Part shown: one piece after another, positions 1 to 30,167 of the stretch
How positions within the stretch are numbered: the first letter of the stretch is position 1
Layout: every line of letters begins with the position of its first letter
The notes under the pieces: generated by a model
The model's input: the letters and a program-made list of their open reading frames with translations, nothing else
What the model was told of the DNA's origin: nothing
The model's database searches: none
DNA from: a virus
Reading direction: 5' to 3' (one strand)
Virus record (IMG/VR): IMGVR_UViG_3300042465_003027
Span: 1 to 30,167 of that record
Length of the DNA: 30,167 nt
Made by a program: the position numbers and the translations under genes

Positions 1-1
1 C

Positions 2-451
2 GACACAGATACAGGATTGTGGTCCCCCGCAGCTAATACACTTGCGCTCAGCACCAACGGCGCAGAAGTCGCTAGGCTCACCAGCGCTGGCTACCTCGAA
101 GCAGTTTACTCAGATGAAGTGGTAGCACTTGGCAACTCAGGCACAGCCACCACAATCAATCTTAATCAGGGTAACGTCTTTACCGCTACGCTCACCGGCA
201 ACTGCACTTTTACGCTGGCAAGCCCTAATGCCAATTCTAATCGTGGGTCATCCTTCACGCTCATCCTGACGAACGACGCTACCGCAGGTCGCACAGTTGC
301 ATGGGCTGGAGGTGCGTTCAGGTTTCCGGGTGGCGCAGCTACGTTGTCGCGCACAACTACTGCGAACGCTGTTGACATTTGGGTGTTTTTTACGCCAAAT
401 AATGGCACGACGTATTACGGCAATATCTCGATGAAAAATATGTTAGCTTAA
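2..451 (+). CDS. Tail fibre protein, C-terminal part (5' end outside window)
   Basis: The frame is open from the first complete codon, so this is the end of a longer gene; the TTG at 17 is not a real start. The visible 149 residues begin with the fibre motif DTDTGLWSPAANTLALSTNG, which recurs in phage tail fibres. They continue into a Thr/Asn/Gly-rich beta-strand domain (NVFTATLTGNCTFTL, FTLILTNDATAGRTV, then VDIWVFFTPNNGTTYYGNISM) that resembles the terminal domain of many cyanophage and podophage fibres. It probably trimerises and forms the distal, receptor-facing part. Unlike the second fibre at 18666, it has no S74 chaperone domain. It is followed 12 bases later by a coiled-coil gene. Confidence 0.8.
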   Translation, partial: DTDTGLWSPAANTLALSTNGAEVARLTSAGYLEAVYSDEVVALGNSGTATTINLNQGNVFTATLTGNCTFTLASPNANSNRGSSFTLILTNDATAGRTVAWAGGAFRFPGGAATLSRTTTANAVDIWVFFTPNNGTTYYGNISMKNMLA

Positions 452-463
452 GAGGGAAAGAAA

Positions 464-709
464 ATGCTTACTAGAGAAGATATGCAGGCGCAGCAGGCCG
501 CGCAGTTGGCTAGTCAACAGGAAGCTGAAACAGCCCGTCGCGAACATGAGCGGGAGATGGATGCGCGCCGCGCAAAGCTGGAGCTTATCCGCTTGGCGAA
601 AGAGACCCTTATTGAGAACGCCCGCAATAAGCCCACCGACGAGGCAGTTATTACTGCCGCAGAAATAACCGCATTTGCTCAAGAGCTTACTAATTACGTT
701 GGTGAGTAA
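464..709 (+). CDS. Small coiled-coil protein next to tail fibre
   Basis: An 81-residue charged protein. Residues 8-50 are rich in Gln, Ala, Glu and Arg and should form one long helix or coiled coil; residues 57-81 look like a small second helical unit. The ATG is preceded by an AGAGGGAAAG Shine-Dalgarno sequence, and the stop overlaps the next start (TAATG at 707-711). Small proteins of this kind often follow fibre genes in marine and freshwater phages. I do not recognise a specific function. A fibre-associated structural or assembly role is a guess from position. Confidence 0.7.
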   Translation: MLTREDMQAQQAAQLASQQEAETARREHEREMDARRAKLELIRLAKETLIENARNKPTDEAVITAAEITAFAQELTNYVGE

Positions 710-1302
710 TGCAGGGTTTTGCCTATTTCCCGGCTATTGTGTACCGGGATGAGCGGCCTGATCTCATTGAAGAGATAGCGCCCGCCTGCCTAGAGCATCT
801 GGACAGCGTCCGCAGTACTGATTACCCTATGTGCCAGACCGGTGATGTCAGGAACGATCCAGCGTTTCGCCGCGTTGCAGATTATCTTTTGTTGTCTGGG
901 GTAGAAATACTGCGTGAGCAGGGATACGCGGTTGAGCGCTACGACTTTTACCTTGCAGGGTTGTGGGTGCAGGAAACCGGGGCGCAGAGCGGTACTAATG
1001 TCCACGTCCACAAAAACAGTCAAGTCTGCGGGTGGATGTTTGTAGACGCACCTCAAGGGGGCGCATATCCGGTGTATCACGACACTCGGCTGAACAAGGC
1101 GATGATCGAGCTTGACTTCGCACCTAGCGACGAAGTGACAAACGCCACGAACAGCATCCACTTTGATAACGTCCAACCGGGGACTACACTCTTTTCTAAC
1201 TCATGGATGCAGCACCAGCTTACAAGCGGGAACGCCAAGACAACGACCCGGTGCCTGCACTTCATCATATCCCACAAGGATCGCCCATGCAGCACCTGCT
1301 AA
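709..1302 (+). CDS. Putative 2OG-Fe(II) oxygenase (PF13759-like)
   Basis: A 197-residue protein that looks like the phage 2OG-FeII_Oxy_5 family. The segment at residues 97-115 (N-V-H-V-H-K-N-S, then G-W-M-F-V-D-A-P) matches the iron-binding region of that family, with His99 and His101 as candidate ligands. His169 in WMQHQ is the likely distal His, and Arg181 in TTTR is the likely 2-oxoglutarate contact. Enzymes of this fold hydroxylate proteins or small molecules using O2, Fe(II) and 2-oxoglutarate; the substrate is unknown. It is the first of four such genes in a row, and its end overlaps the next gene by 16 bases. Confidence 0.75.
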   Translation: MQGFAYFPAIVYRDERPDLIEEIAPACLEHLDSVRSTDYPMCQTGDVRNDPAFRRVADYLLLSGVEILREQGYAVERYDFYLAGLWVQETGAQSGTNVHVHKNSQVCGWMFVDAPQGGAYPVYHDTRLNKAMIELDFAPSDEVTNATNSIHFDNVQPGTTLFSNSWMQHQLTSGNAKTTTRCLHFIISHKDRPCSTC

Positions 1303-1874
1303 CACCCTACGCCATGCCAATGGAGCCGTTTGTCTGGTGGGAAGGCGCGTTCACGGAGCAAGAGCTTGATTGGCTACAAGAGCGGGCTAAGAACGCCGAT
1401 CAGCGGGCGCAGGTGGGCGGCGATCCGGATCAAGCCACACTTAACAACATCCGTCGGTCGCAAGTTTCATGGCTGAATAAGACACCAGAGGCGGCATGGG
1501 TGTTTGAGAAGCTGGCGCACGTTGCGTCTTCGCTAAATGCGGAATACTACCGCTTTGATCTGACGGGGTTTGGCGAGGCTATGCAGCTAACCAACTATAA
1601 CCAGTCCGAGCATGGCATGTATGGTTGGCACCAAGACTGCGTTGGTAAGCTATCTCTGAGTCGCAAGTTTAGCCTTGTGCTTCAGTTGACAGACCCAGCG
1701 CAATACGAGGGGGGAAACCTCCAAGTAATGACAGGCGGCGAGCCGCAGAACGTCCGTAAACAGCGGGGGTTGATTGCTGCATTTCCGTCGTACACTCTTC
1801 ACCAAGTCACACCCGTCACGCAAGGGACACGTCAGTCTCTTGTGGCATGGATTTCAGGACCACCTTTTCGATGA
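1287..1874 (+). CDS. PKHD/prolyl-4-hydroxylase-type 2OG-Fe(II) oxygenase
   Basis: A 195-residue protein with a complete P4Hc-type active site: His115-Gln-Asp117 (HQD), distal His172 (LHQVTPV) and Arg182 (GTRQSLVAW). The LQLTDPAQYEGGNLQV segment before the distal His is typical of PKHD-type hydroxylases related to PiuC/YbiX. I chose the ATG at 1287 because AAGGAT lies 8 bases upstream and the predicted family N-terminus starts there. The frame is open further upstream to 1203, but that stretch only shadows the previous gene. Likely a soluble hydroxylase acting on a protein. Its end overlaps the next start as ATGA. Confidence 0.85.
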   Translation: MQHLLTPYAMPMEPFVWWEGAFTEQELDWLQERAKNADQRAQVGGDPDQATLNNIRRSQVSWLNKTPEAAWVFEKLAHVASSLNAEYYRFDLTGFGEAMQLTNYNQSEHGMYGWHQDCVGKLSLSRKFSLVLQLTDPAQYEGGNLQVMTGGEPQNVRKQRGLIAAFPSYTLHQVTPVTQGTRQSLVAWISGPPFR

Positions 1875-2467
1875 GCAATAACCAAGAAGATTTTATTAAG
1901 CTGTATCACGGCGTGTATCCTGACGGGTATTGCGAACACTTGATTGCGGAGTTCGAACGTCTGACGCAGAGTGGTGCGGGTACTAACCGTCAGAATGGCG
2001 AAGGTGCTGAGCGTCACGTCAAAGACGATCTGCAACTTGGGTTGAATATGGGCGTTCATACTGTTACTCCGTTTGAAGACGCTTCGGCAGAGAATATGTT
2101 CTTTAAGGGTTTGCAGAACTGCTACGAAGATTACTCAGAGCATTTCTCGGTGCTAAAGAATGGACGCATTCGGGCCACGCATATGAAGATGCAGCGCACC
2201 GATCCGGGTGGGGGCTATCACGTCTGGCACGGCGAGCAAGGTAACGGTGAGCATGCTGATCGCGTCTTGGTCTACATGCTATACCTAAACTCACTTGGCG
2301 ATGGTGATGGCGGTGAGACTGAGTTTCTCTACCAGCGTAAACGCATAAACCCAGAAGCTAACACTATGCTGCTCTGGCCCGCTACGTTTACTCACGCGCA
2401 TAGAGGTAACCCTGTCTTGTGTGACCGGAGCAAGTACATAGTCACTGGATGGTTTTACTATGAGTGA
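1871..2467 (+). CDS. Phage 2OG-Fe(II) oxygenase with HxE iron motif
   Basis: A 198-residue protein of the phage oxygenase group that carries the HVWHGE signature. His120-Gly-Glu122 is the probable iron pair, His175 or His177 (THAHRGN) the distal ligand, and Lys188 (KYIVTGW) the likely 2-oxoglutarate contact in place of Arg. The YLNSLGDGDGGETEFLYQ stretch at residues 139-155 matches P4Hc-like phage proteins. The ATG at 1871 overlaps the previous stop as ATGA; an in-frame ATG at 1847 is a less likely start. Glu as the acidic iron ligand is less common than Asp but recurs in this phage group. Substrate unknown. Confidence 0.8.
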   Translation: MSNNQEDFIKLYHGVYPDGYCEHLIAEFERLTQSGAGTNRQNGEGAERHVKDDLQLGLNMGVHTVTPFEDASAENMFFKGLQNCYEDYSEHFSVLKNGRIRATHMKMQRTDPGGGYHVWHGEQGNGEHADRVLVYMLYLNSLGDGDGGETEFLYQRKRINPEANTMLLWPATFTHAHRGNPVLCDRSKYIVTGWFYYE

Positions 2468-3050
2468 TGAAGCCGCTTTCACCCACCAAGTAGTCCGTAA
2501 CTTCATGTCGCCCGAAGACGCCAGTGTAGTGTCTCGGTACATGGAGTACGCGCTGAAAGACACGCTATACACGGATAGAGGTGAAGGCACGGGACCGTCG
2601 TTGAATAGCCCCAGCCAGTATGCACGGTATGCAGATCCATTGATGGAGGTTATGCTGGTAAACAGTAAAGGTGCGGTGGAGGAGATTGTAGGATGCGACT
2701 TATTGCCAACGTATTCCTACAGCCGCGTGTACGTTGAAGGAGATGAGCTTGAGCGGCATGTGGACAGGCCATCATGCGAGTATTCTGTTACTGTTAATGT
2801 CGCCTGTGACGGCGAACCGTGGCCAATCTGGATGCAATACGGGGATGCTGAGCCGACCAAGGTCACGCTTGACCCCGGTGATGCTGTAATTTATAAAGGC
2901 TGCGAGGTCTATCACTGGCGTAACAAGATGGTGCGGGCTAAAGTGAACGCTCAGTTTATGCTACACTATATCGCTAAAGACGGCCCGTTTACTGAGTACC
3001 ACTGGGACAAGCGCCCCGGTGTGGGCCACCCTAGCGTTTGGAGACCGTAA
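2460..3050 (+). CDS. 2OG-Fe(II) oxygenase-like protein
   Basis: A 196-residue protein with a further version of the double-stranded beta-helix oxygenase fold. YSYSRVYVEGDELERHVDRPSCEYSVT (residues 85-111, shortened here to its core) carries His100-Val-Asp102 as the HxD iron motif. PGDAVIYKGCEVYHWR (139-154) carries distal His152. I recognise the pattern from cyanophage oxygenase-like proteins with the same HxDRP and YKG-HWR motifs. The basic 2-oxoglutarate contact is not obvious downstream, so activity is less certain than for the two preceding genes. It overlaps the previous gene by 8 bases, and its stop overlaps the next start as TAATG. Confidence 0.75.
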   Translation: MSDEAAFTHQVVRNFMSPEDASVVSRYMEYALKDTLYTDRGEGTGPSLNSPSQYARYADPLMEVMLVNSKGAVEEIVGCDLLPTYSYSRVYVEGDELERHVDRPSCEYSVTVNVACDGEPWPIWMQYGDAEPTKVTLDPGDAVIYKGCEVYHWRNKMVRAKVNAQFMLHYIAKDGPFTEYHWDKRPGVGHPSVWRP

Positions 3051-4054
3051 TGCCTACAGGAACATCCAAGATCACGTTATTTGGTGGGGGTCCATCAACC
3101 ACTCCCGGCGGCACACAGACGTTTAACTCGCCGGGTACTTTCGCCGTACCCACAGGTATATCGGTGGTAAATATCACTGGAAAAGGCGGCAACGGTAACC
3201 CCGGCAATGCAGGAAACCCTGCGCCTAACGTAACTCCCGGCCCCGGTAAAGGCGCTGGCGGCGGCGGCGGTGGAGGTCTCCCTATAACTTGTAATAGCAA
3301 CGGCACCACCTCCGGCGGCGGAGGAGCCTCAGGCGGCTCTGGTATTAACTTCGGTGCCGGTGTTGGAGGGGCTGGTAGCAACCTATCTTCAGGCACTGCA
3401 GGTGGGGCGGGGTCTTCCGGTTCAGCGGGAAATCCCGGTACTAACGGTACCGTAGGGGGCCCATCTACCGGCCTAAGCCAGACATTCTTCGGTGGGTGCC
3501 GGGGTAATGGCGGCACAGCGGGATCGCAAGGCGCGGGCGGCAATGGCGGAGGCGGCGGCTTTGCAAGTAGGGTTTTCCTCTGCGCAGGCTGCTTGTATAT
3601 TACGGATAGCGGCGGCGGCGGCCCAAGGGGCAATTGCGGTGGCGGTGGTGGCGTTAACGGTGGCGCTGGTGGGCCTAACGGGAATAGAGGCGGCGGCGGC
3701 GGAGCAGGTGTATGTAACTCCGGCACAACCGCTCCCGGTAATAGTGGCGGTTCCGGCGGTACTCCGGGCGGCGGACAAGGCGGTTGTTCGGGCACTTTTG
3801 GAAGTAACGCTAACCAGACCAGAGCCGGAGGCGGTGGCGGTGGCGGTGCCCCTTGTGGTACCTATGGCGTTAATTCCGGGGGCGGGGGCGGTGGCGGTCG
3901 GGGCGGCGTAGCCACACCAGCCAACCCCGGTAATTCCGGTATATCTCCAAACCCTTCGACTGTTAATTCTGTCCCTGTAACACCCGGTGCGTCTTATCCA
4001 ATCACCGTTGGTTCTCCGGGCGGACAAGTTGTAATATCATGGAACCCGCAGTAA
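3050..4054 (+). CDS. Glycine-rich tail/adhesin-like protein
   Basis: A 334-residue protein of very low complexity. A short N-terminal beta unit (TQTFNSPGTFAVPTGISVVN) leads into about 240 residues dominated by GGG, GNPGN and GGSG runs with scattered Cys, Asn and Pro. A C-terminal beta segment (VTPGASYPITVGSPGGQVVISW) closes it. This layout is that of phage glycine-rich tail proteins. The middle may pack as polyglycine-II helices, as in the T-even adhesin gp38. Likely a surface-exposed receptor-binding or tail tip component. The start at 3050 overlaps the previous stop (TAATG); the TTG at 3038 is rejected. It sits directly after four oxygenases, which makes it a candidate substrate by position. 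Confidence 0.8.
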   Translation: MPTGTSKITLFGGGPSTTPGGTQTFNSPGTFAVPTGISVVNITGKGGNGNPGNAGNPAPNVTPGPGKGAGGGGGGGLPITCNSNGTTSGGGGASGGSGINFGAGVGGAGSNLSSGTAGGAGSSGSAGNPGTNGTVGGPSTGLSQTFFGGCRGNGGTAGSQGAGGNGGGGGFASRVFLCAGCLYITDSGGGGPRGNCGGGGGVNGGAGGPNGNRGGGGGAGVCNSGTTAPGNSGGSGGTPGGGQGGCSGTFGSNANQTRAGGGGGGGAPCGTYGVNSGGGGGGGRGGVATPANPGNSGISPNPSTVNSVPVTPGASYPITVGSPGGQVVISWNPQ

Positions 4055-4551
4055 TGTCTGAAGGCGTAGACAAGCAGCACGAAGAAGAGATGCTGAAGAT
4101 AGATCGCCGCATGAGCGAGGAAAACCGTCTTGGTGACCTCAATCGCGCCCGATCTATTACAGTAGGGACTGCCTTTGGCGGCACGACCGAGATTGGTATG
4201 CGTTGTAATGATGGACGTTTTGTGTGGTCTCTCATGCAGCCTGTGGAAGTTATCGAGCTTATCCACCAACTCGCGGCGAATGTAGGGTGCCATCTCAGCC
4301 TCGCACCGCGCCGTGACTTTTCTTCGTGGCGTGACTGGCGCGTTTCGGAAGAAGAGCGATTGCACCTAAACGGCCACGCGCCTTTCCCGAACGATATGGC
4401 TTTACATATGGGAGTAGGAAAGCAGGTTGGATACGAAAACCTTCCCGGCGACACTCCCGTGCTAAGGAACGAAGAATATGCCGAAGAAGTTATGGCAGTT
4501 GAAAAACTTAGCAACGGGCGAGGCGCTGACGGAGCCTCAGAAGCTTCCTGA
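4054..4551 (+). CDS. Conserved phage protein of unknown function
   Basis: A 165-residue protein. Residues 1-30 are charged and helical (MSEGVDKQHEEEMLK). A central compact domain follows, with VGTAFGGTTEIGMRCNDGRFVWSL and then the helix QPVEVIELIHQLAANVGCHLSL. The C-terminus is acidic. I do not recognise the family. The start at 4054 overlaps the stop of the glycine-rich gene (TAATG); an in-frame ATG at 4039 would add five residues. The last 74 bases also encode, in another frame, the start of the next gene. Its position between a surface protein and a tail chaperone suggests a tail-related role. Confidence 0.7.
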   Translation: MSEGVDKQHEEEMLKIDRRMSEENRLGDLNRARSITVGTAFGGTTEIGMRCNDGRFVWSLMQPVEVIELIHQLAANVGCHLSLAPRRDFSSWRDWRVSEEERLHLNGHAPFPNDMALHMGVGKQVGYENLPGDTPVLRNEEYAEEVMAVEKLSNGRGADGASEAS

Positions 4552-4870
4552 AAACTGGGGACCGGTATTTGGTCTTGCCAACCTTGAGGATAAACTAGGT
4601 GACCTTGCTTGGATTGGCTCGGAGCATGAAGGAACTGGCTGGTTTCATGTAGGGGACGAACCTCCTCCGCCAGAGCCTGCTAGTCGCGAAGACCTAATCC
4701 GCCAAGAGACTTGGGACCGGCTGCGTGAGTGCGACTACCGATTGTTACCAGATGAGCCTATTACCGCTGGTAAGCGCGCAGAGTGGATCGAATATCGCCG
4801 CGAACTTCGCCGTGCCCATGCGTCTTCTGTCTTCCCAGATAACTTTAAATTGCCCAACCCACCGGAATGA
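4478..4870 (+). CDS. Tail assembly chaperone-like protein (PF16778-like)
   Basis: A 130-residue protein in two parts. The N-terminal half has a conserved phage motif (LPENWGPVFGLANLEDKLGDLAWIG), followed by a proline linker (EPPPPEP). The C-terminal half has the Phage_tail_APC pattern: W-x-x-L-R-x-C-D-Y-R-L-L-P-D-E-P-I-T, then AEWIEYRRELR. That domain is usual in fibre or tail assembly proteins. The start at 4478 is supported by AAGGAA 9 bases upstream and by the conserved N-terminal motif, although it creates an unusually long 74-base overlap with the previous gene. It probably assists fibre or tail tip folding. Confidence 0.75.
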   Translation: MPKKLWQLKNLATGEALTEPQKLPENWGPVFGLANLEDKLGDLAWIGSEHEGTGWFHVGDEPPPPEPASREDLIRQETWDRLRECDYRLLPDEPITAGKRAEWIEYRRELRRAHASSVFPDNFKLPNPPE

Positions 4871-5091
4871 GTCACTTTCTCATCCGCTTCAATAAGTCCG
4901 CAGGGCAACCGGGGCGCGGCTCTCCTGAGCATGTATGGCGCGTATTTGAGGATGGCAAAGAACACTTGGCGCGGCATGTGCGGATAATGGTACCCAGTTG
5001 GTCAGAAGCTGATGGTCCTGACTGGAATATTGCTTGCAAAGGGCGTATGGAGTTTTACCAAGATACAGATACAGCAGTAATTATTTTATAG
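4867..5091 (+). CDS. Small hypothetical protein
   Basis: A 74-residue protein that starts in an ATGA overlap with the chaperone-like gene. It looks like a small beta-rich domain: FLIRFNKSAG, then HVWRVFEDGKEHLARHVRIMVPSWSE, ending in a hydrophobic strand (TAVIIL). There is no membrane segment or known motif. It is the last gene of the tail-accessory run, followed after 12 bases by a glycosyltransferase. Function unknown. Confidence 0.65.
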   Translation: MSHFLIRFNKSAGQPGRGSPEHVWRVFEDGKEHLARHVRIMVPSWSEADGPDWNIACKGRMEFYQDTDTAVIIL

Positions 5092-5103
5092 GCTATATAT
5101 ACA

Positions 5104-6159
5104 ATGAAAATATGCGTTTATGCCATTTCCAAAAATGAGGAGATGTTTGTCAAACGGTTTTGCGATTCAGCCAAAGACGCGGATCTAATCCTGATCGCGG
5201 ACACCGGATCGACCGACAACACCGTTAAGCTTGCAAAGAAGCATGGCGCAAAGGTGCCGACCATCTGCATTACGCCTTGGCGCTTTGACGATGCGCGCAA
5301 CGCAGCCTTGGCCCTGATCCCAAAGGACATTGACGTTTGCGTCAGTCTGGATCTGGACGAAGAACTTCAACCCGGTTGGCGTGAGGAAATTGAGCGCGTG
5401 TGGGAAGAAGGCACCACCCGCCTGCGTTATAAATTTGATTGGGGCGCTGGAATTGCGTTCTTTTACGAAAAGATCCACGCACGTCATGGCTATCGCTGGT
5501 TACATCCATGCCATGAATACCCCGTTCCATATCTGATTGATGAAAAATACGCTCAGACAGATATGCTGCTGGTGATCCATAAGCCAGACAACACCAAGAG
5601 CCGTGGCCAGTATCTGCCGCTATTAGAAATGTCGGTAAAAGAAGACCCGCACGATCCGCGCAACGCATTTTATTATGCCCGCGAACTGTCGTTCCATGAG
5701 CATTGGCAAAAGGCCATTGACGAATGCAATCGGTATCTGGCGCTGCCCGGTGCTAACTGGGCGAATGAACGCTGCTATGCTTACAGGGTAATGGCGCGCT
5801 GCTATTCAGAACTGGGCGACTGGGATAATGCCATGAAGTCTGCGCGCATGGGTATGGTGGAAGCGCCAAACACCCGTGAGCCTTGGGTCGAGATTGCCAA
5901 GCTGGCCTATGAGCGGCACATGTGGGCCGAATGCTATGGCGCTGCGCTATCTGCACTGGCTATTAAAGATCGCGAACTGGTCTACACGGTCGATCCTGAG
6001 GTGTGGGGCTCAAAGCCGCATGACTATGCCAGCATTGCAGCTTGGAACCTTGGCATGAAAGACACTGCCATTGAGCAATGCGAACTGGCCTTACAGCATA
6101 ACCCGGATGAGGCGAGATTGCTTGAAAACCTAAGGCTTATGACCGAAAAGATTGATTGA
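5104..6159 (+). CDS. GT2-family glycosyltransferase with TPR-like C-terminus
   Basis: A 351-residue protein. Residues 1-100 have the GT-A nucleotide-sugar fold: VYAISKNEE at the start, DTGSTDNT at 33-40 and the metal-binding DLDEE at 83-87, typical of family GT2. Residues 180-350 are helical repeats with TPR-like spacing (FYYARELSFHEHWQKAIDECNRYLAL, CYAYRVMARCYSELGDWDNAMKSARMG and similar). It would transfer a sugar from a nucleotide donor to an unknown acceptor; TPR repeats suggest a protein or surface glycan partner. No good Shine-Dalgarno sequence is visible; the start follows an AT-rich TATATATACA stretch, which may mean its own promoter. Confidence 0.85.
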   Translation: MKICVYAISKNEEMFVKRFCDSAKDADLILIADTGSTDNTVKLAKKHGAKVPTICITPWRFDDARNAALALIPKDIDVCVSLDLDEELQPGWREEIERVWEEGTTRLRYKFDWGAGIAFFYEKIHARHGYRWLHPCHEYPVPYLIDEKYAQTDMLLVIHKPDNTKSRGQYLPLLEMSVKEDPHDPRNAFYYARELSFHEHWQKAIDECNRYLALPGANWANERCYAYRVMARCYSELGDWDNAMKSARMGMVEAPNTREPWVEIAKLAYERHMWAECYGAALSALAIKDRELVYTVDPEVWGSKPHDYASIAAWNLGMKDTAIEQCELALQHNPDEARLLENLRLMTEKID

Positions 6160-6229
6160 TTATCAGCACTAGAACATTGCCTTAATATTTGGTAGAACGC
6201 AGCGAACACTTTTATTGCAGCGGGACGCC

Positions 6230-7012
6230 ATGCCAGCAACACCTCAGACAACACCACTTACCTATAATGGCTATGTGACGCAGGTCGCCACCATGGCCGT
6301 TGTCAATGTGCAGACCACCTCTGGTGTTGTCGAAGGGGTAGATGCGGCATTCAACGCCCTTATCCCCCAGATGCTCAATTATGCAGAATTGAGGATCCAG
6401 CGCGATCTGGACCTGCTTCCTTCACAAACATCGCGCCCGTACACCATGACCATTGGCAGCAACCAATTGCAGCTTGGCGCATATGATTTTGTTACTATCC
6501 AAACAATTACCCTGACCGTTTCTAACGAAACATACACGTTGCTCCCGGCGACAAAAGAATATTTGCAAAATGTATATGGCTCTGCTGCCACTGCAAACAG
6601 GGCGCGACCAAAGCTTTTTGCCATGTATGGCGGTGACCTTTCTACTGGCGGAGAGACTTACAACAATATCCTTGTCGGTCCTTATCCTGATGCCGCATAT
6701 AGCGTCGATGTGATCGGTACAGTGCGCCTGCCAACGCTGTACGAAAACGCGACAACGCCTTTGGCTGCTACCGGCACAACCTTTATCAGCACTTATTTCC
6801 CAGATCTGCTGATCCAAGCATCGCTGATTTACATATCCCAGTTCCAGCGCAACTTTGGAGCAGCGTCTAACGACCCATCCATGGGGCCGACATATGAATT
6901 GCAGTATCAGAACCTGCTGAAGGGCGCTGCTGTCGAAGAGGGGCGCAAAAAGTTTAGCGCATCCGCTTGGTCATCCATGCAGCCTCCCGTAGCAGCCACT
7001 CCAACAAGGTAG
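6230..7012 (+). CDS. Head-tail adaptor (connector) protein
   Basis: A 260-residue protein resembling the adaptor/head completion proteins of P22- and T7-like podoviruses. It has a helical start (VDAAFNALIPQMLNYAELRIQRDLDLLP), a beta domain with LQLGAYDFVTIQ and YNNILVGPYPDAAYSVDVIG, and a C-terminal helix (YELQYQNLLKGAAVEEGRK). Such proteins bind the portal ring and extend the channel to the tail hub. The ATG at 6230 is preferred over the TTG at 6215. The hub gene follows directly, as expected for this role. The 70 bases upstream contain no gene. Confidence 0.75.
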   Translation: MPATPQTTPLTYNGYVTQVATMAVVNVQTTSGVVEGVDAAFNALIPQMLNYAELRIQRDLDLLPSQTSRPYTMTIGSNQLQLGAYDFVTIQTITLTVSNETYTLLPATKEYLQNVYGSAATANRARPKLFAMYGGDLSTGGETYNNILVGPYPDAAYSVDVIGTVRLPTLYENATTPLAATGTTFISTYFPDLLIQASLIYISQFQRNFGAASNDPSMGPTYELQYQNLLKGAAVEEGRKKFSASAWSSMQPPVAATPTR

Positions 7013-7018
7013 CGCTTC

Positions 7019-9115
7019 ATGCCTCACGCCAGTTTGAAGCTACGCCCCGGCGTCGATCAGAATGAAACGCCAGCCCTGAATGAGGCTGGTATTTCAGTTA
7101 GTGAACTTGTTCGCTTTATTCCAGATCAGCAGCAGGGTGCTTTGGTTCAAAAGCTTGGCGGGTGGACCAAGTATTTTCCTAACACCACGCCAGCTATTAC
7201 CCGCGCCTTGTGGGCTTGGCAGGACACACTGGCGACTAAGCACCTTGCTTATGGCACAGAAGAGATTGGCGTTACAGGAGTTGCGCAGCTTGGCGTCATT
7301 ACAGATGGCGCTCTTAGTGACATAACGCCGCGCCAAACCTCAACTAACGTCGCGGCAGCAGCATCAGCCACAAGCGGAAGCAGCTTTGTCATCATTACGG
7401 ATGCCACCGTACCCGGCATAACCCAGTTCAACTCAGTCTATATTGCAACGCAAATATCAGTTGGCGGCGTTGTCCTTTTTGGGTTGTATCAATGCGACCC
7501 TGATGGGTATCTTGGCGGTACAACTTATTCTGTTCAATCCATAGACAGCCTTGGATCGCCGCTTCCCGCCACTTCGACATCAACGACCACAACGCTGCCG
7601 CTCTTCTCTGTTGTATCAGGCAGTTCATCTGTCACTGTCACGCTGGCTAATCACGGCTATTCGGTAGGGGGCACATTCCCTGTCCTTATGTCCACGACGG
7701 TTGGTGGCACAACATTCTACGGCGACTTTACTGTTGAAACCGTCACCAGCAGCAGCCAGTTTACAATCAACGCCCTGACGCTTCCGACATCAACCACAAC
7801 CGGCTATTTAAATGGGAACCAAGCCCACTTTGTTTATAGCTTTGGTGTTGGGGCCATTTCGTCAGGCACTGGGTATGGTGTCGGAACATATGGTGGCGGC
7901 GGGTACGGTACAGGAACCGCAGTCGCCCCCAGCAGTGGAACCGCAATTAATGCAAACGATTGGACGCTAGATAACTGGGGAGAAATCCTTCTTGCCTGCC
8001 CCAATTACCCGGAATCTCCGCCATTCCAAGCTATTTACGAATGGGACCCAACAGACTCCAGCCCCAGTGCAACCGTAATCCCGCAGGCACCGCCCGTAAA
8101 TAGCGGGTTCTTCGTGGCTATGCCTCAGCGCCAGATCATTGCTTACGGCTCGACTTTTACCGGCATCCAAGACCCATTGCTTGTCCGGTGGTGCGATGTC
8201 AGCAATTACTCAGACTGGATTGGCACGGTCATCAATCAGGCTGGTTCCTATCGTATTCCTAAGGGTTCTAGGATTGTTGGGGCAATTCAGGCTGCTCAGC
8301 AGGCGTTTCTATGGACTGACATTGGCGTATGGTCGATGCAGTATATCGGTCAGCCGTATGTCTATTCTTTCAACGAAGTCGGCTCCGGCTGTGGCCTGAT
8401 CGCCAAAAAGGCCGCTGCATCTATCAATGGGTCCGTTTACTGGATGGGACCATCGCAGTTCTTTTCAATGACCGACCAAGGTGTGCAGCCTGTTTCATGC
8501 CCAATTTGGGATGTTATCTTCCAAGATCTGGACCAAGAAAATCTGGATAAGATCCGCGTTGCGGTAAATTCGCGCTTTGGTGAAATTACTTGGTACTATC
8601 CGACCATGAGCAACGGCGGCGAGGTCAACGCATACGCCAAGTATAACGTGTTCTTAAAGGTTTGGGATTTTGGTACGCTTGGTAGATCGGCTTGGGTCGA
8701 TCAGTCGGTCCTTGGCCCTCCTATTGGTGCAGATCCAAGCAGCCGGTACATTTATCAGCATGAGACATCTGAAAATGCTGACGGCCAACCTATGCTTTCC
8801 AGCTTTCAAACGGGCTATTTTGCTATGCAGGAAGCGGACGTAAAAGCCTTTGTTGATCAGGTTTGGCCAGACATGAAGTGGGGCTATTACGGTGGCACTC
8901 AAAATGCCACGGTTAACCTGACATTCTATGTCGCAGACTATGCTGGCCAGACACCTCTTGTATATGGCCCCTACCCATTGACGCAAAGCACGACATTTAT
9001 CTCCCCGCGCTTTCGGGGTAGGTTAATGTCGATTGGCCTTGGCAGTAGTGACATTGACTCTTTTTGGCGTATTGGGAACATACGCTATCGCCTCCAGCCG
9101 GACGGGAAGTTTTAA
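7019..9115 (+). CDS. Tail hub/nozzle protein (P22 gp10-like)
   Basis: A 698-residue structural protein. The C-terminal half carries the beta-propeller signature of phage DNA-stabilisation or nozzle proteins: SVYWMGPSQFFSMTDQGVQPV, IFQDLDQENLDKIRVAVNSRFGEITWYYP (residues near 490-525, core motif given) and AYAKYNVFLKVWDFG. The middle has a Ser/Thr-rich immunoglobulin-like insert and a Gly/Tyr-rich stretch (GYGVGTYGGGGYGTG) just before WTLDNWGEILLACP. It likely forms the hexameric tube below the adaptor. The ATG at 7019 lies six bases after the adaptor stop. I am confident it is a tail hub-type protein and less so of the exact equivalence to gp10. Confidence 0.75.
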   Translation: MPHASLKLRPGVDQNETPALNEAGISVSELVRFIPDQQQGALVQKLGGWTKYFPNTTPAITRALWAWQDTLATKHLAYGTEEIGVTGVAQLGVITDGALSDITPRQTSTNVAAAASATSGSSFVIITDATVPGITQFNSVYIATQISVGGVVLFGLYQCDPDGYLGGTTYSVQSIDSLGSPLPATSTSTTTTLPLFSVVSGSSSVTVTLANHGYSVGGTFPVLMSTTVGGTTFYGDFTVETVTSSSQFTINALTLPTSTTTGYLNGNQAHFVYSFGVGAISSGTGYGVGTYGGGGYGTGTAVAPSSGTAINANDWTLDNWGEILLACPNYPESPPFQAIYEWDPTDSSPSATVIPQAPPVNSGFFVAMPQRQIIAYGSTFTGIQDPLLVRWCDVSNYSDWIGTVINQAGSYRIPKGSRIVGAIQAAQQAFLWTDIGVWSMQYIGQPYVYSFNEVGSGCGLIAKKAAASINGSVYWMGPSQFFSMTDQGVQPVSCPIWDVIFQDLDQENLDKIRVAVNSRFGEITWYYPTMSNGGEVNAYAKYNVFLKVWDFGTLGRSAWVDQSVLGPPIGADPSSRYIYQHETSENADGQPMLSSFQTGYFAMQEADVKAFVDQVWPDMKWGYYGGTQNATVNLTFYVADYAGQTPLVYGPYPLTQSTTFISPRFRGRLMSIGLGSSDIDSFWRIGNIRYRLQPDGKF

Positions 9116-9118
9116 ACC

Positions 9119-9460
9119 ATGGCATCATTAAGCGATCTTCTCACTACCGCAAAAAACATTGCATCAGCCATTAACGGCGTGGCGCAGACATATGTGGCCG
9201 TGCAGGGCGCAAGAGTTCAGCAAAACATTACTGCCACGGCTATTGTAAACAATGCTGCGGGGCGGTTGGCGGTAATTTCCGTAACAACGGCAGGCACAAC
9301 TACTGGTGTCATTTATGATGCCGACACAACTGGCATTACAACACGTCCCATTTACATTATCCCAAACACAGTCGGTGTTGTATTCGTAAACCTTCCGGTA
9401 GTTTACGGCATTGTTGTGGTTCCGGGAACAGGTCAAGCTGTCACAGTCAGCTATTCGTGA
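9119..9460 (+). CDS. Small virion-region protein, function unknown
   Basis: A 113-residue protein. Residues 1-35 form a helix (LLTTAKNIASAINGVAQTYVAVQGARVQ), and the rest is beta-rich with alternating Thr/Val strands (ITATAIVNNAAGRLAVISVTTAG, IYIIPNTVGVVFVNLPVVYGIVVVPG). It starts three bases after the hub gene. The composition suits a small decoration or tail component. There is no recognisable family motif. Confidence 0.7.
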   Translation: MASLSDLLTTAKNIASAINGVAQTYVAVQGARVQQNITATAIVNNAAGRLAVISVTTAGTTTGVIYDADTTGITTRPIYIIPNTVGVVFVNLPVVYGIVVVPGTGQAVTVSYS

Positions 9461-9467
9461 GGTCATT

Positions 9468-10184
9468 ATGCCATTAAAGCACGGTAAATCGCAGAAAGTC
9501 ATAAGCGGGAATATTTCCGAAATGATAGAGTCCGGGCATCCTCGCGATCAAGCCATTGCTGCGGCACTGTCTACTGCGCGTAAAACTAAGGCTGCTGGTG
9601 GCGGTCTTTATGCCAACATTCACGCCAAGCGTGAGCGGATCAAGCATGGATCAAAGGAGCGCATGCGCAAGGTCGGCAGCGAAGGCGCGCCTACAGCGGA
9701 AGCATTTAAGCAGTCTGCGCGCACAGCCCGCGCCGCAGGTGGTCAGGTCAACACAAAGACCCACAGTGGCCCCATACATAGCGCGGTAGCAGGCCGTACA
9801 GACCACTTGCCAATGCATGTGGCATCCGGATCTTATGTCATCCCTGCCGACATCATCAGCGCAATGGGTGAAGGCAATACCATGGCTGGCTTTAAGCACA
9901 TGCGTACTATCTTTGGCGGTGTACCATATACCGGACAGGATGAGCCTTACGGCGTTGAAGGCGGGCCTTATGGTGAGCCTCTGCCCGGTAAGGCTGAGGG
10001 CGGCGTTGCGACCGTCCCGATTGTGGCTGCTGGTGGAGAGTATGTCGTAACGCCTGAGCAGGTGGTTGAAGCTGGCGGTGGCGACCTTGACACTGGCCAC
10101 CGGGTATTGGATGAATTCGTTAAGCGTATGCGCGCTGAAACTGTTAATACATTAAAGAATCTACCCGGACCTAAGAAAGATTAA
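9468..10184 (+). CDS. Conserved virion-associated protein
   Basis: A 238-residue protein with the N-terminus MPLKHGKSQKVISGNISEMI, common in podophage and prophage structural regions. The HPRDQAIAAALSTARK helix follows, and then the conserved block SGPIHSAVAGRTDHLPMHV with GSYVIPADIISAMGEGNT (residues 100-138). A second, degenerate copy of the GSYVIPADI unit appears at residues 189-215 (GGEYVVTPEQVVEAGGG). Several A-x-GG motifs are present (AAGGG, RAAGGQ, KAEGGV). The start at 9468 was chosen because the frame before it overlaps the previous gene. It is probably a structural or packaging-related protein; exact role unknown. Confidence 0.7.
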   Translation: MPLKHGKSQKVISGNISEMIESGHPRDQAIAAALSTARKTKAAGGGLYANIHAKRERIKHGSKERMRKVGSEGAPTAEAFKQSARTARAAGGQVNTKTHSGPIHSAVAGRTDHLPMHVASGSYVIPADIISAMGEGNTMAGFKHMRTIFGGVPYTGQDEPYGVEGGPYGEPLPGKAEGGVATVPIVAAGGEYVVTPEQVVEAGGGDLDTGHRVLDEFVKRMRAETVNTLKNLPGPKKD

Positions 10185-10186
10185 TT

Positions 10187-10693
10187 ATGACAGATAAAAC
10201 CAATCCAAATGACCTTTATATTCGCGTTGGGACGCCTGAGGATCTTGATGAAATTATGGTTGTTGCCATGCAGGCAACTGAGGAAAATGGTTTCCTTGAA
10301 GCTAGTCCGGGGAAATTAGTCCAAGAAATCTATCCGGCCCTTTGCCAAGATCACGGTATTGTTGGCCTGATCGGGCCCAAAGATGGGGCCATTGAGGGCA
10401 TTGTGGTCCTTCGAATTGGCGCAATGTGGTACTCAGATGCGCCGGTTGTTGAAGAAAAAGCTATTTTCATTCACCCTGAATTTCGCAGCGCAAAAGGCGG
10501 TCGTGCAAGGCGTTTGTGCGAATTTAGCAAAAAAGTATCCGATACCCTTGGAATTCCTCTGATAATTGGTGTATTGTCGAATAACAGGACGGAAGCTAAG
10601 GTACGGATGTATGAGCGCCAGTTTGGGAAGCCAAGCGGTGCTTTTTTCCTATACGGCGCGAAAACTGGAGAACACTCCAGAACGGAGCATTAA
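10187..10693 (+). CDS. GNAT-family N-acetyltransferase
   Basis: A 168-residue protein with the GNAT fold. The beta strand AIFIHPEFRS leads into the acetyl-CoA-binding turn R100-S-A-K-G-G-R-A (residues 100-107) and helix ARRLCEFSKKVSDTLG. The strand LIIGVLSNN and the conserved Tyr142 (RMYERQFG) follow. It transfers an acetyl group to an amine; the substrate is unknown. GNAT genes next to internal virion protein genes are frequent in T7-like and roseophage genomes, where they may modify host or virion proteins. It lies three bases after the previous gene and directly abuts the next. Confidence 0.8.
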   Translation: MTDKTNPNDLYIRVGTPEDLDEIMVVAMQATEENGFLEASPGKLVQEIYPALCQDHGIVGLIGPKDGAIEGIVVLRIGAMWYSDAPVVEEKAIFIHPEFRSAKGGRARRLCEFSKKVSDTLGIPLIIGVLSNNRTEAKVRMYERQFGKPSGAFFLYGAKTGEHSRTEH

Positions 10694-13600
10694 ATGGGCG
10701 GTAAAACCTCTAAGTCAACACAAGCAATTAGTGTCCCACCAGAGGTTCTGGCGAGGTATAATGCGGTCAACGCCCGTGCTGATACGGTCACAAATAAGCC
10801 GTACCAGTATTATACTGGCCAGTTTGTCGCTCCACTTACGGCCACGCAACAGGCAGGTATTTCTAATACCAACGCCGCTGCGGGCATCGCCCAACCATAT
10901 TTCGGCGCTGCAACAGGCCAGCTTATGGGCGCACAGCAGGCGGCAATGCCTTACTATCAGGGTGCAACCGAGCAGCTTGGTCAGGGTATAAATGCCGGTC
11001 AGCAGCTTGCAGGCCAATCTTATAATACGCTAAGTGGCGCTCAGAACATCGGAAACCAGCTTGCTGGGCAGTCTCTTGAAACTCTTGGCGCAGCGCAAAA
11101 TCAGGCTGGTGGAATTCAGCAAACCGCACTTAATAATTTTAACGCTGCCTATGCAGGGGCGCAGCCTTATAACCAAGTGGCTGGTAACTTGTACGGGCAA
11201 GGGTTGGAGCAAGGCCGTGACTTTACTGGGCAGTCAGCTTACGGGACGCAGCAGGCTTTGGCTGGCGCGCAGCCGTATCAGGGAGTGGCAACTCAGTACA
11301 TGGGTAGCGGCGCTCAGGCAGTAAACCCGAATGATTTGGGCGCTGATCAGATCAACAAGTACATGTCGCCATATCTCAGCACTGTTTTGCAAGGCACCGC
11401 TGGCCTTTTGAACCAGCAGAACCAGCAGCAGCAGTCAGGCCAAATGGGCAATGCTATCCGCTCTGGCGCGTTTGGCGGCGACCGGTCAGGCATTGCTGCG
11501 GCGAACCTGAACCAACAGCAGAACTTGGCAAACTCCAAGATCTTTTCCGATCTTCTTAATCAGGGCTTTGGTCAGGCGCTTGGCACTGCTCAGCAACAGC
11601 AGCAGCTTGGTCTTGGCGCTCAGCAGGCAAACCGCGCCGCTCAGCAGCAAGCTTCGCAACAGGCACTTGCCATTGGCCAGCAGGGTTTTGGTCAGGGACT
11701 TTCCGCCGCTCAGCAGCAGGCCGCTCTTGGCCAGCAGCTTTTTGGCATGGGATCCACCACTGGCCAAAACGCTGCCGCCCTTGGTCAGCAAGTTTATGGT
11801 CAAGGCACAGGCACGGCAGCACAGCAGGCAGCCATGGGCCAGCAAATCTTTGGTCAGGGTGCTACAGCAGCAGCGCAGCAGGCAGCTTTGGGTCAGCAGC
11901 AGTTTGGTCAGGGCGCTACAACAGCAGCCCAGCAAGCTGCCTTGGGCCAGCAGCAGTTTGGTCAAGGTACCGCCGCATCTCAGCAGGCAGCGGCCTTGGG
12001 TCAAGGTCTTTACGGCATGGGTGCCAACACATCTAGCCAGCTTGCTGGACTTGGCACAGGCGCTCAGGGAGCCGCCCTGTCAGGCGCGGGTGCCCAGTTG
12101 GCAGCCGGTCAAGCAGAGCAGGCTACCCAGCAGGCTGAAAACACTGCTAAATACAATGAATTCCTTCAGGCCCAGTCGCTGCCATATCAGCAGCTTAAAC
12201 TGGCGTCTGACATTGCCCTTGGCACTGGTACGGCTTCCGGATCCACAACCACAACTGCACAGCCCGGTGGCTTCTTCTCCGACGAACGTCTGAAAGAGAA
12301 CATCAAGGCTGTTGGTAAGACTTTTGATGGCCAGACCATCCATAGCTACAATTATAAGGGCGATCCACGCACACAGATCGGTCTAATCGCTCAAGAGGTC
12401 CAGAAACATCACCCAGAGGCTGTTGGCCTTGCAGGTGGCTACAAAACCGTTGATTACGACAAGGCTACTGAAGACGCCTCCGACCGTGGTCATATGGCCT
12501 CTGGTGGCCTTGCAAGCGCTGGTGGCAGTGTAATGCCGTACAATGCAGGTCAGGGCTTTGCTGATGGCGGCTTTGCTGGTTACGATCCAGCCGTAATGCA
12601 GCAAATGCTTGCGGCGCAGCAGGCTATGTACGCCCCACTTTCCAGCAACAACATGTATGCTGGCGGTCCAAATGCTGGCGGTGGCCTTGTGCCGCAGTCT
12701 GAACTTACCGCACGTCAGTTGATGATGCCCGCTGAATTGGCACGTCAGGCCACTGGCGCTGAGCAGGCAAACTCTATTGCTAACCTTGGCAAGACTGTTG
12801 GTGAACTTGGCGGTGAGGTTGGCGCTTGGGATTGGGGTGGCGAAGAAGCTAAGAAGAAGGATAAGACCCCGGTTCCCACTACTGCGGCTGCCTCTGCACC
12901 TGCGGCTACCGGCGTTGTACCTCCAGAGCCTGTAGACACGACCCCACCAACACCTGAAGAACTGCTTGAAAGGCAGGGTCGCGCCCTTGGCGGCGGCATA
13001 CCTTACAGCGGTCAGGGTTTGGATATTCCTGAATCTGGCCTTGCTGCCGGTTCAGGTAGCCCCATGACGGCCAGCGCGCTTCAGGCGCAGCAAAGTGGCA
13101 TTCAAAAACTTGGTGATACAGCAGACACCGGAATGAAATTATTTAAAGCTGGGAAAAAACTTTCCAAACTCTTTGCGGATGGCGGCGGCATCCCTTATGC
13201 TGGTCAAGGCCTAGATATTCCTGATGAGGACGATTCATCTAAGACTTACCAGCTTCCGACTGCTGGTGACATGCCCGATAAGCCCAAAAGCGGCTTTAGC
13301 AAGGCTGTCAAAGCTGCGGGTACTGTAGCTAAGTTGGCTGCTATGTTCTCCGACAAGCGCATGAAGGAAAACATCAAGCCTATCGGCAAGCTGTTCGACG
13401 GCCAGATCGTCCACAGCTACAACTATAAGGGCGATCCACGCACCCAGATTGGTCTGATTGCTCAAGAAGTTGAAGGCCACAAGCCGCATGCTGTTGGCTC
13501 TGCTGGCAAGTACAAGACTGTTGATTATGCTAAGGCGACATCAGGGGCTGCTAAGCGTGGTCACTTTGCAGTCGGCGGCATGCCTGAAGAGGAAATGGAA

Positions 13601-16006
13601 GACGTTCCTGCATATGAGCCCACAGGGCTTTACAGTGGTGACAACAAGTTTATCCGTAACCTCTTTAAATCTTCCGCATCCGGCAACAAGAACATCGACT
13701 TAATGAGCGGTGAAGAAATGCCAGCAAAAATGGGTGAAGCCACCGCGCAGGAACCGGGTTTTGCTAAAATACCAGAGCCTGTTGGCCTTGCTGGTGCGGC
13801 TAAAGCTGGCCTACCAGAATTGCTTAAAATCAAAAAGCCAACGGAATTTGCCAAGCCCGCTGGTCTTGCACCTAAAATGGGCGAACTCCCGACTGGTATT
13901 GCGCAAATTGCGCGCCTCATCCATGCTGGCGAAGGCACTGGCAAGAACCCTTCGTCATCAGCTAAGGGGCCATATCAGTTTATTGACAGCACATTTGTGG
14001 GCGAGTTCCGCAAAAACTATCCTGATCGTGCAAAGGGTATGTCGGATGACAGCATCGTTGCATTGAAGCGTAGCCCAGAGGGTGCATCCATTAGTTTGCA
14101 AATGGGTCCAAAGTTCATTGCAAACAACGCTAAGATAGTTGAGCGGGCTGGATTTGTGCCTGACGCTGGCAACGTGTATCTTGCCCACTTCTTGGGACCA
14201 GATACCGCTGTCAAAGTGCTTCGCGCAGATCCTAACGCGCCAATCAGCCGTTATGTGAGCGAAGACGCTATCAAGGCAAACCCGCCCCTGCAAAAGAACC
14301 CAACCGTTGGTGGCACTATCAACTGGGCGCGTGGCTACATGCAAAAGCAAGCTAACTATCTGGATCGCAAAGGGCGCGCATCAGGTGGCCTTGCTGGCCG
14401 TAATGGTTATGCACTTGATGGTAGTGTTGAAGATGAAAAGAAGGGCTTCCAGCTTTCAGAGCAGCTTTTGCAAGATGCAAACGATTTAGCCGAAACTGAT
14501 AAGCTTGAAAGAAATCTAGACGTTCAAAAAGTTCAACCGGGGCCAGAAACAAAAATTGCAGAAGAGGTTGTCCCCCAACAGGCCCTAGCCGCTGGTGCGC
14601 CAACAGCGATGCCTACTGCTACGCCTGTTACTGATAAGCCAGTGGGCTTGGGTGCTGCTGCACCTGCTGCTGCACCTGCTGCTGCACCTGCACCCAGAGA
14701 CAACAACATCTTCCGGGGTAAATTTATTACGGGTCTGAAAGAGGGTAGGGCAACGTCAATATTGCCACTTCTGTCTGGGATTGCGGCCATGGGCACTGCG
14801 CCGACCCGTAGCCTTGGCGTTGCGCTTGCCGCAGGTGTTGGCGCAGGCGCGCAAGCTGCTCAGGCTCAGCGCGCATTCGGTATCAAGCAGGGTGAATTGA
14901 AGGTTGCTCAGCAGCTTGCTGATGCCCGCACGATGGAAATCACTAAGGGTATTCTGGAAGGCCGGTATGAATTCCTTGAGAATGGTATGGTCAGGGACAC
15001 TTACACAGACACGTTCCTGCCTACCGATCTGGCAACAATTGCCAAGGGGAAGGCTTTTAAAGAAGGTCCTTATGAGGCAATTACTGGAAAGGCGGAAGGT
15101 GCAATTTCCCGCAAGGATTACCTTGAACAATATCCAACAGCGGGAAGCAATCCTCCTGATCTTCCACCCTCTTTCTCATATGAGGTTGACCCCAAGAGTC
15201 CCAACAAAACTATTTTTGCTTTAGCTGAAATGACACCCGGTGTTAGGGATGCGCGGAAATCGCGTGATAAGTCAGAGTACACCATGAATGCGCTTCATAA
15301 AACATTGTCTGATCCCGGCATTGGCCAAAATCGCTTAGCGCAACTTACAAATGCTTATAATCTTTCTGTTGGTGATTATAATCGCGCAAATGAGCAGTGG
15401 TTAAAGGTCCTCACTGACGTTGCGTCTACCCCAATCAAAGCGCTTGAAGCAGGTCAAGCGGCTCAGATTAATGTTAACGCAGAAGCCCTCGGACCACTTA
15501 TTGCTGATGCCCGCACTGCGCTTGCGACGAAGGAAACTATCAAGCAAATCAGGGGTGAAATTGGCGAAGGTGGGCCTTTGGCCCCATTGCAGCAGAACAT
15601 CGGTCTTAGGATGCAGCAAGTTGGCTTTAGTCCAGAATTTGTCAAATCACTTATTGGCCAAGATCCAGCAAGTTTAAATGTGCAGAATTCTTTGGCAAAC
15701 CAATTGACCTTAAATGGCATAGACCCAGCCACCCTTAGGGATGGCGCTGGAACCATTAATGCGCGCAAAGCCGTGGAAGCATTACTGAACAATGTTGATA
15801 AAAGGGCAGATGGCCAAATCGCGGCATTTGACGCAGCTAACACTGCATTCAAGTATGATCCGGTAGGTGCAGACACTCCCGGAAAAAGCATTAACGCTCA
15901 GCGTGGCGAATATGATGCCAAGTATCTAAGGGAGCAGCCAAAGCCGGGAACCTATCCAAAGGGAACGGTTTATTACGTTGGTGGAAAGCGGTTTGTAGTT
16001 AATTAG
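10694..16006 (+). CDS. Giant internal virion protein with two S74 modules and a lysozyme-like domain
   Basis: A 1770-residue ejection-type protein. Residues 1-500 are Gln/Ala/Gly-rich, with seven 18-residue repeats of the type LGQQ-F-GQG (327-452). Residues 529-592 and 886-949 are two S74 intramolecular-chaperone-like modules (SDERLKENI and SDKRMKENI). A lysozyme/transglycosylase-like domain lies near 1070-1220: Glu1080 in HAGEGTG, then SAKGPYQFIDSTF and YLAHFLGP. A glycine-rich hydrophobic stretch near 1348-1390 could enter the membrane. By analogy with T7 gp16, it would be ejected to digest peptidoglycan and line a DNA channel. S74 modules are normally at the C-terminus of fibres, so their internal position is odd. 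Confidence 0.8.
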   Translation: MGGKTSKSTQAISVPPEVLARYNAVNARADTVTNKPYQYYTGQFVAPLTATQQAGISNTNAAAGIAQPYFGAATGQLMGAQQAAMPYYQGATEQLGQGINAGQQLAGQSYNTLSGAQNIGNQLAGQSLETLGAAQNQAGGIQQTALNNFNAAYAGAQPYNQVAGNLYGQGLEQGRDFTGQSAYGTQQALAGAQPYQGVATQYMGSGAQAVNPNDLGADQINKYMSPYLSTVLQGTAGLLNQQNQQQQSGQMGNAIRSGAFGGDRSGIAAANLNQQQNLANSKIFSDLLNQGFGQALGTAQQQQQLGLGAQQANRAAQQQASQQALAIGQQGFGQGLSAAQQQAALGQQLFGMGSTTGQNAAALGQQVYGQGTGTAAQQAAMGQQIFGQGATAAAQQAALGQQQFGQGATTAAQQAALGQQQFGQGTAASQQAAALGQGLYGMGANTSSQLAGLGTGAQGAALSGAGAQLAAGQAEQATQQAENTAKYNEFLQAQSLPYQQLKLASDIALGTGTASGSTTTTAQPGGFFSDERLKENIKAVGKTFDGQTIHSYNYKGDPRTQIGLIAQEVQKHHPEAVGLAGGYKTVDYDKATEDASDRGHMASGGLASAGGSVMPYNAGQGFADGGFAGYDPAVMQQMLAAQQAMYAPLSSNNMYAGGPNAGGGLVPQSELTARQLMMPAELARQATGAEQANSIANLGKTVGELGGEVGAWDWGGEEAKKKDKTPVPTTAAASAPAATGVVPPEPVDTTPPTPEELLERQGRALGGGIPYSGQGLDIPESGLAAGSGSPMTASALQAQQSGIQKLGDTADTGMKLFKAGKKLSKLFADGGGIPYAGQGLDIPDEDDSSKTYQLPTAGDMPDKPKSGFSKAVKAAGTVAKLAAMFSDKRMKENIKPIGKLFDGQIVHSYNYKGDPRTQIGLIAQEVEGHKPHAVGSAGKYKTVDYAKATSGAAKRGHFAVGGMPEEEMEDVPAYEPTGLYSGDNKFIRNLFKSSASGNKNIDLMSGEEMPAKMGEATAQEPGFAKIPEPVGLAGAAKAGLPELLKIKKPTEFAKPAGLAPKMGELPTGIAQIARLIHAGEGTGKNPSSSAKGPYQFIDSTFVGEFRKNYPDRAKGMSDDSIVALKRSPEGASISLQMGPKFIANNAKIVERAGFVPDAGNVYLAHFLGPDTAVKVLRADPNAPISRYVSEDAIKANPPLQKNPTVGGTINWARGYMQKQANYLDRKGRASGGLAGRNGYALDGSVEDEKKGFQLSEQLLQDANDLAETDKLERNLDVQKVQPGPETKIAEEVVPQQALAAGAPTAMPTATPVTDKPVGLGAAAPAAAPAAAPAPRDNNIFRGKFITGLKEGRATSILPLLSGIAAMGTAPTRSLGVALAAGVGAGAQAAQAQRAFGIKQGELKVAQQLADARTMEITKGILEGRYEFLENGMVRDTYTDTFLPTDLATIAKGKAFKEGPYEAITGKAEGAISRKDYLEQYPTAGSNPPDLPPSFSYEVDPKSPNKTIFALAEMTPGVRDARKSRDKSEYTMNALHKTLSDPGIGQNRLAQLTNAYNLSVGDYNRANEQWLKVLTDVASTPIKALEAGQAAQINVNAEALGPLIADARTALATKETIKQIRGEIGEGGPLAPLQQNIGLRMQQVGFSPEFVKSLIGQDPASLNVQNSLANQLTLNGIDPATLRDGAGTINARKAVEALLNNVDKRADGQIAAFDAANTAFKYDPVGADTPGKSINAQRGEYDAKYLREQPKPGTYPKGTVYYVGGKRFVVN
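11672..12049 (+). repeat. Seven tandem 54-bp coding repeats (Gln-rich)
   Basis: Seven in-frame units of exactly 18 codons start at 11672, 11726, 11780, 11834, 11888, 11942 and 11996. Their leading residues are IGQQGF, LGQQLF, LGQQVY, MGQQIF, LGQQQF, LGQQQF and LGQGLY, followed by G-Q/M-G and an Ala/Gln run. The units lie in the N-terminal third of the giant virion protein. The constant 18-residue period suggests a helical solenoid or extended fibrous segment. Confidence 0.85.
12278..12469 (+). repeat. First internal S74 chaperone-like module (coding duplication)
   Basis: Codons 529-592 of the giant virion protein. The module opens with SDERLKENI, contains YNYKGDPRTQIGLIAQEV and ends with KTVDYDKAT. 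Its length is exactly the same 64 codons as the second module at 13349, and I count 50 of 64 residues identical. Ser529 and Lys534 of the S-D-x-R-L-K motif, associated with autocleavage in peptidase S74, are present. Confidence 0.85.
13349..13540 (+). repeat. Second internal S74 chaperone-like module (coding duplication)
   Basis: Codons 886-949 of the giant virion protein, opening with SDKRMKENI and ending with KTVDYAKAT. It matches the first module over all 64 codons without gaps. The 20 residues starting at HSYNYKGD are identical, although many codons differ at third positions, so the duplication is not recent. Confidence 0.85.
14654..14689 (+). repeat. Three 12-bp repeats encoding Ala-Ala-Ala-Pro
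   Basis: GCTGCTGCACCT occurs three times without change within the giant virion protein, encoding an Ala/Pro linker just before the hydrophobic stretch near residue 1348. Exact short repeats like this are prone to slippage, so linker length may vary between strains. Confidence 0.9.
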
Positions 16007-16015
16007 GAAGATCCC

Positions 16016-18655
16016 ATGGCTAACAAAAAATCTACCGGCTTTATAGATACGGCTTTAAACAAGGCATCTGTTCTTTATGATGCGGCAACTGACACGCTTT
16101 CAGATTGGTGGAACGCGCCCCCTGAAAAGAAAAAGCCATATGTGCGGAAGTTGCCAACAATGCCCCGTAAATCTCCCACGGGCGAAACATATGTTGTTCA
16201 AAATCAGCCTGTAAATCGGCCTTCAATAAGGCCACGGCAGCGTTACGAGGTGGGTAGCGCCGATTACAACCGGAATGCCCCTGCGCCAAATTTAAGTTCA
16301 GCAGAGGTAAGGTCGAATTTGTATGAAAACTTTAATCCCTTAGATTTTGCGCGGGATATGGTCAAAGGCGTCTATGGCGCTGTTACAGATCCTAAGAAGG
16401 CATATGAAGCGGCAGCTAAATTTGGCGTAACTCTGCAAGGCGTTATGGATGCTAAAGAGGCGGAAGAAACTGGGAAATGGCCTGAGCAGCAGGGTGGCTT
16501 TGGTTTTATGACGCCATCCCAACGTGCTAATTACCGCCGTGAGGCCACGATAAATTATCGCAAGCTTGCTTCTTACTACACCTACAAAGATGAAAAAACC
16601 GGACAGCGTAATTTTGACAGTGACGCTCTTTTCCGGAACCTTTCACAGAACCCAATGGAGATTGTCTCCGTACTTTTTCCGGCGGTGCGGGCAGGAAATG
16701 CAAAATACCTTAAAGTAGGGGAGCGTCTTGGCGCTCCGGGTAAGGTAATTGAAGGTGCGGGAAGGGTAGCTGATATTGTTGCAAACCCCCTTCCATTTGC
16801 AATTGAAAAGAGTGTGGGCGCTGTCACGCCAGCCGCCAACGCCACCCTTAGGGCTGTTGGCATAAAGCCAACTGTCTTTACAAAAGCTGGTGAATATAGC
16901 CCCAAGATGCAGCAAGCGTTTAAAGAAGCTGGGATTGATCCAGCGCTATTTAACAGCCCAGAAATGCGAAGCATTGTCCAAAAAGTTATTGAGGAAAAAG
17001 GGATTAGCGCCGCTGCTATCAAGGACGCAGCCGTAAGATCTCAGGGAATTGATCCCACACGATCCATGGTAACTGGACAAAGACCAATGGCTGGCAATGT
17101 TCAAGACGAGGGCTTCGTTCGCCAAGGGGCTGGGCCTGTCCTTAACCAGAATATGGCTGACAATGTTGAGGCAGCATATCAACAGGCGACAAGCCATCGC
17201 GGCGTGTTTGCAAACGCTGATGACTTCCCCGCTGGCGTCAGGCAGTCAATTGAAGATGAATTGGCGGGAATGAATTTAACCCTTGCTGACGTGCAGGGGA
17301 ATATTCGGTTTACGCAATCTCAAAAAGCGCTTCAGGGTGAAAAAGGGTTCCCCGGCGTCTTTGATCAGTTTGAAGATCTTTCCGGGAAAAAGGGAGCCGC
17401 ACCGTTAGCCGCGCAAGATCTTTCTGGCGGCACACACACTTTTGATTACGGAAAAAGCCAATGGGTTGATGCCGCTGGCACACCCGTTACAGCACCCGCA
17501 AAGATCCAATATCTTGATGCCGTTTCTAACCGGAAAAATCTTCCACCACCAGCGGCTGGCCCAAATGGCCTGACACCGCAGGGCATCGATTCCGTTCGCC
17601 GGAACGTCAACAGCCGCTACTCAAATGCCCAAGGCGATGATCAGGCCGTCCTTGCTGCCATTAATCGCGGAATTGATAATTACACGGTCAACAACGCCGC
17701 CAACTTTACTGGCGATGGGGCCGCAATGGCAGCGGACTGGTCCAATGCGCGCAAGGCAAGTCAGCTTAATACGCAATATGGGAAAACACCTGAAGTAGAC
17801 CCATTCGCACCGCCAAGGCCAAAAGCGCCATACGATCCCAATGCCGTTCAACGCACAGATGCAGTGCGCGACATTATTCGGACTCCGCCTGACGCGCCCA
17901 ATAGCGCTGTTCCAACTATCTGGGACAACATTAAGCGCTACGTTCCATCAACCGGCGCAGGGGGTATTGCCGGGTTTACTGCTGGGACAGCGTTAACTGG
18001 CACCCCGATTGGCGGTTATATAGGTGCTGGACTTGGTTCTGCTGCCACTGCTGGAACGAGGTCTGCCCTTGACAGGATGGCAGCACGGCGGGCTGCTCAA
18101 GCTGAATTTACTGGTGCGCCCCGTGTTGGCCTTCTTAACGCGCCTGATACAAGCGGCCTGCGTACCCCTACCAGCCTTGCTGGCTTTGGCACAAGCGTTG
18201 CTCAAGGGGATTACAATCCACCTGTTGCTGGTCCAATAACTCCTCCGGTAGCCGCGCCTAATGTTGCGCCACCATCAAATGAAATGACCCGCGAGGAATA
18301 TGAGAAGCTAAATGCACCCGCGCCTCAGCAGGCTTCCAATGAAATGACCCGTGAGCAATATGAAAAGCAATACGGTCCTATTTCTGCGCCAATCTCTAAT
18401 GAAATGACCCGTGAGGAATATGAAAAGCAATACGGCCCTGTTACATATCAGCCCCCAATTCAACCCCAAGCCCGTGGCGGTCGCGCTGCATACAAGGCTG
18501 GCGGCAAGGTCGGCGGGATCGAACCGCTTATTCAGGCATTGATGAACAAGGCCAAAATGGCTAAAAAGGTTTCGAACAAGGCAACGGAGCCCCTGCTAAA
18601 TGAGCGCGATGATGCTATAGCCAGTGCCTTAGCCGTTGCGCAAAAAGCTATCTGA
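16016..18655 (+). CDS. Internal virion (ejection) protein with C-terminal repeats
   Basis: An 879-residue protein following the giant virion protein. The N-terminal third is basic and helical (NPLDFARDMVKGVYGAVTDPKKAYEAAAKFG). Residues 645-682 are a glycine-zipper hydrophobic segment (AGGIAGFTAGTALTGTPIGGYIGAG) that could cross a membrane. Residues 754-813 are three 20-residue repeats beginning SNEMTRE-YEK. The C-terminus is basic (RGGRAAYKAGGKVGG) and then helical. Position, size and membrane segment fit a T7 gp15/gp14-like ejection protein that enters the cell envelope during DNA delivery; there is no catalytic motif. The start has GGAAG about 6 bases upstream. Confidence 0.7.
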   Translation: MANKKSTGFIDTALNKASVLYDAATDTLSDWWNAPPEKKKPYVRKLPTMPRKSPTGETYVVQNQPVNRPSIRPRQRYEVGSADYNRNAPAPNLSSAEVRSNLYENFNPLDFARDMVKGVYGAVTDPKKAYEAAAKFGVTLQGVMDAKEAEETGKWPEQQGGFGFMTPSQRANYRREATINYRKLASYYTYKDEKTGQRNFDSDALFRNLSQNPMEIVSVLFPAVRAGNAKYLKVGERLGAPGKVIEGAGRVADIVANPLPFAIEKSVGAVTPAANATLRAVGIKPTVFTKAGEYSPKMQQAFKEAGIDPALFNSPEMRSIVQKVIEEKGISAAAIKDAAVRSQGIDPTRSMVTGQRPMAGNVQDEGFVRQGAGPVLNQNMADNVEAAYQQATSHRGVFANADDFPAGVRQSIEDELAGMNLTLADVQGNIRFTQSQKALQGEKGFPGVFDQFEDLSGKKGAAPLAAQDLSGGTHTFDYGKSQWVDAAGTPVTAPAKIQYLDAVSNRKNLPPPAAGPNGLTPQGIDSVRRNVNSRYSNAQGDDQAVLAAINRGIDNYTVNNAANFTGDGAAMAADWSNARKASQLNTQYGKTPEVDPFAPPRPKAPYDPNAVQRTDAVRDIIRTPPDAPNSAVPTIWDNIKRYVPSTGAGGIAGFTAGTALTGTPIGGYIGAGLGSAATAGTRSALDRMAARRAAQAEFTGAPRVGLLNAPDTSGLRTPTSLAGFGTSVAQGDYNPPVAGPITPPVAAPNVAPPSNEMTREEYEKLNAPAPQQASNEMTREQYEKQYGPISAPISNEMTREEYEKQYGPVTYQPPIQPQARGGRAAYKAGGKVGGIEPLIQALMNKAKMAKKVSNKATEPLLNERDDAIASALAVAQKAI
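18275..18454 (+). repeat. Three tandem 60-bp coding repeats
   Basis: Units start at 18275, 18335 and 18395 and encode SNEMTREEYEKLNAPAPQQA, SNEMTREQYEKQYGPISAPI and SNEMTREEYEKQYGPVTYQP. Each has a conserved charged helix of 11 residues followed by a variable Pro-rich linker. Units two and three are closest at DNA level, which suggests recent tandem duplication. Confidence 0.9.
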
Positions 18656-18665
18656 GGAAATCCCT

Positions 18666-20159
18666 ATGACCAGTTCGTATACCACCAACAAGAACATCGA
18701 AAAGCCCGCAAACGGCGATTACAACAACACATGGTCTGTGCCGGTCAACAGTGACTGGGACATCATTGATCGTGCTTTTGGTGGAACGACATCCCTGAAC
18801 GCCGTTGGTGCATCTGGTGTTGTTACGCTTACCTACACGCAGTACCAAGCGCCAATTATCGCAATTACAGGCACATTGACTGCAAACGTAAATTACCAAT
18901 TACCGGCAGGTGTTGGTGGATATTTTTATATTTTTAACAATACGTCCGGGGCATTCTCTGTACTCTTTTCTTCAGCGGGCGGCGGCAGCACCGTCACCCT
19001 CCCACAGGGATACACAATCTCAGCTATTTCAGATGGCACCAATATCGGCTTAGGCACAACCAACGCCGCTTTGATAACATCCACCTATGCCGACCCAACG
19101 TGGATTACATCGCTTGCAGCCTCAAAGCTGACAGGTACTGTTGCCATTGCCAGTGGTGGTACAGGTGCGGCTACCAGCGCTGCGGCGCGGGTAAACTTGC
19201 TCCCCTCCTATACGGGTAACGCCGGTAAATTCCTTGCGGTGAACGTAGGTGCTACGGACACTGAATGGGTTTCGGCTGGCGGCGCAGGTACCGTAACTTC
19301 AGTTAATGCGACTACAGCTATTAGCGGCCTATCCTTTTCAGGTGGCCCGATCACTGCGGCTGGCACCCTAACTCTTAGCGGCACGTTAGGCGTAGCAGGT
19401 GGTGGCACAGGGGCTGCTACACTGACCTCAGGCGCGGTGCTTATTGGCGCTGGCACGTCTGCTGTTACGTCTGTCTCTCCCGGCACCGTAGGGAATGTGC
19501 TTACATCAAATGGATCAGCTTGGGTTTCTCAAGCTGCTGGTGCGGCGGCAGTTACCAGCTTTAATACCCGCACAGGTGCGGTTACGCTTACCTCGCTGGA
19601 CGTTACGAATGCTCTTACCTATACCCCGGTCCAACCCAACGGCACGGGTGCTTCTGGTACATGGAGCATCAGTATTAGCGGCAACGCAGGGACAGCCACT
19701 TCAGCAACCTCAGCCACTACGGCCACTACGGCGACAACCGCAAACGCCCTGAACACCAGCAACAACTATCAGGTCAACAGCCTCGGCGTCGGCACTGCTG
19801 GCTCTGGTACCGCAGGTGAGATCCGGGCGACCAACAACGTCACCGCTTTTTATTCGTCAGATGCGCGCCTGAAAGAAAATGTACAGCCGATCACAAACGC
19901 TCTCGACATTGTTTCGGCAGTCGGCGGCAAGACCTTTGACTGGACAGATGCGTACCTTGCAGAGCATGGCGGCGCAGACGGATATTTTGTCCGCAAGAAC
20001 GACTTTGGCGTTATAGCGCAAGATGTACAGGCGGCATTCCCGCTGGCTGTGCGCGAACGTAGCGATGGCACACTTGCCGTTGACTATGAAAAGCTAGTCG
20101 CTGTGGCCTTTGCTGCGATTGCGGATCTTCGCGCTGAGGTGGAGGCGCTTAAAAAATGA
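18666..20159 (+). CDS. Tail fibre with C-terminal S74 intramolecular chaperone
   Basis: A 497-residue fibre. The N-terminus (YTTNKNIEKPANGDYNNTWSVPVNSDWDIIDRAFGG) is the usual virion-attachment unit in marine podophages. The middle is a Gly/Thr/Ser-rich shaft with repeated GGTGAAT motifs and a run of SATTATTATTA. The S74 chaperone starts at Ser398 (SSDARLKENV), continues through FGVIAQDVQAAFP and ends in a coiled coil (IADLRAEVEALKK). In this family the chaperone trimerises the fibre and is then cut off at the conserved Ser. The start at 18666 follows GAGGAAAT with good spacing; the frame upstream to 18636 overlaps the previous gene. Confidence 0.85.
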   Translation: MTSSYTTNKNIEKPANGDYNNTWSVPVNSDWDIIDRAFGGTTSLNAVGASGVVTLTYTQYQAPIIAITGTLTANVNYQLPAGVGGYFYIFNNTSGAFSVLFSSAGGGSTVTLPQGYTISAISDGTNIGLGTTNAALITSTYADPTWITSLAASKLTGTVAIASGGTGAATSAAARVNLLPSYTGNAGKFLAVNVGATDTEWVSAGGAGTVTSVNATTAISGLSFSGGPITAAGTLTLSGTLGVAGGGTGAATLTSGAVLIGAGTSAVTSVSPGTVGNVLTSNGSAWVSQAAGAAAVTSFNTRTGAVTLTSLDVTNALTYTPVQPNGTGASGTWSISISGNAGTATSATSATTATTATTANALNTSNNYQVNSLGVGTAGSGTAGEIRATNNVTAFYSSDARLKENVQPITNALDIVSAVGGKTFDWTDAYLAEHGGADGYFVRKNDFGVIAQDVQAAFPLAVRERSDGTLAVDYEKLVAVAFAAIADLRAEVEALKK

Positions 20160-20710
20160 CACTTGCCGCATCAGGGACACTCAGCATGGGGGGCAGCACA
20201 GCAAACCGGTCTGTCAACCTTGAGCTAAGCCAAGCAGCCACTGCACAGATTTCGTTGAACGACACCAACGTGCGTTCATTGGCGGGGGTGCCTTCCGGCG
20301 CTATTACCTTAGCAACCGACTTTTACGGCAAGAGCGCGGGCGCTACTGTTAATTTTAACGACGCTGTTGTTTCGGCTGCTGGCGTTCCTGCCCAATCTGC
20401 GGGGTATCGCATAGACGTAAACGGATTTGTTTACCAAGTGGTAAACGGTGTCGATACCTCACTTGGCCAGTGGGTGACGCCAACTTCCGCAGGGGGCAAT
20501 TACGAAGTTTTTGCAACAGTCACTAGCGGCTCCGTAAGTTCAGGCACTACAGGTTCTTGGGTTGCTACTTCTGGAAGCCCGCTGTGGACACGGGTGGCGG
20601 TTATATCAGGCACCATCAATATTGTAGAGTTAGTTATGGATGTTCGCGCCACCGGGACCGGGACAGTTCTTGATTCATGGTCTGTAACTCTTGAGGCTGA
20701 GAGGTTCTAA
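20156..20710 (+). CDS. Tail fibre-associated structural protein
   Basis: A 184-residue beta-rich protein starting in an ATGA overlap with the fibre gene. The N-terminal motif (SVNLELSQAATAQISLNDTNVRSLAGVPSGAITL followed by DFYGKS) is common in phage tail proteins next to fibres. The remainder, from about residue 65, is a jelly-roll-like Gly/Ser/Thr/Val domain ending in WSVTLEAERF. It probably sits on the fibre tip or tail as an accessory receptor-binding component. The stop overlaps the next start (TAATG). Confidence 0.7.
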   Translation: MTLAASGTLSMGGSTANRSVNLELSQAATAQISLNDTNVRSLAGVPSGAITLATDFYGKSAGATVNFNDAVVSAAGVPAQSAGYRIDVNGFVYQVVNGVDTSLGQWVTPTSAGGNYEVFATVTSGSVSSGTTGSWVATSGSPLWTRVAVISGTINIVELVMDVRATGTGTVLDSWSVTLEAERF

Positions 20711-20880
20711 TGGCCGTAAAAGAAGATGACATAAACCTGCGCCTAACAACGCATGAAGCCGTTTGCGCTGAGCGCTGGCGGGAAACCATATTGCGCATCA
20801 AGCGCATTGAAGCCCTCATGATCGGCACTGCCGGTGGGGTAATCGGGCTACTGGCCGCTATTGCTTTTAAGATGGGCTGA
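20710..20880 (+). CDS. Small single-span membrane protein (holin-like candidate)
   Basis: A 56-residue protein, MAVKEDDINLRLTTHEAVCA onward, with a charged amphipathic N-terminal half (AERWRETILRIKRIEAL) and one C-terminal transmembrane segment (IGTAGGVIGLLAAIAF). The layout resembles XhlA-type phage membrane proteins of lysis cassettes. It starts in a TAATG overlap and is followed one base later by a lipoprotein gene. Holin or lysis-accessory function is likely from context but unproven. Confidence 0.7.
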   Translation: MAVKEDDINLRLTTHEAVCAERWRETILRIKRIEALMIGTAGGVIGLLAAIAFKMG

Positions 20881-20881
20881 C

Positions 20882-21064
20882 ATGAGGATCGCGTCGATTT
20901 TAGCAGTGCTGCTGCTTTTGTCTGGCTGCAAAGACCGCTATCGGTATGACTGCCAAGATCCTGCGAACTGGCAGCAGGAGATCTGCAAGAAGCCCAAGTG
21001 TGTAGCTATGGGCTACTGCACCGAATGGCTGATAAATACGGGTGAAGAAGATGAAGCCGACTAA
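20882..21064 (+). CDS. Cysteine-rich small lipoprotein
   Basis: A 60-residue protein with a clear lipoprotein signal: Met-Arg, hydrophobic ASILAVLLLL, lipobox LLSGC and acylated Cys16. Lys at position +2 after the Cys does not retain it in the inner membrane, so outer membrane is likely. The mature part has four more Cys (24, 35, 40, 46), enough for two disulfides, and an acidic end (EEDEAD). It is not the spanin lipoprotein, which lies at 22757. It may be lysis-related, or a superinfection-exclusion type lipoprotein; neither can be shown here. It overlaps the next gene by 14 bases. Confidence 0.75.
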   Translation: MRIASILAVLLLLSGCKDRYRYDCQDPANWQQEICKKPKCVAMGYCTEWLINTGEEDEAD

Positions 21065-21338
21065 CGAATGGTCACCAGAGGAACTGTTACGGTTCATTGT
21101 CGGCATCGTACTGTCGCTGACGCTTACCTTTATTGTGGCAACTGTGCTATACTCGCTGGTGTTTGTATCGCAGCCGATGGAGGGGCAATCCCCGAATGAC
21201 GCAGAGTTTTTTAAGCTGATTAACCCTATTGCTACGTTTATCGTGGGCGCATTGGCAGGGCTTATGGCAGGGCAGGGCAGTGGCGGCATGAAGAAAAAAC
21301 CGCCAGAAAAAGGAGAATGTGATGAACTTCCTAAATAG
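21051..21338 (+). CDS. Two-span membrane protein, paralogue A
   Basis: A 95-residue protein with membrane segments at about 14-39 and 59-74 and a basic, cytoplasmic-type tail (MKKKPPEKGE). The second segment (LINPIATFIVGALAGLMAG) closely resembles that of the next gene product (TVNPAFQTIIGAFVGLLGG), so the two are tandem paralogues. I use the ATG at 21051; a GTG at 21042 would add three residues. Its position just before the endolysin suggests holin-type function, perhaps with one paralogue regulating the other. Confidence 0.7.
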   Translation: MKPTNEWSPEELLRFIVGIVLSLTLTFIVATVLYSLVFVSQPMEGQSPNDAEFFKLINPIATFIVGALAGLMAGQGSGGMKKKPPEKGECDELPK

Positions 21339-21828
21339 TTTTGAAAGTAATAAAGACGGCGTTAACGACACCGTTGAATTTGTTATTCGCGTGGCCATCG
21401 TCACGCTGTCTGCCGTTATCCTTGTGGTTGTTTTGGCGCTTGCCGTTGGTCTTTTTGTGGCGAACGATGTCGTAAGCAGCGCAGCTATCCTTGAAACAGT
21501 AAATCCAGCCTTCCAGACCATCATTGGTGCCTTTGTGGGCCTGCTTGGTGGCCTAAGCCTCAACGCCAATGCGCGGGATAAGGGAGAGCCCGCACCGGAA
21601 GAGCCACTGGAATTAGATACACCGGAGCCTGAGCCTGAGGCACCAAAGACATTCAGCGACCCTGCTGACCCAATAATCCCTGCCACAACGATCTTCCCTA
21701 AAAATGAAGATGACGATGATGAGATGGAGCCTTGGGAAAAGTACCGTAACGACCTGCGCTATGACGCCAATGGTGATGGTGTGGTTGATGAGGCTGACTT
21801 TCCTGACTGGCGCAACCCAGCAGTATAA
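21322..21828 (+). CDS. Two-span membrane protein with EF-hand-like loop, paralogue B
   Basis: A 168-residue protein with membrane segments at about 20-47 and 62-80. An acidic Pro/Glu-rich tail follows (LELDTPEPEPEAP and NEDDDDEMEP), then a canonical calcium-loop pattern at 148-159, D-A-N-G-D-G-V-V-D-E-A-D. The membrane half is paralogous to the preceding gene; the soluble tail is an addition. AGGAG lies 6 bases before the ATG at 21322. Its stop overlaps the next start (TAATG). Calcium binding and a holin role are inferences. Confidence 0.7.
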   Translation: MNFLNSFESNKDGVNDTVEFVIRVAIVTLSAVILVVVLALAVGLFVANDVVSSAAILETVNPAFQTIIGAFVGLLGGLSLNANARDKGEPAPEEPLELDTPEPEPEAPKTFSDPADPIIPATTIFPKNEDDDDEMEPWEKYRNDLRYDANGDGVVDEADFPDWRNPAV

Positions 21829-21998
21829 TGGCAGGAGATCTCTCCACCGTTGAACTGATTGGCCAGCTTTGGCCTATCGTATTGGCGTTCATTACGCTGA
21901 CCATCATCCTTGCTAAGATGGATGTGCGTCTTGCTGTGGTTGAGGAAAAGATCAAAACGCTCTTTGAGTTATGGAATAATCGGAAGGACGATAAATGA
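21828..21998 (+). CDS. Small single-span membrane protein next to endolysin (holin candidate)
   Basis: A 56-residue protein with one transmembrane segment (GQLWPIVLAFITLTIILA, about 12-29) and a charged helical C-terminus (VVEEKIKTLFELWNNRKDDK). It starts in a TAATG overlap with paralogue B and ends in an ATGA overlap with the endolysin, so translation is likely coupled. Its size, single span and direct contact with the endolysin gene make it the best candidate for the holin, although no family motif proves this. Confidence 0.7.
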   Translation: MAGDLSTVELIGQLWPIVLAFITLTIILAKMDVRLAVVEEKIKTLFELWNNRKDDK

Positions 21999-22606
21999 GC
22001 CTAATTAACCTTCAACAGAAAATAGGAGTAACCGCAGATGGCGCATTCGGTCCGGGAACATTTAAAAAGGCTGCGGCTTTCTATAAATTATCGCCAGATA
22101 GGGCAGCGCATTTCTTTGCTCAAACAGCACATGAATCTGGCGGCTTCAAAGCCTTCAGCGAAAACCTCAACTACGGAGCCAAAGGGCTTCGCGGCATCTT
22201 TGGCAAATATTTCCCGACTGACGCGCTGGCTAAAGCGTATGAACGTCAACCGCAAAAAATAGCCAATCGTGTCTACGCCAACCGCATGGGCAATGGCCCT
22301 GAGGGCAGCGGGGATGGGTGGAAATTCCGAGGCCGGGGTGCGCTCCAATTAACAGGAAAATTTTCGTATCAGGCATTTGCTGATTATATTGGCCGTCCTG
22401 ACATCATGACAAACCCAGACCTTGTGGCAACCGAACTGTGCTTTGAAAGCGCGTTGTGGTTCTTTGACAAGAACAAGCTATGGGGCATCTGCGACCAAGG
22501 CACAGGCGAAGGCGCGATCCTTGCCCTGACAAAGCGCATCAATGGCGGAACGCATGGCCTTGATGACCGCCGCCTAAAGACCAAGAAGTACGCAACATGG
22601 CTTTAA
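21995..22606 (+). CDS. Endolysin, GH19 chitinase-like muramidase
   Basis: A 203-residue lysis enzyme. Residues 3-30 look like a short peptidoglycan-binding repeat (LQQKIGVTADGAFGPGTFKKA). The GH19 domain follows, with catalytic Glu47 in TAHESGGF and probably Glu56 in FSENLNYG. The ANRMGNG loop, the FRGRGALQLTGKFSY motif (111-125) and a C-terminal INGGTHGLDDR are also typical. It cuts glycan strands of peptidoglycan. There is no signal peptide, so it needs a holin to reach the periplasm. It overlaps the holin candidate and the inner spanin gene. Confidence 0.9.
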   Translation: MSLINLQQKIGVTADGAFGPGTFKKAAAFYKLSPDRAAHFFAQTAHESGGFKAFSENLNYGAKGLRGIFGKYFPTDALAKAYERQPQKIANRVYANRMGNGPEGSGDGWKFRGRGALQLTGKFSYQAFADYIGRPDIMTNPDLVATELCFESALWFFDKNKLWGICDQGTGEGAILALTKRINGGTHGLDDRRLKTKKYATWL

Positions 22607-23001
22607 TCAATCCAGTTATGATATACGGATTAGCAGGCGCTTTGCTTATTGGCGCTGCTTCTGGGTATAAAGTCCGTGACTGGCAGTGCGATGCAGCTTT
22701 TGCAAAGGCGTTGGAGAAGGCTGAAAAGCTGCGTGTCAAAAAACAAGAGGTGGTAGATGATGTCTCAAAAACCTACGAATCCGAACGAGATCAAGCCAAT
22801 GTCGTGGCAACCGAACGTACCAACACCATACGCGAAATATATAAAACGGCTCCTGCCGTTCCTGTTGATTGCGCTGGTTCTGATGCTTTGCGCAGGGTGC
22901 TCGAAAGCGGTGTCAGTGACGCCAATGCCGCTGCCACCGGCAAACCTAGCGGCGAAGTGCCCAAATCTTCAGAACCCCCCAGTGGTAATGATCGACCCTG
23001 A
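22597..23001 (+). CDS. Inner-membrane spanin (Rz-like)
   Basis: A 134-residue protein with an N-terminal membrane anchor (MIYGLAGALLIGAASGY, about 8-24) and a periplasmic coiled coil (AFAKALEKAEKLRVKKQEVVDDVSKTYESERDQANVV). A loop (PAVPVDCAGSDALRRVLESGV) and a Ser/Pro-rich tail follow. This is the i-spanin layout: it joins the outer-membrane partner to fuse the two membranes in the last lysis step. It overlaps the endolysin end by 10 bases and contains most of the o-spanin gene in another frame, as in lambda Rz/Rz1. Confidence 0.8.
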   Translation: MALINPVMIYGLAGALLIGAASGYKVRDWQCDAAFAKALEKAEKLRVKKQEVVDDVSKTYESERDQANVVATERTNTIREIYKTAPAVPVDCAGSDALRRVLESGVSDANAAATGKPSGEVPKSSEPPSGNDRP

Positions 23002-23104
23002 GCGGGCGCTTTGGGAAGCGGATGTCCTTGCAAAGTACATAGATTGCGCAACCAAGCATCGCTTGACTGTTCAAGCATGGGTTGACGCAGTAGCCGTAAA
23101 GTAG
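22757..23104 (+). CDS. Outer-membrane spanin lipoprotein (Rz1-like)
   Basis: A 115-residue lipoprotein read in the +1 frame of the inner spanin gene. A basic region (YAKYIKRL) precedes the hydrophobic LPFLLIALVLML and lipobox LCAGC, with acylated Cys48 followed by Ser, which favours the outer membrane. The mature part is Pro-rich at its start (TPMPLPPANLA). I keep the ATG at 22757 because GAGG lies 6 bases upstream; the ATG at 22799 would give a shorter signal. The gene runs 103 bases beyond the inner spanin stop. Confidence 0.8.
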   Translation: MMSQKPTNPNEIKPMSWQPNVPTPYAKYIKRLLPFLLIALVLMLCAGCSKAVSVTPMPLPPANLAAKCPNLQNPPVVMIDPERALWEADVLAKYIDCATKHRLTVQAWVDAVAVK

Positions 23105-23107
23105 CCC

Positions 23108-23422
23108 TTAGCTACCTTCAGGAGCAACAAGTCGGTTCAAATACCAAATTGCTTTACGCAAATCTTCAGTCGCGTCTTTCTTGTGATTGGCGCGGCTGAT
23201 GTATTTTAGGGCATTGCCCTTGCAGTAGCCGGAAAACTCTTCGCCGGTTAGCTTAGCCTCAATGTAATCGATGGTTTCAACGCCACCCACCTTATAGTGC
23301 GGGGGTTCGTTCACCATGTCAGATATGGGACAACCCACCCTGTTTTCATCATTAGCGCATGCCCAGCAAAAATTGCTGATGCGAATACCATGGTTACATT
23401 TATAATCTTTAAGTGACGTCAT
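23108..23422 (-). CDS. DUF3310 protein with cysteine-rich N-terminus
   Basis: A 104-residue protein. The C-terminal part (PPHYKVGGVETIDYIEA, GYCKGNALKYISRA, EDLRKAIWYLNRL) matches DUF3310, a phage family often called nucleotide kinase-like without proof. The N-terminal 31 residues have Cys9, His11, Cys19, Cys22 and Cys31 in a C-x-H-x7-C-x2-C pattern that could bind zinc. It is the last gene of the minus-strand early operon, and its start overlaps the previous stop by four bases. Its stop lies three bases from the convergent spanin stop. Confidence 0.8.
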   Translation of the reverse strand: MTSLKDYKCNHGIRISNFCWACANDENRVGCPISDMVNEPPHYKVGGVETIDYIEAKLTGEEFSGYCKGNALKYISRANHKKDATEDLRKAIWYLNRLVAPEGS

Positions 23423-23664
23423 TGCTGAAGGGCCTTTACCTTGCCAATGAACAGGGGATTGAGAGCAATCTTGCCAACGCTGTAAAAGTTACCCGCGCCC
23501 CTGACAGATTCGTTATCCTTGTAGATCTCATCGACAATGATAAAATCGGAATCGCTCAATGCGTCTGTTAATTCTTCCAAGCTTCTGGCTGGATGTTCGC
23601 CAATGATCTGGTGAACTGAATTACCACTGCGCGATGGCATATTCATTGTGATCTGAAATCTCAT
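23419..23664 (-). CDS. Small early protein, function unknown
   Basis: An 81-residue protein that may form a small alpha/beta domain (MRFQITMNMPSRSGNSVHQI, ELTDALSDSDFIIVDEIYKD, SVGKIALNPLFIGKVKAL). The upstream GAGGT has good spacing to the ATG. An intrinsic terminator lies just upstream, between this gene and the ssDNA-binding-like gene, so its expression depends on read-through or antitermination. No family recognised. Confidence 0.65.
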   Translation of the reverse strand: MRFQITMNMPSRSGNSVHQIIGEHPARSLEELTDALSDSDFIIVDEIYKDNESVRGAGNFYSVGKIALNPLFIGKVKALQQ

Positions 23665-23720
23665 AATAATACCTCAAAAAGATGGGCGAGGCATAGCACC
23701 CCGCCCACCCTCTTGTCCAT
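23661..23720 (-). CDS. Possible 19-codon mini-ORF across a terminator
   Basis: The peptide MDKRVGGVLCLAHLFEVLL starts in a TAATG overlap with the stop of the ssDNA-binding-like gene and ends in an ATGA overlap with the next gene. It spans the terminator hairpin exactly. Coupled translation through it could open the hairpin and control read-through, like a leader peptide. The double overlap is seen in the sequence; function is inference, and chance is possible for such a short frame. Confidence 0.35.
   Translation of the reverse strand: MDKRVGGVLCLAHLFEVLL
23674..23707 (-). terminator. Intrinsic terminator inside the minus-strand early operon
   Basis: Read on the minus strand, TGGGCGGGG pairs with CCTCGCCCA (nine pairs including one G-U) around a seven-base loop, followed by TCTTTTTGAG. 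This GC-rich stem plus T-tract is a classical rho-independent terminator placed 13 bases after the ssDNA-binding-like gene. Confidence 0.75.
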
Positions 23721-24406
23721 TAGCCGAAATCGTCTTCCGACGATGCTTCGGCGGCAGGAGCAGACACCTGCGTCGAGCCAGTCGAAGGCGGCAGTGCAGG
23801 GGCTGGTGTAGAAGCTTGCACAGGCGCAGGGGTCACGCCACCACCATTCTTAGGGCTAAACACAAGGTCGGCTGGACGCTCAACCCAGCTTGCGATCTTA
23901 AAGACCGGAGCGTAGTTGGTCGTTTTCACAGGCTCACCCTTATCGTTACGTCCCTGCGTAACAATTGGGATTACGGTTTCAAGGGCAACAACAGGAAGCT
24001 TGCCTGCATTATTCTTAACACCAGCCAGATATTCGTTGTGGCAAGAGTCGAAAGCACCCAGCATAGCTTTGGCTGTAGACGCAATCTCGCGCACATCGCC
24101 ACCGCAATCCTTGCCCAGTTTCAGCATCATGCGGATGCCCTGCTTAAAATTAGGACCCGGCTTTTCAGGCATGGGCTGACCAATTGGGGCAACCCTAAAT
24201 ATAGGCGCTGAGCCAGCGGGGAAATCAATGAAGCCCACCTCAATGTTCTCAAAGTCCATAACAGCCTTGAAAGTCTGGGTGATGTCTACGGGGTTGTTAA
24301 CCCCATCGACACGGTCAACACGGGTAAACCGTCCTGCCCGTGCGTCAAACTTAATGATGGGGATGATGTCGCCACCGGATGTTTCGTAATTAAAACCAAA
24401 TGCCAT
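23720..24406 (-). CDS. Single-stranded DNA-binding-like protein
   Basis: A 228-residue protein. The first 170 residues form a beta-rich, OB-like domain (DIIPIIKFDARAGRFTRVDR, ENIEVGFIDFPAGSAP and PVVALETVIPIVTQG). A Pro/Ala/Thr-rich flexible linker follows, then an acidic tip, ASSEDDFG. A disordered linker with an acidic, Phe-containing end is the hallmark of bacterial and phage SSBs, where the tip recruits partner enzymes. It is next to an exonuclease, consistent with a recombination or replication pair. The assignment rests on layout and neighbours, as the fold has no short signature. AAGGAAA lies before the ATG. Confidence 0.6.
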   Translation of the reverse strand: MAFGFNYETSGGDIIPIIKFDARAGRFTRVDRVDGVNNPVDITQTFKAVMDFENIEVGFIDFPAGSAPIFRVAPIGQPMPEKPGPNFKQGIRMMLKLGKDCGGDVREIASTAKAMLGAFDSCHNEYLAGVKNNAGKLPVVALETVIPIVTQGRNDKGEPVKTTNYAPVFKIASWVERPADLVFSPKNGGGVTPAPVQASTPAPALPPSTGSTQVSAPAAEASSEDDFG

Positions 24407-24472
24407 TTTACATTTTCCTTTTATAGCGCTGTTTAGCCAGCACCTTGCTTCCCCGCATTGTGCGGAAACTGG

Positions 24473-25231
24473 TTATATGCCCCAGATCTCAAACGCCTGC
24501 TGGCGCGAAACTGGGTCATTGAAATAGAAACTGTCTGTATCTGGAACGACAAACGATGCCAGTTCCATAGGATCATCGCTGAGCGCCAAGAAGCGCTGTA
24601 TGGTAAGTCCAATCTTGCCAAGCGCTTCTACATGCTCACGGGCGTTTTCAAGGGCGTATGTAGCATGTTTCTTAGACGTTATGTATGTCACCCGTGCAGA
24701 CAGGTTATCACCCCTTGCAGCGCGATACAGGGCCACCTGACGTGCATGCGGCTGGCTGATCTTGCTAGGGAGCGCGTGGGTGGTCTTTAGGTCGGTCAGC
24801 ATGCCATGCTGCTCCCACTCAAAGTCGTAATAGCCAATCATGGGGACAAGCAGGCCCTCAATGTCTAAGCTAACGCTACCCTGAGCGGATGACGGTGTGC
24901 CGTAGCCGCGCAATTCGCGCAGACCCATCTCCACCATGTCTGGAATCGCTTTGCGCTCTTTATCGACCTTGTCGCCGCTAATAAACGATGCCAGCGTGTT
25001 AAACTTGTCCAGTGCGATCTTGGTGCAATCCACTAAGGGGGCGTTAAGGTTAAAGAGCCCATGGGCAACACCGTCCTCAACAGCCGTACCGCGATAAGCA
25101 GCAGGGCCCACAGATGATGTTTTCTTCAAGCATTTGTTCATGACGAAGGTGGCCAAGGACGATGTGAATAGGTTGCATGTCGATGGTGACAGATGCTGGA
25201 TATTATGCACTTCAAACGGATTGCTCATCAT
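24473..25231 (-). CDS. PD-(D/E)XK family exonuclease (RecB/Cas4-like)
   Basis: A 252-residue nuclease with the PDDEXK_1 motifs in order: RGTAVEDGVAHG (Glu52, His57), the metal-binding GYYDF (Asp136), DLKTT (Asp147 and Lys149) and the QVALY helix (Gln165). Such phage enzymes resect DNA ends for recombination or replication. Two ATGs (25231 and 25228) are possible; 25231 overlaps the stop of the upstream gene. It is followed after 66 bases by the ssDNA-binding-like gene, as in other phage recombination modules. Confidence 0.85.
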   Translation of the reverse strand: MMSNPFEVHNIQHLSPSTCNLFTSSLATFVMNKCLKKTSSVGPAAYRGTAVEDGVAHGLFNLNAPLVDCTKIALDKFNTLASFISGDKVDKERKAIPDMVEMGLRELRGYGTPSSAQGSVSLDIEGLLVPMIGYYDFEWEQHGMLTDLKTTHALPSKISQPHARQVALYRAARGDNLSARVTYITSKKHATYALENAREHVEALGKIGLTIQRFLALSDDPMELASFVVPDTDSFYFNDPVSRQQAFEIWGI

Positions 25232-25416
25232 TCTTCCTCAATGGTGATACGATATGACTGACCGTTGCGGTCAACAATCCGCAGCGATGAAACCGCTGAT
25301 TGCAGGTCATTTGTTACCTCCCGTGGTAGGGAAAGCAAGCCCTCAGGATCTGCAAAAGAAAACTGCTGTGCGATGCGGTGGGTTATATATTCCTGCATTT
25401 TTGAATGTATTTGCAT
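25228..25416 (-). CDS. Small protein at head of minus-strand early operon
   Basis: A 62-residue protein: helical N-terminus (SKMQEYITHRIAQQF), middle (LLSLPREVTNDLQSAVSSLRI) and acidic end (RITIEEE). No known motif. It is the first gene after the leftward promoter, about 31 bases from the predicted start of transcription, with GGAAA as a weak Shine-Dalgarno sequence. Its stop overlaps the exonuclease start. Confidence 0.65.
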   Translation of the reverse strand: MQIHSKMQEYITHRIAQQFSFADPEGLLSLPREVTNDLQSAVSSLRIVDRNGQSYRITIEEE

Positions 25417-25451
25417 AAGATTTCCATAAATAAATAATTAATTGATGCGCA

Positions 25452-25464
25452 GGACAGTACGCCC
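25452..25464. promoter_or_regulatory. Left operator-like site
   Basis: GGGCGTACTGTCC on the minus strand. It fits the shared pattern GGRC-N5-GYCC seen in all three sites and overlaps the leftward -10. Binding here should block leftward transcription. Confidence 0.55.
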
Positions 25465-25482
25465 GCAGGTAAAATACGTCAA
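25454..25482 (-). promoter_or_regulatory. Leftward early promoter
   Basis: On the minus strand, TTGACG (25482-25477) is followed by a 17-base spacer and TACTGT (25459-25454). Transcription would start near 25447, giving a leader of about 31 bases before the first leftward gene. The -10 lies inside the left operator-like site. Confidence 0.6.
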
Positions 25483-25496
25483 CCCACAAAATAATG

Positions 25497-25526
25497 TTGA
25501 CATCACGGGCACACTGCCCGTACCTA
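25497..25526 (+). promoter_or_regulatory. Rightward early promoter
   Basis: TTGACA (25497-25502), an 18-base spacer and TACCTA (25521-25526). The promoter at 25768 has the same TTGACATCA start, the same spacing and the same TACCT. The leader to the ATG at 25565 is about 32 bases, with GGAG at 25554. Confidence 0.65.
25505..25521. promoter_or_regulatory. Right operator: perfect 7-bp inverted repeat
   Basis: ACGGGCA-cac-TGCCCGT is a perfect palindrome of 17 bases placed between the -35 and -10 of the rightward promoter. Its core GGGCACACTGCCC (25507-25519) shares the GGRC-N5-GYCC pattern with the other two sites. Classical position for repression. Confidence 0.75.
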
Positions 25527-25564
25527 ATCAGCCCTAATGATAATTAAATCAGTGGAGATAAATT

Positions 25565-25771
25565 ATGGATGATGCGCAAGTATATGAAATCATTAAGAGA
25601 TCGCAACGTGCGTTTAAGCGCGCAGATAAAATAGCGCAGGAAAAGCGCGAAATTGAAAATGAAATTCGGGATTTGTGCCGCGAATATGCTGAAGCTTGCC
25701 GTGTATGGAACTGGCAACCTCATATGCTGCGTCAGGCAGTCGATGCCCGCATGGGCAAAAAGGCCGCTTGA
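25565..25771 (+). CDS. Small helical early protein
   Basis: A 68-residue charged, mostly helical protein (QVYEIIKRSQRAFKRADKIAQEKREIENEIRDL, shown by its core, then CREYAEACRVW). It is the first gene of the rightward early operon, with GGAG seven bases before the ATG. Small Lys/Arg/Glu-rich early proteins often act on host or phage regulators, but nothing specific can be read here. The second rightward promoter starts inside its last codons. Confidence 0.65.
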   Translation: MDDAQVYEIIKRSQRAFKRADKIAQEKREIENEIRDLCREYAEACRVWNWQPHMLRQAVDARMGKKAA

Positions 25772-25797
25772 CATCATAGGACGTGCCGCCCTACCTT
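25768..25797 (+). promoter_or_regulatory. Second rightward promoter, before the XRE gene
   Basis: TTGACA (25768-25773), an 18-base spacer and TACCTT (25792-25797). It shares TTGACATCA and TACCT at identical spacing with the promoter at 25497. Predicted transcription start near 25804 leaves a 27-base leader with GGAG before the ATG at 25831. Confidence 0.6.
25779..25791. promoter_or_regulatory. Third operator-like site
   Basis: GGACGTGCCGCCC lies between the -35 and -10 of the XRE promoter and fits GGRC-N5-GYCC. The differences from the other two sites are all transitions. This suggests that the XRE protein represses its own gene. Confidence 0.5.
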
Positions 25798-25830
25798 GTA
25801 TGGCGACACCTATCAAAAATTGGAGTTAAA

Positions 25831-26040
25831 ATGAAGCAGACCAAAGAAGATTTTGCACTGGCGCGGGGTTCGTTGAACATGACAACCACGCAAATGGCTA
25901 GGGCATTGCGCATGGGGATAGGTTCAGACCGCACGATCAGGCGCTATGAAAGTGGTGAGTGCCCTGTGCCGGGACCAACGTCAGTTGCGGTGGAAGCCCT
26001 GCTGACAGGGTTTAGGCCGGAGGGGTTTGAGGAAGGTTAG
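25831..26040 (+). CDS. XRE/Cro-CI-type helix-turn-helix regulator
   Basis: A 69-residue DNA-binding protein with an HTH: ALARGSLNMTTTQMARALRMG (core LNMTTTQMARAL) as the first helices, then SDRTIRRYESGECPVPGP as the recognition helix and turn. RRYESG and VPGP are typical of this group. Small size and lack of a dimerisation domain resemble Cro. I chose the ATG at 25831 because of GGAG 6 bases upstream and the predicted promoter; the frame is open back to 25783. It probably binds the three operator-like sites nearby. Confidence 0.85.
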   Translation: MKQTKEDFALARGSLNMTTTQMARALRMGIGSDRTIRRYESGECPVPGPTSVAVEALLTGFRPEGFEEG

Positions 26041-26065
26041 TAAACGCATTTTAAGGAGCAAAAAA

Positions 26066-26152
26066 ATGTTGGAAGATTGGGATACACCGCAATGTTTGCG
26101 TGGCGCAACTTGCTTATTCTTTTTACTTATTTTGTCCAAAAATCTGAGATGA
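26066..26152 (+). CDS. 28-residue hydrophobic leader peptide gene
   Basis: The frame MLEDWDTPQCLRGATCLFFL, ending LILSKNLR, has one of the best Shine-Dalgarno sequences in the window (TTAAGGAG, 8 bases before the ATG). It ends in an ATGA overlap with the next gene. Residues 15-23 are strongly hydrophobic with Cys10 and Cys15. It may be a tiny membrane peptide, a regulatory leader for the coupled downstream gene, or both. Confidence 0.6.
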   Translation: MLEDWDTPQCLRGATCLFFLLILSKNLR

Positions 26153-26391
26153 CCGACACCTCGACCGACCACATAGAAACGGTCGAAGATCTGGTGACTG
26201 AAATGGCGAGGGCTATAAACCCTGCCGCTTTTTCAGATGGCGGTTCAAAAAGCGAGATAGCCCTGTGCCGCTTTGCGGCCAGACGGGCTTTGACAGTCGT
26301 TGCGCCAATAATGGTGCGTGAAGCTGCTGCCTTGGCCGGTGACAACAAAGAGATCGCTGCAAACATCATGCGGTTGAATGAAATTTTTTAA
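26149..26391 (+). CDS. Small early protein, function unknown
   Basis: An 80-residue, mostly helical protein with the patterns VEDLVTEMARAINPAAF, CRFAARRALTVVAPIMVREAAALAG and AANIMRLNEIF. The start at 26149 overlaps the leader peptide stop (ATGA); the longer frame from 26077 would lack a Shine-Dalgarno sequence and overlap the leader peptide. No family recognised. Confidence 0.65.
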   Translation: MTDTSTDHIETVEDLVTEMARAINPAAFSDGGSKSEIALCRFAARRALTVVAPIMVREAAALAGDNKEIAANIMRLNEIF

Positions 26392-26407
26392 GGCAAAAGG
26401 AATAGTT

Positions 26408-26686
26408 ATGACAGATGATATAGAGCCTTTGGATGAGCAAGGTCTGGTAGACGCTGCTGCGAAAGTACAGCAACTTATGATGGAGGTTGCGCCAAATCCC
26501 GGTGACGGGCTGGGCGTTACTGCCATGATGATGACCAATTTTCTGGCAACAGGGTTGGCATGCGGCATCTTAGATGAAGATTTCATCGACAAGATGATCA
26601 ATTCAATACGCGAAACAGTTAACGAATCCGTAGCGGCAATTTACGAAGCCATGGCAGCGGAAGCTGAGAATGCAACAGTTCAATAA
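26408..26686 (+). CDS. Small acidic early protein, function unknown
   Basis: A 92-residue acidic protein with Met-rich helices (KVQQLMMEVAPNPGDGLGVTAMMMTNFLATG, core VTAMMMTNFLA) and a C-terminal helix (INSIRETVNESVAAIYEAMAAEAEN). AAGGA lies 6 bases before the ATG at 26408, so the frame upstream to 26378 is not used. No known motif. Confidence 0.65.
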   Translation: MTDDIEPLDEQGLVDAAAKVQQLMMEVAPNPGDGLGVTAMMMTNFLATGLACGILDEDFIDKMINSIRETVNESVAAIYEAMAAEAENATVQ

Positions 26687-26698
26687 GAGGAAGTGAAT

Positions 26699-26887
26699 AT
26701 GAAGGATAAATACGTTTACCCACACGTTTCAGACACAGGCCCACGGCCCGGAATGGAACTGCGCGACTGGTTTGCAGGCATGGTTTTGCAATCAGCCTGT
26801 CGTGATAATTGGCCGCAAGATGCGGCCCTGTCGGCATACGAATATGCTGATGCAATGATGGAAATCCGTAATGAGGAAAAGAACTAA
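26699..26887 (+). CDS. Small conserved phage protein
   Basis: A 62-residue protein. [16 protein letters not shown] and [15 protein letters not shown] are a pattern found in many phage and prophage small proteins, where the helix ends in A-D-A-M-L/M. Function unknown. AGAGG lies 8 bases before the ATG at 26699; the GTG at 26693 is less likely. Its stop overlaps the GapR start (TAATG). Confidence 0.7.
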
Positions 26888-27123
26888 TGACTTACGCAAT
26901 CACAGCAGAGCAACTTCGCGTATTTATTGAGCGCATTGAGCGCCAAGAGGAAGAGAAAAAGCAGATCTCTGATTACATCCGCGACGTTTACAGTGAAGCG
27001 AAGGGTCAGGGTTATGACACCAAGATCCTGAAGCAGATCATTCGCCTGCGCCGCATGGAAAAGGATGCGCGTGACGAAGAGGAAGCGGTTCTCGACACAT
27101 ACAAAAAGGCCCTTGGGCTTTAG
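26887..27123 (+). CDS. gapR: GapR-like nucleoid-associated protein (DUF2312)
   Basis: A 78-residue protein with the full DUF2312 pattern: [39 protein letters not shown] and a C-terminal helix ending [10 protein letters not shown]. Cellular GapR in Alphaproteobacteria is a tetrameric clamp that binds overtwisted DNA and stimulates topoisomerases during replication. A phage copy in a replication operon might handle supercoils ahead of phage forks or displace the host protein; that part is inference. It is of normal family length. Confidence 0.9.
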
Positions 27124-27133
27124 GAGATGGGCG

Positions 27134-27418
27134 ATGCGTGATACCAGCCGGATGTTTAATTTTCGCGATGTGTCCAACAGGCTTGGCATCCCGCAAAACA
27201 ATAAGAACAATTGGGCTATAGGGCATATACTTTCGTCCGCAGCGCAAAAAAGGGGCATTCAAGTTGATCGCCCTTTAACTGAAAAAACTGACCCAAACCC
27301 CACCGTCAGTGCAAAGCACTGTATTGCGGCATATCCCATGGCCTTCTTTGATGAAGCATTGGTTATTGTCGGTGATTGGTGGGGTGAGGCGAAGGCTCAA
27401 GGGGATTTGTTTGAATGA
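27134..27418 (+). CDS. Small replication-operon protein with possible clamp-binding tail
   Basis: A 94-residue protein. The N-terminus (FNFRDVSNRLGIPQNN) may form a small DNA-binding helix pair, and the middle (EKTDPNPTVSAKHCIAAYPMAFFDEA) looks conserved. The final residues, QGDLFE, fit the bacterial sliding-clamp motif QxxLF. The ATG at 27134 has TAGGAG 8 bases upstream; the longer frame from 27065 is inside the GapR gene. It overlaps the resolvase start (ATGA), so it likely acts in replication. Confidence 0.65.
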   Translation: MRDTSRMFNFRDVSNRLGIPQNNKNNWAIGHILSSAAQKRGIQVDRPLTEKTDPNPTVSAKHCIAAYPMAFFDEALVIVGDWWGEAKAQGDLFE

Positions 27419-27885
27419 TTATACTTGGAATAGATCCCGGATTAAGTGGAGCGCTTGCGTTCTACGATACGGTTGAACAAGCTGTTGAGGTGATCGACAT
27501 GCCGGTGTTGGAACTTGTCCGCAACGGCAAGAAGAAACGGGAAGTCAGCGCACAGTCGCTGGCCAACCACATTGCAGGCAGGAAGATCAGTGGCGCTTTT
27601 CTGGAGCGCGTCAATGCAATGACCGGACAGGGCGTCACATCTGTTTTCAGCTTTGGTCGATCATTGGGGATTGTCGAAGGCATCCTTGCTGCATATGACA
27701 TACCGACAACGCTTGTAACGCCTCAGGCGTGGCAGAAGGCTGTCAATCAGCGCGCAGGTAAAGATGGAAGCCGTGAAAGAGCAATGCAGCTTTTTCCCGC
27801 GCAGGTCGATCTGTTCCAGCGCAAGAAAGACGATGGCCGATCTGACGCTTCCCTCATAGCTTATTACGGAGCGAAAACGCTTTAA
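27415..27885 (+). CDS. RuvC-like Holliday junction resolvase
   Basis: A 156-residue protein of the RuvC fold. Asp7 in LGIDPGLSGAL, Glu64 in AFLERV and the Asp pair in KKDDGRSDA (Asp140, Asp144) are the four acidic metal ligands. SVFSFGRSLGIVEGIL and TPQAWQKAV are further family motifs. It cuts branched DNA made by recombination or replication before packaging. It overlaps the previous gene and ends 24 bases before the primase-helicase. Confidence 0.9.
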   Translation: MIILGIDPGLSGALAFYDTVEQAVEVIDMPVLELVRNGKKKREVSAQSLANHIAGRKISGAFLERVNAMTGQGVTSVFSFGRSLGIVEGILAAYDIPTTLVTPQAWQKAVNQRAGKDGSRERAMQLFPAQVDLFQRKKDDGRSDASLIAYYGAKTL

Positions 27886-27909
27886 TTATATATTGATCAG
27901 GGGCTGATA

Positions 27910-30036
27910 GTGGAAAATATTCAATTCGATTACGATTTTGCAGGTCCTGCTGACTATGCTAAAATGTACCGCCAGTTGGGCATTCAGGTCGTACCGGCCA
28001 AGATGCCTCGCGAAGATAAGGCTTGGAAGCGTCCCGTCATCAAGTGGCGTGATTATGAAGATCACATTGCCGACGATGACACGTTCAACAATTGGTTTGG
28101 CGATAGTGGTGAATTCCGCTCTCGCCCAAACATGGGCATCATCACAGGCGATGCGTCAGGCGGCACGTTCGTCCTAGACATCGATCTGCACAACCATCCT
28201 AAGGCGAAGGTGTGGTTGGATGACCTGATTGAGAACCATAACCGCAGCATGCCGATCAATGCGCCAACACAGCGCACTGGTGGCGGTGGCTTGCAGTTGC
28301 TGTTCAAGGCCCCTGAGGGCTGGGTGCCACCCACCAACAAGACAAGCATGGGCGTGGACATCAGGGGACAGGGTGGCTTTGCCATGCTGCCGCCAAGCCA
28401 ACATGAAAGCGGGCATTCCTACGAATGGATCAAGGGCTTTGAACCTTGGAGCATTGCCATCCCTGAGGCTCCCACATGGCTTATAGAGGCCATCGATGAA
28501 CTGTTGGCACAGTTTACCAAGGTCGAGCGCGGTGAGCGTACAGACAGCCCCGCAGTGGCAACAGATGCCTTTGGCCAGATCGTAGATGGTCGCGAAGATT
28601 ACATGACGCGCCTGATCTGGGCGCGGGTTGTGCAATTGTACCGTGACGGCCCGTTCATCAGCGATGCTATATCGGAACGTGAAATGCGCGAGGCGTTCAC
28701 AAAGTATGACCAGAACGTCAAGAGTAGGCTGTTTGAGCCCGGAACCCCCAACCACATGCTATTGGAGCGCGAAGGGCGCGGTGCGTCCCTGTTCCTACAG
28801 AAATGGCAAACTGCCATAAGTCAGTGGGATGGTCGCGTAAAGGAAGCGGCGGCTGTCTCCGCACCAGAAAAAAAGCCCGATACGGCTTTTCATGAACAGA
28901 CCGGTGACGGTGGCGATGGGTTGCACACCCTAACGCAGGCGGACATCGACATTTATGAAAGGCTGAGCGTTAAAGACATCAAGGCATTGCCAGATCCAAA
29001 GTATTTAATTGAAGGCATTGTGATTGAAAATTCCCTGATGTTTGTCTACGGGCCTCCGGGTTGCGGCAAGACGTTCATTGGTCTTGGCATGGGCTTATCC
29101 ATTGCCGCTGCCTTGGATGAATGGTGGGGCCGCAAGATCAACAAACATGGCCCTGTCGTGCTTTTGTCGAGCGAAGGTGTCGCGGATCTTAAATTCCGTA
29201 TCATGGCATGGGAAAAGGAAACGGGCATCAGCGTTGATGACATTCCGTTTTATCTAATCCGCCAGACCATTAACTTTATGGCTGAGGCAGATGTCGATAA
29301 GCTTTTGCGCACCGTACTGGACATTACCAACCAGCTTGGTGAGCCTCCGGTCATGATCATGGTGGATACGGTCAGCCGTGTGCTTCCCGGAGCCGACGAA
29401 AATCTACAAAAGGATATGACTCTGTTTATATCCGCCTGTGATCGCGTCAGGGAGGTCTTTGGATCGACTGTGGCTGGCTATCACCATACAAGCCGTAATG
29501 GCAACCTACGGGGCTCTACGGTCTTTGACGGGGCTGGTGACGCGCTGCTGTCGATCACCCGCGAAGAGGGCGCAGAGATTGGCGAGATGCTGGCAAAGAA
29601 GATTAAGTCTGCACCGGACGGCTGGAAGCAGAACTTCCGCCTGAAGAAGGTCGAACTGGGCGACATCAAGGGATCTACCAGCCTGTACGCTGAGCCGACA
29701 GATGATAGCGCAGCGGAAGAACCCAAGAATGACTGGCCCGCAAAGTCTGTATGTCAGGAAATCTTATACGCCATGCAGGAGGCTTGGACAGCCAAGCGCC
29801 CATGGTCAAACCATTACCATGCCAAACGCGATGGCCGATATGCTGTCACGATAATGGCAAGCCGTTGGGGTATGTCGCCCCAGACGGCGGAACAGATGTT
29901 GGAAGCGTGGCTAATCAATGAGGTTATTGAGGTCAGTACGGCAGACTATAAGACCAAAACTCGCGGTCTGAAGGTTATGCGTACCCTTTATGATGATGCT
30001 TCGCCGCCAGCTAACGCAAATTGGTACGACGAATAA
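27910..30036 (+). CDS. Primase-polymerase/RepA-like helicase fusion
   Basis: A 708-residue protein in two parts. Residues 15-200 are a prim-pol domain (PF09250): VLDIDLH with the catalytic Asp90 and Asp92, then RTGGGGLQ and VDIRGQGGFAMLPPS. Residues 355-600 are an AAA_25/RepA-like helicase: Walker A GPPGCGKT (381-388), Walker B VMIMVDT with Asp486, sensor GYHHTSR and RGSTVFDGAGD. The C-terminus looks like a winged helix (MASRWGMSPQTAEQML). It would make primers and unwind phage DNA. The start is GTG at 27910 with AGGGG upstream. Confidence 0.9.
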   Translation: MENIQFDYDFAGPADYAKMYRQLGIQVVPAKMPREDKAWKRPVIKWRDYEDHIADDDTFNNWFGDSGEFRSRPNMGIITGDASGGTFVLDIDLHNHPKAKVWLDDLIENHNRSMPINAPTQRTGGGGLQLLFKAPEGWVPPTNKTSMGVDIRGQGGFAMLPPSQHESGHSYEWIKGFEPWSIAIPEAPTWLIEAIDELLAQFTKVERGERTDSPAVATDAFGQIVDGREDYMTRLIWARVVQLYRDGPFISDAISEREMREAFTKYDQNVKSRLFEPGTPNHMLLEREGRGASLFLQKWQTAISQWDGRVKEAAAVSAPEKKPDTAFHEQTGDGGDGLHTLTQADIDIYERLSVKDIKALPDPKYLIEGIVIENSLMFVYGPPGCGKTFIGLGMGLSIAAALDEWWGRKINKHGPVVLLSSEGVADLKFRIMAWEKETGISVDDIPFYLIRQTINFMAEADVDKLLRTVLDITNQLGEPPVMIMVDTVSRVLPGADENLQKDMTLFISACDRVREVFGSTVAGYHHTSRNGNLRGSTVFDGAGDALLSITREEGAEIGEMLAKKIKSAPDGWKQNFRLKKVELGDIKGSTSLYAEPTDDSAAEEPKNDWPAKSVCQEILYAMQEAWTAKRPWSNHYHAKRDGRYAVTIMASRWGMSPQTAEQMLEAWLINEVIEVSTADYKTKTRGLKVMRTLYDDASPPANANWYDE

Positions 30037-30049
30037 GGAGGAAGGTAAA

Positions 30050-30167
30050 ATGAGCATCATTAATAAATTAACCGGTCTTTTTACGCGAGAAGATGTGGAA
30101 GAGGCCGTTAAATTCAGTAAATCTGAGGTTAAGCGCCTGCGGGAAGAACTTTTTGTTGTTCGTCTGC
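30050..30167 (+). CDS. Start of a small gene cut by the window end
   Basis: The visible 39 codons encode MSIINKLTGLFTREDVEEAV, then a charged helix (KFSKSEVKRLREEL). A strong AAGGAGG lies 9 bases before the ATG. The frame is open to the window edge. Too little is visible for a function; the pattern suits a coiled coil or DNA-binding helix in the replication operon. Confidence 0.6.
   Translation, partial: MSIINKLTGLFTREDVEEAVKFSKSEVKRLREELFVVRL

Follow-up and report, generated by a model that had tools for sequence, protein, structure and literature searches.

Three promoters of a divergent region each contain a 13-bp site

How are the divergent gene sets of this virus controlled? The window, i.e. 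the whole 30,167-bp virus record analysed here, apparently belongs to a tailed phage, whose relatives have longer contigs reaching 55-61 kb. Its leftward and rightward gene sets part company at 25.45-25.80 kb. A preliminary description of the sequence had placed an undescribed, autoregulated divergent early switch at this point, governed by a 69-residue XRE protein acting on an operator-like site, GGRC-N5-GYCC, in three promoters.

Three sigma-70-like promoters are readable in the region, each with one 13-bp site, and a pattern scan recovered all three of the 13-mers that had been described. The leftward promoter has a -35 candidate TTGACG (25477..25482, minus strand) and, at a spacing of 17, a -10 candidate TACTGT (25454..25459, minus strand), both read from the sequence and kept in relatives, the latter as TAYTGT. 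The -10 lies inside the putative operator O_L, GGGCGTACTGTCC (25452..25464, minus strand), which therefore covers it. In the rightward promoter, the -35 candidate TTGACA (25497..25502, plus strand; kept in relatives) and the -10 candidate TACCTA (25521..25526, plus strand) were likewise read from the sequence, and the spacer between them is occupied by the putative operator O_R, GGGCACACTGCCC (25507..25519, plus strand), which is conserved in relatives with a changed centre. The XRE promoter consists of a -35 candidate TTGACA (25768..25773, plus strand; kept in relatives), a -10 candidate TACCTT (25792..25797, plus strand) and, filling the spacer, the putative operator O_X, GGACGTGCCGCCC (25779..25791, plus strand), which is conserved in close relatives that possess gene 2, the first rightward gene. 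Both rightward promoters share TTGACATCA and an 18-bp spacing from TTGACA to TACCT (25503-25520 and 25774-25791), as had been reported. In the leftward site, the T of GTCC is also the final T of the -10, and this may be why that arm reads GTCC and not GCCC.

The outer half-sites are indeed palindromic, and the symmetry extends by one further pair (R at position 5, Y at position 9). The three copies in the window do differ from one another by transitions alone; this carries no meaning, since the centres in relatives show transversions.

Behind O_L lie a 62-aa gene with no assigned function (25228..25416, minus strand) and a 252-aa gene (24473..25231, minus strand) that matches phrog_10230 (unknown function). 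Gene 2 (25565..25771, plus strand) encodes 68 aa, has no assigned function, and its stop codon falls within TTGACA of the XRE promoter. Its Pfam and PHROG matches were weak and unconvincing, and its identification as a remote GapR homologue was unsupported (hhalign E=0.079). Further to the right are the genes for the 69-aa XRE/Cro-type helix-turn-helix (HTH) protein, the proposed repressor (25831..26040, plus strand; ATG start with GGAG upstream), and for a phage-encoded GapR-like DNA-binding protein (26887-27123, plus strand; PF10073, E=1.4e-32). The PF10073 family is known from alphaproteobacteria and, going by this gene alone, our guess is that the host may be an alphaproteobacterium. An XRE profile search of genome_contigs gave no relative, so neither host nor prophage was identified in this way. 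A helicase search of the same set gave just four metagenome-assembled contigs (52-53%); these are possibly misbinned phage. Elsewhere in the window, translations read by eye included a likely GH19-type endolysin (21995-22606, plus strand), followed by overlapping frames (22597-23001 and 22757-23104, plus strand) that resemble an Rz/Rz1 spanin pair.

The sites are clustered beyond chance and conserved in relatives

The preliminary description had proposed a scan of the whole genome for GGRC-N5-GYCC. Across the window, 4 matches were found against 2.1 expected, and at least 4 occurred in 10 of 100 shuffles; the count by itself is weak, but the clustering of the three sites is not due to chance: when the window was dinucleotide-shuffled 200 times, three sites never fell within 345 bp. 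The fourth match, GGGCCTTTGGCCC at 15572, does not fit the refined motif GGRCR-N3-YGYCC obtained from relatives, which thus excludes the sole other match in the window.

Relatives were gathered with the helicase, XRE and gene 2 as queries. About 20 related contigs carry XRE at 84-100% identity, and most of them have the three sites in the same places, with constant arms and altered centres. The distance between O_L and O_R was 54-55 bp in 20/20 stretches in which both were found, some of these stretches being near-identical. Contigs that lack gene 2 lack the third site as well, and in them XRE follows the rightward promoter. More distant relatives (L119, L120 and L023-L025) have a degenerate site in the XRE promoter itself, e.g. 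GGGCGTAGAACCC.

A search pattern that fixed the arms and left positions 5 and 9 free yielded 58 distinct promoter-embedded sites. Position 5 was R and position 9 was Y in 52 of them, and the motif was therefore sharpened to GGRCR-N3-YGYCC. These 58 promoters have TTGACA or a similar hexamer, 3-5 bp and then the site, with TA next in 44/58, so that the site fills the spacer. One relative, G001, has 6 promoter-embedded sites against a shuffle mean of 0.0. The observation of three sites thus stands, and is stronger than could be seen from the sequence of the window by itself.

There was no DNA match to annotated phage genomes, nor a close XRE relative in them, and for this reason, within the reach of the tools, the word 'undescribed' seems fair for this phage group. 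Literature searches for the string GGGC-N5-GCCC and for phiC31-type conserved inverted repeats found nothing.

Relatives have further site-bearing promoters

In relatives, the putative site set exceeds three promoters. The same combination of promoter and site recurs 4-10 kb further downstream, mostly 32-73 bp ahead of start codons with a ribosome-binding site; the window stops short of this part of the genome. In G001, such promoters precede a 106-aa gene, the gene for ArdC (PF08401 and PF18818), a 77-aa gene and a 66-aa gene, and in G012 ArdC is again found behind the site, with the promoter arranged differently. The ArdC domain was found in 6/6 related contigs searched; in L122, this ArdC-type anti-restriction gene is located at 15098-15952 (minus strand).

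The putative operator tracks the regulator gene

XRE-bearing phages have 66 promoter-embedded GGRC sites in 439 kb, their XRE-less relatives 3 in 880 kb. For GACA-N3-TGTC, the corresponding numbers were 1 in 439 kb with XRE and 27 in 880 kb without. The helicase relatives mostly carry XRE or, at the same place, a gene of a different small HTH family (L080 7347-7541, L077 4095-4292 and 40 other loci); 19 loci carry neither, some of them being cut short. A GGRC site lies upstream in 19/19 XRE loci and GACA-N3-TGTC in 0/19, and the loci with the other HTH gene have GACA-N3-TGTC, its putative operator, in 26/42 and the GGRC site in 1/42 (Fisher p ~7e-15, kinship ignored). By helicase identity the phages with XRE and those with the other HTH gene are largely separate groups, so the exchange of regulator and operator may reflect few events; given these separate lineages and overlapping or near-identical loci, the counts do not represent independent events.

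The 16/42 other-HTH loci without GACA-N3-TGTC may have a further variant. In two XRE-less relatives, L051 and L052, the sequence TTTACC-TGATA-GGGCGTGATGTCC may be a promoter-embedded site that occurs without an XRE gene. XRE-less G021 has two strict sites spaced 99 bp apart, which resembles the second-cluster pair seen in the XRE phages; this pair lacks a -35 and looks like chance.

XRE homologues in other locus layouts offer more independent support. In L159 and L160-L162 (57-66% identity), the only strict site of the stretch lies in XRE's own promoter. In L169 and L167, whose XRE is 41-44% identical, the spacer of an upstream promoter contains GGGC-N5-GCCC. The XRE of L105 is 45% identical and has a changed recognition helix; no such site is present at the L105 promoter.

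XRE is predicted to have the fold of small repressors

XRE is made up of one 69-aa HTH domain with a fold of the lambda-repressor type, as in XRE/Cro-CI-type HTH proteins. It matched phrog_14076 'transcriptional regulator' (E=9.8e-7), and a match to Pfam HTH_31 (E=2.5e-4) fell under the curated cut-off. The structure model (pLDDT 90.6) has helices at 5-14, 19-25, 33-41 and 48-58. Its fold matches were HigA2, Aca2, Aca10 (rmsd 1.2 over 56), MqsA and Aca1, with P22 c2 lower and 434 Cro also present; the Foldseek E-values were weak, the best being 0.027. No solved Aca chain was matched in sequence by the A1 profile at E up to 1. The model comes closest to promoter-bound autorepressors.

XRE as a probable autorepressor of early promoters

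We consider it highly probable that XRE, with its 69 aa, acts as an autorepressor of Cro/Aca size and damps a set of early promoters via GGRCR-N3-YGYCC. The sites could otherwise be bound by a second small HTH protein or a host factor, with XRE doing something else. A gene for such an HTH protein is located in the right arm of relatives (L122 13938-14171, minus strand), near site-bearing promoters, and its product also matches phrog_14076 (E=0.001). This second gene, however, occurs in XRE-bearing and XRE-less relatives alike, and the promoter-embedded site is absent from the XRE-less right arms examined, which makes it the weaker candidate. XRE homologues in another layout retain the site in their own promoter, and a host factor should not track the XRE gene. 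We therefore regard binding by another protein as improbable and XRE as the best candidate, judged by these comparisons, to bind the sites. It is hardly conceivable that the three sites are a functionless product of chance or composition: a plain window count of just 4 versus 2.1 would agree with this, but the shuffled windows, the conservation of the arms while the centres change, and the excess of promoter-embedded sites all contradict it.

XRE might also bind the sites and activate from the spacer in the manner of MerR, as in most promoters the site sits between -35 and -10. MerR promoters have a spacer stretched to 19-20, whereas the spacers seen here are a normal 17-18 bp, and the leftward site covers the -10. 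Moreover, the predicted fold of XRE is of the Cro/Aca kind, and in Aca systems an inverted repeat inside the core promoter of their own operon goes with repression (PMC9410906). Activation by XRE is in our view very improbable.

For XRE as an autorepressor, we infer binding, dimerisation, repressive effect and timing as follows. During infection, host RNA polymerase would transcribe from the TTGACA-type promoters in both directions. Leftward transcripts would cover the 62-aa gene, the 252-aa gene and on, and rightward transcripts the 68-aa gene, XRE, the GapR-like protein, a RuvC-like protein and a primase/helicase. XRE, made from two early promoters, would build up, and its dimer would bind GGRCR-N3-YGYCC. 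Sitting in the -35/-10 spacer or over the -10, the bound dimer would block the polymerase. The XRE gene itself and the divergent operons would be turned down, as would further promoters, including that of ArdC, in relatives with longer contigs. The likeness to Aca proteins suggests an early burst, followed by shut-off as XRE accumulates.

Likeness to known systems

Aca1, Aca2 and Aca10 are like XRE in that they are small HTH proteins with an inverted repeat in the core promoter of their own operon, and in their fold. O_R and O_X are positioned accordingly, between -35 and -10, and a further Aca-like trait is the presence of an anti-restriction gene, that for ArdC, downstream of the same putative operator in G001 and G012. 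Unlike in Aca systems, no known anti-CRISPR gene was recognised near XRE among the Pfam and PHROG matches of gene 2, and relatives bear the site at several promoters, not at one operon. The Cro-type repressors of lambda, P22, 434 and PY54 are also small HTH proteins encoded by one member of a divergent pair of early operons, and operators are present in both divergent promoters and in the regulator's own. The lambda operator is three-site, whereas the XRE phage has one site per promoter; nor was an opposing CI-type repressor recognised or an integrase found. In cluster A mycobacteriophages (L5, TipsytheTRex), one regulator is associated with many 13-bp stoperators throughout the genome, and repressor and motif vary together between phage groups (PMC6550527, PMC9283540), features that the XRE phages appear to share. 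Cluster A stoperators are, however, asymmetric, and their repressor contains two domains that bind DNA (PMC9283540); the site of the XRE phages is palindromic and promoter-embedded, and their protein is a single 69-aa HTH domain.

No gene in the divergent operons was recognisable as a second, opposing repressor. A search of 5-6 relatives' contigs (42-61 kb) for integrases of the tyrosine or serine type, or resolvases, gave none over the cut-off. These contigs are possibly incomplete, so this absence argues only weakly for a lytic life. In G001, the gene 2 stretch matched Phage_integrase (E=6e-4), but this fell below the cut-off and was taken as chance. As neither an opposing repressor nor an integrase was found, a bistable switch is not supported. 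Comparative evidence thus bears out one part of the preliminary description, a divergent, probably autoregulated early region with an operator that tracks the 69-aa XRE gene, but lends no support to a 'switch' of the CI/Cro type. Autoregulated divergent early control by XRE appears well supported.

Implications for the phage group

On balance, we lean towards a phage-wide early regulon under one Cro-sized autorepressor, with no recognised lysogeny genes, in which regulator and operator may be exchanged as a unit and the operator would mark early, possibly anti-defence genes (ArdC and several small genes of unassigned function). The sequence rule TTGACA, 3-5 bp, GGRCR-N3-YGYCC, TA would predict the regulated promoters of an uncultivated phage group, together with their likely regulator. 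In relatives, it flags ArdC and a handful of small unassigned genes as co-regulated, making them candidates for takeover or anti-defence functions. Otherwise related phages in which the small HTH gene and the operator differ together at one place would offer a natural experiment on changes in repressor specificity.
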